Shown one piece after another: positions 1 through 64,000 of a stretch of DNA of 64,000 nt. Numbering within the stretch: the first letter of the stretch is position 1; the number at the start of each line of letters is the position of its first letter. The stretch comes from Gilvimarinus chinensis DSM 19667. GTDB lineage: Bacteria > Pseudomonadota > Gammaproteobacteria > Pseudomonadales > Cellvibrionaceae. Made by a program: the position numbers and the translations under genes. Location of the stretch: positions 1,144,249 to 1,208,248 of the forward strand of contig NZ_KB898706.1 in NCBI RefSeq assembly GCF_000377745.1, given 5' to 3'. Below the pieces are notes generated by a model. That model saw only the letters and a list, made by a program, of their open reading frames with translations, did no database searches and was not told where the DNA came from.

Positions 1-1085
1 TAACTCCCGCGCTGGGAAATCACCCCCTCTAGCTCTAAATCCAACAACGCGGCGGAGAGTTCGCCCGCACTTTTACCGCTGCGTTCACAAAGTTGGTCCA
101 AATTTACCGGATCAAACCCCAGAAACGGCAACAGCCAATGCGTCTGTTCGACCTGCGACTCGTCTGTTTGCTGCAGCTGTTCACGCTTGAACGCTAAAAC
201 ACCACTCAACTCGGTAATAATATCTTCCGCGCATTCAACCAGCGTTGCACCGTTCTTTATCAGTGAATGACAACCCCGGCTTAACGGGTTATTGATGGAC
301 CCTGGCACGGCAAACACTTCTCGCTGATGCTCTAGTGCGTAGCGTGCAGTAATCAGCGAGCCACTTTTAACCGCCGCTTCGACCACCATGGTCCCAGCAC
401 TTAATCCACTGATCACTCGGTTACGCCTGGGAAAGTTAGCCGCCTCTGAGGCTGTGCCGGGAGCAAACTCAGTTACCAACGTGCCTCCCTGGGTAATAAT
501 CTCTTCAGCCAAGGTACGATTACGCGCCGGATAGATCCGATCGATACCAGTACCCATAACAGCGACGGTAACGCCGCCTGCCGACAAGGCACCCCTGTGG
601 GCGCAGGTATCTATGCCTAACGCTAAACCACTGGTAATTGCAAAACCACCTGCGGCGAGGAAGCGAGAGAATTCAAACGCTGTTTTGCTGCCACCTGCGG
701 TGGGGTTTCGGCTGCCCACGACCGCCAATTGGGGCAGCTCTAAGGCGTCAATATTTCCTCGACAATACAGCAGTGGCGGTGGCGCAGGAGTATCTGCCAA
801 TAGTGCCGGGTAATCTGCATCACCCAGTACCAGAACTTGAACTTCCGGATGCTGATCTAGCCAATGGGAAAGCTGTTCTGCGGCCTGCCAGGCTTCGGTA
901 TTACGCCGGTTGGCCAACGCGGATATTTGCTCACAAATATCCGCGCGAACAACTGTGCCTAAGCGCTCCGCGCTAGCATTCAAAGCGACATCAAATGATC
1001 CGAATTCGCGTTGGAGTTGTTTGAGTTTGGCCGGGCCTAGGCCGAAAACGCCAGAGAGAAGAAAAGCGGAAATGACGTTATGCAT
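1..1085 (-). CDS. dprA: DNA processing protein DprA/Smf (3' end outside window)
   Basis: DprA binds incoming single-stranded DNA and loads RecA during natural transformation. I translated the minus strand from the ATG at 1085, which has AGGG about 8 bases upstream; 361 codons are visible and the C-terminus lies beyond position 1. The Rossmann-like core shows GSRNPT, then SGLALGIDTCAHRGAL, then GTGIDRIYPARN, all in the order expected for the DprA/LOG family. The last visible residues belong to the C-terminal winged-helix region (LELEGVISQRGS), so only a few residues are missing. It follows the LysM gene by 45 bases on the same strand, the pairing seen in Pseudomonas next to def. The final bases TA could begin a Tyr codon or a stop. 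Confidence 0.93.
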   Translation of the reverse strand, partial: MHNVISAFLLSGVFGLGPAKLKQLQREFGSFDVALNASAERLGTVVRADICEQISALANRRNTEAWQAAEQLSHWLDQHPEVQVLVLGDADYPALLADTPAPPPLLYCRGNIDALELPQLAVVGSRNPTAGGSKTAFEFSRFLAAGGFAITSGLALGIDTCAHRGALSAGGVTVAVMGTGIDRIYPARNRTLAEEIITQGGTLVTEFAPGTASEAANFPRRNRVISGLSAGTMVVEAAVKSGSLITARYALEHQREVFAVPGSINNPLSRGCHSLIKNGATLVECAEDIITELSGVLAFKREQLQQTDESQVEQTHWLLPFLGFDPVNLDQLCERSGKSAGELSAALLDLELEGVISQRGS

Positions 1086-1130
1086 AGCAACATCCCTGTT
1101 AGCACTCGCCCATCCATGGGCGGGTAGATT

Positions 1131-2168
1131 TTATGGGTTACGCAGTAAATCCCCTACTGCCATAGGGCGTGTAGCTTCCATGACAATCGCAAAACTTAGC
1201 TTTTCAAATGTGCGAAACACCATGACGAGACCGGCGCGCTCATCCATCAACTGTAAGGTGTCTCCGGTCACCCGGTCCTGAATAGTTTCACCCTTAACGA
1301 AGGCTTCAAATACATTGCCCACCTGCACACCGTCGCGCTCACCTTGGTTAATGATCATCACGTCCATTTTGCCGATTTGAGTTACACCACCCTCTACCGC
1401 CAAAACTTCTGCCTCAATGGGGAAATCAGGCGCACTGGGGTAGAAAATAGAAACGATCGAACGCTCAACATTGGGCAATAAAATGTCACCAGCGCGCAGC
1501 TCTTCATCTGAGCGAGTCACATGGACACGGATAATTTCACCGTCGATTTTATCGATGCTGACACCACCAACACCGAGGGCATGAATCCCCAGGACCTCAT
1601 CGGTTTGCTCGTCAACAAACGTCTCTCCCTGGCGAAACACATCAAAATTGCCAATGCCATCGGGCACAGTGCCACGGGCGTAGGCCGTATCACCCTTACC
1701 GGTAATAAGGCGTTTTTCCGAGCCACCGACGATATACGGAACCCCTTCTACTTCATCGGGCATGACGATGCGCGAGCGCGACAGGTAAGAGGCGATTTTA
1801 TCCAGCGACACCGCAGGAATGGCCTCTTCGATTGGCAATACCCGTACGGTGGGTTCGAGCTTGGCATCACCAGAAGGAGAAAGCCTAACGGTGCGATCGA
1901 CCGTCAGATGAGGCTTGCCATCGATGTACACCAAGCGCACAACATCGCCAGGAAAGATCAAATGGGGATTTTCGATTTCCGGATTAGCGTGCCAGATTTC
2001 AGGCCACAACCAAGGCGAATCGAGAAACGTCTCCGAGATATCCCATAGAGTATCCCCCTTCTCTACGACATACTCATCGGGTGAATCAGACTTGAAAGGC
2101 GATGAATCGGCCCAAGAAAAGACACTGGCCGTGGTTAACGCCAGAACAGCAAAAAACATTTTTTTCAT
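1131..2168 (-). CDS. Secreted LysM-domain envelope protein
   Basis: This 345-residue protein has a signal peptide (MKKMFFAVLALTTASVFSWA, cleavage before DSS) and a single LysM domain at about residues 34-80 (YVVEKGDTLWDISE through FPGDVVRL). LysM domains bind peptidoglycan, so it should sit in the periplasm. The remaining roughly 260 residues are a conserved beta-rich region of unknown function typical of this family. It lies upstream of dprA and divergent from def, the same position as PA0020 in Pseudomonas. The identity of the LysM domain is clear. Its cellular job is not known from sequence. Confidence 0.9.
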   Translation of the reverse strand: MKKMFFAVLALTTASVFSWADSSPFKSDSPDEYVVEKGDTLWDISETFLDSPWLWPEIWHANPEIENPHLIFPGDVVRLVYIDGKPHLTVDRTVRLSPSGDAKLEPTVRVLPIEEAIPAVSLDKIASYLSRSRIVMPDEVEGVPYIVGGSEKRLITGKGDTAYARGTVPDGIGNFDVFRQGETFVDEQTDEVLGIHALGVGGVSIDKIDGEIIRVHVTRSDEELRAGDILLPNVERSIVSIFYPSAPDFPIEAEVLAVEGGVTQIGKMDVMIINQGERDGVQVGNVFEAFVKGETIQDRVTGDTLQLMDERAGLVMVFRTFEKLSFAIVMEATRPMAVGDLLRNP

Positions 2169-2212
2169 AGAAACCGATCCTGTTTTTGTTCGGCCCTGAG
2201 CGGTTTAGCCGT

Positions 2213-2218
2213 TATAAT
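2213..2218 (+). promoter_or_regulatory. Consensus -10 hexamer upstream of def
   Basis: A perfect TATAAT lies in the 169-base divergent gap between the LysM gene and def, about 120 bases before the def start. The -35 position is poor (no recognisable TTGACA 17 bases upstream), so the promoter call rests on the -10 element and the orientation of the def-fmt-rsmB genes. Confidence 0.35.
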
Positions 2219-2337
2219 AGCGTAACCGGCCGCACTGTGCGACCGGCCTGCTAGTAGTTGTGCTCGGGTTAAATCCTGTACGATCATCATGTTAGCAGCG
2301 CTTGTTACCTTTTTACTAGAAGTTTGTCACAAAGCCT

Positions 2338-2844
2338 ATGGCCCTACTTGAAATTCTCGAATTTCCCGACCCGCGCTTACGCACTATCGCCAAGCCGGTA
2401 GAGACGGTTGACGACAGTATTCGCGAACTGATCGATAACATGTTCGAAACCATGTACGCCGCTCCCGGCATCGGCTTAGCGGCTACTCAAGTGAATGTGC
2501 ATCGCCGAATCGTGGTGATGGACCTCTCCGAAGATCAGAGCGAGCCTCGCGTCTTTATCAACCCCGAGGTAACTGTCTTGGGTGACGACGAAGCCCCCTA
2601 CGATGAGGGCTGCCTGTCCGTACCCGGCTTTTACGAAAGCGTCGACCGGCCCACTCACATTCGTGTTGAGGCACTGGATCGAGACGGAAACCCCTTTACC
2701 CTGGAGCCTGACGGTTTGCTCGCCGTGTGTATTCAGCATGAGCTGGATCACTTGAATGGTAAGCTTTTTGTGGATTATCTATCGCAAATGAAACGCCAGC
2801 GAATCCGCAAAAAACTCGAAAAACTTCACCGCGCCCGGGCCTAA
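2338..2844 (+). CDS. def: Peptide deformylase
   Basis: Removes the formyl group from the N-terminal methionine of new proteins in the cytoplasm. The 168-residue length is normal. All three active-site motifs are present: GIGLAATQ at residues 44-51, EGCLS at 90-94 with the metal-binding Cys92, and HELDH at 134-138 with metal ligands His134 and His138 and catalytic Glu135. The start [15 protein letters not shown] matches the family N-terminus, although no strong ribosome binding site precedes it. It is the first gene of def-fmt-rsmB, 32 bases before fmt. Deformylase and formyltransferase act on the two ends of the same formyl-methionine cycle. Confidence 0.98.
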
Positions 2845-2876
2845 AGCCCCGGCGCCACCAGGCCCGGAACCAACCC

Positions 2877-3842
2877 ATGACCACGCCACTGCGAATTGTT
2901 TTCGCCGGTACACCCGATTTTGCTGCCCACCACCTGCAAGCGCTGCTCGACGGCCCACATCAGGTTATCGCCTGTTACACCCAGCCCGACCGACCTGCCG
3001 GACGCGGTAAAAAGCTTAAACCCAGCCCGGTAAAAATCCTTGCCGAAAACACCGGCATTAAGGTTTACCAACCCGTCTCATTAAAGGATGAGGCGGCTCA
3101 GGCGGAATTAGCCTCACTCAATGCAGATTTAATGGTCGTGGTGGCTTACGGGTTGCTACTACCCGAAGCGGTGTTAAACACCCCCAAGCTCGGCTGTATT
3201 AATGTTCACGCCTCGATACTACCGCGCTGGCGCGGTGCCGCCCCAATCCAACGGGCGATAGAAGCCGGTGACAGCGAGACAGGCGTAACCATTATGCAAA
3301 TGGACGTTGGGCTCGATACCGGCGATATGCTGGTAAAGGCTACCTGTTCCATTAAACCCTCAGACACTGGCGGCAGCTTGCACGATAAATTGATGCAAAT
3401 CGGGGGCCCGGCACTGGATCAGGCACTGACCCAGCTCGCAACCGGTACCGCGACGCCGGAAGCTCAAGATGGCTCACAATCCAATTACGCGCCCAAAATC
3501 AGCAAAGCCGAGGCGCTCATCGACTGGAATGACAGCGCCGAAAATATAGATCGAAAAATCCGTGCCTTTAACCCCTTCCCTATTGCTTTTACCCGCCATA
3601 GCAACAAGCCCGATGCCGCAATACGGTTGTGGAAATGTGAGCTGGAGCCCTCTGTCTCGGGCACACCCGGTACCATTATGACGCTAGACAATGGCCGCAT
3701 AACCGTAGCCTGCGGTAAAGGCGGTATCGCCATTACCCAACTGCAACTGCCGGGCAAAAAACCCATGGCAGTAGCTGACCTACTGCGCGGCAATAGCACC
3801 TTATTTAAAGCCGGGGACACGTTCATGGAGCCAGAGGCTTGA
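2877..3842 (+). CDS. fmt: Methionyl-tRNA formyltransferase
   Basis: Transfers a formyl group from 10-formyltetrahydrofolate to Met-tRNA(fMet) for translation initiation. At 321 residues it has the standard length. The N-terminal formyltransferase domain begins with IVFAGTPDFAAHHL and carries NVHASILPRWRGAAP, giving the catalytic Asn109 and His111, with Asp147 in MDVGLDTGD as the third catalytic residue. The C-terminal OB-like tRNA-binding domain follows from about residue 205. Its stop codon overlaps the rsmB start (TTGA), so the two are translationally coupled. Confidence 0.98.
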   Translation: MTTPLRIVFAGTPDFAAHHLQALLDGPHQVIACYTQPDRPAGRGKKLKPSPVKILAENTGIKVYQPVSLKDEAAQAELASLNADLMVVVAYGLLLPEAVLNTPKLGCINVHASILPRWRGAAPIQRAIEAGDSETGVTIMQMDVGLDTGDMLVKATCSIKPSDTGGSLHDKLMQIGGPALDQALTQLATGTATPEAQDGSQSNYAPKISKAEALIDWNDSAENIDRKIRAFNPFPIAFTRHSNKPDAAIRLWKCELEPSVSGTPGTIMTLDNGRITVACGKGGIAITQLQLPGKKPMAVADLLRGNSTLFKAGDTFMEPEA

Positions 3843-5137
3843 AGCCTCGCGTCGCTTGCGCCCGTATTTTGGCCGAACTGTTACGCCAGCGCGGCTCGCT
3901 GGCAAGCTCTCTGCCGCAATGGCAAGACAAAGTCGACGCAACCGACCGGCCATTGGTACGCGAGCTATGCTATGGCAGCATGCGTTTCTACCCACGCCTG
4001 AATGCGATAGCCGCACAGTTGCTGGAAAAACCGCTACGCGCCAAAGACAGTGATGTTCAGGCACTGATTTTACTCGGGCTGTATCAACTGGATTACACCC
4101 GTATTCCCGATCACGCCGCCATTGGAGAAACCGCCGGAGCCGCAAAAGCGCTAAAAAAGCCCTGGGCAACCGGATTGGTCAACGGCGTGCTAAGACGCTA
4201 CCAGCGAGAGCGTGACGACCTCACAGCAAAACTTAACACCAATCCCGAATTTACCAGCACCCACCCTCAGTGGTTACTACAGGCTTATCAAGCAGCCTGG
4301 GGAGACCATGCGGAACAAATAGTAAGTGCTAACAACGCCCACCCACCACTCACGGTGAGGCTTGATACACGACAAGAAGAGCGCGATGACTATTTACGTT
4401 TACTCGCTAAAGAAGGCATAGCGGCTGAGCCCACCACCTTCAGTCCCTGCGGCTTGACCTTGCCAGCTTGCGACCCAACGACTCTGCCCGGGTTTTCCAA
4501 GGGGGTGCTCAGTGTCCAAGACGAGGCCACCCAATTCGCCGCGCCGCTGCTCGATTTAGAGCCGGGCCAACACGTATTGGACGCCTGCGCGGCTCCCGGC
4601 GGCAAAACCGGGCATATTCTGCAAAGCCAACCTGGGCTTACCGAAGTGATCGCGCTGGATTTAGAAGCCCGTCGCCTTGAGCGAGTTAGCGAAAATCTGC
4701 AGCGTTTACAGGTTAACGCCAAAGTGGTGGCCGGAGATGCGGGGGAACCATCGCACTGGTGGGACGGCGTAATGTTTGATCGCATTTTACTGGATGCTCC
4801 CTGCTCCGCCACCGGAATCATTCGCCGCCAAAGTGACATAAAACTACTGCGCAGCGCCGCCGACATCGACAGACTGACCCAGCTGCAAAGTCGTTTACTG
4901 GATGCGCTGTGGCCGCTGTTAAAACCCGGTGGTATTTTGCTGTACGCCACATGCTCGGCGCTGCCAGCCGAAAACAGCCAACAGGCCAGCGCCTTTTTGC
5001 AGCGCACCGCAAACGCTCTGGAAATACCCATTGAAGCGCCCTGGGGCATTCCCCAACCTGTGGGCAGGCAATTGTTGCAGCAGCAAGGCGGCCACGACGG
5101 CTTTTACTACGCCAAGTTTAAAAAAGCAGAACAATAG
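3839..5137 (+). CDS. rsmB: 16S rRNA m5C967 methyltransferase RsmB
   Basis: SAM-dependent methylation of cytosine 967 of 16S rRNA. The 432-residue protein has an N-terminal NusB-like RNA-binding domain (about 1-130) and a C-terminal Rossmann methyltransferase domain. Visible motifs are the SAM loop DACAAPGGKTGH at 248-259, the PC motif DAPCSATG with Cys322, and the TC motif YATCS with Cys372; the two cysteines are the catalytic pair of RNA m5C methyltransferases. Its start is the TTG at 3839, which overlaps the fmt stop by four bases. An ATG start would lose the conserved KPRVACARIL segment, so TTG is preferred. Confidence 0.96.
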   Translation: MKPRVACARILAELLRQRGSLASSLPQWQDKVDATDRPLVRELCYGSMRFYPRLNAIAAQLLEKPLRAKDSDVQALILLGLYQLDYTRIPDHAAIGETAGAAKALKKPWATGLVNGVLRRYQRERDDLTAKLNTNPEFTSTHPQWLLQAYQAAWGDHAEQIVSANNAHPPLTVRLDTRQEERDDYLRLLAKEGIAAEPTTFSPCGLTLPACDPTTLPGFSKGVLSVQDEATQFAAPLLDLEPGQHVLDACAAPGGKTGHILQSQPGLTEVIALDLEARRLERVSENLQRLQVNAKVVAGDAGEPSHWWDGVMFDRILLDAPCSATGIIRRQSDIKLLRSAADIDRLTQLQSRLLDALWPLLKPGGILLYATCSALPAENSQQASAFLQRTANALEIPIEAPWGIPQPVGRQLLQQQGGHDGFYYAKFKKAEQ

Positions 5138-5197
5138 CCAAATGACCGCCAAAGGCGGTAAAGTTTGCCAACCGTTGAGGACCAACCTGGCAGTATT

Positions 5198-6583
5198 ATG
5201 AAAATTATTATTCTGGGGGCAGGACAAGTAGGCGCCAGTCTGGCCGAAAATCTCGCCGACGAATCCAACGATATCACCATGATTGACACCAACAACTCTC
5301 GTCTACGCGAATTGCGAGACCGGTTGGACATTGGCGTGGTGAACGGGGAGGGATCACACCCGGATGTTCTCGTACAGGCCGGTGTAGAAGACGCCGATAT
5401 GCTGGTGGCGGTCACCAACAACGACGAAATTAACATGGTCGCTTGTCAGGTGGCTCACAGTCTATTTCGCACCCCCACTAAAATTGCCCGGGTGCGCGCC
5501 ACCGCCTACCTCACCAACAATAAGCTGTTTGCCAACGAAGCTATTCCCATCGACGTGCTTATCAGCCCGGAGCAGCTGGTCTCGGACTATATTCACCGCC
5601 TGATCGAAACCCCCGGCGCCTTGCAGGTGCTGGATTTTGCCGAGGGCAAGGTACAGCTGGTTGCGGTAAAGGCCTATCACGGCGGGCCTCTGGTGGGGCA
5701 GGAGCTGCGCTTTTTACGTGAGCACATGCCTGCCGTAGAGACACGAGTTGCCGCCATCTACCGGCGGGGCCAAGCTATTATGCCCACCGGTGCCACCGTG
5801 ATTGAAGCGGACGACGAGGTCTTTTTCCTCGCCGGAAAAAACGACATTCGCGCGGTTATCAGCGAATTGCGCCGTATGGAAACCGCCTACAAACGCATCA
5901 TCATCGCCGGTGGCGGCAATATCGGCATGCGCCTGGCGCGCAAGCTTGAAGGTCGCTACAGCGTTAGGGTAATCGAGCACAACAAAGCGCGCGCTGCGCA
6001 CTTAGCTGAGCACTTAGAGCGCGCCATCGTTCTTCAGGGTAGCGCCTCTGACCAAGACTTGCTGGGCGAAGAGAACATCGAAGACACCGATGTGTTTCTC
6101 GCCCTCACCAATGACGACGAAGCCAACATCATGTCGTCCATGCTCGCCAAACGTTTGGGCGCGCGCAAAGTGATGGCACTGATTAACAATCCGGCTTATG
6201 TGGACTTGGTGCAAGGCGGGGATATCGACATCGCTATTTCTCCGCAAACCACCACCATCGGCAGTCTGCTGACCCACGTAAGGCGTGGCGATATGGTGAG
6301 TGTTTACTCGCTGCGCCGCGGCGCCGCCGAAGCCATTGAGCTGATTGCCCACGGCGACAAAAACTCATCCAAAGTGGTGGGTCGTGCGCTGGAAGATATC
6401 GACCTGCCCCAGGGCGCAAACATCGGTGCGATTGTGCGCGAAAAAGACTCGGGCAGCGAAGTAATTATTGCCCACGACGATGTCGTGGTGGAAAGCGGTG
6501 ACCACGTTATTGTGTTTTTGTTAAATAAGAAACACATTCGTGATATCGAAAAACTCTTCCAGGTCGGGTTTACCTTTTTCTGA
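5198..6583 (+). CDS. trkA: Trk potassium uptake regulatory subunit TrkA
   Basis: Cytoplasmic NAD(H)-binding subunit that gates the TrkH potassium channel. It contains two tandem RCK units: the first Rossmann motif is [13 protein letters not shown] at the N-terminus and the second is [15 protein letters not shown] at about residue 230. Each is followed by an RCK_C domain. The reading frame is open from a TTG at 5165, but the ATG at 5198 gives the family start [12 protein letters not shown] and a normal length of 461 residues. trkH follows after 39 bases, so both subunits are likely made from one transcript. Confidence 0.97.
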
Positions 6584-6622
6584 TGCAGTGGACATTGACA
6601 CCATGAAGCCCGCGGAGGCCAA

Positions 6623-8068
6623 ATGCATTTTGCGGTAATCGCCCGAGTCCTTGGCACATTGCTGATGATGTTCAGTCTGACGCTGCTGCTGCCTATCAGC
6701 GTCAGCCTCTGGTTCAACGACCACAATTACATGACGTTTTTGTGGGGTTTTGCATTAGCTTTTGGTTCGGGTTTGGCTATCTGGGCTCCGGTGTATCGCA
6801 GCCGAGCCGATTTACGCACTCGCGACGGCTTCTTGGTAACCGCTTTATTCTGGTTTGTACTGGGTACCTTCGGGGCACTACCGCTGTATTTTTCCAACGG
6901 TTTAGAGCTGTCCATAACCGACGCCATTTTTGAATCCATTTCTGGCCTGACGACAACCGGGGCGACGGTTATCACCGGGCTGGATACCCTGCCTCCTTCC
7001 ATTTTGTTTTATCGCCAACAACTGCAGTGGTTGGGTGGTATCGGTATTATTGTTATCGCGGTCGCCATTTTGCCCATGCTGGGTATTGGTGGTATGCAGC
7101 TGTACCGCGCGGAGGCACCAGGGCCGGTCAAAGATAATAAACTTACACCGCGAATTACCGAAACGGCGAAGGCACTGTTCACGACGTATTTAGTGTTTAC
7201 AGCGGCTTGTGCTTTTTCTTACAAGCTTGCCGGGATGAATTGGTTTGAAGCAATTTGCCATGCGTTTTCAACCATCGCCAATGGCGGCTTCTCTACCCAC
7301 GACGCCTCTATCCTGCACTACGAATCGCCCGCCATTATGATGGTGTGTACGGTATTTATGCTGATTGCCGCGGTTAACTTTGCACTGCACTTTCTCGTCT
7401 GGCGAGAAAAGTCCCTGCGGCATTACTTCCAAGACGCTGAACTCCGGTTTTATATCTCCTGTATCACGGTGGGAATTCTCATTACGGTGGCGTATCTGGC
7501 GGGGTCACAAACTTACTCGTTTAGCGACAGTTTTTATCTGGGCACGTTTAACTTTGTCTCCACCATGACGACCGCCGGGTTTGCGACGAACTTTTCAAGC
7601 TTTCCCAGCTTTTTACCCTATTTGCTGTTTTTGTTTGCGTTTGTCGGCGGTTGCGCAAGTTCTACTGGCGGGGGCATGAAGGCGATTCGCGTGTTATTAC
7701 TGTATAAGCAGGGCGTGCGTGAAATTCATCGGCTGATTCACCCCAACGCCGTTATCTCCGTCAAAGTCGGGAAATTAACTGTACCCGATCGAGTGGTGGA
7801 GTCTGTCTGGGGGTTCTTCGCTATGTATGTGGTCGCCTTTGCGGCCATGTTTTTAATGCTGATTGCCACAGGCCTGGACCTTCGTACCGCGTTTTCTGCC
7901 GTAGGTGCCTGTATTACCAACCTTGGCCCCGGGATGGGAGAAGTTGCCGCCCATTATGGCGATATTAATAGCCCAGCCAAATGGGTTTTATGTTTTGCCA
8001 TGCTGCTAGGCCGGTTAGAGGTCTTCACTTTACTCGTCCTTTTCAGCCCAGCTTTTTGGCGTCGCTAA
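6623..8068 (+). CDS. trkH: Trk potassium uptake transmembrane protein TrkH
   Basis: Inner-membrane potassium channel subunit that works with TrkA. The 481-residue protein is strongly hydrophobic and shows the four pore-loop repeats of the SKT superfamily: TTTGATVITG, TIANGGFSTHD, TMTTAGFATNF and ACITNLGPGMG. The selectivity-filter glycine is retained in each. The start ATG is preceded by GGAGG at a good distance. No clear terminator was found in the 179 bases after it. Confidence 0.96.
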   Translation: MHFAVIARVLGTLLMMFSLTLLLPISVSLWFNDHNYMTFLWGFALAFGSGLAIWAPVYRSRADLRTRDGFLVTALFWFVLGTFGALPLYFSNGLELSITDAIFESISGLTTTGATVITGLDTLPPSILFYRQQLQWLGGIGIIVIAVAILPMLGIGGMQLYRAEAPGPVKDNKLTPRITETAKALFTTYLVFTAACAFSYKLAGMNWFEAICHAFSTIANGGFSTHDASILHYESPAIMMVCTVFMLIAAVNFALHFLVWREKSLRHYFQDAELRFYISCITVGILITVAYLAGSQTYSFSDSFYLGTFNFVSTMTTAGFATNFSSFPSFLPYLLFLFAFVGGCASSTGGGMKAIRVLLLYKQGVREIHRLIHPNAVISVKVGKLTVPDRVVESVWGFFAMYVVAFAAMFLMLIATGLDLRTAFSAVGACITNLGPGMGEVAAHYGDINSPAKWVLCFAMLLGRLEVFTLLVLFSPAFWRR

Positions 8069-8247
8069 TTCCTTTAAGCCATATACAACCCTTCTTGGTA
8101 TAACCATCGTCACCTTATCAGCTCTTAATAGGCAATTATTTACGCCAGAAAATAGAGAATAAGATTATAACGTTCATACGTTTTTGTTATCTCTATGCTA
8201 GAGTTAACGGCCAATACCCTGGTTATTCGCTGTAACAGCACTGTTCA

Positions 8248-8946
8248 ATGGATACTGAAACTGCAATGGGTCGTGTGAAACTAAGCTCTTATATGTGCCG
8301 CTTTGCCGAAGTCGGTCTCTGGCTTGTGGGTATCAGCCTGCTGTGCCTTTGGGGCTCACAGATGTTACGCCAAGGCCCATTGGCAGAACGGCAAACAGAT
8401 TTATTTCTCGCCCGCGCTCAAGCCGCCACCGCCGATCCCAATACCCAACCCCAACCATCTCTTAACCACCCCGACACTATCGACACCAGCCTCTGGAGCG
8501 CCAAACGCATCGAACAGTTTGGCGCCATTGAACAAAGCAAAGACGATATTATCGCGGTGCTTAAAATCGACAGCCTGGGGCTGAGCGCACCGATTTTTAC
8601 CGAGCCGACCGACAACAATTTAAATCGCGGTCTGGGCTGGTTAGACAAAACCGCTCCTGTGACCGGCGGTGGTAATACCGCCATTGCCGGGCACCGAGAC
8701 AGTTTTTTTCGCGTTCTCAAAGACATTCAAATAGGTGACCGTATCGCCGTGACCACCCTCGAGGGTGAGAAAAGCTATACCGTAACTGAGCTGCAAATTG
8801 TCTTGCCTTCGAACGTTAGCGTGCTCGCCCCCACCGATCACAATCAGCTAACCCTGATCACTTGCTACCCTTTCTACCATGTTGGAAGTGCACCGGAGCG
8901 ATTTATCGTAACGGCCACAGAAAACTCACCTGCAACACTTCATTAA
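8248..8946 (+). CDS. Class D-like sortase (Gram-negative)
   Basis: Sortases are cysteine transpeptidases that cut an LPxT-type sorting signal and join the protein to an amine acceptor. This 232-residue protein has one N-terminal membrane anchor (about residues 21-40, VGLWLVGISLLCLWG), a linker, and a sortase domain. The catalytic set is complete: His149 in AIAGHRDSFF, Cys206 in TLITCYPF and Arg218 in APERF. The TLxTCYPF pattern is that of class D/E enzymes. A second gene 14 bases downstream encodes a protein with an LPSTAS tail, making a self-contained enzyme-substrate pair. An in-frame ATG at 8266 is an alternative start. Confidence 0.9.
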   Translation: MDTETAMGRVKLSSYMCRFAEVGLWLVGISLLCLWGSQMLRQGPLAERQTDLFLARAQAATADPNTQPQPSLNHPDTIDTSLWSAKRIEQFGAIEQSKDDIIAVLKIDSLGLSAPIFTEPTDNNLNRGLGWLDKTAPVTGGGNTAIAGHRDSFFRVLKDIQIGDRIAVTTLEGEKSYTVTELQIVLPSNVSVLAPTDHNQLTLITCYPFYHVGSAPERFIVTATENSPATLH

Positions 8947-8960
8947 AAAAGGAAATGACT

Positions 8961-9515
8961 ATGAAGATCTCTACCTGTATTAAGACCGCAAGTTTAGGAG
9001 TTGCACTCGTTGCCAGTTCAGCGGCAATGGCAAAGGAATGCTCGGAAATCGATTGGAAGCCTGGGGTACTCAACGAATACCCTGAGATTGCCGACGCCTG
9101 TATGGGTGTCGTGGAAATGAACGGTCGCGAATACGTAGAACTGGATGCCAAGTATATTCGCTCTGCGGGTGACCAAGTTCGTTTGCAGTTTAAACACCAA
9201 GACGGTAGCTACGGTGACACCTACCAAACCAAAAATTTACCACCTCACTTTAAGATCGATATCGACGGCCGTGAACACAGCATTCATACCTTAACCCGTG
9301 ACTCGACTCTAGAGCTGTTTATCCCCACTGACCGCTTCGCGATTGTTGCAAGCGTAGATGACATGCCCAAAGAACCTGAAGCGGTTGAAGAAGAAGTAGC
9401 CTACACCGCGCTACCTTCTACCGCCTCGAATGTTACCCTCTACGCTTTACTGGGTTCACTGGCCTGTTCACTGGCACTGGGCCTGACCATTTTGCGCCGC
9501 AAAATGCGCATCTAA
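8961..9515 (+). CDS. Probable sortase substrate with LPSTAS sorting signal
   Basis: A 184-residue exported protein with a signal peptide (MKISTCIKTASLGVALVASSAAMA) and a C-terminal tripartite sorting signal: LPSTAS at 151-156, a hydrophobic helix at about 157-178, and the basic tail RRKMRI. This matches the LPxTA[S/T] pattern proposed for class D-type sortases, and a sortase gene lies directly upstream. The mature region (about 25-135) has two cysteines and no family I recognise; an acidic linker (KEPEAVEEEV) precedes the motif. The ATG at 8961 is chosen because AAGGA sits 7 bases upstream; the ATG at 8955 is too close to it. A hairpin terminator follows. Confidence 0.85.
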   Translation: MKISTCIKTASLGVALVASSAAMAKECSEIDWKPGVLNEYPEIADACMGVVEMNGREYVELDAKYIRSAGDQVRLQFKHQDGSYGDTYQTKNLPPHFKIDIDGREHSIHTLTRDSTLELFIPTDRFAIVASVDDMPKEPEAVEEEVAYTALPSTASNVTLYALLGSLACSLALGLTILRRKMRI

Positions 9516-9524
9516 GTGGCCGTC

Positions 9525-9552
9525 GGCGGCCAGCCACTGGCCGCCGCCTTTT
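9525..9552 (+). terminator. Rho-independent terminator after the sortase operon
   Basis: GGCGGCCAG (9525-9533) and CTGGCCGCC (9537-9545) form a perfect 9-bp stem with loop CCA, followed by GCCTTTTG. It closes the sortase-substrate operon and separates it from the VOC gene, whose start lies just beyond. Confidence 0.75.
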
Positions 9553-9555
9553 GCA

Positions 9556-9909
9556 ATGATTAACTCACAGCACGCCCCCTACCTGGAAATCCCTTCGCGT
9601 TCACTGAGCGCAAGCAAGGAATTTTTCACCCGCGTTTTTCACTGGAGTTTTACCGATTATGGCGCCGAGTACTGCGCCTTTGACTCCGGCTTTAACTTGG
9701 GTGGGTTTTACTTATCTGAGACTGTTGCTAGCGGTGCTCAGAGCTCCTGCCTGATCGTGTTTTACAGTCAGAATCTGGCGCAGACAGAAAAAGCCGTGAT
9801 TGCTGCAGGCGGCACGATCTGCGCAGCCACTTTCGCCTTTCCCGGCGGCAGACGCTTCCACTTTACCGAACCTGGAGGCAGCGAATTCGCTGTCTGGTCC
9901 GATCGCTAG
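9556..9909 (+). CDS. VOC (glyoxalase/bleomycin resistance) family protein
   Basis: A 117-residue single-module protein with the vicinal-oxygen-chelate pattern: YLEIPSRSLSASKEFFTRVFHWSF at the N-terminus (beta strand, then helix carrying the FFTRVF segment) and the C-terminal strand pair FHFTEPGGSEFAVWSD. Members bind metals or small molecules as enzymes or resistance proteins, but the substrate cannot be read from sequence. Its start ATG directly follows the terminator of the sortase operon, so it probably has its own promoter inside or beyond that hairpin. It reads into the start region of the next gene. Confidence 0.8.
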   Translation: MINSQHAPYLEIPSRSLSASKEFFTRVFHWSFTDYGAEYCAFDSGFNLGGFYLSETVASGAQSSCLIVFYSQNLAQTEKAVIAAGGTICAATFAFPGGRRFHFTEPGGSEFAVWSDR

Positions 9910-9931
9910 CCTTCACCGTCGCAACAACCGC

Positions 9932-10330
9932 TTGGGCCTGACTTTTGGTCTCGCATTATTGCTGACGTTTTTGGGTTCAGCTTGCCAACAGGCTGATACA
10001 CCAAGTAACTTCGCGGAGCTCTGGCGTAACCAGGCGACAGAAGTTCAAGTGCACGGTAAGGGGAAGGTTACCCACCTTCTGCCCGACGACACCAAAGGCT
10101 CTCGACACCAACGCTTTATTATCCATGTTCGCGACGGCACTTCTTTATTGATTGTGCACAATATCGATATTGCACCGCGTATCGAAAACCTAGCGGTAAC
10201 CGACTCAGTGGAATTCTACGGCGAATACATCTGGAACCCTAAAGGCGGCTTGGTACACTGGACTCACAAGGATCCTCAAGCCCGCCACCCCCACGGCTGG
10301 ATTATTCACGGGGAAAAGAAGTACTGGTAA
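9932..10330 (+). CDS. DUF3465-like exported (lipo)protein
   Basis: The conserved part (HGKGKVTHLLPDDTKGSRHQ, then FIIHVRDG, VEFYGEYIWNPKGGLVHWTH and HPHGWI) resembles the DUF3465 family, whose function is unknown. The N-terminus is a hydrophobic export signal ending in LGSACQQ, so it may be a lipoprotein, although Gly at -3 is not the usual Leu. The frame is open from 9800, overlapping the VOC gene, but that upstream part has no homologous look. The TTG at 9932 gives a normal signal sequence and 132 residues. That start is tentative, because no clear ribosome binding site supports it. Confidence 0.7.
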   Translation: MGLTFGLALLLTFLGSACQQADTPSNFAELWRNQATEVQVHGKGKVTHLLPDDTKGSRHQRFIIHVRDGTSLLIVHNIDIAPRIENLAVTDSVEFYGEYIWNPKGGLVHWTHKDPQARHPHGWIIHGEKKYW

Positions 10331-10459
10331 GCCGGAATTACATCAATTTTGCAAAGCCTACATCAATACTCTTAAATTCGACACCCACTCGGCCAATATC
10401 ACCCGTATTTCGCTGGCACAAAACTTGATTTCTTATCAGAATTTGTGAAGGTGAATTCA

Positions 10460-11548
10460 GTGTCAGCGTTGTCCAAAAACTCAAAACGATTCGTCGCGGC
10501 TACAGCTGTGCTGGGGTTACTACTGGTCGCTTTGTATCTGGCGATACCGGCCGCCGCCAAACACTACCTGAATAACTATGTTCTCAAGGATATGGGCCGC
10601 TATACCGGTACCGTGAAAAGTGTGCGGGTGCGGCTGTTTAAAGGCGCATATCAACTCAATAACTTAAATATTCATTTAAAAGAGAAATCTCCCCAAACGC
10701 CTTTTTACTACAGCGACAGTTTGGACATTAGTGTCAGCTGGTTAGCCCTGCGCCACGGCGAACTGCTGGTGGATGCAGCGTTAAACCAACCACGGTTAAA
10801 CCTTCTGGATACTCGGTCCGATGACAATCAACAAGTCGGTGAGGGAACCAACTGGCTGGCGGTGCTGGAAGAAATTCTACCCACCACGTTAAACCAGTTG
10901 GATATCAACAACGGCACCATTCATTTTGCCAATGAAGAAACAACTCCCAAGGTGGATATTGTACTAAGTGACATTAATGCCACAGTGTCCAACCTGACTA
11001 ACGTCAAAGATCAACGTGGCCGACGAGTGGCCAATGCCAAACTAACAGCGAAATTATTTTCAGAGGTTGCGATTGAGGCCCATGCCGAATTCGATCCCTT
11101 TCAGCACGATGATTTTATGTTCGCTGCCAAAACGGACCCGATTGCGCTGCGCCAGCTGAACGATTTTTCTCAAGCCTATGGCAGTATCGATTTTAAATCC
11201 GGTCAAATAGAGCTCTATACAGAAATTGAAGCCGAAGCCGGCAAGTTGTCCGGTTATATCAAGCCGTTAATGGAAGATGTGAATATCGCCAGCTGGCAAC
11301 AGGACGTTGTCAATCAGGGGGACAACCCGTTCCAACTGACCTGGGAGAGCTTAATGGGTTTTCTCGGCCTGTTGTTCACTAACCTGGAAACGAATAAGCT
11401 CGCCACCGAAATCGAAGTGGAGGGCACCCTGAATGACACTCGGCTAAACTCCTGGCAAGCGGCGTGGGGGATTGTTAAAAACGCGTTCGTCGAAGCGGTA
11501 GAATCGCGCTTTAATCAACTGACGCCGTTAACCGACGACTCAGAGTAA
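10460..11548 (+). CDS. AsmA/DUF748-like envelope protein
   Basis: A protein of about 362 residues with an N-terminal membrane anchor (FVAATAVLGLLLVALYLAIP) followed by a long periplasmic beta-rich region. Segments such as LNNYVLKDMGRYTGTVKSV, LNNLNIHLKEK and LDISVSWLALRHGELLVDA are typical of the AsmA/DUF748 group, which is linked to outer-membrane lipid and protein homeostasis. The GTG at 10460 is chosen because AAGGTG lies 6 bases upstream; GTG codons at 10445 and 10451 are in frame alternatives. Its 3' end overlaps the convergent ATP-grasp gene by 9 bases. The assignment is to a family type, not a function. Confidence 0.65.
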   Translation: MSALSKNSKRFVAATAVLGLLLVALYLAIPAAAKHYLNNYVLKDMGRYTGTVKSVRVRLFKGAYQLNNLNIHLKEKSPQTPFYYSDSLDISVSWLALRHGELLVDAALNQPRLNLLDTRSDDNQQVGEGTNWLAVLEEILPTTLNQLDINNGTIHFANEETTPKVDIVLSDINATVSNLTNVKDQRGRRVANAKLTAKLFSEVAIEAHAEFDPFQHDDFMFAAKTDPIALRQLNDFSQAYGSIDFKSGQIELYTEIEAEAGKLSGYIKPLMEDVNIASWQQDVVNQGDNPFQLTWESLMGFLGLLFTNLETNKLATEIEVEGTLNDTRLNSWQAAWGIVKNAFVEAVESRFNQLTPLTDDSE

Positions 11549-12496
11549 AGTTTTAGCGGCAAACTCCCGCATTACGTAATCCACCCGAGCCTCTGCCGTG
11601 CGATAGTGCTTATCTTTTAATGTTTCGATATGGCGCAAACGCGGCAACAACCCAAAACCGTTAGCCACCTGAATCGCCAACCCCGGGCGCGCATTTAATT
11701 CCAACAATTCAGGGCCGCGGTTGGCATCCAGCACCAGGTCGGCGCCTATATAGCCCAATCCTGTCATGTCATAGCAACGCGATGCCAAGCACAATAAGCC
11801 TCGCCAATCAGGCACTTTGATTTCTTTTAAAGACCGCTTGGTATCCGGATGCTCGTACACGGGTTTGCCAAACTGCACGGCGTTCAGGCAGCGCCCCGTT
11901 GCCAAATCCAAACCAACGCCTACAGCGCCCTGATGCAAATTGGCCTTGCCGTCCGAAGCGTGAGTCGCCAGCCGTAACATAGCCATAACTGGAAAGCCGC
12001 GAAACACCACTACGCGAATATCCGGCACGCCTTCAAAAGAAAAACCATCAAAACAGTCGTCAAATTCGATCAGATCTTCGACGAGCACTTCATCACTGAC
12101 CCCGCCCAAAGAATACAACCCGGCAAGGGTATTACTCATGTGACGGCGAATATCTTCAAGAGTGATTTTTGCACCGCTGGACTTAATAAAATCCGCGCCA
12201 TCGCGTTTCACGATTACCCAAATACCCTTACCGCCAGAACCTTTTGCCGGCTTGATGGCAAATCCAGACAATTTGTCTAATGATTTTTCAATCTGACTGA
12301 TTTCGTGTTGCTCTTTCACCACAAAACGAAGCTGCGGAGTAGCGACCTGATGCTCCTGCGCCAGCAGTTTGGTTTCCAGCTTGTTATCCACCAAAGGGTA
12401 AAGCCGTCGATCGTTATAACGGCCGATAAAATCCCGGTTGCGGCAGTTCATGCCCAACATACCCATGCGCCGCAGCTTAAAAGGGCTGATAAACAT
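11540..12496 (-). CDS. RimK-related ATP-grasp ligase (alpha-L-glutamate ligase-like)
   Basis: A 318-residue ATP-grasp enzyme of the RimK-related glutamate ligase-like family. Visible features are the nucleotide-binding lysine segment AIKPAKGSGGKGIWVI, the acidic loop EDLIEFDD, and the metal-binding end LELNARPGLAIQ. Such enzymes join an amino acid to a carboxylate through an acyl-phosphate; the acceptor here is unknown. It overlaps the stop of the upstream 7TM-transglutaminase gene, and with the retropepsin-like gene forms a tight three-gene operon. The set is known from comparative genomics and predicted to act on peptides in the envelope. Confidence 0.88.
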   Translation of the reverse strand: MFISPFKLRRMGMLGMNCRNRDFIGRYNDRRLYPLVDNKLETKLLAQEHQVATPQLRFVVKEQHEISQIEKSLDKLSGFAIKPAKGSGGKGIWVIVKRDGADFIKSSGAKITLEDIRRHMSNTLAGLYSLGGVSDEVLVEDLIEFDDCFDGFSFEGVPDIRVVVFRGFPVMAMLRLATHASDGKANLHQGAVGVGLDLATGRCLNAVQFGKPVYEHPDTKRSLKEIKVPDWRGLLCLASRCYDMTGLGYIGADLVLDANRGPELLELNARPGLAIQVANGFGLLPRLRHIETLKDKHYRTAEARVDYVMREFAAKTLL

Positions 12497-14013
12497 TAAT
12501 CAAACTGCTCCATGGAACGGAAACGTCGCAACTCTGACAGTTTATAACCCGTGTACTGCCCCATCATTAAAATCAGCGCAAGGATAATTAAATTTAATTC
12601 GGGAAAGTTAAAACTCAAATGGTTTACTACGGTAAGACTCATTAGCAGATAAGCAATTACCGCCACCAACAAACTACCACCGCCCTGAATTAAGACTTCG
12701 TGAGCACCCTCTTCTTCCCACAAAATGCTCATCCGCTCAATGGTCCAAGCAATAATAATCATGGGGAAAAAGGTGACGGTAATACCCGCATTTAAACCCA
12801 TCTGATAACCCACCAGACTCAAAATAGAGATGAGGAAAATTACCAGCACAATCAGCGTGGCTATACGCGCAACCAACAATAGGTTTAGATAAGAAAGGTA
12901 GTTACGCAGTAATAAACCAAAGCCCACGATCAACACAAAACTGATCAAGCCCGGAATGAGTGACGTTTGTAAAAAAGCCAGGGAAATAAGGATTGGCATA
13001 AACGTGCCGGCAGTTCGCAAACCCACCATCACCCGCATAAACACAACCACCAGGGCGCCCAAAGGCAAAAGAAATAGCAGCTTAAACATACTCTGCTCTT
13101 CAATGGGTAAGCTGTATACGCCCAGCATGCTGAAAATATTGTCTTGAAATTGCACCTGCGACAACGCCATTGCCGGTACGGTTTGCTTAATCATTGAAAA
13201 ACTCAAGCGTGAGTTTTGCCCACCAATCACATCCAGCTGGGAATACTCACCTCGTGACCACAGCAGCAAATTTTCGGGTACGCCCTGTTCGCCCGTAGTG
13301 GCGTTTATTAACAACCAGCCCTCTTCGGTGTATAGCTCCACCATAGACGTTAAGTTTTGGCGCCGACGAGCATCCTCTAAATACAAACCAAGCGCGGTGC
13401 GGGCCGCAACACCGGCTTGATTGAGTAGTTTCACCAAAAGCTGTGAGCGCTGAGGTTCTGCAACCAATAACAGTTGCGCATTTTGATCGGGCGAGTTTGG
13501 ACTCAGTAATTTAATAAGCTCACGGGCGGTACTTGCAGGTGTAGTCGAGCGAGATAGCGCACCTCGCAGCAATTCACGAGCGGCGGTAGCCTCGGGCTCA
13601 TCCCAAAAAACCTCCGCTACCTGTGGCGGCTCGGCCTCTATAGCTGAGCTATTTTGACTCACAGGTAAATACTGCGCGTTGTAGTAAAGAGTTTGTGGAC
13701 CTGCGACTTGACGGCGAGTCCATTCCGCGCGGCGGTTTTGGTTATCGTCCAATACCGCAAAACCATACCCGGGTGAGGCCGCTTGTTCGCGGATCAAACG
13801 GAAGCCAGGGGGCGCATCGGGTAAGTCTAATCGCACCGTGGTTTGTCCACCGGTGGCGACAAAATCTATACGCGCCTCAATCAACCAGACGGGCTTTTGT
13901 TCACCCGGTAAAAAAGGCACTTCTGTGGTCGTGTGCCTTAGCCACGCCGTAATCAGGCCAGCGATAATAAGCCCCATCACCATTGCATAAAACGGGATGC
14001 GCTGCATTTTCAT
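12496..14013 (-). CDS. Inactive transglutaminase fused to 7 TM helices (UUP1 type)
   Basis: A 505-residue inner-membrane protein. After an N-terminal anchor (FYAMVMGLIIAGLITAW) there is a periplasmic transglutaminase-like domain (about residues 40-290; LLNQAGVAARTALGLYLED resembles the core fold but lacks an obvious catalytic Cys). A C-terminal seven-helix bundle starts near residue 310 (FLLPLGALVVVFMRVMVGL). The architecture matches the inactive-transglutaminase/7TM family. It sits between an ATP-grasp ligase and a retropepsin-like protein with stop-start overlaps on both sides (1 and 4 bases), which implies translational coupling and joint function. Confidence 0.88.
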   Translation of the reverse strand: MKMQRIPFYAMVMGLIIAGLITAWLRHTTTEVPFLPGEQKPVWLIEARIDFVATGGQTTVRLDLPDAPPGFRLIREQAASPGYGFAVLDDNQNRRAEWTRRQVAGPQTLYYNAQYLPVSQNSSAIEAEPPQVAEVFWDEPEATAARELLRGALSRSTTPASTARELIKLLSPNSPDQNAQLLLVAEPQRSQLLVKLLNQAGVAARTALGLYLEDARRRQNLTSMVELYTEEGWLLINATTGEQGVPENLLLWSRGEYSQLDVIGGQNSRLSFSMIKQTVPAMALSQVQFQDNIFSMLGVYSLPIEEQSMFKLLFLLPLGALVVVFMRVMVGLRTAGTFMPILISLAFLQTSLIPGLISFVLIVGFGLLLRNYLSYLNLLLVARIATLIVLVIFLISILSLVGYQMGLNAGITVTFFPMIIIAWTIERMSILWEEEGAHEVLIQGGGSLLVAVIAYLLMSLTVVNHLSFNFPELNLIILALILMMGQYTGYKLSELRRFRSMEQFD

Positions 14014-14750
14014 TGGGCGGCCTCTTCAAGTTCGGGCAAAGGTGCAATATTGTCTCGGCTCACATCCACAACCATCACGTCCCGCAACACTAGTCGTCCC
14101 AGTCGCAACTCCTGAGTATCGGTTTTTCGGTCCGTCAAAATAAACTCGCCGTGCTGAGTAATGCTTCCGAGAGTGAAACGCAAGCGCACCACGGGTCGCT
14201 GCTTATCACTGCCATTTAAACTCGCTTGTCGTACTACTTTTCGCTCTACTTGCTGCTCTTTGCCGCTGTCGGCAACAAACAAAAACCGCACCCAGGCTTC
14301 GCCATTGCGCTCAAAGGGTTGCAGGTCACGGACAGGTAAAACAGCCGTGGCAATACCGGTATCGATTCGTCCACGGGTTTCAATGCTCAGGTCCTCAAAC
14401 CGCAATTGTTCTACCGCACCGACGATTTGCTTATCCGATTGCTCTATCGCTGTAACAGCGGGCTGCGATGGTTTCTCCTGAGGAAGGTAAACCGCGTCTG
14501 GGCATTGCGCAGCTATAGGTTTAAGGGTTTGTATTTGCTCGCGAGTCGCATCAAGATCGGTTTGCAGTTGCTGCATACCCGATGCTAATTCTTGCTGCTG
14601 CAGTAAAAGTTGCTGATGATTGTGATCAGAAACCATGGCACATTGATTGACAGAATCGAGATCGGTCGTCTTTACCAATCGATAATGATTAGTACAACCT
14701 GTCATTAACACCATCAAAGCCGCTGCGATCAGCCGCTTATAAACTGACAT
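14010..14750 (-). CDS. Retropepsin-like (ATP-dependent Zn protease family) lipoprotein
   Basis: A 246-residue lipoprotein with lipobox LMTGC near residue 19, a short coiled-coil-like stretch rich in Gln (QQLLLQQQELASGMQQL), and a C-terminal domain of the RimB-type retropepsin family. The catalytic Asp is in GRIDTGIATAVLPV (the family DTG signature), and the second conserved part is LRLGRLVLRDVMVVD. The ATG at 14750 is preferred over 14777 because GAGGTG lies just upstream of it. It is the first gene of a three-gene operon and overlaps the next gene by 4 bases. A tethered peptidase acting on the product of the ATP-grasp ligase is a reasonable inference. Confidence 0.82.
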   Translation of the reverse strand: MSVYKRLIAAALMVLMTGCTNHYRLVKTTDLDSVNQCAMVSDHNHQQLLLQQQELASGMQQLQTDLDATREQIQTLKPIAAQCPDAVYLPQEKPSQPAVTAIEQSDKQIVGAVEQLRFEDLSIETRGRIDTGIATAVLPVRDLQPFERNGEAWVRFLFVADSGKEQQVERKVVRQASLNGSDKQRPVVRLRFTLGSITQHGEFILTDRKTDTQELRLGRLVLRDVMVVDVSRDNIAPLPELEEAAQ

Positions 14751-14797
14751 TTTTTTCACCTCTAATTTTGTTGTCATTCAATATTTTCGACCGCATT

Positions 14798-15667
14798 TCA
14801 GTAAGGCTCGCCCGCTGATCGACTTTTAAAACGCTTGTACTCCCATTGATATTGCGTAGGTGCTTGGCGTACCGCCTGTTCCACAGACAAGTTCAGACCT
14901 TTTACTCCTCGCTCTGCCTCCTCTGCGTAAATGTCACTGTCGCAAGCGCTAAACACCACTTTAAAACCGCCTGGCACTCGCAGGGCATAACACATTAAAA
15001 CCTCACACTCGGTGCTGCGTATAAGACTGTGTACCAAGGTCATGGTCAGCGCCGACTCACCAAAAAACGGCACCTCAAGACCGCCATTACCTGGGTCGGG
15101 AACCTGATCTGGCAATATGCCTACCATTTCCCCCTTACGTAACGCCTTAATAAGAGAAGCCACACCCCGGCGGTTAGTGGGAGCAAGCTCAAGGTGCGCC
15201 CGCTTGCGGGCCTGGCAGATGTACTCATCCAACGCCGAGTCGCCAGGTGGTTGGTATAGAATGGTCATTTTCCCGTGCAGAGCAATGATACAGGGCAGCA
15301 CTTCCCAGTCGCCCAAATGCGGAGTCAGCATGATGACCCCTTTGCCTCGCTCAATTGAACGCCGCAAAAGCTCTGTACCCTCGTACTCCACCACTTTTTG
15401 CCGCAACCAGCTGTCGCGACGACGCCAGATCACGGGTATTTCTGCACCGGCTTTGCCCGTTTCGATCAGACTTTTTTGTGCCAGAGAGCGCAACTCAGCT
15501 TCTGGCATGTCGCGAAAACACAAGCGCAGATTAGTTTGTGTCACTCGTCGGGCTCTGGAGTTAGTGACCCAAAGCATCCAGCCAATCAAAGCACCCAGGC
15601 TACGGGCAAGCCATAAAGGCAGGCAACCTATGCCCTTAACCAGCGCCAGCACTACACGTTGTTTCAA
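14798..15667 (-). CDS. Lipid A biosynthesis-type acyltransferase (LpxL/HtrB family)
   Basis: A 289-residue membrane-associated acyltransferase. It has an N-terminal hydrophobic anchor (VLALVKGIGCLPLWLARSLG), the active-site segment TPHLGDWEVLP carrying the HX4D/E-type His, and the later block GILPDQVPDPGNGG, which is characteristic of the late lipid A acyltransferases. PA0011 occupies the equivalent position in Pseudomonas. It is divergent from glyQ across a 212-base gap. Which acyl chain it adds cannot be told from sequence. Confidence 0.88.
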   Translation of the reverse strand: MKQRVVLALVKGIGCLPLWLARSLGALIGWMLWVTNSRARRVTQTNLRLCFRDMPEAELRSLAQKSLIETGKAGAEIPVIWRRRDSWLRQKVVEYEGTELLRRSIERGKGVIMLTPHLGDWEVLPCIIALHGKMTILYQPPGDSALDEYICQARKRAHLELAPTNRRGVASLIKALRKGEMVGILPDQVPDPGNGGLEVPFFGESALTMTLVHSLIRSTECEVLMCYALRVPGGFKVVFSACDSDIYAEEAERGVKGLNLSVEQAVRQAPTQYQWEYKRFKSRSAGEPY

Positions 15668-15804
15668 GGAAAGCTCCTGCCCAGATATAAAAGAGGGTGA
15701 AGCTTACCGGAATTTTTGTGCCAGCGAAAAGCACATCGCCACAGTTTGGCGTTAAATCCCCACCAGTTTGTACCAGTGCCATACCAATAGCCCTGTTGTG
15801 ACGC

Positions 15805-15810
15805 TATAAT
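15805..15810 (+). promoter_or_regulatory. Consensus -10 hexamer upstream of glyQ
   Basis: TATAAT lies 70 bases before the glyQ start in the divergent gap. No convincing -35 hexamer is seen at the right spacing, so the call is tentative. Confidence 0.35.
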
Positions 15811-15879
15811 TCGCCCCTTCGATTTACGCGGGCCGCCACAAGCCCGATCATATTTTGCACACACCGGAGGCCTTACCCT

Positions 15880-16827
15880 GTGTCTGATAGACCCAAAGCC
15901 GATGTAAGCACGTTTCAAGGGCTGGTTCTCGCCCTGCAGGAATACTGGGCCCGCCAGGGCTGCGTGATTCTGCAACCACTGGATATGGAAGTGGGCGCGG
16001 GCACCTTTCACCCGGCTACCTTCCTGCGCGCCATCGGCCCCGAGACCTGGAACAGCGCTTATGTGCAACCCTGCCGCCGCCCCACCGACGGTCGCTATGG
16101 CGAAAACCCCAACCGTCTGCAGCATTACTATCAATTTCAGGTGGTATTAAAACCCTCGCCGGATAATATCCAAGAGCTGTACTTGGGTTCGCTGCGCGAG
16201 CTGGGTATCGACACCAGTATTCATGACATCCGTTTTGTGGAAGACAACTGGGAGTCCCCCACCCTGGGTGCCTGGGGCCTGGGTTGGGAAGTCTGGCTGA
16301 ACGGCATGGAAGTGACCCAGTTCACCTACTTTCAGCAAGTGGGGGGACTTGAGTGCTACCCGGTCACGGGCGAGATCACCTACGGGCTTGAGCGTATCGC
16401 AATGTACCTGCAGGGCGTTGACTCTATTTTCGATTTGGTCTGGACCATCAGCCCCACTGGCGACAAAGTGACCTACGGGGATGTGTTCCACCAGAACGAA
16501 GTGGAAATGTCCCACTACAACTTTGAACAGGCGGATGTGGATTTTCTGTTCCAGACCTTCGATGTCTGCGAGCGCGAAAGCCAGCGTCTGGTCGAGGCCA
16601 ACCTGCCTCTGCCCGCCTATGAAATGGTGATGAAGGCCTCCCACGCCTTTAACCTGTTGGATGCCCGCCACGCCATCTCGGTCACAGAGCGCCAGCGGTT
16701 TATTCTGCGTGTGCGCACCCTGGCCCGCGCCGTAGCACAGGCTTACTTTGATACCCGTAAATCTCTGGGCTTCCCTCTGGCTGAGGAATCGCTGCGCCAG
16801 GAAGTTTTAGCCGCGGAGGAGCAATAA
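15880..16827 (+). CDS. glyQ: Glycyl-tRNA synthetase alpha subunit
   Basis: Catalytic subunit of the bacterial alpha2beta2 glycyl-tRNA synthetase. The 315-residue length is standard. Class II synthetase motifs include [19 protein letters not shown] and the segment [20 protein letters not shown], with [20 protein letters not shown] further on. The start is GTG, preceded by GGAGG within 10 bases. glyS begins 3 bases after its stop codon, so the two subunits are co-translated. Confidence 0.98.
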
Positions 16828-16830
16828 CAC

Positions 16831-18909
16831 ATGTCTGCCGATTTTCTGTTTGAACTGGGCACCGAAGAGCTTCCCCCCGTCGCCCTTAAATCCCTTAGCG
16901 CTGCGCTGCAGTCGGGTGTAGAAGAAGGTCTTAAAAAAGCCGGGCTGAATTACACCGCCATCCAAAGCTACTGCGCGCCGCGCCGCCTGGCCTTTTTAAT
17001 TAAAAGCCTGGAAGCAGCCACCCCGGTCAAAGAAGTGACCGTGTGGGGCCCGCCGGCCAAAATCGCATTTGATGCTGAAGGTAAACCCAGCAAAGCTGCC
17101 GAAGCTTTTGCCTCCAAAAACGGTTTAAGCGTCGATCAGCTCACCACGGAAAACGATGGCAAGGCCGACAAGTTAGTCGCACGCCAACAGGCCGGCGGCG
17201 AACAAGCCACAGATTTAATCGCCGCAATTATCAGCGACTCATTAGCCAAACTGCCCATCCCCAAGCGTATGCGCTGGGGCGCCTCACGCACGGAATTTGT
17301 TCGCCCGGTGCACTGGGTGGTCATGCTGTATGGCTCAGAGGTGGTTGAAGGCGAAATTTTGGGTGTCAGCTCGGGCCGCAACTCCCGCGGTCACCGCTTC
17401 CATCACAATGAAGAAATTTCTCTGGCTAACGCCTGCGATTACGCGGAAGCATTGCGTCAGGCCTATGTGCTGGTGGATCGCGCCGAGCGTCAAGCGCTGA
17501 TTATTGAACAAGTTAACCGCGAAGCTTCCGCTATTAACGGCACCGCCGTGATCGATGAAGACCTGCTGGACGAAGTGACCGCACTGGTGGAGTGGCCAGT
17601 GGCCCTCACGGGTAAATTTGAAGAGCGCTTCTTGCAGGTACCCGCCGAGGCGTTGATCTCGTCCATGGCGGAACATCAAAAGTATTTTCACGTTGTGGAC
17701 AGCGAAGGCAACCTCAAGCCCAACTTTATTACCCTGGCCAATATTGAATCGAAAGATCCGGCGCAGGTGATAGATGGCAACGAACGGGTGATTCGCCCAC
17801 GCTTATCCGACGCGGCCTTTTTCTTTGAGACCGACAAAAAGCACACCCTGGAAAGCCAGCGTGAGCGCTTAAAAAACATTGTCTTCCAAGCCAAGCTTGG
17901 CAGCATTTTTGATAAAACCGAACGTATCGCGCAGCTGGCTTCCAGGATCGCCGAACAACTTGGTGGCGATGCCAGCAAGGCGCGCCGCGCCGGCGAGTTG
18001 TCCAAGGCGGATCTGGTCACCGAGATGGTGCTGGAATTCGACAAAATGCAGGGCATTGCGGGCTACTACTACGCCATCAACGACGGTGAAGACGCCGAAG
18101 TGGCTCAGGCATTAACCGAGCAGTACTTACCTAAGTTTGCTGGCGACAAATTACCGCAAACACAAACCGGCACCCTCATCGCCCTCGCCGATCGTTTGGA
18201 TACCATTAGCGGTATTTTTGGGATCGGGCAAAAGCCCACCGGCTCTAAAGATCCCTTCGGCCTGCGCCGTGCCAGCCTGGGCGCGCTGCGCCTGATGGTT
18301 GAGCAAGACATTAACCTTGATTTGCGCGCATTACTGGAAGCCGCCGTAGCGGCCCACGGTAGCAACATCAAAGATCCGGCAGCCACCGTCGATGACGCTC
18401 TGTCCTATATGCTGGAGCGTTTTCGCGCTTGGTACGAAGAAGACGCCATCGCTACCGAAGTGTATCTGGCCGTGGCCGCCAAAGAACTGTCCCACCCGCT
18501 GGATATTAACGCTCGCGTGCTGGCCGTTGACGCCTTCGCCCAGATGAATGAAGCGCAAGCGCTGGCCGCCGCCAATAAGCGCGTTTCAAATATTCTGGGT
18601 AAACTCGACAGCGCACCCGGCGAGCAGGTCAATGATGCTTTGCTGAGTGAAGCTGCCGAGCAGCAATTGGCCGAAGCCGTAGCCCACAAAGCCGAGAGCG
18701 TTGCGCCTTTGTTTGCCGAGCGCCGTTACGCCGATGCCCTGGCAGAGTTGGCCAGCCTGCGTGAGCCAGTGGATACCTTTTTCGATCAGGTGATGGTGAT
18801 GGCCGATGACGAAGCGCTGAAGAACAACCGCCTGGCACTGCTGGCCAAACTGCGCGGCTTGTTTTTACAGGTGGCCGACATTTCCTTATTGGCACCCGCC
18901 AAAGGCTAA
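16831..18909 (+). CDS. glyS: Glycyl-tRNA synthetase beta subunit
   Basis: Partner subunit that binds tRNA(Gly) and is required for activity of the heterotetramer. The 692-residue protein begins with the family start FLFELGTEELPP and contains the HD-like region (ADLVTEMVLEFDKMQGIAG) and KPTGSKDPFGLRR typical of bacterial GlyS. The C-terminal anticodon-binding domain ends at 692. It is followed 9 bases later by gmhB, an arrangement kept in Pseudomonas. Confidence 0.98.
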   Translation: MSADFLFELGTEELPPVALKSLSAALQSGVEEGLKKAGLNYTAIQSYCAPRRLAFLIKSLEAATPVKEVTVWGPPAKIAFDAEGKPSKAAEAFASKNGLSVDQLTTENDGKADKLVARQQAGGEQATDLIAAIISDSLAKLPIPKRMRWGASRTEFVRPVHWVVMLYGSEVVEGEILGVSSGRNSRGHRFHHNEEISLANACDYAEALRQAYVLVDRAERQALIIEQVNREASAINGTAVIDEDLLDEVTALVEWPVALTGKFEERFLQVPAEALISSMAEHQKYFHVVDSEGNLKPNFITLANIESKDPAQVIDGNERVIRPRLSDAAFFFETDKKHTLESQRERLKNIVFQAKLGSIFDKTERIAQLASRIAEQLGGDASKARRAGELSKADLVTEMVLEFDKMQGIAGYYYAINDGEDAEVAQALTEQYLPKFAGDKLPQTQTGTLIALADRLDTISGIFGIGQKPTGSKDPFGLRRASLGALRLMVEQDINLDLRALLEAAVAAHGSNIKDPAATVDDALSYMLERFRAWYEEDAIATEVYLAVAAKELSHPLDINARVLAVDAFAQMNEAQALAAANKRVSNILGKLDSAPGEQVNDALLSEAAEQQLAEAVAHKAESVAPLFAERRYADALAELASLREPVDTFFDQVMVMADDEALKNNRLALLAKLRGLFLQVADISLLAPAKG

Positions 18910-18918
18910 GGGCATTTT

Positions 18919-19476
18919 ATGCAACTGGTTATTCTCGACCGCGACGGTGTAATCAATCACGACAGCGATGATTACGTGCGCTCGGCCGAGCAGTGGACCC
19001 CGATCGAAGGCAGCATTGAGGCCATTGCCCGTTTGCACAAGGCGGGTTATACGGTGGTGGTTGCCACCAACCAATCCGGGCTGGCACGCGGCTTATTTGA
19101 TTTGGATGACTTAGAAGCCATGCACGCTAAGTTAACCGAACTGGTGGAAGCCGCCGGGGGCCAGTTAGGGGCTATTTTCTACTGCCCCCACGGCCCCGAT
19201 GATGAATGCAAATGCCGCAAACCACTGCCAGGGCTTATTGATGCCATTGAAGCAGAATTTAACACCAGCGCGCAGGATGTACCTTTTATCGGTGACAGCC
19301 TGCGAGATTTAGAAGCCGGCGCCGCCAAGGGATGCCGCTTAATGCTGGTAACAACTGGTAAAGGCGAAACCACCTTAAACAAGCTCCGCCAAGCCGACGA
19401 TGTGTATTACCTTGATGAGCGAGACGTCGAGGTATTCGCCAATCTTGCTCAAGCTGTGGACACGCTCACCTCATAA
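18919..19476 (+). CDS. gmhB: D-glycero-beta-D-manno-heptose-1,7-bisphosphate 7-phosphatase
   Basis: HAD-superfamily phosphatase of the ADP-heptose pathway for the LPS inner core. In 185 residues it shows motif I LDRDGVINHD (nucleophile Asp7, acid Asp9), motif II TNQSGLARG, a zinc-binding loop with Cys89, His91, Cys97 and Cys99, and motif IV FIGDSLRDLEAG. The zinc loop separates GmhB from other HAD phosphatases. It sits between glyS and plsC, as in Pseudomonas. Confidence 0.93.
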   Translation: MQLVILDRDGVINHDSDDYVRSAEQWTPIEGSIEAIARLHKAGYTVVVATNQSGLARGLFDLDDLEAMHAKLTELVEAAGGQLGAIFYCPHGPDDECKCRKPLPGLIDAIEAEFNTSAQDVPFIGDSLRDLEAGAAKGCRLMLVTTGKGETTLNKLRQADDVYYLDERDVEVFANLAQAVDTLTS

Positions 19477-19487
19477 GGATCTTGCCT

Positions 19488-20252
19488 TTGCTTTACCTTC
19501 GCACCACATTGTTCAACATCGGCTACTACTCTACCGGCGTTTTTTTTGGCTGCTTAGCGATCTTAATTTGGCCTCTCATGCCTTACTCATGGCGCTGGCG
19601 GATCATTACCTGCTGGAACCGGTTTGTAATGTTGTGGCTGCGTGTGACCTGCAATATTCGTTTTAAAGTAATCGATCAACGCCAGACTGTAGAACACCCG
19701 GTGGTGGTGATGGCAAAGCACCAAAGCACGTGGGAAACCATGTTTTTGCAATACTACATGGCCCCCATTAGTACCATCCTTAAAAAAGAGCTGATGCGTA
19801 TTCCCTTTTTCGGTTGGGGCCTGGCCACACTCAAACCTATCGCTATTGACCGCAGCAACCGCATGCAAGCGTTGAAAGATGTAAAAACCAAAGGCATTGA
19901 ACGCCTGCGTGAAGGGGTCAGTGTGTTAATTTTTCCCGAAGGTACGCGTATGCCTTTAGGCGAGGTTGGCACCTACTTTAAAAGCGGGCCAGACATTGCC
20001 TGCGGGGCCAAGGTACCTGTGGTACCGGTAGCCCACAACGCGGCCGAATGTTGGCCCCATAAACACTACTTAAAGTACCCAGGTACTATTACCGTCGTCA
20101 TCGGCGAGGCCATAAGCACCGAAGGGCGTGACCGTAAAACCCTCACCGAAGAGGTAAAAATCTGGACCGAGCAACAAATTGCCAATTTACCGTTGGCTCG
20201 GGACGATGGTATTTACAGCCCATTGCAACGACACAAAACCAAGAGTCATTAA
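19488..20252 (+). CDS. 1-acyl-sn-glycerol-3-phosphate acyltransferase (PlsC family)
   Basis: Membrane acyltransferase that makes phosphatidic acid from lysophosphatidic acid. About 254 residues, with an N-terminal hydrophobic region, the active-site block KHQSTWETMF (His followed by Glu in the HX4D/E pattern), and the glycerol-phosphate binding block FPEGTRMP. No ATG is available. The TTG at 19488 is chosen because AAGGA is 8 bases upstream, while the TTG at 19482 is only 2 bases from it. In Pseudomonas the equivalent gene PA0005 borders gyrB; here a 21.7-kb accessory block begins instead. Confidence 0.9.
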   Translation: MLYLRTTLFNIGYYSTGVFFGCLAILIWPLMPYSWRWRIITCWNRFVMLWLRVTCNIRFKVIDQRQTVEHPVVVMAKHQSTWETMFLQYYMAPISTILKKELMRIPFFGWGLATLKPIAIDRSNRMQALKDVKTKGIERLREGVSVLIFPEGTRMPLGEVGTYFKSGPDIACGAKVPVVPVAHNAAECWPHKHYLKYPGTITVVIGEAISTEGRDRKTLTEEVKIWTEQQIANLPLARDDGIYSPLQRHKTKSH

Positions 20253-20258
20253 GCCCGT

Positions 20259-21395
20259 TTAAAGTGTAGGAATATCCTGCTGGATATTCTGAGTGCGCCA
20301 GTTTGAATACTCTTCACCCAGCAAGTCTATAGGCCAATCACCTATTTCGTTTGAATGCTCTAACCAGTTAGTCGCCGCATTAATACTGGCACATGCAAGC
20401 TGAGGCTCTGAGGTTTTAAGGTCGTATCGCAGTGCCCACATAGGCTTGAGAGGTAACTTCATCTCTGACCTCGGTGGTTCTAATACATTATTATTTTCTT
20501 GTTGATCTCGATAACGTATTTGCCAACGCTGCAGTGTGTTACTCACAAACCAATTATAGGCGCCCTGTACCGCCCTTTTTACCTCCACTGGCGGACGATT
20601 AATTTTCATAAAATAGCGGCTGATTTCCACACTAAGTGGCGTGTTCAGGCCAGCTAAGTGCTCCCCCCTGCCCGGTACAGGTAAGTTTGTCTCTAATTGG
20701 TAAGCGCTGGCCCAAATACTGGCTCGACTATTATGTGCTTGCTGCAAACGCAGTAATAACGCATCACCTTTACGTACTGCATCGGCCGCTTTACGCCGCG
20801 TTTCAAATGAAATATAGCCGTAAGGCATACTGCCAGAGGCAACTTTACGCAAAAATACTAATGCGTTTAAGGTAACCCTTGTATCCACCGAGAGATGTGG
20901 TCCATCTAGTTTGGTACTGACAATCGCACGATCTGTCCACCCCCCGTTGTACAGTTGCGCGTTAATCGTCAATCTCAAAGCACGGCGTGCAGCATTCCGG
21001 TAACGAACATCACCTGTCTGCAAATACACATGAGATAAATAATAAATTTGTGGAAACACGTTGTGATCAATAAAACTCGCGTCAGCGGCATTTTGATCTT
21101 TCAATAACTGCAGCTTTTCATCACCGCTGAGTTGACGAAACGGATTGGTATGAGCAGGCCAGCCACCATTATTTCGCTGCATAAGCAACAAGTTATCGGC
21201 AATGGCTAGTATCTGAGTTTTATCGTATTGATCAACTTCTCGATCTGGGTGGTGGCTGTTCCATCGCTCGATGGAGTCCGCAAAACCTTCTGTTAGTATT
21301 GGCCGATAAACCGGCTTTTCATGTGCGCAGGCGCTTAACAGTGACAGTATTAATAAGGTAGAAAAGAATACAAAAGAGGACTTAATGAATCTCAT
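20259..21395 (-). CDS. PL10-like pectate lyase family lipoprotein
   Basis: A 378-residue predicted lipoprotein (lipobox LLSAC, Cys23). Its repeats resemble the alpha/alpha-toroid of polysaccharide lyase family 10: LLLMQRNNGGWPAHTNPF, DASFIDHNVFPQIYYLSHVY, NAQLYNGGWTDRAI and LSVDTRVTLNALVFLRKV line up in order with the PL10 segments NGGWPKN, TIDNGAT, YPNGGWPQ and ITFNDNAMV. The calcium- and catalysis-related positions are only partly matched, so substrate and activity are uncertain. It converges with plsC with only 6 bases between them. Confidence 0.6.
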   Translation of the reverse strand: MRFIKSSFVFFSTLLILSLLSACAHEKPVYRPILTEGFADSIERWNSHHPDREVDQYDKTQILAIADNLLLMQRNNGGWPAHTNPFRQLSGDEKLQLLKDQNAADASFIDHNVFPQIYYLSHVYLQTGDVRYRNAARRALRLTINAQLYNGGWTDRAIVSTKLDGPHLSVDTRVTLNALVFLRKVASGSMPYGYISFETRRKAADAVRKGDALLLRLQQAHNSRASIWASAYQLETNLPVPGRGEHLAGLNTPLSVEISRYFMKINRPPVEVKRAVQGAYNWFVSNTLQRWQIRYRDQQENNNVLEPPRSEMKLPLKPMWALRYDLKTSEPQLACASINAATNWLEHSNEIGDWPIDLLGEEYSNWRTQNIQQDIPTL

Positions 21396-21473
21396 AACGT
21401 CAGTCTTGCGGAACAGACGAAATATTGTAACCCACTCGGGACAAGAGAGCTAAAACTTTACCGTAATTCAAAA

Positions 21474-22715
21474 CTATATCGTTTCTTCGGTGACTGTTTG
21501 GTTTCGACCCGAATATTTGGCGCGATACAGACATGTATCCGCCCGGGAAAAAGCCTGCGAAAGACTTTCATCACACCGCAAACCAACGACGCCGATACTG
21601 ATTGTGACATTGGACTTATTGTTGTCAAACCAACACGCATCATGGACTCGTCTACGTATTTTCTCACTCAATTGGTAAGCCTGAGGTAACTCAGTGTTGG
21701 GCAAAATTAACAAAAACTCTTCTCCCCCCCAACGAGACACAATGTCACTAGAGCGTACACTGCTCTTGAGAAGCTGGGCGAGTTCAAAGATGACTCTATC
21801 GCCTTCTGCATGGCCATAGCGATCGTTGATTAATTTAAAATGGTCAATATCCAATAACATGACTGCCGTAGGAGCGCTCGACTCTTTATCCAATCGCTCA
21901 TACGCCAACTCCAGTCCCATTCTATTTTGCAAGCCGGTTAAACGATCTCGCTCAGAGAGGTATTTAAGTTCACGCGCTTCATGCCGTAGTTCACGATGCT
22001 TATTAACAAGAGAGTTAAGCGCTTTTTGTTTGCCGTGTGCCTTGTGTCGCCAGTGAACCGAACGATATATAGCATAGACTGTTAAACCTACCCCCCAAAT
22101 AATGAGAAGAGCTAAATACCAGCGCTCCGCACTCACCAATTCACCTATCGCTGTAACTTGATTAACTCTCACCTCATGATTGCCTGGGCCGAGGTTGTCT
22201 CGAAGATCGACCCCGAGAACAATGACATTGCTAAAGCTGGGAAGTGTTAACTCTCTAGGTACGTCCCGATTAACCAACCACCATTCGGATACGTTAAACT
22301 CAGAAAACCTGATCTTTAATGGTTCAGCCAAATCTCCACGACGCAGAGTCAAAACTTGATGCTGAACAGTGTTTATATCATCAGGCTGTGAATAATTCGG
22401 ATAAAAATTTCGCAGTATTATGGCTAAACGAGGCTGAGTGCTTTTAACGTCAATATCAAGAAGGAGACTATCGAAACCAGACAGGTCTATGCCTTGGGAT
22501 AAGTCATCAGTACTGGTTAATAACTCAATACTAAGACCGCAATATATTGAGGGTTTGGCAGGATCCTCGCGGTAGCAGCGAAACGCCAGACCGGTATCAT
22601 CAAGCCACGCGCCGCTGGTACCACCGCCCTCTACTTGATCGTAATAAAGGTAAGTCACTCGATCTGGAAACGCTAGTAAATCCAGTTTGCGCATGGGCAA
22701 ATATGGATGAAGCAT
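21474..22715 (-). CDS. Membrane diguanylate cyclase (GGDEF), start codon probably lost
   Basis: The C-terminal GGDEF domain (about residues 255-413) has LLDIDHFKLINDRYGHAEGD, the inhibitory-site motif RSSD and an intact active site SRWGGEEF, so it should make cyclic di-GMP. A TM helix (about 195-215) and a periplasmic beta-rich sensor region precede it. The first in-frame ATG (22715) has no ribosome binding site. The frame upstream continues through a hydrophobic helix (RLLLALLLTVVSIM), and a GGAGG at 22791-22795 is spaced correctly for codon GTA at 22783-22785, which is not a start codon. The gene may therefore be poorly expressed or decaying. Confidence 0.85.
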   Translation of the reverse strand: MLHPYLPMRKLDLLAFPDRVTYLYYDQVEGGGTSGAWLDDTGLAFRCYREDPAKPSIYCGLSIELLTSTDDLSQGIDLSGFDSLLLDIDVKSTQPRLAIILRNFYPNYSQPDDINTVQHQVLTLRRGDLAEPLKIRFSEFNVSEWWLVNRDVPRELTLPSFSNVIVLGVDLRDNLGPGNHEVRVNQVTAIGELVSAERWYLALLIIWGVGLTVYAIYRSVHWRHKAHGKQKALNSLVNKHRELRHEARELKYLSERDRLTGLQNRMGLELAYERLDKESSAPTAVMLLDIDHFKLINDRYGHAEGDRVIFELAQLLKSSVRSSDIVSRWGGEEFLLILPNTELPQAYQLSEKIRRRVHDACWFDNNKSNVTISIGVVGLRCDESLSQAFSRADTCLYRAKYSGRNQTVTEETI

Positions 22716-22874
22716 GATGCTAACGACTGTCAGCAGAAGTGCCAGTAATAGTCGAGAATATCCGCCTTTGAATTGTACCGCTACATGTGGCCTCCGCTGA
22801 ATAATACATCTGACAGTCTAGCAGCAAGATTGGCGCAATATGCAACATTTTTTAAATTTAACGTCGTAAAGCCT
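22716..22874. other. Upstream region of the diguanylate cyclase gene
   Basis: The minus strand from about 22785 to 22716 encodes the missing N-terminal membrane helix of the neighbouring diguanylate cyclase. The Shine-Dalgarno GGAGG is at 22791-22795. An ATG at 22784-22786 in another frame is followed at once by TAG. Nothing else is recognised. Confidence 0.5.
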
Positions 22875-23174
22875 TTATCGAGTCAGCCACAACAATGCGA
22901 ACTCACTCTGCCAGTGCAGCAACTTCCTGCCCATCTGTTCCCGGTAATAACAAGATAAAGCCCCCCAGCGTACGACTATGTCGAGTGCTCTTACCGGCGA
23001 AGTAAGAACTTCTGCCACATGAACCATAACTTGATTGCCCTCCAGGGGTTCTCTGCAATCATTAATACGCTCAAAGTGATCTATATCTACCATCCACAAA
23101 GCGCAAACGCCTTCAATCGAGGTAAAATTGTCTAAGACCTTGGTGAGGCCATAGCAATTAGAGATCCAGATCAA
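22875..23174 (-). pseudogene. Degenerate GGDEF domain, frameshifted at its active site
   Basis: The minus-strand translation reads MVDIDHFERIND, then HVAEVLTSPVRALDIVVRWG, which is the second half of a GGDEF domain including the RxxD inhibitory site (RALD). Exactly after RWG the frame changes. In the shifted frame the sequence continues FILLLPGTDGQEVAALAE and then hits TGA at 22903-22905. Compared with the normal RWGGEEFILLLPGT, four bases are missing inside the codons for GGEEF. The upstream half of the domain and any sensor region are absent. It lies next to an intact diguanylate cyclase gene and may be a remnant of a duplicate. Confidence 0.75.
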
Positions 23175-23363
23175 GCCTCACGTTGGCTTCAATCACTGAA
23201 CACAGACACTCACCTAATTTTATACCCACTAGGGTAATGTTATTAAACTTCGGGGGGCGATACTCACGAGGTAGCCGGTAGCTCAAAGCTACCCTTCAAT
23301 TAATCTAAACTCTTTAAAACCCACAACCATTGTTTGGGCTAAATCATTCGGTGGAGGTACAAA

Positions 23364-23435
23364 ATGAATGTACCCAGCACTTACGCCATCCTCAACAATG
23401 GCGTAAGCAGAATTGAATTTACGGAAGAAAAGTAA
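23364..23435 (+). CDS. Candidate 23-residue small ORF with strong ribosome binding site
   Basis: ATG at 23364 is preceded by GGAGG with 6 bases between, and the frame runs 23 codons to TAA. The peptide begins MNVPSTYAILNNGVSRIEF and is not recognised. It lies on the strand opposite the open extension after leuA. The Shine-Dalgarno may be a by-product of proline codons on that strand, so this is only a candidate. Confidence 0.2.
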   Translation: MNVPSTYAILNNGVSRIEFTEEK

Positions 23436-23457
23436 TTTCGCAGCAAGAGCTTTGTAA

Positions 23458-23479
23458 GGCCGAGGCGTTGGCGTCGGCC
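23458..23479 (-). terminator. Weak hairpin terminator downstream of leuA
   Basis: On the minus strand GGCCGA and TCGGCC form a 6-bp stem around a 10-base loop shortly after the leuA stop. The following bases are not T-rich, so termination may be Rho-assisted or absent. Confidence 0.35.
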
Positions 23480-23486
23480 TGCCAAA

Positions 23487-25172
23487 TTAAGACGCGTGAA
23501 TCCGCAGCTCCTCGTCGAGGACAAGACAGCGATTAACACCATTAACCAATGCCTTCAAAGCAGCAGCAACAATACTGCCGTCACGTCCGACGCCAAACAC
23601 CGGATCAGAGTCGTTTACGCGCAACTCAATATAACCAACCGCTTCACCTTGAGCGCCTCCACCCTTAACAGCGTGCTCGTGGTAATCAACCACCACAATG
23701 TCACCAATTAAAGGCTTCAATGCGTTAACGGCGGCATCTATGGGGCCCGTGCCATTCCCCGTTAAGCGACGCTCTTCACCGTTGAGGCTGACATCTACAG
23801 CCATGGTGACCTCTTGATCACGACTGTGCTGTTCATTATGCCGGTAAGACAAGCTGCCAGCGTCGCTGAGGTACTCACGCTCAAATAACTCGAAAATCGT
23901 TGCACTGTTCGCCTCTTTTCCCGTCTTGTCTGTGTACTGCTGCACGATCCGACTAAACTCTATTTGCAAGCGACGGGGAATATCCAACCCATATTCCTGA
24001 GCCAATAAGAAAGCAATGCCTCCTTTACCCGACTGGCTGTTTACCCGCACCACAGATTCATAGCTGCGGCCCAAGTCAGCAGGGTCGATCGGTAAATAAG
24101 GCACCCGCCAGGGCTCGTCGGTTTGCTGTACGGCAAAGCCTTTCTTAATCGCATCCTGATGCGAGCCCGAAAAAGCAGTAAACACCAATTCACCGGCGTA
24201 AGGGTGGCGGGGGTGTACCGGCAGCTTATTGCACTGCTCTACCAACTGGCGCACTTGATCAATCTGGCTAAAGTCCACCCCAGGGTGAATACCCTGGGTA
24301 TAAAGGTTGAGCGCCAAGGTGACTAAATCCACATTGCCGGTGCGCTCGCCATTGCCAAACAAACAGCCTTCGACCCGGTCAGCACCCGCCATTACAGCAA
24401 GTTCGGCGGCGGCTACCGCGGTGCCGCGATCGTTGTGCGGGTGTACGCTCAAAATAATCGCCTCGCGCCGCTTCAAGTTGCGATGCATCCACTCAATTTG
24501 ATCGGCGTAGGTGTTGGGCGTCGACATCTCTACCGTTGCCGGTAAGTTAACGATCATCTTGCGCGCTGCGGAGGGTTGCCAAACCTCGCTGACCGCATCG
24601 ACCACCTCTTTCGCAAAATCCAGCTCGGTGCCCGAAAAAACTTCGGGTGAGTACTGGTATACCCACTCGGTGTCAGGGTATTGTGCAACGGCCTCTTTCA
24701 CCCACTGCGTGCCCTGCTCGGCCATAGTTTTCACACCGGCTTTATCGGTGCGATACACAATGTCGCGAAAATCTGGTGCGGTGGGATTGTACATGTGCAC
24801 GATCGCGCGATGAACCCCTTGCAATGACTCCACTGTGCGGTCAATCAGCTCTTTGCGCGCCTGGGTTAACACTTCAATAGTGACATCCGCCGGGATGTGG
24901 TTTTCCTCAATCAGCAAGCGTACGAAATCAAAGTCCGTTTGCGACGCCGAGGGAAATCCCACTTCGATTTCCTTAAAACCCATTTTTACCAGGGCCAGAA
25001 AAAACTTTAGTTTGGTCGCCACAGACATAGGGTCAATCAGCGCCTGATTGCCATCGCGCAGATCGGTACTCATCCAGATGGGCGCGCACTCAATGGTGTT
25101 GCCGGGCCACTGACGATCGGGCAGATCGATAGGCGCAAACCGGCGATATTTGTTCTGTGGTTGATCTAACAT
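23487..25172 (-). CDS. leuA: 2-isopropylmalate synthase
   Basis: First committed enzyme of leucine synthesis, condensing acetyl-CoA with 2-oxoisovalerate in the cytoplasm. At 561 residues it belongs to the longer LeuA type. The catalytic TIM barrel starts with [19 protein letters not shown] (divalent-metal Asp and the conserved Arg) and carries [17 protein letters not shown] with the metal-binding His pair. The C-terminal regulatory domain (about 430-561) contains [13 protein letters not shown] long leader precedes it, and a divergent Lrp-type regulator lies 269 bases away, which suggests amino-acid-responsive control. Confidence 0.97.
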
Positions 25173-25441
25173 TGTGTTCTCCTGGCCTTAGAAAGGCGAT
25201 GCTTTACATGGTGGAGTGGCGCTAACCCTGACCTGAGGATCACCCAGAATCTCAGGGCTTAGCTACCGAGCTTGTGGCTCTGCCACATTAAGTTAGGGTA
25301 TAACTTGCTGCGACCTCCTGATGTACACAGTATAAAAAAGCCCCCCCGGCAGATGATTGCGAAAACCCTGAATTATTTACATTAATTAGCATAATGTTGC
25401 GCTACCATTCGGATACGTGAAATTTAGAAAAGGATGATAGT
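25173..25441 (-). promoter_or_regulatory. Structured leader / divergent control region of leuA
   Basis: In the leuA direction there is a TATACT -10-like element near 25327-25332 and then a leader of roughly 150 bases. It can fold GTGGC-AGA-GCCAC (25274-25286) and, further on, two mutually exclusive stems in which CCCTGAG pairs with either CTCAGG or TCAGGG (25232-25258). A short peptide beginning MWQSHKLGS could be encoded but is not leucine-rich. This looks like an attenuator or protein-binding leader; the mechanism is not evident. The same gap holds the start region of the divergent Lrp-family gene. Confidence 0.4.
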
Positions 25442-25921
25442 TTGGCTACGCAACTTGACCGCTATGACGGCATGATTTTAGAGCGCTTACAGCGCGATGG
25501 GCGTATATCCAACCAAGAACTGGCTGACGCCATCAGCCTATCCCCTTCGCCCTGCCTGCGCCGGGTGCGCCAACTAGAGGAAGAGGGTTTAATCGATGGT
25601 TATGTGGCCTTGCTTAACGCCCGCAAACTCGGCCTGAACTTGACCGCGTTTATCCATATCAGTATGGATAAACACACACCCGAGCGATTCGAGCACTTTG
25701 AAGCAGCCATTGCCAGCTATCCGGAAGTACTGGAATGCCACTTAATTACCGGTCAGTCCGCCGATTATCTTTTGAAAGTAATCGTCGACGATATGGACGC
25801 CTTCCAACAGTTTCTATTGGGCAAACTGCTTCGCACTGAGGGCGTTAACGGTGTAGAGTCATCGTTCGTGCTCAAATCTCCAATACGCACTACGGCGTTG
25901 CCCATACAACATAAAGCATAA
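25442..25921 (+). CDS. Lrp/AsnC family transcriptional regulator
   Basis: A 159-residue DNA-binding regulator with an N-terminal winged helix-turn-helix (YDGMILERLQRDGRISNQEL then DAISLSPSPCLRRVRQLEEEG) and a C-terminal RAM/ligand-binding domain (VLECHLITGQSADYLLKVIV). Members sense amino acids and act as dimers or octamers. The start is TTG with AAGGA 7 bases upstream. It is divergent from leuA, so leuA and itself are likely targets. The esterase gene starts 18 bases after it. Confidence 0.93.
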   Translation: MATQLDRYDGMILERLQRDGRISNQELADAISLSPSPCLRRVRQLEEEGLIDGYVALLNARKLGLNLTAFIHISMDKHTPERFEHFEAAIASYPEVLECHLITGQSADYLLKVIVDDMDAFQQFLLGKLLRTEGVNGVESSFVLKSPIRTTALPIQHKA

Positions 25922-25939
25922 CCAATCACCTTAAATGCC

Positions 25940-26860
25940 ATGATGAAATCAGTAACTACACTGCTCGCTTTTGCCGCCTCCTTGCTAACCACTGTTAGCC
26001 TGCAAGCGGCAGCCCCCGAACCCAAACTGGAGCGCATTAGCTACACCAGTAGCGTTGACAATAAACAGAGAGATTTCTTTCTTTATTTGCCCAAAGGCTA
26101 CGATGCCAAAGCGGATAAAGAATGGCCCGTGATTTTATTTTTACACGGCAATGGCGAGCGAGGTAACGGCAAAGACGAGCTGGACTACGTCTTGATTCAC
26201 GGCCCGATCTACGAAGCCTGGATTCAAAAGAAAGACCTGCCCTTTATTATTATTTCACCGCAATTGCACATGTTTGATATGGACAAGCGCGGTATCAGCT
26301 ATATCGACAACCGCTCGGCGTCGCAAATTCCACAGCGCCAGGCAGATGGCGTACCGCCGCGCGAGCCTCACTTTGCTACACCTAAGCCGATGTCTGGTAT
26401 TCCCAGCCACGAAGATATGACCGGCATTCCGGCTCTACTACCAGAGGGCTGGGACAAAGTAGAACAGGATTTAATGCACATCGTAAACACCGTGCAAAGC
26501 CGCTATCGCACCGACGAAAACCGCTTATACCTGACGGGTTTAAGTTACGGCGGTTTTGGTACCTGGTGGCTTGCCAGTAAGCATCCCGAACTGTTTGCTG
26601 CTATCGCCCCTGTGGTCGGCTGGGGGCATCCTTCGTACGTGGGTCCTATCGCAAAACATCAGATCCCCGTATGGCAGTTTGCGGGCGGACGCGATCACAC
26701 GGTTCCCCTCCAGTATTTCTATCCCGGGCTGAATCGCCTTGAGCAACTAGGTCACCCTCGAGTGCGATTTACCACCCACGAAGATATGGGCCATGATGCG
26801 TGGCGCCGTGTGTATCGCAGCGATGATTTTTATAACTGGCTGCTCAATCAAAGTCGCTGA
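25940..26860 (+). CDS. Secreted alpha/beta-hydrolase esterase
   Basis: A 306-residue exported hydrolase with signal peptide MMKSVTTLLAFAASLLTTVSL (cleavage near QAAAP). The alpha/beta-hydrolase core shows the oxyanion segment ILFLHGNGERG, the nucleophile elbow GLSYGGFG (catalytic Ser) and the terminal His in EDMGHDAWRRVY. It resembles the feruloyl/phospholipase-carboxylesterase-like family often found among polysaccharide-degradation genes, but the ester substrate is not known. It follows the Lrp-type gene closely and may share its transcript. Confidence 0.82.
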   Translation: MMKSVTTLLAFAASLLTTVSLQAAAPEPKLERISYTSSVDNKQRDFFLYLPKGYDAKADKEWPVILFLHGNGERGNGKDELDYVLIHGPIYEAWIQKKDLPFIIISPQLHMFDMDKRGISYIDNRSASQIPQRQADGVPPREPHFATPKPMSGIPSHEDMTGIPALLPEGWDKVEQDLMHIVNTVQSRYRTDENRLYLTGLSYGGFGTWWLASKHPELFAAIAPVVGWGHPSYVGPIAKHQIPVWQFAGGRDHTVPLQYFYPGLNRLEQLGHPRVRFTTHEDMGHDAWRRVYRSDDFYNWLLNQSR

Positions 26861-26968
26861 TTGGAAATTGTCTGTACGCTACACCGCTACCAAATCATAG
26901 GCACCGTAACTAAATTAGCGCAAATAAAGTAAATCCCCAAATCTACTCCATACACACACTTTTCTAAT

Positions 26969-26992
26969 GCCGCCTAAGCACTGTTAGGCGGC
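26969..26992 (+). terminator. Strong hairpin downstream of the esterase gene
   Basis: GCCGCCTAA (26969-26977) and TTAGGCGGC (26984-26992) form a perfect 9-bp stem with a 6-base loop about 110 bases after the esterase stop. No T-tract follows on the plus strand, so it may be a processing or Rho-linked end rather than an intrinsic terminator. Confidence 0.45.
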
Positions 26993-27092
26993 CCTCAATC
27001 GCTACCAACGGTTAAATAATCCCCCATTAAGCGCTATATTGTGATGGAGGCAAGTTGTACTCACCGCAAAACCACCGTTGAGGCCCCAATTA

Positions 27093-29687
27093 ATGCCACT
27101 GAGAAAAGTAACCAACTCCCTGAAAGCAGAGCTCAGTATATTGCGCCGCCGAGCGGCGTATATCGGCCTGTTGGTTATCTTTATCGTGCTAATCACCGAA
27201 TTCATATTGGAGAAATATTTTAAAGAAGCAGATATTCAAAACAAACAACTACAAGTTACCCAGCAGCTTACCGGCCTTAGCTCTAGGCTCAGCGGTCTTA
27301 TTAACAGCAACCTCTTTCTACTCAGCGGTTTATCCGCACATATCGGCATGAAGCCAGATATCACGCAAGCTGAGTTTGAAGCCTATGCCAGCAGTATTTT
27401 TCGCCAAGAGCCTCTGCTGGTAAACATGGCTGCAGCGCGAGACCTGATTATTACGCACATTTATCCCATAGAAACAAACCGCGCCGCTTTAGGACTTAAT
27501 TACCGCCTTACTGATACACAATGGAATGCCGTTAAAATGCTCGATAAACGCGGTGAAATGGTTGTCGCAGGGCCGCTCGATATGGTGCAAGGTGGAGAAG
27601 CCATAATCGGCCGCGTAACCGTCTTTACCGGCGATGATCAATTTTGGGGCATTACTTCCGCACCCATCTATACCCAAAAACTGTATCAGGCTGCCGGGCT
27701 TCTCAATGAAGACCTGTCCATCAAAATCGCCATCCGTGGTAAAGATGGGTACGGAAGAAATGGTGATGTATTTTATGGCGACGAGGCTCTATTTAATGAC
27801 CAACGAAGCATCACAACCACACTAGACGTTGGCTCCGGAAGCTGGCTGCTTGCAGCTCAACCTCGCAGCGGCTGGGAAGATGCATCAGGTACCATTTGGC
27901 TGTTGCGCATCTCTTTTACGGTGCTTGCTTTATTGCTCACCATCATTATCGGTTACCGTTATCGGCAATTTTATAACGAGAAAAATTTTCGCCAAACTAT
28001 TGAGAAAAATCAGGCACTACTACAGGAGGTCAGTAAAATAGCGTTGGTTGGGGGCTGGCAAATAACGCCCGAAAAAAATCAATTGCGCTTCACCTTATGG
28101 AATGACCAGACCGCCAAAGTATTTGGTATTAAAGTCGACAGTCAAAACCCTCTTACCGAAGAGGTATTGACACAACTCGACAAAACTCAAGCAAACCAGT
28201 TACGGGCCTACATCACGAATGCAACCTTAGGGCATACCTTCGATACCGAATTACAGGTGTCATCTACATCCGGCCGCTGGATTCGAATAATCGGCAAACC
28301 CATAGAAACATCTGAACCGCCATTTTCAGTGTTAGGTTCGGTTCAAGACATCACCGAGCGAAAACGGTTTACCGATAAAATTCAACATCAAGCGATTTAC
28401 GATCAACTAACGGGCCTACCTAACCGTTTGTTATTTAATAATCGTCTCAACAAAACGTTAACCAAATGCCATCGAGACAAACAAAAAGTAGCCGTTCTTT
28501 TTATTGATCTGGATCATTTCAAACCCGTTAACGACAACTTAGGACACAACGCAGGCGATCTTCTGTTAAAAGAAGTTGGCCACAGAATCAAACACTGTAT
28601 CCGGCAATCAGATACGGTCGCCCGATACAGTGGTGATGAATTTATTGTCATACTTAATGACATTAAAGAAACAAAAGTTCCAGTTTCTATCGCACAAAAT
28701 ATTATCGATGCTATAAGCGCACCCTTTACGCTAGATAAACATAAGGTTTACTGCGGTGCCAGTATTGGCATTTCAATGTTTCCCGACGACGGCAATACCG
28801 TGGAAGATCTGGTTTCCAATGCAGACCAGGCCATGTATGAAGTCAAAAGAAATGGTAGAAACGGATGGCAGTTTTTTACTAAGACAATGCAAGTAATTTC
28901 AGAAAAGCGTCATTCACTGAGCAATAAATTAGTTCACGCTATTCAAAATAACGAATTCAGTGTCGTTTATCAGCCCATCATTGATTTAACTGAAAATAAA
29001 ATTAAAAAATGCGAAGCACTGGTGAGGTGGAATCACAATGGCGAATGGATACCAACCGATGAATTCATCAGCCTCGCTGAAGAAACAGGCCGTATCAATG
29101 AGATTGACCGTTTTGTCTTACAGGCCTCCAGCCATTACATCAACACGCTTTCGAAGAAATTCGATTACCCTATTGCGCTTTCCATTAATGTCTCCCCGCG
29201 TGTTTTTTCCAGCAAAGACAACGCACTGGACCAATGGTTGGCTCTATTAACGCGAGCATCCCAGCATCTCGATATTACCGTCGAGATCACAGAACGCCTG
29301 CTTATTGAAGAGTCAGATAGAATCATGTGGGTGTTAACTCGAATTAAATCTCTGGGGGTAACCATTGCTATCGACGATTTCGGCACCGGCTATTCCTCAC
29401 TGAGCTACCTCACTAAATTTCCCATTGATATCATTAAAATTGACCAGTCCTTTATTAAAAAGCTGGGGGATGTGCGAATTCCTGAAGCGCTGACGGAAAG
29501 CATGATCGCCCTCTCTCACAAACTGTCGCTCGAAGTGGTTGCCGAGGGTGTGGAGACCACGCAACAATTGACCATGCTCAAAGGATGGAACTGCGATTAT
29601 GGTCAAGGTTACTATTTTGCTAAGCCACTTTCTGAAAAAGATTTTAGCCAGTGCATTCAAAGCCAGGTTGAAGCATTACAAATATAA
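27093..29687 (+). CDS. CHASE-PAS-GGDEF-EAL cyclic-di-GMP signalling protein
   Basis: An 864-residue membrane sensor. An N-terminal TM helix (YIGLLVIFIVLITEFILE), an extracytoplasmic CHASE domain (about 60-270) and a second TM helix (LLRISFTVLALLLTIIIGY) are followed by a PAS domain (about 315-430), GGDEF and EAL. The GGDEF motif is SGDEF, with Ser replacing the first Gly, and the RxxD site is RQSD. The EAL domain is intact: EALVRW, ITERLL, IDDFGTGYSSL, KIDQSFI and VAEGVET. It is probably a phosphodiesterase with a weakened or regulatory GGDEF domain. The ATG at 27093 has GAGG 9 bases upstream; the TTG at 27078 is less likely. Confidence 0.92.
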   Translation: MPLRKVTNSLKAELSILRRRAAYIGLLVIFIVLITEFILEKYFKEADIQNKQLQVTQQLTGLSSRLSGLINSNLFLLSGLSAHIGMKPDITQAEFEAYASSIFRQEPLLVNMAAARDLIITHIYPIETNRAALGLNYRLTDTQWNAVKMLDKRGEMVVAGPLDMVQGGEAIIGRVTVFTGDDQFWGITSAPIYTQKLYQAAGLLNEDLSIKIAIRGKDGYGRNGDVFYGDEALFNDQRSITTTLDVGSGSWLLAAQPRSGWEDASGTIWLLRISFTVLALLLTIIIGYRYRQFYNEKNFRQTIEKNQALLQEVSKIALVGGWQITPEKNQLRFTLWNDQTAKVFGIKVDSQNPLTEEVLTQLDKTQANQLRAYITNATLGHTFDTELQVSSTSGRWIRIIGKPIETSEPPFSVLGSVQDITERKRFTDKIQHQAIYDQLTGLPNRLLFNNRLNKTLTKCHRDKQKVAVLFIDLDHFKPVNDNLGHNAGDLLLKEVGHRIKHCIRQSDTVARYSGDEFIVILNDIKETKVPVSIAQNIIDAISAPFTLDKHKVYCGASIGISMFPDDGNTVEDLVSNADQAMYEVKRNGRNGWQFFTKTMQVISEKRHSLSNKLVHAIQNNEFSVVYQPIIDLTENKIKKCEALVRWNHNGEWIPTDEFISLAEETGRINEIDRFVLQASSHYINTLSKKFDYPIALSINVSPRVFSSKDNALDQWLALLTRASQHLDITVEITERLLIEESDRIMWVLTRIKSLGVTIAIDDFGTGYSSLSYLTKFPIDIIKIDQSFIKKLGDVRIPEALTESMIALSHKLSLEVVAEGVETTQQLTMLKGWNCDYGQGYYFAKPLSEKDFSQCIQSQVEALQI

Positions 29688-29898
29688 GACTTTAATCGGC
29701 GTATTTTGTCGGCATAAGTTATTCTTCGAAGCTTCGTGACGCCCTTCACGTTCACTCAACAACAATTACCAAAACTTATTGATATTTTTGGTAATTATTT
29801 TACCATCCCTCCCTCTTAGAATAAGTATAAAAATTAGCCATCTGATAGATGGTCTATGCCACACAATAAAAACCCGCAGGATTTAAAGGAATAAGACC

Positions 29899-31278
29899 AT
29901 GCAACCGTACCTTCCGTTATTCTCAGCCATCTTATTATGGGTAGCCGCACACAATGTTTTAGCGACTACTCCTGTGGAGCAGCGCATTATCGATGAAGCA
30001 CTGACACCACTGTTTGGTTTGCACCGCGCCTCCACCAGCTCCGGCAAAGTCATCCCTGAGCACCAGTTTGACAATGCGCAGGTCTGCGGTGCTTGCCACA
30101 CCGATATTTACAAAGAGTGGCGCTCCTCAATCATGTCTCACGCCTGGGATGATCCTATTTATCGTGCCTTGCTTGCCCGCGCCAGCAAGGCAACCGGCGG
30201 TGAATTAGACAGCTTCTGCACCGGCTGCCACACGCCAACGGGTCTGGTATCGGGTAAGGTCAGCACAGCTGATAACCAAAACCCGCCCGACATTCACACC
30301 CCCGAAACTGATATGCCTGGGGTCGACTGCGAAGCCTGCCACAACATCAACGCCATCAGTGGCCTGGACAATGGAGCCTATGTCATCAATGACGCAGGCG
30401 CCGCCAAATTAAAATACGGCCCAAGACAAGAAGCCAGTTCGCCATATCATCAAACGGCCTATTCAGAACTGCACACAGACTCCAAGATGTGCGCCAGCTG
30501 TCACAATGTCACCCACCCCACCAATGGTGTACCCGTAGAACGTACTTATGACGAGTGGTTTGAAAGCCCTTATCGCCAAGCCGGGATTGATTGCCAGGAT
30601 TGCCATATGAAAGGCTCGCCGGGCAAAAGCGCCATTATGGGCCCCGATCGTCCGGACCGTGCCACTCACTGGTTTGCCGGTGGCAATACCACCATACTCG
30701 AACACTTTGGCCGTAAGGAAAATGCTGAAAATGCCCGCCAACTGTTACGCACCAGTGCCACCGTAGAGCTGGTCGATAACTCTGGACTTGAGCCCGGAGG
30801 CTATGCCGCTGTCACCTTTAAAGTCACCAATACTGGCGCTGGACACAAACTTCCCACAGGCTTTCCCGAGGGCCGGGAAGTGTGGCTGGATTTTTCCGTG
30901 ACCGATGCAAACGGCAAAGAAATTTATCGCTTAGGGCAAGTGAAAGACGGTAAAACCGAACCGGGCACCAAGAATTTTATGGTGAAACTCGGGGATAAAG
31001 ACGGCAAAAAAGTCGAGGTGGAAGTCTGGCGCATCACCCACATTATGTCGGATAACCGCATTCTACCCAAAGGCCACGCTATGGTGGATTACCGCTTTTC
31101 CATACCGAAAGCCGCCCAGCCACCATTTCGACTAACCGCAACATTGCACTATTGGCCTTTCTCTCAGGCGTTTGCCGATGAGCTGCTTGGTCCAGGCGAA
31201 ATAGACGTTATTGTCGAAACCATTACCCAGTTTACGTCACTTGTGGGCGAACCAAAGGCCGAGGTTGCCGCGCGCTGA
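29899..31278 (+). CDS. Exported five-heme cytochrome c (c554-like)
   Basis: A 459-residue periplasmic protein with signal peptide MQPYLPLFSAILLWVAAHNV (cleavage near LATT). Five heme-attachment motifs are visible in order: CGACH, CTGCH, CEACH, CASCH and CQDCH. The N-terminal half resembles the cytochrome c554 family, and the C-terminal half (VTNTGAGHKLPTGFPEGREV) is a beta-sandwich-like region found in such proteins. The electron partners are not encoded beside it, so its role is uncertain. AAAGGA lies about 10 bases before the ATG. Confidence 0.88.
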   Translation: MQPYLPLFSAILLWVAAHNVLATTPVEQRIIDEALTPLFGLHRASTSSGKVIPEHQFDNAQVCGACHTDIYKEWRSSIMSHAWDDPIYRALLARASKATGGELDSFCTGCHTPTGLVSGKVSTADNQNPPDIHTPETDMPGVDCEACHNINAISGLDNGAYVINDAGAAKLKYGPRQEASSPYHQTAYSELHTDSKMCASCHNVTHPTNGVPVERTYDEWFESPYRQAGIDCQDCHMKGSPGKSAIMGPDRPDRATHWFAGGNTTILEHFGRKENAENARQLLRTSATVELVDNSGLEPGGYAAVTFKVTNTGAGHKLPTGFPEGREVWLDFSVTDANGKEIYRLGQVKDGKTEPGTKNFMVKLGDKDGKKVEVEVWRITHIMSDNRILPKGHAMVDYRFSIPKAAQPPFRLTATLHYWPFSQAFADELLGPGEIDVIVETITQFTSLVGEPKAEVAAR

Positions 31279-31697
31279 TTACCTCTCAAGGCTACTAAAG
31301 GGGCGGTTTGGCCGCCTTAGCGGATAATGGGGTGTGCGTACTGGAAAGCAACTAAAGCTTTAAATAAAACAGATCAATGTACGAGGAAAACCGTTGGCGA
31401 TCTCACCGACAAAATTATTTTTCTATTCACAATACACAAGTCAAAGACGAGATTCCGCTGCTGTGACAGCAGCGGACGCTTAACAAACTCTTCATCGTCA
31501 TCAGTGAAATTTACATCGGCTTCTGACCATATCGACAACGGAATCTCGAGCTTGGTCTTAAGATATGCAATAATTGTTTTAAGGAAAGTGCTATTCTCTA
31601 TAGCTTTACCAATCAATACAGAGAATCACGCATACTGGCTTAAAAATTGGTTGTAATAATAATTGCCTATTTATGATTCATAACAATGATGTAGAAA
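31279..31697. other. 419-base gap with hairpins and no convincing gene
   Basis: GGCGG (31302-31306) and CCGCC (31312-31316) form a weak terminator-like hairpin after the cytochrome gene. A 21-base near-perfect palindrome, CCGCTGCTG-TGA-CAGCAGCGG, lies around 31459-31480. Overlapping open frames on both strands (31327-31656 plus, 31374-31616 minus) have no ribosome binding site and no recognisable family. The last 100 bases should hold the promoter of the AraC-type gene. Base composition turns AT-rich here and stays so to about 34450. Confidence 0.5.
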
Positions 31698-32825
31698 ATG
31701 ACCACTCTGTATTTTAATTTGAATGATGTAATTTTAATTTTATCCATCGGTTTAAGTATCGTCTTGGCGTTATCACAACCGCTATTAACAACAAAACTGC
31801 CTATTTCCAAATACTTACTCGCTGCTTTTTTTATTTCTATCGCACTGGCTGATATTAGTATTCTTTTGCTTTGGAACGATCATTTACCAAAATCGGACTT
31901 GGTCAACGTACTAACCCCCTACCTTTATGCACCCGTTATTTTGCTAAAAGGCCCTATATTAGTGCTTTACGTGACCAGTATTACGCACGACGACTTTCGT
32001 ATCACCGCAAAGGATTGGTTACATTTATTACCGTCATTACTCGTCGTAGCAGTTATTGCTATTTTCGGAATTGATAATCAATTGCTGCGGTTAGATACCT
32101 TCGGTATAGACAGTGCAGTTTATCGCGCCGTGGATTTCATTTGGTGGTTCGTTAAAATCACACCCTTTTGTTATTTTATTTACGCACTGTATATCGTAAG
32201 GCGATATCATCGAACGGTATTTTCACATAACTCAGAAGTAAATGAGCAAGCCATTGTTTGGCTATATTTACTGACGATCGCTTTTATTTGCTCCGCAGCC
32301 TGGTCGCTGATGCTGAGCTTTCTAGCGGTTATCTATCGATTACCTCTTGGTATAACCGATAACTACATTAACTTTATTCTTTTGATAGCGCTGTTTTTCT
32401 ATAGCGTATCTCATGCCCAGCAACTCACCACTACAAAAGGCTCGCGGAAAACACAATCCCAATCTAACGACAATATCGACAACCTTATTGGAAAAATAAT
32501 GAGCGGTATTACAGAACAGAAGCTCTATTTAAAACCCAATATCAATGTTGAACAGTTCTCGGAAATGATCGGGCTTCCGTATCGAGATGTATCCTTCGCA
32601 ATAAACAGGGCTTTTGATAGAAACTTCTTTGAATTTATAAACACTTATCGGGTAGAAGAAGCGAAGCGTTATCTGGGCGATAAAGACCACTTACATATGT
32701 CGGTCATGGAAATTTTATTGGAATCTGGTTTTAACAGTAAATCCTCGTTTCAACGATTTTTCAAACGTTTGACCGGAGAATCGCCAACAGAATATCGAAA
32801 TCGAGTGATCAGCCAGAATCAGTAA
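31698..32825 (+). CDS. Membrane-bound AraC family regulator
   Basis: A 375-residue regulator with about six or seven N-terminal TM helices (for example VILILSIGLSIVLALS and YLLAAFFISIALADISILLL) and a C-terminal AraC DNA-binding domain (about 275-375). The first helix-turn-helix covers INVEQFSEMIGLPYRDVSFA and the second VMEILLESGFNSKSSFQRFF followed by KRLTGESPTEYR. Such membrane AraC proteins often lie near TonB receptors and sugar-use genes in marine gammaproteobacteria, so it may control the convergent glycan locus. It abuts the sulfotransferase gene tail to tail with no gap. Confidence 0.9.
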   Translation: MTTLYFNLNDVILILSIGLSIVLALSQPLLTTKLPISKYLLAAFFISIALADISILLLWNDHLPKSDLVNVLTPYLYAPVILLKGPILVLYVTSITHDDFRITAKDWLHLLPSLLVVAVIAIFGIDNQLLRLDTFGIDSAVYRAVDFIWWFVKITPFCYFIYALYIVRRYHRTVFSHNSEVNEQAIVWLYLLTIAFICSAAWSLMLSFLAVIYRLPLGITDNYINFILLIALFFYSVSHAQQLTTTKGSRKTQSQSNDNIDNLIGKIMSGITEQKLYLKPNINVEQFSEMIGLPYRDVSFAINRAFDRNFFEFINTYRVEEAKRYLGDKDHLHMSVMEILLESGFNSKSSFQRFFKRLTGESPTEYRNRVISQNQ

Positions 32826-34412
32826 CTACTCATACACTATACCCTCTCGCTGCAACAGATGCTTAACCTCATCTAAATGATCAGCGTAGCGGCGCCATTG
32901 AGAAATAGCGTTTGTATGTATTTTTTCACGTACCTGTAGCGAACTCGCTGTCGCTACAGGGGCGCTGTTTTTTTCAATCGAAAGATAATCTGAACACCAG
33001 GTCAAACGACAGAAATCAAATAGCTTTTTCGATTCTTTCTCTGGATCTCTAACGAGGTTCTCATAGTTCAGTAGGTAAAACCTATCTGGATAACTCTTAC
33101 GTAAACGCTGAGTAAGATTGCGAAAAAAAAGATAAAACCTTGCCGTATCAATTAACGATAATGAATAGTTAAAGCCTCCATCTGAAAAACTAAAAAGCTG
33201 TCTATAGTTGCCGACTATCGTATCCAAAGGATGACGATCCAAGCATACAATAACGCTGTTATCTATGCACTTTAGAATCTGATCAGCCAATAGGATATTC
33301 ATTGGCAGTTTATCAATCAGAGTTTCTCCATTCTTATTAAGATAACTTGTATTGCTTCGATACAAACGACCGACTTCTCTGCTTATATTATCTTCTAATT
33401 CTTGTACACAACCATTGGTAATAAATTGTGTTGATGCTTCGCCGAGGACCTTCTTTAAACTGGTTCGAAAGCAGGGTAACTCCCCACCTGATACAACATT
33501 ATCAGCACTGCTTAAAATACGATCTACCAGAGTGGTTCCTGTTCTCGGCATACCCGTAACAAAAATATTGTCAACGTGATTTATCTTGGCAACAGAGTAA
33601 GAAGGTCTTGCGACAATCTTATCCAAGATTACCTTATTGTAGTCAAAATCGTACTTCATAACATGGCGTAAAGCGCCTTTGTGTGCTGCCAAAACGCTGA
33701 ATGCCTTGGAGTAATCGCCTATCGATTCCAACTCTTTTGCTATAGCATGAGCGATATGTAACCTGGCCTCTGGGTTTTTGCTTTTCTCTTGGATCCCGGT
33801 CAATTCAGAAATTCGATCCGGAATGTCTGCATCTACACTGTTCTTTTTTGTATTTAATAAAGACAGTGCCGCTTGAGACTTTTCAAAATAGGGTTTAATT
33901 GAAACGGACTTCTCTAACGCCTCTCTTGCCTTCTCAAACTCGCCCAAATACTTATAGCACGTTGATAAATTAAACCAAACCAAAGCGCTATTAGCATCCA
34001 ACTGAACAAGCCTTTGATAACAACGACATGCTTCAGTGTAAAGGTTCAAGCGATTGTACGTCGTAGCGACTGTATCAACCAGCTCGGGGGTTTCCGTAGT
34101 CTCAACGTCGATGGTTTGCAATTCTTGATGAGCCATAAGCATGTCGCCACACAAAACCAATGCCCGTGCATAGTAGGCCCTAAAGAGAAGATTATCCGGA
34201 TCATTGCTAACGATCTTATGCAGCAACTCAACTTCTTTTTGATAGTTTCCATATTTATGAGCTATGTAGCTCAATAAGTAGCTGGCAGTTACATGTTCCG
34301 GCTCCTTCTGTAAAATTTTTCCTAACAGTTGGTAAGCCGTTTCATCGCGCCCCTCCTTGAGCGCTTCTTTTGCTAAGCCTTCTAACTGATTGACAGATGG
34401 CGATGTCAACAA
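32826..34412 (-). CDS. TPR-repeat sulfotransferase
   Basis: A 528-residue cytoplasmic protein. Residues about 5-190 form tetratricopeptide repeats (LLGKILQKEPEHVTASYLL, LVWFNLSTCYKYLGEFEKA), a protein-binding scaffold. The C-terminal domain is a PAPS-dependent sulfotransferase: the 5'-phosphosulfate loop is GMPRTGTT at 287-294, and the 3'-phosphate region is CLDRHPLDTIVGNYRQLF. The TPR part suggests a protein target. It is next to the GH20-TonB locus on the same strand, 43 bases downstream of the GH20 gene, so co-transcription is likely. The substrate is unknown. Confidence 0.87.
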   Translation of the reverse strand: MLTSPSVNQLEGLAKEALKEGRDETAYQLLGKILQKEPEHVTASYLLSYIAHKYGNYQKEVELLHKIVSNDPDNLLFRAYYARALVLCGDMLMAHQELQTIDVETTETPELVDTVATTYNRLNLYTEACRCYQRLVQLDANSALVWFNLSTCYKYLGEFEKAREALEKSVSIKPYFEKSQAALSLLNTKKNSVDADIPDRISELTGIQEKSKNPEARLHIAHAIAKELESIGDYSKAFSVLAAHKGALRHVMKYDFDYNKVILDKIVARPSYSVAKINHVDNIFVTGMPRTGTTLVDRILSSADNVVSGGELPCFRTSLKKVLGEASTQFITNGCVQELEDNISREVGRLYRSNTSYLNKNGETLIDKLPMNILLADQILKCIDNSVIVCLDRHPLDTIVGNYRQLFSFSDGGFNYSLSLIDTARFYLFFRNLTQRLRKSYPDRFYLLNYENLVRDPEKESKKLFDFCRLTWCSDYLSIEKNSAPVATASSLQVREKIHTNAISQWRRYADHLDEVKHLLQREGIVYE

Positions 34413-34455
34413 TGTACTTCTCCCTGCTGAGGGCTACATATAAAAATCATTAATA

Positions 34456-36990
34456 TTAATCACTAATAGATACGGGCCGACTAACCTTATTGCCAAAGCG
34501 TGAGCGATAGGTGGCAGCTTTTGAAAAAGTACGGTGATTTTTCTCAATAGGCTTCCAGGTTTCGCCGGAATTTACGCTAACCTCATAAGTTACCAGAGGC
34601 AGCGAACTATTCAAACTAACCCTTTCTCGTTCGACTTTTACGCCTGGTGGAGGTACATAAAACTGAATACCAGACTTATCTAACTTGGGTAAATCTCGAT
34701 ACGCTATAATTGATAAAAATCGTTGCCAATCTTCCCGATATTCTTCACTCTTACCTTCTTTATCTTCCCACTCAGCCTTATGCCAGGCACGTTCTGCCAA
34801 AGCCATTAGCCGGGGGAAAATCATATTTTCCACGCTTTCTTGAGTACGCAAGGTTTCAGTCCATAGCTGGCCTTGCATGCCCAAGATATTCTCTGGCCGT
34901 TCTAGCGGAACATGCAGCTTATTGGTCAGCTTTTCCAGGTTATCAATGTTAGCGCCGCTAAACGTCTTGCTGGCATTGGCATAGAGATCATCTGGGCGAA
35001 AGCCAAACACTTTCTGCAGATCCGTATAGCGAGTTGCCCAGTTATAGCCTCGCGCATCTGGGCTACTTTCATGTGGGTGATCAAAATACAGGTGGGTGGC
35101 TGACGATAAAACTACCTGATACCCTGCATTGGCCAGTAAGTAGGCTCGATCTGAAACACCAAGCTCCCAGATATTATCCCAAGCGTTGGCAATAACACTT
35201 TTATTTTCTAGGTTTTTTCTCAGAAAGGTTGTGTTTTTATCGTACATCAAGCCATCTTCCCATCCCGCAATTGCCATACCACGATCACTGGCAAGCTTAG
35301 CAACGCGCTTTACAAAGTAGGGCTTTAGATCATCAACACCAACAATATCGGAACCTGGATTATTGAAAAGATTCTCACATACAGGTGACTGCTCCCACGA
35401 GCCGCGCCCCACTTCATCACCTCCCATATGGAAAGTTTTTAAAGGTGTTCCCGCGTCGCGATGCATTCGCTGCAACTCGTACATAATCTTATCGATAAAG
35501 TGATAGGTCGATTCCATGCAGACATTAATGGAGTTATCGCTATAACTTTGAACGGTTAAATATTCCGATTGATCTTCCGGATCAGAAAGTAAGTAGCGCT
35601 CAGCCTCTCGCTCACCAGCCGTATTAAGTAGTTTTCGATAACGCGCTTTCATAGACACTATTGCGGCACGAGCGTGTCCTGGCATATCAATTTCAGGAAT
35701 AATTTCAATGTTTCTATCACTCGCGTATCGAACGAGATCAATATAATCTTGACGAGATAGATATTGATTTTTTTCAGCCGAGTTTGGTCCACTGCCCAAC
35801 TGTGTTAATAAGCAACGATTTTCAAGTGGGTCGAAGCAACGATTTGCACCAACATCGGCAAGCTCTGGAAGGCCCGGTATTTCCAAACGCCAGCCTTCGT
35901 CATCGGTCAGGTGCAAATGCAGCTTGTTAAGCTTATAACGCCCCATTTGCTCAATCAGGGTAACAATGGTCTGTTTACCGTGGAAATTTCGCGCGAGATC
36001 GTAATGCATACCCCGCCACTGATACCGAGGCTCATCAAAAATTCTAACCGCCGGTACAGAGATTACATTGTTTTTGGCGTTTAAAGGCAGCAGCTTTATT
36101 AAGCTTTGTACACCATAAAAGATACCGGCTTTGTCCCCCGCCCTGATGGTGATTTTGTTGCTTTTTATATCGAGTTCATAGTGCTCACCAGCTTTTGAGC
36201 TGGGGTCAATCACTAAATTGATGGAATTATCTGTTGCAGGCTCTTTGCGCTCTGTAAGCGTTGCCCCCAACAAGGAAAGCTCTTGCTTTAAGTAATCGAC
36301 AGAAAACTGCAATCCACCACTTTGATAAAGCGACCAGTGGCTATCAATTTTCGCTTGTCCCTTACTTACATGCATTTCTTTCGGTGAGGGGATGATTCCT
36401 ACAATGTCATTGGTAGCAGACACACCCGAATTATGGTCATAACGACTCTCGGGTGTCGCCACCAGATAAAGATCCAATTCTGGTTCGTTGAACCTCAAGT
36501 ATTGCTCAGGCTTTACCAATTGCTCAGAAAACTCTTTCGGGTCCTCCTTCGCCGTGCTTGCAAAAACATAGGGTTTACCGTTCTCATCAACAATAAATGC
36601 ATTAGGCATAAAATAGCTGTAGCTGGAAATATAGCCTACCGCTTCAAACTCTATGCGCTTAGTCTCTCCGCTGGAAATTCCCGTAAAGGCTTTCGTAGGT
36701 GATAGTCTGTATAAGTCTCCCTGAACACGTTCGAGCGTAAATTCATCAGAGCCTATAGCCGTTACCCGTCTGACAAAGTGAATATAAATTTCCCACGGTT
36801 TGTCGCCCGATGGAAGACTCTGTGATGAAATGTTATTGATTTCAAAAAAGGCTTTGAATTTCCCGGCTGGTAAAAAATTGCTGGTTACCCCAAAAGTAAC
36901 ATCAGCTTTGTCAGCAAATTCTTGATGATCAAACGCATAGGCACTTTGCAGAACAAACCAGCCAAGCATCATCATTAATATTTTCTTCAT
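34456..36990 (-). CDS. GH20 beta-N-acetylhexosaminidase
   Basis: An 844-residue exported enzyme (signal peptide MKKILMMMLGWFVLQSAYA) that removes terminal GlcNAc or GalNAc by substrate-assisted catalysis. Domain order: an N-terminal CHB_HEX carbohydrate-binding domain (about 25-185), a GH20b domain (195-320), the GH20 TIM barrel (about 323-720) with catalytic Asp525-Glu526 in HMGGDEVG, and a C-terminal CHB_HEX_C domain. The conserved WRGMHYDLARNFHGK and HLHLTDDEGWRLEIPG are intact. The set with a secreted GH18-like protein and a TonB receptor points to uptake and trimming of chitin oligosaccharides or GlcNAc-containing glycans. Confidence 0.96.
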   Translation of the reverse strand: MKKILMMMLGWFVLQSAYAFDHQEFADKADVTFGVTSNFLPAGKFKAFFEINNISSQSLPSGDKPWEIYIHFVRRVTAIGSDEFTLERVQGDLYRLSPTKAFTGISSGETKRIEFEAVGYISSYSYFMPNAFIVDENGKPYVFASTAKEDPKEFSEQLVKPEQYLRFNEPELDLYLVATPESRYDHNSGVSATNDIVGIIPSPKEMHVSKGQAKIDSHWSLYQSGGLQFSVDYLKQELSLLGATLTERKEPATDNSINLVIDPSSKAGEHYELDIKSNKITIRAGDKAGIFYGVQSLIKLLPLNAKNNVISVPAVRIFDEPRYQWRGMHYDLARNFHGKQTIVTLIEQMGRYKLNKLHLHLTDDEGWRLEIPGLPELADVGANRCFDPLENRCLLTQLGSGPNSAEKNQYLSRQDYIDLVRYASDRNIEIIPEIDMPGHARAAIVSMKARYRKLLNTAGEREAERYLLSDPEDQSEYLTVQSYSDNSINVCMESTYHFIDKIMYELQRMHRDAGTPLKTFHMGGDEVGRGSWEQSPVCENLFNNPGSDIVGVDDLKPYFVKRVAKLASDRGMAIAGWEDGLMYDKNTTFLRKNLENKSVIANAWDNIWELGVSDRAYLLANAGYQVVLSSATHLYFDHPHESSPDARGYNWATRYTDLQKVFGFRPDDLYANASKTFSGANIDNLEKLTNKLHVPLERPENILGMQGQLWTETLRTQESVENMIFPRLMALAERAWHKAEWEDKEGKSEEYREDWQRFLSIIAYRDLPKLDKSGIQFYVPPPGVKVERERVSLNSSLPLVTYEVSVNSGETWKPIEKNHRTFSKAATYRSRFGNKVSRPVSISD

Positions 36991-37055
36991 AAAATCCTGC
37001 TGTTTATCGTGAGTTCACGTGTGCTTAATCTGTGGTGATTCGACAGAGTCAAACC

Positions 37056-38675
37056 TCAAAGAGCGGAGGAGCACGCACCAGAGGTCATTGATCCAAACAC
37101 TTCCAACTCATAAAGCGAGAAGCCCCACTGGGGTAATGCTTTTTCTGTACCGAGAATCCGTACAAAACGTGCTGTCTGGCTAAAGCCAGTATGAGTGTTA
37201 ACCAGCTGCTGATTGTCTGAAACATCTATGAGTAATTGCCAATCGCTACCATCGCTGGAATACAACACTTGATAGTCGATAGCGTATGCAGGATCCCAAG
37301 TGAGCGTTAAACCGCTAATAACAATATCGTCCCCAAGATCGACCTGAACCCACTGATCATCGGTATAAGCGCTCGCCCATCGACTGTTGGCAGTATCACC
37401 ATCGGTTATACGGCTCGGCTCATAGCCGGCCGCAATATAGGAAGACGCCGATGCCACTTTGCCAAGCGCTAAATTTTGTACCGACGAGCAGCTCTGACTC
37501 TGCGTGATACTGGCGGCTAGGGTTAAGTGGCTTGAAGGGTTACCGGTATCATAACTGGCAATGCGCGCTTGATACTGACCAAAGTGATTCGCACCAAGAT
37601 CGGATATTTGTAACATGCTTGTACCACTTCCCTGCAGGATCGACGAATCAGTTAAGCACTGACCATTATGAAACCAGCCAATGTCCCGCTGTACCGAGCT
37701 ACTGCCCACCTCTAGAACGACACTGTCTCCCAGGCACGCCTGCTCTGACTGAGGCTGAAGAGTAACGTGATTGCTGTTGGGATAAGGTATGTCTGAAAAG
37801 TAGTTATAGAGAAACCATGTACTACCCATCACATCCAATTTTTGTTTCCAGATATCGGTAAGCTGCTGATACTCCGTTATCCAGGTTTTAAAAGGTTGAT
37901 CAATAGAATGATCTTCGAGCCATGGGCCCATAAAATAGGCGGTCGGATCGCCGGTATTCGACGGCCCCTCGTTGGAGAAAATTGGCGCTACTTTTACCGA
38001 CGTATTGCCCGAGGCTAAATACTCCAGGCGCTCTAGACCATACTGAAGAATATTGACATCGTTTTGGCGGTAGTAGTGGACAAGAACACGATCAACCGCA
38101 TCGGCTAATGCGGCTCCTTCGCTCGCTGTAATCCAACCGATGTATATTTCGGTTTGCAAATTATGACTGCTGGCGACAGTTTCAAAGTGCGACAGAATAC
38201 TCAGGGTATCGCTAAACGCTTGCTCACGATCGGTTTGATTCCAAAATTCAAATTCCAGATTCAACACATCAATCCGCTCATCAAAAGCGTGTGAATCGTT
38301 GTAATTGGCTACTTCATCAGCAGAAGCTGCCGCACCTAAAGCCGCTGCGATCTCCTGAATACCGTAGTTATTTTTCGCTCTGGAAATGAAGTTCGCCAGC
38401 TGCGTTTGGCGCTGCGGGTCGCCGCCCATACCTTCCAAATCATAGAGAATAAAGTAGTTAATGCCATTGGTTTTACTGAACTCCAACAGCTCTGTTTCTT
38501 TACTGAAATCACCCAACAGTGATTCCTGACCACGCTTAAGCGAGACATACATGCCGTTAATGGCAACACATTCCCCGCCTACAAAAGCCGACGTTTGTGC
38601 ATTAGCCATCTGACTCAGTAAAACAAAAACCAGACATTGCAGAACAACTAACGTTTTTTTTATATACGAATTCAT
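37056..38675 (-). CDS. Secreted GH18-like/Ig/CBM32 protein of unknown activity
   Basis: A 539-residue exported protein (signal peptide ending QMANA). The C-terminal region (about 398-530) is an F5/8 type C (CBM32) module: LALGKVASASSYI, ITDGDTANSRWAS, QWVQVDLGDDIVISGL and ARFVRILGTE. Residues about 310-390 look like an Ig-like domain (DIGWFHNGQCLTDS, DLGANHFGQYQARI). The N-terminal 290 residues are not a family I can name, but the pattern of strands suggests a TIM barrel. DVLNLEFE at 136-143 resembles the GH18 DxxDxDxE signature, followed by EIYIGW, DRVLVHYY, VKVAPIF and GSTWFLYNY. It lies between the GH20 and TonB genes. A glycan hydrolase role is inference. Confidence 0.6.
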   Translation of the reverse strand: MNSYIKKTLVVLQCLVFVLLSQMANAQTSAFVGGECVAINGMYVSLKRGQESLLGDFSKETELLEFSKTNGINYFILYDLEGMGGDPQRQTQLANFISRAKNNYGIQEIAAALGAAASADEVANYNDSHAFDERIDVLNLEFEFWNQTDREQAFSDTLSILSHFETVASSHNLQTEIYIGWITASEGAALADAVDRVLVHYYRQNDVNILQYGLERLEYLASGNTSVKVAPIFSNEGPSNTGDPTAYFMGPWLEDHSIDQPFKTWITEYQQLTDIWKQKLDVMGSTWFLYNYFSDIPYPNSNHVTLQPQSEQACLGDSVVLEVGSSSVQRDIGWFHNGQCLTDSSILQGSGTSMLQISDLGANHFGQYQARIASYDTGNPSSHLTLAASITQSQSCSSVQNLALGKVASASSYIAAGYEPSRITDGDTANSRWASAYTDDQWVQVDLGDDIVISGLTLTWDPAYAIDYQVLYSSDGSDWQLLIDVSDNQQLVNTHTGFSQTARFVRILGTEKALPQWGFSLYELEVFGSMTSGACSSAL

Positions 38676-38696
38676 TGCTTTTCCCTACCTGATGTT

Positions 38697-38720
38697 AAAA
38701 AAGCCCGGACAAAGCCGGGC
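38697..38720 (-). terminator. Rho-independent terminator after the TonB receptor gene
   Basis: On the minus strand GCCCGGC and TCCGGGC pair across a short loop and are followed by TTTTTT. The hairpin begins 14 bases after the receptor stop codon. It implies that receptor transcription largely ends here and that the GH18-like and GH20 genes have a separate or read-through transcript. Confidence 0.85.
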
Positions 38721-38733
38721 GAAAGTGAGGAAA

Positions 38734-41550
38734 CTAGAGGTTGGCGCGAAGGCCGAAAGTGTAGATGGCACCGGTATCCTGGTAACCCATAAACTGGTTT
38801 TCAAAGCGGCCGTATTTATCCACCGTTTCGCCAGTCACGTTGATACCTTCGATGAAAGCGGAGATGTCATCAGTGAGGTTGTAGCTGAAGGAAAAGTCCA
38901 AGGTGCCATAAGAGTCGTAGTGCACCGGCTCGTTGGATGGCCCGTTAAAAACTAACCCGAGAAAATCGGTGCGATAGTTATACGCTAAGCGACCTTCGTA
39001 GGTTTCATTACCGTAGAAAACAGAGACATTACCTGTGTCGCTCAACCCAGGAAGAGCGAACTGTTCGGCGTCGTCTGCATCACTTAAAGACGCACTGCTA
39101 TTCACAAAGGTGTAGTTTGCCGTTACACCGAAACCATTATCAAACGAGTGCGTGATATTGATTTCAGCACCCTCGATGGTGGCCGACTTGCTGTTGTGAG
39201 GTCGTGTGACAAGAAACTCCTGCCAACTTGGGTCTTCTACTTCAACTTGGTTAAAGACCTCAAGCTGTGAATACCGAACAATGAAATCGTCGATGTCTTT
39301 TTGATACAGTGCTAACGAGAGAATATCCGCATCTCCGTAGTAATACTCAAACGCCAGATCATAGTTGGTAGACTTGTAGGGTTTTAGATTTGGGTTCCCC
39401 CCCATGGCCGTGCGCGTGGATACGGTTGTTGTCTGGTAGGTTGTGTAGGGAGCCAGCGCTGATAACGTGGGACGGGTCAGTGTTTGACTGACGGCGGCGC
39501 GCACATAAAACTCATCCGTAACTTGCAAGATGGCGTTTAACGATGGCAGCCAGTTATCGTAATCACTGTCGATACTGACGGCGGTGCCTGCGGCATCCGC
39601 ATAATTTTGTACCAGCCAAGGTGATGGTGGCTCTCCCGGTCCTGTAGACTCACGTTCTAGTGATTCCAGCACCTGCGATGTACCATCGGAGGTGACTTCT
39701 GTGGATGTATAACGAAGCCCACCGTTCAACTCTAACGGCATACCCATCAGATTTACCTCAAAATCCATTTCAAGGTAGGCCGATAGAACATCTTCTTCAA
39801 TCACATAAGAATCATTGGATTTTACGGCAGCCCAGCTACTGCCATTTGCAATAAAAGCCTCTTTGGATGCAATACCAGTAGCACTATCGGCGCGGGTGCG
39901 TCCATCGATGTTGGCCGCCATCCAGTCGCGATAGGCAACCGGATCGATCATGTAAACATCGCCATTTAGACCATCAAAGTTATCCCCCGATTCTTTAACC
40001 CCAACAATGATACTGTCGTAATCAATTTCCTGCTGTGTAGCCAGGCCGTGGTACATGCGGCGAATCAGATCCGGGGTTGACCAATATTCCGTTTGCTTTT
40101 CGGAGGTCGTGTTGTTCACACCAAATTTTACATTTTGCAGGTACTCGCCATTCGCCTCCCAGGTAAAATCCAGTTTGAACTCGTCGTTAATGCCTTTGTT
40201 GTAAATCCCGTCGTTTGAGTTGATGCGCGCTCTCAGGTCGCGCATGTTCTGACTGCCCATTTCGGGTTTGATCGCCGCTTCATCACGATATTGATAAGAC
40301 GGAATGCCACCGTCGGAGGTAATGAGATACCCAGGACGATCCAAGAACTCGACGATGTACAGTCTGTCCAGTCCTCGGTTATCCAGCTCAGCCTCAGAGT
40401 GCGAAATATCCGCAACCATGTAGAAGTTATCGGTGATGTACCACTCGGCGTTTAACCCACCGATAATCGATTCGGTGGGTCGTTCTTTTGTCACCAACTG
40501 GTGCGCATAACCGGTAATATCATAACCTTCGTCGTAGCCGTGGTTGAGTACCTCGTAAAAGCCGTTTTCATCCACCACGTTCTGATCAGACAATGTTGGG
40601 GCCCACAGGTAGGAGCCAGTAGAGTATTCTGTAGACGAGGTATCGTAATCCGAATAGATCACATCAGCGGTCAGAGTCAGGTTATCCGTAGGGCGGGCCT
40701 GAAACACCAGATTGCCGCCAATACGCTCACGAGATACTTCTCTGCTGCCAGCGTAAATACTCTGAATGCGATAGGTGTCTTCTTCAAGGCCATCACCGGA
40801 ATAGGCATAGCCTCCTGCCCAACCTTGGCTAGGCGTAGTAAACGTAAGGAAGGGCTCCAGATTTGTATTGGCGATATGCTCGTTAGTCACCACATACTCA
40901 AGGGTGTTACGCTCCTGATAGGTCATTGAAGCGAGTACGCCAAACATGCCGTCGTTAAAGGTGTTGCTGATAATAAACGAGCCCTGAGGGCTGGTTTCTT
41001 CGCTGTTCTCCTCATACTGGCCTTTCAAACTGCCAGCAAATTTAAAACCATCAAAATCAAAAGGCCGGGCGGTCACAATATCAACGGTACCACCCAAACC
41101 GCCTTCTTTTAAATTGGCAGATGAGGTTTTAAATACATCGACTGTACTGACCAGTTCAGAGGCCAAGGTATCGAAACTAAAGGCTCGCTCTTCGTTTTCC
41201 GTCGCGGCGGTGCGGCCATTAATGGTTACAGCGGTAAAATCGGGCCCAAGGCCACGAATACTGACAAATCGTCCTTCACCGCCATCGCGGTCGATCGCAA
41301 CACCAGGTACACGCTGAAGCGAATCGGCGATATTGTTGTCAGGAAACTTACCTAAATCTTCGGCCGAAATACTGTCAGAAATAAGCGTTTGGTTGCGTTT
41401 GCGGTCAATGCTTCTTTCTATACTTCCAGCTATCCCAGTGACCACAACCTCTTCTATAAGCTGCTCATCTGCGTCTTGTGCGCTCACAGTGATTGGTGTT
41501 GCGGTTAATGTTCCGACGATGGCGACGGACAATGCGGACCTTTTAAACAT
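38734..41550 (-). CDS. TonB-dependent receptor (carbohydrate type)
   Basis: A 938-residue outer-membrane receptor. The signal peptide runs to VSAQDAD and the TonB box region is EEVVVTG. The plug domain carries FPDNNIADSLQRVPGVAIDR and VSIRGLGPDFTAVTINGR, and GGLGGTVDIVTARP precedes the barrel. The C-terminus ends in an aromatic-rich strand (YTFGLRANL). The plug signature is that of the large sugar-transporting receptors of Caulobacter and Xanthomonas. ATG at 41550 is chosen over TTG at 41565, because GGGGGA lies about 8 bases before it. With GH20 and the GH18-like protein downstream, import of GlcNAc-type oligosaccharides is a reasonable guess. Confidence 0.93.
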   Translation of the reverse strand: MFKRSALSVAIVGTLTATPITVSAQDADEQLIEEVVVTGIAGSIERSIDRKRNQTLISDSISAEDLGKFPDNNIADSLQRVPGVAIDRDGGEGRFVSIRGLGPDFTAVTINGRTAATENEERAFSFDTLASELVSTVDVFKTSSANLKEGGLGGTVDIVTARPFDFDGFKFAGSLKGQYEENSEETSPQGSFIISNTFNDGMFGVLASMTYQERNTLEYVVTNEHIANTNLEPFLTFTTPSQGWAGGYAYSGDGLEEDTYRIQSIYAGSREVSRERIGGNLVFQARPTDNLTLTADVIYSDYDTSSTEYSTGSYLWAPTLSDQNVVDENGFYEVLNHGYDEGYDITGYAHQLVTKERPTESIIGGLNAEWYITDNFYMVADISHSEAELDNRGLDRLYIVEFLDRPGYLITSDGGIPSYQYRDEAAIKPEMGSQNMRDLRARINSNDGIYNKGINDEFKLDFTWEANGEYLQNVKFGVNNTTSEKQTEYWSTPDLIRRMYHGLATQQEIDYDSIIVGVKESGDNFDGLNGDVYMIDPVAYRDWMAANIDGRTRADSATGIASKEAFIANGSSWAAVKSNDSYVIEEDVLSAYLEMDFEVNLMGMPLELNGGLRYTSTEVTSDGTSQVLESLERESTGPGEPPSPWLVQNYADAAGTAVSIDSDYDNWLPSLNAILQVTDEFYVRAAVSQTLTRPTLSALAPYTTYQTTTVSTRTAMGGNPNLKPYKSTNYDLAFEYYYGDADILSLALYQKDIDDFIVRYSQLEVFNQVEVEDPSWQEFLVTRPHNSKSATIEGAEINITHSFDNGFGVTANYTFVNSSASLSDADDAEQFALPGLSDTGNVSVFYGNETYEGRLAYNYRTDFLGLVFNGPSNEPVHYDSYGTLDFSFSYNLTDDISAFIEGINVTGETVDKYGRFENQFMGYQDTGAIYTFGLRANL

Positions 41551-41604
41551 TACTTTATCCCCCAAGTGACTGATTGCTATGGCTCGTTCTTCTCATGGGC
41601 AAGG

Positions 41605-41738
41605 GGTTCGCTTTGGCGCGAACCGGAAACTTTGGCGCTCCTTGCGTGCATAGTCTTACCTGGTGATAAATAGCTCGACTCATTTCCTCGATTTAACCAA
41701 ATTGACCCGAATCACTTTAGTCACCAAAGTGGGTCAAT
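41605..41738 (-). promoter_or_regulatory. Inverted repeats upstream of the TonB receptor gene
   Basis: Two repeats lie 55-190 bases before the receptor start. GGTTCGC (41605-41611) and GCGAACC (41618-41624) form a 7-bp hairpin in the probable leader. ATTGACCC (41701-41708) and GGGTCAAT (41731-41738) are perfect 8-bp arms, with inner CACTTT/AAAGTG that can extend the stem. The outer repeat has the look of an operator for a dimeric regulator. The protein that binds it is unknown. Confidence 0.4.
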
Positions 41739-41936
41739 CTGTAAGTTATTGATTTGTATTGTTTTAATATTTAATGCTTGCTGCGTTAATATCTCGATAG
41801 GCAGCGACTACAGAGAATAAAAATCCGCCTAAATTGCACCGAGTCACTACCATTTATACATTAACGGGCACCTCTGGCCTTCAAAATACCAATGTGTTGC
41901 TAAAAGTACGCCATCGGGTGCGGCTTTTACCAATAC
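41739..41936. other. AT-rich gap between TonB receptor promoter and gyrB terminator
   Basis: About 200 bases with no open frame worth reporting. It is likely to hold upstream promoter sequence for the TonB receptor gene (minus strand). Confidence 0.4.
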
Positions 41937-41968
41937 AAAAAAGCCCTCGCCTAATGATAGACGAGGGC
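41937..41968 (-). terminator. Rho-independent terminator of gyrB
   Basis: On the minus strand GCCCTCG and CGAGGGC pair over a 12-base loop and are followed by TTTTTT, about 30 bases after the gyrB stop. It marks the end of the dnaA-dnaN-recF-gyrB cluster. Confidence 0.88.
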
Positions 41969-41982
41969 CTCTGCGGTTATAA

Positions 41983-44452
<2,470 letters not shown>

Positions 44453-45559
44453 TTACTGCTCACCTAGGTAGTCTTCACTAGTTATTGCGCCATGTTCCAC
44501 GTGGAACAATTTTAACTCTCTGTTTAACTCACGCCAGGGCACCAGCAAGGGTTCAATCTCCACCCCGGTAATAAACACCTGAGTTTGCAGCTTATCTAAC
44601 CACTTAACCAACAAATGGCGATGTTTTTCGTCCAGCTCTGCAGGTAAATCATCCACTAAATAGATGCATTTTCGCCCGGTAATCTGTTCAAACAATCGAC
44701 CCTGAGCAAGCTTTAAGGCACAAACCAACAGTTTTTGCTGCCCTCTTGAAAGGACGTCAGCAGCGCTCTGAGCATTGATCTTTATACGTATATCCGCTCT
44801 ATGGAATCCTGCACCCGTAAAGCCTTGCTTGATATCACGGTCTAAGGTTTGCGCCAATAATTCTTGATAGTCCGTATCTTTTTCCCAGCCACGGTACAAG
44901 CTGAGGGTAAGCCCCTCAATGGCAACAAACTCTTTTACCAAGGGCTCAAATACCGCTTTGAGCTTCGTGAAGCAGGCTTCGCGCATCAACTGAATTCGCT
45001 CTGTAGCCGCTACGAGCTCTCGATCCCAAGGGGTTAATTCATAACCTTCTATTCTACCACGGCGCAAGATTGTGTTCCGTTGTTTTAGACTGCGCTGTGC
45101 AGACTTCCACACACCGTAGAACTCATGTTCCACGTGGAACACTAACCAGTCTAAAAACTGGCGTCGAACTTTTGGGGCACCCTCCAACAAGGTAAACGCA
45201 TCAGCGTTAATCACTTGCAGCGGCAGGTACGAGGTTAATTCCGCGAGAGACTCCACCCCTCTACCCTGGACTCGAAACTGGGATTCACCACTGCGAGATC
45301 GAGACACGCCTAACGGGAGTTCGGAGCCTTTGGAGAATAAACGCCCAAATACCGTTAGCTCTTGGGCGTTTTGCGTGATAAGAGGTTTGATTTTATGGCT
45401 GCGAAAGGATCGCCCCATAGAAAGAAGATTAACGGACTCCAATAAAGAGGTTTTACCGGAGCCGTTTGCACCATAAATGAGATTAACATCAGGTGAAGGC
45501 TGGATATCCACCTGGGCGAGATTGCGCAGATTAGTGACAGCCAGCCGGGTTAACGCCAT
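44453..45559 (-). CDS. recF: DNA replication and repair protein RecF
   Basis: SMC-like ATPase that loads RecA at single-strand gaps. The 368-residue protein has Walker A GANGSGKTSLLE near residue 30, the signature region VLSRGQQKLLVCALKLAQG, and Walker B YLVDDLPAELDEKH. Two perfect parS sites lie inside its coding sequence and both encode the peptide FHVEH, one at the C-terminal tail and one in the middle (VFHVEHEF). The tail after the last strand is somewhat longer than usual, perhaps because it accommodates the parS. It starts 10 bases after dnaN. Confidence 0.97.
   Translation of the reverse strand: MALTRLAVTNLRNLAQVDIQPSPDVNLIYGANGSGKTSLLESVNLLSMGRSFRSHKIKPLITQNAQELTVFGRLFSKGSELPLGVSRSRSGESQFRVQGRGVESLAELTSYLPLQVINADAFTLLEGAPKVRRQFLDWLVFHVEHEFYGVWKSAQRSLKQRNTILRRGRIEGYELTPWDRELVAATERIQLMREACFTKLKAVFEPLVKEFVAIEGLTLSLYRGWEKDTDYQELLAQTLDRDIKQGFTGAGFHRADIRIKINAQSAADVLSRGQQKLLVCALKLAQGRLFEQITGRKCIYLVDDLPAELDEKHRHLLVKWLDKLQTQVFITGVEIEPLLVPWRELNRELKLFHVEHGAITSEDYLGEQ
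44493..44508. promoter_or_regulatory. parS centromere site 1 (inside recF 3' end)
   Basis: TGTTCCACGTGGAACA is a perfect 16-bp palindrome identical in form to the chromosomal parS sites bound by ParB. parA and parB are encoded 13 kb to the right. Confidence 0.93.
45126..45141. promoter_or_regulatory. parS centromere site 2 (inside recF)
   Basis: A second exact copy of TGTTCCACGTGGAACA, 633 bases from the first, in the same recF reading phase (peptide FHVEH in both). Clustered parS sites near the origin are the nucleation points for ParB spreading. Confidence 0.93.
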
Positions 45560-45569
45560 AAACTATAAC

Positions 45570-46676
45570 TTAGAGCCTCATCGGCATAACAACATAAAGA
45601 GAGTCTCCACCCTCTTCAGGCTCTTCTAAGAGTGCACTGCTGTTAGCATCAGACAGGGTGATTTTCACCGTATCACTGTCAATAACATTGGTGACATCCG
45701 TTAAATAGCTAACGTTAAAACCAACTTCTAAAGAGTCGCCCGTATAGTCCACGGTCAACTGCTCTTCCGCCTCTTCTTGCTCTGGGTTATTGGCGACTAT
45801 GGTAAGCTGGCCGTTGTCCAACAAAAGCCGTACGCCACGGTACTTCTCGTTTGAAAGAATCGCTGTACGTGAAAACGCTTGCTTCAACTCGCTACGCGAA
45901 CCGTACATAATCTTATCGCCCCCGCGAGGAAGGACTCGTTCATAATCCGGGAATTTACCGTCAACCAGCTTTGAGGTGAAAGTGTAATCCGAAGAAGTCA
46001 CGCGTATATGGTTAGCACTCAGGCTGATATCCACCACCTCTTCCCCGTCACTCATTAATCGAACCAGCTCCAGCACGCCTTTACGGGGTAAAATCGCCTG
46101 AACCGTCTCTTGGGTATTAACCCCGACAAAACGAGTGCACATAGCCATACGGTGGCCATCGGTAGCTACCACGCGCAATTGATCCTGTTTTACTTCCCAC
46201 AACATGCCATTCAGGTAATAGCGTACATCCTGCTGCGCCATAGCAAACGCGGTGCGATCAATTAAGCGTTTTACTTCGCCTTGCTGACAACTGAACTGCA
46301 AGTCGCTGGGGCCATCTTCCACATTAGGAAAATCACTGGCGGGCAGGGTTGAAAGCGTAAAGCGGCTGCGTCCACTTTTCAGTAACACGCGGCCCTCTTC
46401 TTCGTGTAGCTCCAATACCGCATCATCAGGCAGCGAGCGAACGATATCGACAAACTTACGCGCGGGAACGGTGACCTCACCGTCTAACCCCGGGTTGTCG
46501 AGTTCCACCCGACCGACGATCTCCACTTCAAGGTCGGTCCCCGTTAAAGATAACTTACTTCCCTCGAGCACCAGTAAAACGTTCGACAACACCGGTAGGG
46601 TTTGACGGCGCTCAACAACACCGGCGACCAGTTGCAGGGGTTTAATCAATGCCTCGCGGGAAACAACAAATTTCAT
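45570..46676 (-). CDS. dnaN: DNA polymerase III beta subunit (sliding clamp)
   Basis: Ring-shaped processivity clamp of DNA polymerase III. The 368 residues contain three repeated clamp domains. The start MKFVVSREALIKPLQLVAGV and the C-terminal hydrophobic pocket end YVVMPMRL are typical. It lies 40 bases after dnaA and 10 before recF, so the three are likely one transcript. Confidence 0.99.
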   Translation of the reverse strand: MKFVVSREALIKPLQLVAGVVERRQTLPVLSNVLLVLEGSKLSLTGTDLEVEIVGRVELDNPGLDGEVTVPARKFVDIVRSLPDDAVLELHEEEGRVLLKSGRSRFTLSTLPASDFPNVEDGPSDLQFSCQQGEVKRLIDRTAFAMAQQDVRYYLNGMLWEVKQDQLRVVATDGHRMAMCTRFVGVNTQETVQAILPRKGVLELVRLMSDGEEVVDISLSANHIRVTSSDYTFTSKLVDGKFPDYERVLPRGGDKIMYGSRSELKQAFSRTAILSNEKYRGVRLLLDNGQLTIVANNPEQEEAEEQLTVDYTGDSLEVGFNVSYLTDVTNVIDSDTVKITLSDANSSALLEEPEEGGDSLYVVMPMRL

Positions 46677-46716
46677 GAGCAGTTCTCTTTTAGGTCCTTG
46701 ATAATAGTATTTGCAA

Positions 46717-48174
46717 TCAGGTGGTCAGTGATCGCATCAGGTTTTTTAAATCCTCGCGAATATCCGCGTCTTCTTCTTCCAGCTCTTTAATCTTGCGGCA
46801 GGCATGAAGCACCGTAGTGTGGTCGCGACCACCAAACGCTTCACCGATTTCCGGCAAGCTGTGGTTGGTTAATTCCTTAGCCAGTGCCATTGCCACCTGA
46901 CGGGGCCGTGCCACCGAGCGCGAACGGCGTTTAGAAAGCATATCGGCGATTTTAATTTTGTAATACTCGCCCACAACGCGCTGAATATTTTCAACACTCA
47001 CCTGCTTATCTTGTAACGCCAGTAAATCTTTTAGGGCTTCACGCACAAGCTCGACATCTATTGGCCTACCCGTGAAGTGAGCACTTGCTATCACTCGCTT
47101 AAGGGCGCCTTCGAGCTCTCGAACGTTGGAGCGTATACGTTGGGCAATAAAAAAAGCCGCATCGTCTGGCAAATCCACCGCCACCTGGTGGGCTTTCTTT
47201 TTCAAAATAGCCACACGCATTTCAAGTTCAGGTGGCTCTACAGCAACGGTTAACCCCCAACCAAAGCGCGATTTTAAACGCTCTTCCAAACCGTTGATTT
47301 CTTTCGGGTAACGGTCGCAGGTAAGAATAATCTGCTGGCCACCTTCCAATAATGAGTTAAAGGTATGAAAGAACTCCTCTTGAGAGCGCTCTTTGCCAGC
47401 AAAAAATTGAATATCATCAATCAGCAGCGCATCCACCGATCGATAATAACGCTTGAAGTCATTAATCGCATTTAACTGCAGCGCTTTAACCATATCAGCC
47501 ACAAAGCGCTCAGAGTGCAGGTATATCACCTTGGCGTTGCTGTTTTTTTTCAGCAGCTCATTGCCAACCGCCTGCATTAAGTGCGTCTTACCAAGTCCCA
47601 CACCACCATATATAAACAGAGGGTTGTAAGCCCCCCCGGGATTTTCCGCCACCTGCCGCGCGGCCGCTAATCCTAACTGGTTGGACTTACCCTCCACAAA
47701 ACTGGCAAAAGAAAATCCGCGGTTCAGATTATCCTGGTGCTTTAACCCCCCCTCTACCACAGGCTCGGCGGGAACGGGTTTATCCACAGGCTCGGGGCTT
47801 GGTGCAATGGGCGATGTATTATTAGGGCGCACAGGCGGTGCCTGAGGTTCAGGCGGGGCTATTGTGTTAGTGGACGTACTGTTAAAAGAAGGGCTGGGCT
47901 TACTGAAGCGCGAAACCTGAGGCTGACGACCACCAACACCTACCTCGATATCCATAGACACGCTGGCATCATACTGCTTTACCAGCTCAGTAATTCTGGG
48001 AAGGAATTTTTCACACACCCAATCGCACACAAAACGGTTAGGTGCCAATAATTTCAGGCTTTGCCCATCGGCCTCTTCATCTATTCGTAGCGGCCGTATC
48101 CAGGTATTAAACTGCTGAGATGGCAGCTCTTCCTGCAAACTGGAAACACAATAACTCCATACCGACTGCGGCAA
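46717..48174 (-). CDS. dnaA: Chromosomal replication initiator DnaA
   Basis: AAA+ initiator that binds DnaA boxes and opens the origin. In 485 residues: domain I (1-85, [19 protein letters not shown]), a proline-rich linker domain II (about 90-150), the AAA+ domain with Walker [10 protein letters not shown] at 190-198 and Walker [12 protein letters not shown], and DNA-binding domain IV with the signature [15 protein letters not shown]. The start is TTG at 48174, with GGGGG about 9 bases upstream. A consensus DnaA box (47780-47788) lies inside the coding region for the linker. Confidence 0.99.
47780..47788 (+). promoter_or_regulatory. DnaA box within dnaA coding sequence
   Basis: A perfect TTATCCACA inside the linker-encoding part of dnaA. 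It could be chance, or a titration or autoregulation site. Confidence 0.45.
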
Positions 48175-48599
48175 AATCTAAAACCCCCAAATTGACACGT
48201 AGATTAGACAAGGGGAACCCCCCTCACCAATCGTTAGCCCGCTAGTGTACCGCCGACAGGATTAGTTATCCACACGAATATCAAGAAATCCCTGAAATTG
48301 GCAAAATTGAAGCTAAACCTTTAATTTCCAGAGGTTTTATCCAGCTTATAAAAAGTTTTTCCACAGAGTTATAAACAAAACCGTACAAAAAACTTAAGCA
48401 CGTTTCTTTAAGACTGAAAAACCCCAAAACTGTGGATAACCCACAGGAAAACTCGCGTATAAAAGATGAATAAACTGTGTGCTCGATATTTCATCACTTT
48501 TTTACGTTTCCGATTGCTTTGACAGATATTTTTCTATAGAATCGCCGCCTCTTTTTCGCACACCGTGTGATCAACGAATAGGTAATCGGTAGGTTAACC
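48175..48599. other. dnaA-rpmH intergenic region, candidate oriC
   Basis: A 425-base gap between divergent dnaA and rpmH. It contains perfect DnaA boxes TTATCCACA at 48266-48274 (plus) and its complement at 48431-48439 (minus), relaxed boxes TTATCCAGC (48337-48345) and TTTTCCACA (48357-48365), and AT-rich stretches between. This is the location of the main origin in Pseudomonas. Promoters of dnaA and rpmH must also lie here, including TTGACA at 48519-48524. A second candidate origin lies upstream of mnmG. Confidence 0.7.
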
Positions 48600-48734
48600 A
48601 TGAAAAGAACATTTCAGCCCAGCGTTTTGAAGCGCGCCCGTACCCACGGCTTCCGCGCTCGTATGGCCACTAAAAACGGTCGTGCCGTATTGGCTCGTCG
48701 TCGCGCTAAAGGTCGTAAAAGCTTAGCTGTTTAA
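48600..48734 (+). CDS. rpmH: 50S ribosomal protein L34
   Basis: A 44-residue very basic ribosomal protein of the large subunit. The translation begins [20 protein letters not shown] and ends GRKSLAV, the near-invariant L34 sequence. It is the first gene to the right of the dnaA region and precedes rnpA, as in nearly all bacteria. Confidence 0.99.
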
Positions 48735-48760
48735 GCTTTTATAACTCTGCGTGACCCCGA

Positions 48761-48820
48761 GGGCACCGTTGTAAGTTTTTGTACCAAGTCTATGGTACAA
48801 AGCCTGCAGCGGTGCCCTTT
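48761..48820 (+). terminator. Long composite hairpin between rpmH and rnpA
   Basis: GGGCACCG (48761-48768) pairs with CGGTGCCC (48810-48817), and nested inside TTTGTACCA (48778-48786) pairs with TGGTACAAA (48793-48801). TTT follows. It may attenuate transcription so that rpmH is made in excess over rnpA. Confidence 0.65.
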
Positions 48821-48867
48821 AGTATTTGAGCTTCGCACATTGCTCCAACCCCGAGGCCGCACCCCCT

Positions 48868-49248
48868 GTGAGCACCTCTCTCGCGTTTCGTAAACATCAG
48901 CGGCTTTTAAACGCCCGCGACTTTAAATCCGTCTTTGACGACGCACCCTTTCGCGCCTCTCACCAACACCTTCTTCTATTGTCCCGCAGTAATCAAACCG
49001 ACTCTGCCAGGCTGGGCTTAGTCATCGCAAAGAAGAATATTCGCCACGCCGTTGACCGCAACCGGGTAAAACGCCTGATTCGTGAAAGTTTTCGTCAGCA
49101 CCAGCATCAATTAACAGGTTTAGATGTTATTGTACTGGCGCGCCGAGGCTTGGATGAGCTGGACAACCCGAGCATTTACAAACTGTTAAGCAAACAGTGG
49201 CAGCGCATTATCCGCAAACGGGATCAGGCATCGGGAGACCAGTCGTGA
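48868..49248 (+). CDS. rnpA: Ribonuclease P protein component
   Basis: Protein subunit of RNase P, which matures tRNA 5' ends. From GTG at 48868 it is 126 residues, with FRKHQRLLNARDFKSVFDD at the start and the RNR motif region IRHAVDRNRVKRLIRESFR, the RNA-binding helix of the family. The frame is open from a TTG at 48826, but GAGG upstream and family length favour the GTG. It overlaps yidD by 4 bases. Confidence 0.96.
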   Translation: MSTSLAFRKHQRLLNARDFKSVFDDAPFRASHQHLLLLSRSNQTDSARLGLVIAKKNIRHAVDRNRVKRLIRESFRQHQHQLTGLDVIVLARRGLDELDNPSIYKLLSKQWQRIIRKRDQASGDQS

Positions 49249-49493
49249 GCTGGCTAGCGATCAAGCTAATACATTTATACCGCTACCTATTAAGCCCCTG
49301 GATTGGCAATCAATGCCGCTTTTACCCCAGCTGCTCTCACTACAGTGAAGAGGCAATTAACACTCACGGCTTTATAAAAGGGGTTTATCTAACCATACGC
49401 CGCCTTTTAAAATGCCACCCTTGGCACCCCGGTGGCATCGATCTGGTTCCCGGTGGACACAACGAACACAAACTGACTGATGGCAAACATTAA
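49245..49493 (+). CDS. yidD: Membrane protein insertion efficiency factor YidD
   Basis: An 82-residue basic protein with the family core YRYLLSPWIGNQCRFYPSCS and CHPWHPGGIDLVP, including the conserved cysteines. YidD helps YidC insert inner-membrane proteins. The GTG start overlaps the rnpA stop (GTGA), and yidC starts right after its stop. Confidence 0.96.
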   Translation: MSWLAIKLIHLYRYLLSPWIGNQCRFYPSCSHYSEEAINTHGFIKGVYLTIRRLLKCHPWHPGGIDLVPGGHNEHKLTDGKH

Positions 49494-49494
49494 G

Positions 49495-51150
49495 ATGGAC
49501 TGGCAAAAAAACCTGTTACTCGCGGCCATGGCTGCTGTTGTTATTATGCTGATTATGCGCTGGGACGATTTCCAGCAGGCAAAAATAGCGTCTCAACCCG
49601 TCCAGGCACAAGCCAGTGCGTCAGCCACCGGAGACATTCCCAACCCGATAGCCTCCGCCAGCGATGTACCACAAAGCACCGACTCTTCCGAGGCAAGTTC
49701 ACAACAAGCCAGTGAGCAGAATATTCAGGTCAACACCGATACGTTACACGTACGAATCAATACCAAAGGCGGCGATGTTACCCACGTCGCCCTACCCCAG
49801 CACTATGCTGAAATCGATACCCCGGACCAACCTTTTGTATTGATCGAAAACAACGCCAGCGAAACTTACAGCCTGCAAAGTGGTTTGATCGGCCAAAATG
49901 GTACCGACAGTTCCAGCGGCCGCCCCGTATTTAGCAGCGAAGCCACCGAATACTCACTCGCTGAAGGGGCAGACACCTTGGTGGTTGACCTAACCCACCA
50001 GCAAGACAGTGCCACGATTACCAAGCGCTTTACCTTCTACCGCGGTGAATACCGAGTAGAGGTAGATTACCTGGTACAAAACACTGGCGATCAGCCTTGG
50101 CAGGCCAGTTTATACGGCCAGATCAAACGCGATAGTCACGAACCCTACGCAGGCACAGGTTTCGGTATGCAGCCATTTGTGGGGGCGGCACTCACCACCA
50201 ATGATGAACGCTATAAAAAGTTCAGCTTTGACGATTTGGAAGACGAAAGCTTTAAAACTCAAATTACCGGCGGCTGGGTGTCCATGGTGCAGCACTACTT
50301 TATCAGTGCCTGGATTCCGGACCAGCAACAAACTAACAACTACTTCTTACGCCAACAGGGTAATCAAGATCTTTTCCTGATGGGATTCACCTCCGCGCCC
50401 TTGGTTGTTGCCCCAGGCCAAAGCGGTACTATCAAGTCTCAGTTTTACGCCGGCCCTAAAGATACCGAAAAGCTGGAGCAAATCGCCCCCTACCTGGATT
50501 TAACCGTCGATTACGGTTGGCTGTGGTGGTTGGCCAAGCCACTCTTTAGTGTACTGGATTGGATTTACGGATTAATCGGTAACTGGGGGCTGGCAATTAT
50601 TCTGCTGACAGTTCTCATCAAGGCGGTGTTTTTCAAACTCAGTGCCACCAGCTACCGTTCCATGGCCCGGATGCGCAAGCTCGCACCTAAAATGAAAGAG
50701 CTAAAAGAGCGCTACGGTGACGACCGTCAGAAGATGTCGCAAGAGACCATGAAGCTCTACCGCGACGAAAAGGTAAACCCCTTGGGCGGCTGCTTGCCCA
50801 TGCTGATCCAAATGCCGGTCTTCCTCGCCCTTTACTGGGTACTGATGGAGTCTGTTGAACTGCGCCACACGCCATTTTTGTGGATTCCCGATTTATCAGT
50901 GAAAGACCCGATATTTATCCTGCCGCTGTTAATGGGCTTTACCATGTGGCTCACCATGCGTCTTAACCCTGAACCACCAGACCCTATGCAAGCGAAAATC
51001 ATGCAATTTATGCCTGTGGTCTTTACGGTGATGTTCCTGTGGTTCCCGGCCGGCTTGGTACTCTACTGGGTTACCAACAACACCCTGAGCTTCCTACAAC
51101 AAATGGTGATTACCCGGCAGATCGAAAAGGCCGATAACGCCAAAAGTTAA
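49495..51150 (+). CDS. yidC: Membrane protein insertase YidC
   Basis: Inner-membrane insertase acting alone or with Sec. The protein has an N-terminal TM ([15 protein letters not shown]), a large periplasmic beta domain (about 80-345), and the conserved C-terminal five-helix core ([20 protein letters not shown], then [34 protein letters not shown]). ATG at 49495 gives the usual MDWQ start (551 residues); ATG at 49480 adds five residues and overlaps yidD. The stop codon overlaps the mnmE start by one base. Confidence 0.97.
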
Positions 51151-52508
51151 TGCTTAACAATACCGACACCATTGCCGCCGTCGCCACCGCCCCAGGTCGC
51201 GGCGGCGTGGGCATTATCCGTGTATCCGGCCCTGGTGCCTGCGATATCGCGCAAGCCATCACCGGCAAAAGCCTCACCCCACGTCAGGCGCACTACCTCC
51301 CCTTTTATAATGCCGAGCAACAAGAGCTGGACCAAGGCATCGCCCTGCTGTTTAAAGGCCCTAACTCGTTTACCGGCGAAGATGTACTTGAATTACAAGG
51401 CCACGGCGGGCCCGTGGTGCTGGGCTTATTGCTGGAACGAGTCAAACAATTGGGGGCCCGGCAAGCCAAACCCGGTGAATTCTCTGAACGCGCGTTTCTC
51501 AACGACAAATTAGACCTGGCTCAGGCAGAGGCCATCGCCGATTTAATCGAAGCCAGCTCCGAGCAGGCAGCGCGCAACGCCCTTAGCTCGTTACAAGGCG
51601 TATTCTCCAATCAAGTCCACACGCTGGTCGAGTCACTGATTGCGCTGCGTATTTATGTTGAAGCGGCTATCGATTTTCCGGAAGAAGAAATCGACTTTAT
51701 CAGCGACGGTAAAGTCGAGGCCGACCTCAACGCCATTATTGCCGAGCTGGAACAACTGCTGGCGCGAGCCCGCCAGGGGCAATTGGTGCGCGATGGCATG
51801 CGCGTAGTCATTGCGGGCAAACCCAACGCCGGTAAATCCAGCCTGTTAAATGCATTGGTCGAGCGCGACAGTGCCATTGTCACGGACATCGCCGGCACCA
51901 CTCGTGATGTTCTCAAAGAACACATTCACATCGACGGTATGCCGCTGCATATTATCGATACTGCGGGCCTGCGCGAGGCCTCCGATGCGGTGGAAAAGAT
52001 CGGTATCGAACGCGCCTGGAGTGAAATTAACCAGGCCGACCGCATTCTGTTGCTTATCGACGCACAGGACACACTCGCCCACCCCGACTGGCAACCCGAA
52101 AACGTCTGGCCGGAGTTCACCGACAAACTCCAGCACAGCGATAAAGTCAGCGTGATTTATAACAAGATTGATTTGGTGGATGACAGTAAGCTGCCAGAAA
52201 ATGCCGTAAGAATCAGTGCTAAATCAGGGTTGGGGTTGGAAGGGTTAAAGCAGCATTTAAAAGATTGCATCGGCTACCAAAGCACCACCGAGGGCACCTT
52301 CACCGCCCGCCAGCGCCACATCGATGCTTTGCTAGCGGCCGAGCGCAGCCTGCAAACCGGTGCTGAGCAATTGCAGGCTCACGCCGCCGGAGAACTGCTG
52401 GCCGAAGACTTACGCGAAGCGCAGAATCACCTGTCGGAAATTACCGGTGAATTTACTTCTGACGACCTGCTAGGCCGAATTTTCTCATCTTTTTGTATCG
52501 GCAAGTGA
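51150..52508 (+). CDS. mnmE: tRNA modification GTPase MnmE
   Basis: With MnmG it adds the carboxymethylaminomethyl group to wobble uridine 34. The 452-residue protein has an N-terminal folate-binding domain ([20 protein letters not shown]), a helical domain, a G domain with P-loop GKPNAGKS at 223-230, DTAG switch [10 protein letters not shown] and NKID, and the C-terminal catalytic end CIGK. Its partner mnmG lies 2.1 kb away, separated by two minus-strand genes. Confidence 0.98.
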
Positions 52509-52530
52509 GCGTCTGATATCAGACGCTCAC
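52505..52530. terminator. Perfect palindrome between mnmE and the convergent XRE gene
   Basis: A 26-base perfect palindrome (arms GTGAGCGTCTGAT) overlaps the mnmE stop codon and lies 8 bases from the 3' end of the convergent gene. A moderately T-rich stretch follows on the plus strand. A bidirectional terminator is the likely role. Confidence 0.65.
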
Positions 52531-52537
52531 TACTTTC

Positions 52538-53017
52538 TTACAACTTCCGACCCAACCGCTTTTCTACCTGTTTTTTCTCCCAATCCGGGCCAAAGAAGTT
52601 AAACACTTCAAAAGTCTGGATACCGTGAATCAGCAAACCGATGCCCCAACCCATGGCGGGCCACCACGCCCAGATATACCCGGGGGATGTGGTTACGTTA
52701 ATAAAAAACAAAAAGGGGATGATGACTAAATAGGTGCAAAAATGAGAATAAAAGGCTTTTAAATCCCGCACATACTCCAGCGCCTGTTGCTCCTCATTAT
52801 CCACCGCGTTACCTGTGTCTGCCTGGCTCATGGTTTCGTCCTCAATCTGCCATTGACTAATATCTATATCGAAAGCACTGGCAAGCGCTTTGCGCGACTC
52901 AAGCGATGGCGTCTGCCCGCGCTCGATCCGCTGAATGGTTCGAATACTCAACGCGCTGATCTCGGCCAACTCCTCCTGCGACCAGCCACGCTGTAACCTC
53001 AATTTTCGAACATTCAT
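52538..53017 (-). CDS. XRE-type HTH protein with 2TM domain
   Basis: A 159-residue protein: an N-terminal Cro/C1-type helix-turn-helix (VRKLRLQRGWSQEELAEISA, then TIQRIERGQTPSLESRKALA) and a C-terminal pair of TM helices (YLVIIPFLFFINVTT and GIGLLIHGIQTFEVFNFF) of the 2TM domain type. ATG at 53017 has GGAGG just upstream; the longer frame from 53080 lacks one. Such fusions could be membrane-tethered regulators. Its target is unknown. Confidence 0.85.
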   Translation of the reverse strand: MNVRKLRLQRGWSQEELAEISALSIRTIQRIERGQTPSLESRKALASAFDIDISQWQIEDETMSQADTGNAVDNEEQQALEYVRDLKAFYSHFCTYLVIIPFLFFINVTTSPGYIWAWWPAMGWGIGLLIHGIQTFEVFNFFGPDWEKKQVEKRLGRKL

Positions 53018-53206
53018 ACTCGCCTCCTTCAATAATGCGGCGTTGATAGTCCCTAAAAAACCGGGACAGAGTAAGGACATTTACCTGACAGTAGGGCGAC
53101 AACCTATAAAAATCAATAACTTAGAGATTTAAAACTGGAAGTAATTAAAATCAAACTCAAGAGTTAACCCTCAAAAGTACGGCAGCCAAACCTTTCATCA
53201 GGCAGC

Positions 53207-54112
53207 TCACCTAAAATTAAAGGGGGTGGAAACCAGCTGAATTAAACCTAAGACCTCAGATAAATAAGCTTCACCAAATAAATTGAGATGATTCAATAAA
53301 TGGTAAAGATTGTACAAGTGTTGCCGTTGCTGCCAGCCCTCAGGTAGTGACCACTCTTTTTGATAAGCCTGGTAAAAGTCTTTTGAGAAGCCACCGAACA
53401 CTCTGGTAAAAGCAATATCGGTCTCCCGGTCGCCATAATAGGTGGCTGGATCAAACACGACAGGCGTAGCGTCTTGCTGATAGGCCTTGTTTCCCGACCA
53501 CAAATCTCCGTGTAATAAAGACGCTTGTGGCTGGTGAGTCGATAACAGATTCGTACAGGCACTTTCCAGATCATGCCAAACCTTTTCGGGGACCCCCTTG
53601 GATTCTGCCAGTCTTAGTTGAGGCAGTAACCGACATTGCCACCAAAAGTCAGCCCAGCGCTCGTGCAACGTATTGACCTGCTTATTGGCACCAATGTAAT
53701 TATTGTACGCCAGCCCATAGCGGCCGTCAGAACTTACGTGGCGATGCATAAGGGCCAGTTGCTGCCCTAAGAGGGTTTCATCTCCGTGTGCCGTCATGGA
53801 TAAAAACGGCAAAACCAATGCGGCGCAGTTCTCTACCGAGCACACACCTATGGCCTCAGGACTGGCCAATTTCACTTTCGCCAGATGTCCCAGGTTTTGA
53901 AACTCCGTCTCTAACACCCCAGGATTCGAGTGAGTTTTGATAAAAAATGACTCACCAACTGTGCTTTGCACCTTAAAACTGCTGCAAATATCACCACCCG
54001 CGACCGGTATAAGCGTGTTTAGGTCCAAAGCCCCCAAAAAAATATCGTCATTAACTCTCTGCCAAATATCCACCCGTTTGCTCCCGTTATTCGGTTTGAT
54101 AGGATTAATCAC
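53207..54112 (-). CDS. Fructosamine kinase family protein
   Basis: A 301-residue protein of the fructosamine/ketosamine-3-kinase family (aminoglycoside phosphotransferase fold). Visible motifs are the catalytic loop LLHGDLWSGNKAYQ and the metal-binding DPATYYGDRETDIAF, plus the small-domain lysine in SFFIKTHSNPG. Members phosphorylate sugars on glycated proteins so that they can be removed. It is a single gene between mnmE and mnmG on the minus strand. Confidence 0.9.
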   Translation of the reverse strand: MINPIKPNNGSKRVDIWQRVNDDIFLGALDLNTLIPVAGGDICSSFKVQSTVGESFFIKTHSNPGVLETEFQNLGHLAKVKLASPEAIGVCSVENCAALVLPFLSMTAHGDETLLGQQLALMHRHVSSDGRYGLAYNNYIGANKQVNTLHERWADFWWQCRLLPQLRLAESKGVPEKVWHDLESACTNLLSTHQPQASLLHGDLWSGNKAYQQDATPVVFDPATYYGDRETDIAFTRVFGGFSKDFYQAYQKEWSLPEGWQQRQHLYNLYHLLNHLNLFGEAYLSEVLGLIQLVSTPFNFR

Positions 54113-54561
54113 AGCCGCTGAATAAGGTTATCCACAGTTTTCAGACGCTAATTTAGCTAACTTAGAGAAACTATCCACAATTGTTCACAGGTTTATCCCA
54201 TAAAGTGTTGTTTTAACAACTGTTTTGCTTAATAAATAAGCGGTTTTTCAAATAACCCTGTTAACTTCGACTGAACAACTTGAATATGAAATTGGGGATA
54301 ACTGAGCATTTCATTTTTCTGGGGACAAGTCGCCATTTCATCCAAAGGTTAATAACCGCCTTCAGGCAGTTTCTGAGCATCTTTCTTGACTGGTTACACT
54401 TTTTATAATCCCATGATTTAATTATAAAAAAATGGGTTTTCCACAGACATTGTTAACCCTTACTATCACTATAAATTCAATCTATATATATAAATTCTTA
54501 TTTATTTACTTATTAACTATTTATTTGAATAACTTAAGAATGAATAAAGATTGAACATGTT
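54113..54561. other. AT-rich region upstream of mnmG, second candidate oriC
   Basis: Contains a perfect DnaA box TTATCCACA (54128-54136) and relaxed boxes CTATCCACA (54171-54179), TTGTTCACA (54181-54189), TTATCCCAT (54193-54201) and TTTTCCACA (54437-54445). A tract at about 54471-54550 is almost entirely A and T, like a DNA-unwinding element. In E. coli oriC is beside mnmG (gidA). No open reading frame is seen. Confidence 0.65.
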
Positions 54562-54590
54562 TTGTACAACGGGATTAACCGCTCTATAAT
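54562..54590 (+). promoter_or_regulatory. Promoter of mnmG
   Basis: TTGTAC (54562-54567), a 17-base spacer and a perfect TATAAT (54585-54590) lie 35 bases before the mnmG start, next to the AT-rich origin-like tract. Confidence 0.75.
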
Positions 54591-54625
54591 GTGCGCCCAT
54601 TTTTCTACACGCCGCGAGGCAGGCT

Positions 54626-56521
54626 ATGATTTATCCTGAAAACTTTGACGTTATTGTCGTCGGCGGCGGCCATGCCGGTACCGAAGCCTGTCTGGCCTCT
54701 GCCCGCATGGGGTGTAAGACGCTCTTGCTGTCTCACAACATCGAAACCTTGGGCCAAATGTCTTGTAACCCTGCCATTGGTGGTATTGGCAAAAGCCACT
54801 TGGTGAAAGAAATAGACGCTCTCGGCGGCGCCATGGCTTTGGCAACCGATGCAGGCGGTATTCAATTTAGAATTCTTAATGCCCGTAAAGGGCCCGCTGT
54901 GCGAGCTACGCGGGCGCAGGCCGATCGCGTGCTCTACAAAGCCGCTATACGCCACACCCTCGAAAACCAGCCTAATTTGTGGATTTTTCAGCAGGCGGTG
55001 GATGACCTGATCGTAGAAAACGATGAGGTTCGTGGTGTAGTCACCCAGATGGGGTTGAAATTTCAGGCCAACCAGGTGGTGTTGACCACGGGTACGTTTC
55101 TTGGGGGCGTTATCCACATTGGTTTACAAAATCACAGCGGTGGTCGTGCTGGCGACCCGCCCGCTCAGGCCCTTGCCAAGCGTTTACGGGAATATCCGCT
55201 GCGCGTCGATCGCTTAAAAACCGGTACCCCGCCCCGTATTGATGCCAAATCGGTGGACTTTTCCGGCCTGCAGGAGCAGTGGGGTGATGAGCCTCGTCCT
55301 GTCATGTCGGTGCGCGGTAATCGCGAGATGCAACCGCAGCAAGTCTGCTGCTGGATAACCCATACCAACGAAAAAACCCACGAGGTGATTCGCGGCGGTC
55401 TGGATCGCTCGCCCATGTACTCGGGAGTGATTGAGGGCGTTGGCCCGCGCTACTGTCCGTCCATCGAGGATAAGATTCACCGCTTTGCCGATAAAGACAG
55501 CCATCAGGTGTTTATCGAGCCCGAGGGATTAACCACTCACGAGCTATACCCCAATGGAATTTCCACGAGTTTGCCGTTTGACGTGCAAATGAACTTGGTG
55601 CGCTCAATCAAAGGGTTTGAAAACGCCCATATCACCCGCCCCGGATACGCCATCGAGTACGATTATTTCAATCCGCAGGATTTGAAATACTCGCTGGAGA
55701 CCAAAATCATTGGCGGACTCTACTTTGCCGGGCAAATCAACGGCACCACCGGTTACGAAGAAGCGGGTGCGCAGGGACTCCTGGCCGGCTTGAATGCCGC
55801 ACGCCGCGCTCGGGAACAGGAGGCCTGGTGCCCCCGTCGCGATGAGGCCTATGTGGGCGTATTGGTGGATGACCTGATTACCATGGGAACGCGCGAGCCC
55901 TACCGCATGTTTACCAGCCGCGCCGAATACCGATTACTGCTGCGCGAGGACAACGCCGATCAGCGATTAACCGAAATCGGTCGCACCATGGGCTTGGTGG
56001 GTGATGCCCAGTGGCAGGCTTTTTGTGAAAAAAGCGAGGCGGTTGAGCGTGAGCGCGCACGTCTGAAAGACACCTGGGTGCAGGCGGGCTCAGCTGAGGC
56101 GCAAGCGCTCGAAGGCAAAGTAAAAAGTAAACTGACCCGCGAATACAGCTTGTTTGATTTGCTCAAGCGCCCCGAACTTCACTACGCCGATGTGGCCAAC
56201 CTGAAAGGTGAGGTCAGCGAAAGTGAAGCGGTTGCGGAGCAAATCGAAATTGATGCCAAATACTCGGGTTACATCTCGCGCCAGCAAGAGGAAATCGATC
56301 GCCTGCGCGCTCACGAGAATACCTTGTTCCCGGAGGATTTCGACTTCAACGCGGTGGATGGTTTATCCAACGAGGTGAAACAAAAATTGAGCGAGGCGCG
56401 GCCGGACACTCTGGCCCGTGCGCAGCGTATTCCCGGTGTGACGCCAGCGGCTGTATCGCTGCTTCTGATTTACCTGAAAAAACGCGGGTTGCTGAATCGT
56501 CGTCAGGCCGAGGCCAGTTAA
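54626..56521 (+). CDS. mnmG: tRNA uridine-5-carboxymethylaminomethyl enzyme MnmG
   Basis: FAD-dependent partner of MnmE in wobble uridine modification. The 631 residues are of normal length, with the dinucleotide-binding [17 protein letters not shown] at the start, the family segments [21 protein letters not shown] and [15 protein letters not shown], and the C-terminal helical domain for MnmE and tRNA ([20 protein letters not shown]). Its stop overlaps the rsmG start by one base. Confidence 0.99.
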
Positions 56522-57162
56522 TGAGCAATCGCAACGCATTGCAGCACCAGCTACAAGCCGGTGCTGATCGTCTTGGTGTGGTGTTAACGCCACACCAACA
56601 AGAGCAACTGCTGGATTACTTGCAAGAGTTCGCCAAGTGGAACAAAGCCTATAATCTCTCGGCGGTGCGCGACATTGAGCAAATGCTGGGGCGTCACCTG
56701 CTTGATTCGCTTGCGGTGGCGCCACACATTGAGGGGCACAATCTGATTGATGTGGGCACGGGCGGTGGCCTGCCCGGTATGGTGTTAGCTATCTGCTATC
56801 CGGAGAAACAATTCACTCTGCTGGACAGCAACGGTAAGAAAACCCGGTTTTTATTTCACGTGAAAACTTTGCTGGGCTTGGACAATGTCAGTGTGGAAAA
56901 CTGTCGCGTGGAGTCACTCGCCCCGCAAGCGCCTTTTGACGCGGTCATCAGCCGTGCATTTGCCAGCCTGGCTGATATGACACACTGGTGCCAGCACTTG
57001 CTGTCTGCCGATGGATGCTTTTTGGCCATGAAAGGACAGTTTCCACAGGCCGAGTTGGAGTCTATTGCCACGACTCACGTTTTACAGCGCAGTGTCGAGC
57101 TAAACGTGCCGGGCGAAGAAGGCGAGCGTCACCTGCTGTTTATTCGCCCAATTTCAGACTGA
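56521..57162 (+). CDS. rsmG: 16S rRNA m7G527 methyltransferase RsmG
   Basis: SAM-dependent methyltransferase for G527 of 16S rRNA. The 213-residue protein has the conserved FAKWNKAYNLSAVRD, the SAM loop DVGTGGGLPGMVLA and the later VISRAFASLADM. The ATG overlaps the mnmG stop (TAATG). A parS-like core lies inside it at 56854-56865. Confidence 0.98.
   Translation: MSNRNALQHQLQAGADRLGVVLTPHQQEQLLDYLQEFAKWNKAYNLSAVRDIEQMLGRHLLDSLAVAPHIEGHNLIDVGTGGGLPGMVLAICYPEKQFTLLDSNGKKTRFLFHVKTLLGLDNVSVENCRVESLAPQAPFDAVISRAFASLADMTHWCQHLLSADGCFLAMKGQFPQAELESIATTHVLQRSVELNVPGEEGERHLLFIRPISD
56854..56865. promoter_or_regulatory. parS-like 12-bp core inside rsmG
   Basis: TTTCACGTGAAA is the central 12 bp of the parS consensus, but the outer bases do not match, so ParB binding would be weak if it occurs. 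It lies just before parA. Confidence 0.4.
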
Positions 57163-57244
57163 GTGCGGGCAGTGCTTGCCCGGCGTTCACAACTGCCACA
57201 CAATAGAGACCTTTTGCGCGAAGGCTACGAAAAAGGATACCCAC

Positions 57245-58051
57245 TTGACCAAGATTTACGCCATTGCAAATCAAAAAGGCGGGGTCGGCAAAACCACCTC
57301 CTGCGTCAATCTGGCGGCATCGCTGGTGGCCACCAAAAAGCGAGTACTGCTGGTGGATTTAGACCCGCAGGGCAACGCCACTATGGGCAGTGGAGTCAAT
57401 AAGTCCGAGCTGGACCAAACCGTTTACGATGTTTTGACCGATCGTGCGCCAGTAGCCGACTGCCTGGTGGTCTCCGAAGAGGGGAAGTATCACGTACTGC
57501 CCGCCAACGGCGACCTCACCGCCGCCGAGGTGGAAATGCTGTCGCTGTCGAACAAAGAGCGCCGTTTGGATGTGGTTTTGAAACAAGTGGCCGGTCAGTA
57601 CGACTACATTCTGATCGATTGTCCGCCCTCTCTGAATATGTTGACCCTAAACGCTCTTGCGGCCTGCCATGGCGTGATTATCCCTATGCAGTGTGAATAC
57701 TACGCACTGGAGGGACTGTCGGCGTTGATGGGAACCATTGGTCAAATTCAACAGGTGCTTAACCCCGAGTTAAAAATCGAGGGAATCTTGCGCACCATGT
57801 ACGACCCACGCAACAGCCTGACCAACGATGTATCCGCTCAGTTGCACGAGCATTTCGGCGATCGGGTTTACCGCACTTGCATTCCTCGCAATGTGCGTCT
57901 CGCCGAAGCGCCCAGTTATGGTCAGCCGGTGTTGGTGTACGATCGTCAATCCAAGGGTGCCATGGCTTATCTTGCGCTGGCGGGCGAAATCTTACGCCGC
58001 AACGATCAAAACGAAGCGGCTGATTCTATTCAACCCGAAATTGCGCACTAA
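57245..58051 (+). CDS. parA: Chromosome partitioning ATPase ParA
   Basis: Deviant Walker-type ATPase that with ParB moves the origin region. From TTG at 57245 it is 268 residues: KIYAIANQKGGVGKTTSCVN holds the deviant Walker A, DLDPQGNATMG is the A' motif and YILIDCPPSLNMLTLNAL the Walker B. TTG is favoured by AAGGA 7 bases upstream; the open frame to 57176 adds unrelated residues. It is followed by parB. Confidence 0.96.
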   Translation: MTKIYAIANQKGGVGKTTSCVNLAASLVATKKRVLLVDLDPQGNATMGSGVNKSELDQTVYDVLTDRAPVADCLVVSEEGKYHVLPANGDLTAAEVEMLSLSNKERRLDVVLKQVAGQYDYILIDCPPSLNMLTLNALAACHGVIIPMQCEYYALEGLSALMGTIGQIQQVLNPELKIEGILRTMYDPRNSLTNDVSAQLHEHFGDRVYRTCIPRNVRLAEAPSYGQPVLVYDRQSKGAMAYLALAGEILRRNDQNEAADSIQPEIAH

Positions 58052-58080
58052 GCGCCGGAAGTTTTTAAGCAGGTAACCCC

Positions 58081-58992
58081 ATGGCAGGAAAACGCAAAGG
58101 TTTGGGCAAAGGCTTGGATGCGCTCTTGGGCGCTGGCGTCAGTGTACCCAAAGCAGCCCCCCCCCAAGATAACAACACTGACGTGCCCGCCCCAGCACCG
58201 AGTACCCCCGCCGATGGCAAGTTGATGCAGCTGCCGGTGGAGTTGATTCAGCGCGGCAAATACCAGCCCAGGCGCGATATGCATCCTGAGGCTTTGGAGG
58301 AGTTATCCGACTCCATCAAGGCGCAAGGGGTTATGCAACCGATTGTGGTGCGTCCGATTGGCGATGAGAGATACGAAATCATTGCCGGTGAACGACGCTG
58401 GCGCGCTACCCAGCTGGCGGGCCTGGATAAAATACCCGCCGTTGTGCGTGAGGTGGCCGACGAAGCCGCCATCGCCATGGCGCTGATTGAAAATATTCAA
58501 CGTGAAGATCTAAACCCCATCGAGGAAGCGGTGGCTCTAAAGCGTTTGCAGGATGAGTTTGAACTCACCCAGCAGGAAGTGGCGCAAGCGGTAGGCAAAT
58601 CCCGCACTACAGTGACCAACCTTCTGCGCTTGATTGCGCTGGACGATGAGGTGAAAAAGTTATTGGAGCACGGCGATCTGGAAATGGGCCATGCCCGCGC
58701 CCTTTTGACTCTGTCTCCCGAGCTGCAGCGTGAGGCGGGTCGAATTGTTGTAGCCAAAGGGCTTACAGTTCGGCAAACGGAAGCCCTGGCACGGAAATTA
58801 CAGGAAGAAAAAGATACCCCCCCGACACCAAGCCTTGAGGTTTCAGCGGATATAAAGCGCCTGCAAAACGAGCTTTCCGAGACCTTGGGGGCTGGGGTAA
58901 ATATTCAGCACTCCGCTAAGGGCAAGGGCAAGCTGGTCATCAGCTACAACAACCTGGATGAGTTGGACGGTATTCTGGCGCACATCAAGTGA
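58081..58992 (+). CDS. parB: Chromosome partitioning protein ParB
   Basis: CTP-dependent clamp that loads at parS and spreads. The 303 residues show the N-terminal ParA-interacting start KRKGLGKGLDALLG, the CTP-binding box (GERRWRATQLAGL), the HTH region LTQQEVAQAVGKSRTTVTNL and a C-terminal dimer domain ending DELDGILAHIK. Two perfect parS sites for it lie in recF. Confidence 0.97.
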   Translation: MAGKRKGLGKGLDALLGAGVSVPKAAPPQDNNTDVPAPAPSTPADGKLMQLPVELIQRGKYQPRRDMHPEALEELSDSIKAQGVMQPIVVRPIGDERYEIIAGERRWRATQLAGLDKIPAVVREVADEAAIAMALIENIQREDLNPIEEAVALKRLQDEFELTQQEVAQAVGKSRTTVTNLLRLIALDDEVKKLLEHGDLEMGHARALLTLSPELQREAGRIVVAKGLTVRQTEALARKLQEEKDTPPTPSLEVSADIKRLQNELSETLGAGVNIQHSAKGKGKLVISYNNLDELDGILAHIK

Positions 58993-59200
58993 TGTGGACG
59001 TTGGGCGCTAAATTATTGCGTCTGCGTCATTTGTCCACCTTAACTTTTCCCTTATACCCTGCTAGCATTTGCGCTCCCATTTTGGGGTTATCCACAGGAT
59101 TGGTCAGGCCGGTTAAGAACTGTTAACAGTTGATTTGCTGTTATTTGCCCAAATACGGGGCGCATCTACACCTAACTGAGCGAAAATGGCGCGGTTGCTG
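58993..59200. other. parB-atpI gap with DnaA box and palindrome
   Basis: Holds a perfect DnaA box TTATCCACA (59088-59096) and a 14-bp perfect palindrome AACTGTTAACAGTT (59118-59131) upstream of the atp promoter. No gene is seen. The palindrome could be an operator for the atp operon. Confidence 0.5.
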
Positions 59201-59230
59201 TTGAAAGGCCTGTAATAAAACCCCTATAAT
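59201..59230 (+). promoter_or_regulatory. Promoter of the ATP synthase operon
   Basis: TTGAAA (59201-59206), an 18-base spacer and perfect TATAAT (59225-59230) lie 95 bases before the atpI start, giving a strong sigma-70-type promoter for atpIBEFHAG. Confidence 0.8.
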
Positions 59231-59324
59231 GCGGCGGCTTTGCAGCTGATGTGTAAGCTGCCGTAAAGCCAGTAACGGCGAAATCGACCGATTGCCAGCA
59301 AAAGGCAACAACAAGAGAGAATCG

Positions 59325-59723
59325 ATGCCCTGGGCGCGCCGTCAGACATCGGCTGTTTTAGCCAAGCTTCCGGTTTTTAAATGCCTGGTATGGCTGTGGT
59401 TAGCGCTGTGTGTTTTAAGTGGGCCGGTTCTGTACTGGCAACCGCTGTGGGGGATTTCTTTACTCTGGGGATTTTCCGTCTGCTTGGTTCCAGCCATGGT
59501 GTTTGCCAGGCTTGCCGGGCAAGTTCGCGGCGCTCGTGAAGTACGTCAGAGTGTCAACCGGTTTTACCGAGCAGAGTCAGCCAAATTATTGCTAACCGCC
59601 GTTTTATTTGCGGTGGTGTTTACCCGGGATGTGCCTATCAGCCTACCGGTTTTTTTATGCGCTTTTATTACGGCGCAAGTCATACAAATGATTGTGACGG
59701 CGGTGGTAATCAATCGCCGTTAG
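59325..59723 (+). CDS. atpI: ATP synthase accessory protein AtpI
   Basis: A 132-residue hydrophobic protein with about four TM helices (CLVWLWLALCVLSGPVLYW and LLLTAVLFAVVFTRDV are clear), at the head of the atp operon, where AtpI helps assemble the c-ring. Sequence conservation is low in this family, so the call relies on position and topology. ATG at 59325 has an AAGAGAGA upstream; a TTG at 59292 would add eleven residues. Confidence 0.9.
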   Translation: MPWARRQTSAVLAKLPVFKCLVWLWLALCVLSGPVLYWQPLWGISLLWGFSVCLVPAMVFARLAGQVRGAREVRQSVNRFYRAESAKLLLTAVLFAVVFTRDVPISLPVFLCAFITAQVIQMIVTAVVINRR

Positions 59724-60719
<996 letters not shown>

Positions 60720-60751
60720 TTATTTAACTTAACTATTACCTTTATCTTTAA

Positions 60752-61006
<255 letters not shown>

Positions 61007-61056
61007 GCTAACGCTTGTATTAACGCACAGAAACTTCCCATAACAGAGGTGTCGGC

Positions 61057-61527
61057 GTGAACCTTAATTTAACCATCATTGGACAGTCCATAACGTTCGT
61101 AATCTTCGTGCTTATCTGCATGAAGTACGTGTGGCCCCACATCACTGCGGCCATGACCGAGCGTCAAAAGAAAATTGCCGATGGTCTGGCCGCAGCAGAT
61201 CGCGCAAGTAAAGATTTAGAACTGGCTCAGGAAAAAGCAAAGCACGAATTGCGCGATGCGAAAGCCGAAGCTGCCAGCATTCTGGAATCGGCTAACAAGC
61301 GCGCAACTCAGATTGTGGAAGAAGCGAAAGAGCAGGCCCGCGAAGAGGGTAACCGCATCAAAGCGGCGGCCCAGGCTGAGGTAGAGCAAGAAGTGAACCG
61401 TGCGAAAGAACAGTTGCGTTCACAAGTAGCGACCCTGGCGTTTGCTGGTGCTGAGAAAGTGCTCGAGTCTTCTGTCGACCAGTCCGCACACAAAAACATG
61501 ATCGACAAACTGGCCGCCAGTTTGTAA
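61057..61527 (+). CDS. atpF: ATP synthase F0 subunit b
   Basis: A 156-residue peripheral-stalk subunit: one N-terminal TM helix ([20 protein letters not shown]) and a long charged coiled coil ([20 protein letters not shown] onward). GTG start with AGAGGTG just upstream. Confidence 0.98.
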
Positions 61528-61539
61528 GCGAGGTGAATT

Positions 61540-62076
61540 GTGGCTGAACTGACTACCCTCGCAAGACCCTACGCCAAGGCAGCGTTTGCATTTGCCCGCG
61601 ACCATGGGGATCTGGCGAGTTGGGCAACACAACTGAAAACCCTGGCGATTGTCAGCGAGTACGGCAAGTTGAAAGAGGTTATCTCTTCACCTGCCATGAC
61701 TCCCGAACAGCAGGCGAGCACCCTGCTAAGTGTTTGCGGCGAAGAGCTTGACGCTAAAGTGAAAAACTTTGTCGAGCTGTTGGCCGAGAACAAGCGCTTG
61801 GCGTTGTTGCCCGAGGTATTCACCCTTTTTGATGCGCTGAAAACCGCCGAAGAGCAAGCTGTCGATGTTGAACTGACGACTGCCTTTGAGTTGGATGATG
61901 CCAGCGAGAAAAAACTGGCGGATGCTCTCAGTGCCAAGCTGGCACGCAAGGTTAAAGTCAGCACCGCAGTCGATTCCGACTTGCTCGCTGGCGCGATTAT
62001 CAAGGCAGGTGATTTAGTCATCGACGGCTCCATGCGCGGTCGGTTAGAGAAACTCGCCAAAGCAATCAATTCGTAG
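61540..62076 (+). CDS. atpH: ATP synthase F1 subunit delta
   Basis: Links the b stalk to the F1 head. 178 residues with the family start [19 protein letters not shown] and the C-terminal [22 protein letters not shown] start with GAGGTG upstream, 12 bases after atpF. Confidence 0.98.
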
Positions 62077-62092
62077 GATTGAGGAACAAAGC

Positions 62093-63637
62093 ATGCAGCA
62101 GCTGAATCCATCCGAGATTAGCGAAATTATTAAACAGCGCATCGAAAGCCTCGATGTGTCATCCGAAGCCCGCAACGAGGGCACGGTCGTATCGGTTTCT
62201 GACGGTATTGTTCGTATCCACGGCCTGATGGACGTGATGTACGGGGAAATGATTGAGTTTGAAGGTGGCGTTTATGGTATGGCGCTTAACCTTGAACAAG
62301 ATTCCGTAGGTGCCGTAATTCTGGGTGACTACTTCAGCATTGCTGAAGGTCAAACCTGTAAGTGCACCGGCCGTATTCTGGAAGTACCTGTAGGCCCTGA
62401 GCTTGAAGGTCGCGTGGTTGATGCCCTGGGTAACCCGATTGACGGTAAAGGCCCTATCGATGCGAAAGAAACCGACGCCATTGAAAAAGTAGCGCCGGGT
62501 GTAATTTGGCGTCAGTCGGTAGACGAGCCGGTACAAATTGGTTTGAAAGCCGTTGACTCTATGGTGCCAATTGGTCGCGGACAGCGTGAGCTGATCATTG
62601 GTGACCGTCAAATCGGTAAATCTGCCATTGCTGTCGACGCCATCATTAACCAGAAAGATTCTGGTATTAAATGTGTCTACGTCGCCATTGGCCAGAAAGC
62701 GTCTTCTATTGCCAGTGTGGTTCGCAAGCTGGAAGAGCACGGCGCAATGGATCACACCGTTGTGGTTGCCGCGACTGCTTCAGACCCTGCTTCCATGCAG
62801 TATCTGGCTGCTTTTGCCGGTTGTACCATTGGTGAGTACTACCGCGACCGCGGTCAAGACGCATTGATCATTTACGATGACTTGACCAAACAAGCCTGGG
62901 CGTATCGTCAAATCTCTCTGCTTCTGCGTCGCCCACCGGGCCGTGAAGCTTACCCTGGTGACGTATTCTACTTGCACTCTCGTCTGCTGGAGCGCGCCGC
63001 TCGCGTAAACCCAGACTACGTAGAAAAGTTCACCAATGGTGAAGTAAAAGGTAAAACCGGTTCTTTGACCGCGCTGCCGATTATTGAAACCCAGGCTGGT
63101 GACGTATCGGCGTTCGTACCGACCAACGTGATCTCGATTACCGACGGTCAGATCTTCCTTGAAGCTGACATGTTCAACTCGGGCATTCGCCCCGCCATGA
63201 ACGCCGGTATTTCGGTATCTCGTGTGGGTGGCTCGGCGCAGACCAAGATCATCAAAAAGCTGTCCGGTGGTATTCGTACCGCTCTGGCTCAGTACCGCGA
63301 GCTGGCTGCTTTCGCTCAGTTTGCCTCTGACTTGGATGAAGCGACTAAATCTCAGCTTGAGCACGGTGAGCGTGTTACCGAGTTGATGAAGCAAAAGCAG
63401 TACTCTCCTATGAGCATCGCGCAAATGGGTCTGGTTCTGTACTGCGCTAACGAAGGTTACTTGAAAGATATCGAAGTTAAGAAAATTTTGGACTTCGAAG
63501 CTGCGCTGCTGTCTTACGCCGATGCCGAACACGGTGAGTTGATGAAGCAAATCAACGAAACCGGTAATTGGAACGGTGAGTTAGAAGAGCAATTCAAAGC
63601 CTTGGTTGAGAAATTCAAGTCCAGCCAAACCTGGTAA
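62093..63637 (+). CDS. atpA: ATP synthase F1 subunit alpha
   Basis: Non-catalytic nucleotide-binding subunit of the F1 head. 514 residues with the Walker [10 protein letters not shown] near residue 170, [20 protein letters not shown], and the arginine-finger region [16 protein letters not shown] preceded by GAGGAA. Confidence 0.99.
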
Positions 63638-63688
63638 TGGTGTGGTGCGCTTTGCGCACCACCTAAAGAAATCTCGAGGGCCGGAGTA

Positions 63689-64000
63689 ATGGCAGGCGCA
63701 AAAGAAATACGCACACAGATTTCGAGCATTAAGAGCACGCAGAAAATTACCAGCGCGATGAACATGGTCGCGGCCAGTAAAATGCGTAAGGCTCAAGAGC
63801 GTATGCAAAGAGGCAAACCTTACGCCTCCCGTATGCGTGAAGTGATCGGGCATCTGGCAAACGCCAACCCTGAGTACAAGCACAGCTTTATGGAGCAGCG
63901 TGAAGTTAAGCGCGTAGGCTTTGTAATTGTGTCTACCGACCGGGGTTTGTGTGGCGGCTTGAACATCAATATGTTCAAGGCTGCTCTGAAAAAAATGAAG
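63689..64000 (+). CDS. atpG: ATP synthase F1 subunit gamma (3' end outside window)
   Basis: Central rotor shaft. 104 codons are visible. The N-terminal helix [20 protein letters not shown] and the [14 protein letters not shown] segment are diagnostic. The gene runs past the window end. CGGAG lies just before the ATG. Confidence 0.98.

Follow-up and report, generated by a model that had tools for sequence, protein, structure and literature searches.

The closest described relatives of the sortase considered here are the class D enzymes of Firmicutes, represented by the solved structures 2ln7 and 4d70 and by the NCBIfam models NF033746 and NF058671. We take these two structures to be class D enzymes, 2ln7 being SrtC from Bacillus anthracis and 4d70 SrtD from Clostridium perfringens. 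SrtC of B. anthracis reportedly acts in a diaminopimelate-type wall with diaminopimelate as its acceptor, and the anchoring of BasI in this organism is said to have been studied. Cleavage of LPNTA peptides by the B. anthracis class D sortase is described in PMC3208642. For SrtB of the same species, an excerpt of PMC11987632 presents diaminopimelate as the supposed nucleophile, which is perhaps not used in vitro.

Sortase-substrate pairs in Gram-negative bacteria are already known from class GN, in which one enzyme (TIGR03784) and one target (TIGR03788) are encoded side by side and the target carries a PxTA-like tail. A paper on this class describes the role that sortases play in Gram-negative organisms as unknown (PMC10581121). 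Deletion of a putative sortase in Shewanella oneidensis left the current density unchanged, the class of the enzyme being unstated in the excerpt of that report (PMC8176591). A similar tail, consisting of a motif, a helix and a basic end, is also found in the substrates of rhombosortase (GlyGly-CTERM) and exosortase (PEP-CTERM), although the enzymes and motifs of these systems are unrelated to those described here and the window proteins give no NCBIfam match of either kind. In systems of the GlyGly-CTERM and PEP-CTERM type, a single target and its processing enzyme tend to be neighbours, as outlined in PMC3237569.

Here we describe a sortase gene and an adjoining substrate gene in Gilvimarinus chinensis DSM 19667. 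Both lie in a window of 64,000 nucleotides, the whole stretch of DNA that was analysed. In the open-access literature, searched by titles and the beginnings of abstracts, a scope outside which most subscription papers fall, no description of the cassette was found; nor were experiments on any member of this sortase and substrate clade found in the literature searched.

Organization of the locus

The two genes lie on the same strand, separated by 14 bases (Table 1). The sortase matches PF04203 at 101.6 bits, above the curated cut-off of 26.6, and His149, Cys206 and Arg218 are invariant in an alignment of eight related sequences. The reading frame, the Pfam match and this conservation bear out the initial annotation, which had recognized a sortase with a complete catalytic set. 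Reading frame and translation likewise agree with its description of the second gene as encoding a small exported protein with an LPSTAS motif, a transmembrane helix and a basic tail. The start of the substrate is taken to be the ATG given in Table 1; a longer, TTG-started frame exists in the mechanical list of open reading frames.

Table 1. Features of the sortase-substrate pair (window coordinates)
Feature	Position	Strand	Remarks
Sortase gene	8248..8946	+	232 aa; membrane helix at the N-terminus; class-D-like catalytic domain at residues 105-224
Sortase N-terminal membrane helix, predicted	8305..8361	+	About residues 20-38; by eye from translation
His149 codon of sortase	8692..8694	+	Invariant in 8 relatives
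Cys206 codon of sortase (TCYPF)	8863..8865	+	Invariant in 8 relatives
Arg218 codon of sortase	8899..8901	+	Invariant in 8 relatives
Substrate gene	8961..9515	+	184 aa; ATG at 8961, stop ends 9515
Substrate signal peptide	8961..9032	+	Residues 1-24; AMA/K site by eye; without lipobox
Substrate mature domain	9039..9335	+	Residues 27-125; Cys27 and Cys47; small beta-barrel in AlphaFold2 model
LPSTAS sorting motif of substrate	9411..9428	+	Residues 151-156
Substrate C-terminal membrane helix and basic end	9432..9512	+	Helix 158-183 in model
Possible terminator	9525..9552	+	9-pair GC hairpin (9525-9545) and four T

The anatomy of a sorting signal is complete in the substrate, with a signal peptide recognized by eye, a motif, a helix present in the structural model and a basic end. 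An acidic linker precedes LPSTAS, which is followed by the hydrophobic helix and the terminal residues RRKMRI. The general sorting-signal model TIGR01167 scores 15.6 bits on the protein scan or 19.1 in the genome search against a cut-off of 15.9, and PF00746 scores 13.7 against 20.

The pair had also been thought to be closed by a terminator. A strong hairpin is present, and the surrounding region (9512-9556) gives an RNA folding z of -2.28, but the hairpin is followed by just four T and was not called by the terminator scan. No promoter-like site was called at the pair.

A Gram-negative clade nearest to class D

The window sortase is nearest to class D both by the sequences of solved structures, 2ln7 being the best match and 4d70 another close one, and by NCBIfam, and the LPxTA motif is common to the two. 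However, it falls below the curated cut-offs of both class D models (121.4 bits against 140 for NF058671, 112.1 against 165 for NF033746), and five relatives (L045, L107, L065, L018 and L017) are also under the class D cut-offs.

A FastTree tree was built from 109 sortase cores, the references being just two stretches of class D and one of class C. In this tree, 81 D-like sequences (80 survey loci and the window sortase) and eight from the genus, family and order form a group of 89 with a support of 0.77 that contains no GN-type sortase, while the GN-type sortases form a separate group of 17 with a support of 0.999. With these three references, the window clade lies on the 2ln7 and 4d70 side of the tree, away from GN. 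The window sortase is assigned to a clade of Gram-negative enzymes, found mostly in Gammaproteobacteria and Acidobacteriota, that is nearest to class D and stands apart from class GN. It differs from the Firmicutes enzymes in its separate clade and also in its substrates, which are small barrels without a family name, with one detected in the G. chinensis genome, adjoining the sortase.

The substrate family

The initial annotation had found no known domain in the substrate. This holds for Pfam, a scan of which returned no domain match, and among the proteins scanned neither Pfam nor NCBIfam has a model for the substrate family above cut-off.

The mature domain is well defined in the AlphaFold2 model, in which the ten-residue mean confidence is 89 to 96 over residues 31 to 130 (82.8 overall). 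Seven strands with short helices are followed by a low-confidence linker and then by the tail helix. No convincing match was obtained when solved structures were searched by sequence (best E 0.089), and a Foldseek search with the model gave nothing at E 0.001 or better. The best VIA-align match among solved structures, with EF-P/IF5A barrels over about 60 residues (Z 5.4), may reflect no more than a common barrel shape of the modelled domain. No conserved set of catalytic residues was seen in the barrel domain, and it is therefore read as a probable binding or structural domain.

Cys27, Cys47, P152, T154 and G165 are invariant in an alignment of 40 full-length substrates, nearly all of them labelled Gammaproteobacteria; the rows were picked by eye as one type, leaving aside the substrates of L078, L089 and L108, those of Acidobacteriota, and near-duplicates. 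The cysteine pair is not universal, being absent from the tailed partners of L078, L089 and L108 (labelled Gammaproteobacteria or Woeseiaceae) and from the Acidobacteriota substrates. A lipoprotein reading of Cys27 was discarded by eye, there being no lipobox upstream and the distance from the signal peptide being variable.

An Acidobacteriota substrate was modelled as two modules with a similar strand order, at low confidence (mean pLDDT 69.3, pTM 0.35), and Foldseek gave no match to this model at E 0.001 or better. With the tails removed, hhalign aligned the first of these modules to the gammaproteobacterial domain over 52 columns, with a probability of 93.5 percent and an E of 2.3e-7; a control with sortases gave 1.3 percent. 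According to these models and alignments, the substrates are small two-cysteine beta-barrels in most of the Gammaproteobacteria seen and two related modules in Acidobacteriota.

Variants of the arrangement occur among the relatives. In a genome of the same taxonomic class (L133:771-2238, G362) the order is reversed, with the substrate preceding the sortase, and the substrate apparently has two modules. In a Cellvibrio MAG (L043:2081-2536) the substrate domain is present a second time, about 170 bases past the tailed copy, with a signal peptide and no sorting tail. In another genome (L018:1904-2419, G011) the protein encoded after a related sortase is tailed but has a different payload. This distant protein matches DUF5666 (PF18914) weakly, at 21.7 bits against a cut-off of 27, whereas the window substrate gives no match.

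Pairing of sortase and substrate across relatives

Sortases of this kind were surveyed in 84,980 species, one genome per species, using an alignment of eight sortases and the single pattern L[IV]TCYPF[YH]. The 441 matching stretches included 423 confirmed relatives, the best 80 of which were examined as loci. These best 80 of 423 are skewed to near relatives because they are the top-scoring ones and derive from one short sequence pattern. By label they comprise 58 Proteobacteria (mostly Gammaproteobacteria), 21 Acidobacteriota and one member of Gemmatimonadales; many are MAGs. The cassette is also present in strains labelled as isolates, namely three Gilvimarinus, Pseudoalteromonas sp. G4 and Granulicella sp. 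L46.

A partner was sought as a gene encoding [LMIVF]PxT[AGS], a helix and a basic end, with the gene end no more than 1.8 kb from the end of the sortase gene. Such a gene is present in 65 of these best 80 of 423 loci, lying downstream on the same strand in 58. Among nearby frames of 90 codons or more, 65 of 1202 pass the tail rule; among frames further away, 3 of 2046 do. These three distant tail genes are upstream neighbours of the sortase in divergent orientation (L083, L113 and L118, all labelled Candidatus Sulfotelmatobacter), and therefore 68 of the 80 loci have an adjoining partner. Three of the remaining 12 (L059, L070 and L088) have less than 400 bases of downstream sequence. The motifs of the 65 adjacent tails are LPxTA (38), MPxTA (17), LPxTG (9) and LPxTS (1). 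Besides sortase and substrate, no neighbour family was found in more than 11 of the best 80 of 423 loci.

Searched from the side of the substrate, seven of 58 genomes (G. chinensis included) have a match, and all seven matches adjoin a sortase gene and carry the tail. A substrate search in 370 genomes of the class gave two matches, in G. chinensis and one other; at most eight candidates per genome were scored, so that this number says little about frequency. The two genes thus occur together and adjoining in relatives, and the substrate family is not one that mostly lacks the tail.

The initial annotation had regarded the small substrate as an exception to the usual VIT/vWFA partner and sortases as rare in Gram-negatives. 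Instead, a small neighbouring substrate is the rule for this class of sortase, and 26 of the 58 genomes (G. chinensis included) have a sortase, which is not rare in this group. Its interpretation is retained in so far as the sortase is closest to class D and is dedicated to an LPxTA-tailed substrate of its own; the pair is not exceptional in its lineage.

Within Gilvimarinus, five of eight genomes (G. chinensis included) have both genes and three have neither. The sole sortase of each pair-less congener adjoins a vWFA-like gene with a YPQTA tail and is therefore assigned to the GN kind. The window pair is flanked by trkH and a glyoxalase-like gene, and in two of these congeners (G005 and G007) about 60 bases separate the matches to the two; in the third (G006) the flanking genes are on different contigs and uninformative for the site. 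The both-or-neither pattern, together with the site in G005 and G007, therefore indicates that the two genes were gained or lost together. In another congener (G002:C1:586637-592492), the distance between the sortase and trkH is about 2.5 kb greater than in the window.

Number of substrates per enzyme

Eleven whole genomes with a sortase of this kind were searched with a tail profile: G039, and the genomes of 10 among the 15 loci in which the 1.8 kb rule finds no partner. The other five loci were set aside for a contig end less than 400 bases downstream (L059, L070 and L088) or a divergent partner (L083 and L118). In one genome the match was the divergent neighbour of L113 and so not a remote gene. 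Nine of the other ten have a tail gene elsewhere, with a best E per genome of 3.3e-4 or lower; in the genome of L097 the sortase is present and no tail gene was detected by the profile. As a control, 11 relatives without this sortase gave one match (E 0.003), covering profile positions 7-31 and lying within an 845-codon frame. Two of the tailed genes recorded, L162 and L164 (from the genomes of L113 and L093), have a common payload end, FGQEFVYP, unlike that of the window substrate.

In G. chinensis itself, the best match of the profile is the window substrate (E 2e-14). Those that follow (E 0.0019, 0.044 and worse) begin at profile position 6 or later; below E 0.01 there is, apart from the substrate, just one frame, of 29 codons, whose match starts at position 16. 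TIGR01167 finds one further place in the genome, at 16.3 bits against 15.9, with the motif positions uncovered. Since the tail profile finds a single full match, the window enzyme apparently has one substrate in its own genome; a divergent further substrate might escape detection, because the tail profiles miss the GN target of the same genome. Elsewhere the number may be higher, as four tail-profile matches in G432 (the genome of L110, labelled Acidobacteria) suggest several substrates.

Proposed mechanism and acceptor

It appears probable that one dedicated enzyme acts on one substrate by transpeptidation in the periplasm. The substrate would be exported by Sec and lose its signal peptide, while its C-terminal helix would hold it in the inner membrane; the sortase, anchored by its N-terminal helix, would have its catalytic domain facing the periplasm. 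By established sortase chemistry, Cys206 would cut LPST/AS between Thr and Ala to form an acyl-enzyme, and the Thr of the mature barrel domain, which is probably stapled by a Cys27-Cys47 bond, would then be passed to an amine. The nature of this amine is among the weakest steps of the scheme; most likely, meso-diaminopimelate of lipid II or peptidoglycan would supply it from its side chain. Diaminopimelate is favoured because the closest enzyme that has been studied works in a wall of the diaminopimelate type, and this wall chemistry is also that of Gammaproteobacteria. The barrel would end tethered to the wall through an acidic linker of about 20 residues.

Alternatively, the sortase might be mainly a protease, with water as the acceptor and the barrel freed into the periplasm or further out. 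We think this rather unlikely, since the well-studied sortases of this fold are transpeptidases, and since the linker preceding the motif, which varies and is acidic or rich in proline, resembles a tether, for which a released protein would seem to have no need. Nevertheless, no acceptor is apparent from the sequence, and rhombosortase, too, is typically a dedicated enzyme encoded beside one target, as described in PMC3237569.

The barrel might also be passed to an amine other than that of peptidoglycan, carried by a second protein, by phosphatidylethanolamine or by an amino sugar of lipopolysaccharide. With a lipid as acceptor, a third gene would be unnecessary, and the best 80 of 423 loci show no further gene that is widely conserved. 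To our knowledge, however, the PF04203 enzymes with a known natural acceptor all act on peptidoglycan precursors or pilin lysines, and PorU, the anchoring enzyme of the type IX system, is unrelated to PF04203 sortases. A non-peptidoglycan acceptor is thus quite unlikely, even though there is a precedent in Bacteroidota, in which the type IX system tethers proteins via glycolipid anchors, according to PMC7468200. Transfer to diaminopimelate remains the reading that we prefer.

Two sortase systems in one genome

The second sortase of the G. chinensis genome is a true class GN enzyme (TIGR03784, 177 bits against a cut-off of 158.25). Its target, of 680 residues with VIT/vWFA, scores 723.7 bits with TIGR03788 against a cut-off of 551.65 and ends in a YPQTAAG tail. 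This complete class GN system lies on contig C1 (L003:7914-10590). With the window pair and the GN pair in the same genome, two PxTA-type sortase systems share one periplasm.

Like the window pair, the GN system is Gram-negative and consists of one enzyme and one adjacent target, but its sortase belongs to another clade, its target is the large VIT/vWFA protein, and the gene order is target then sortase. The window pair might still be read as a usual class GN system whose VIT/vWFA target has shrunk, given that GN systems occur in the genus and that GN target tails are also of the PxTA type. This is very improbable, as the window sortase reaches 83 bits with TIGR03784, well below the cut-off, which the other, genuine GN sortase of G. 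chinensis exceeds, the two fall into separate clades of the tree, and the window substrate has no TIGR03788 match. Class GN membership of the window pair was rejected on these scores and on the tree. Chance proximity of a stray sortase to an unrelated membrane protein is refuted by the conserved pairing across relatives, the genus, the family and the best 80 of 423 loci, and no point in favour of this reading, whose probability is negligible, was found.

Implications

It is possible, though this is put forward tentatively, that these genes represent a widespread Gram-negative system, in which a sortase clade related to class D and a co-evolving family of barrel proteins form a two-gene unit of Gammaproteobacteria and Acidobacteriota. 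Such a unit, inherited as a whole, might fasten a periplasmic binding domain to an acceptor of a new kind, which would be a lipid or else diaminopimelate in the thin wall. The profile obtained in this analysis could let annotators name the substrate family.

In G. chinensis a single enzyme of this class is accompanied by a single detected substrate of 184 residues, which makes the genome about the simplest setting for finding the acceptor. If the tentative reading of a widespread system is correct, true sortases would be anchoring proteins covalently in diderm proteobacteria.
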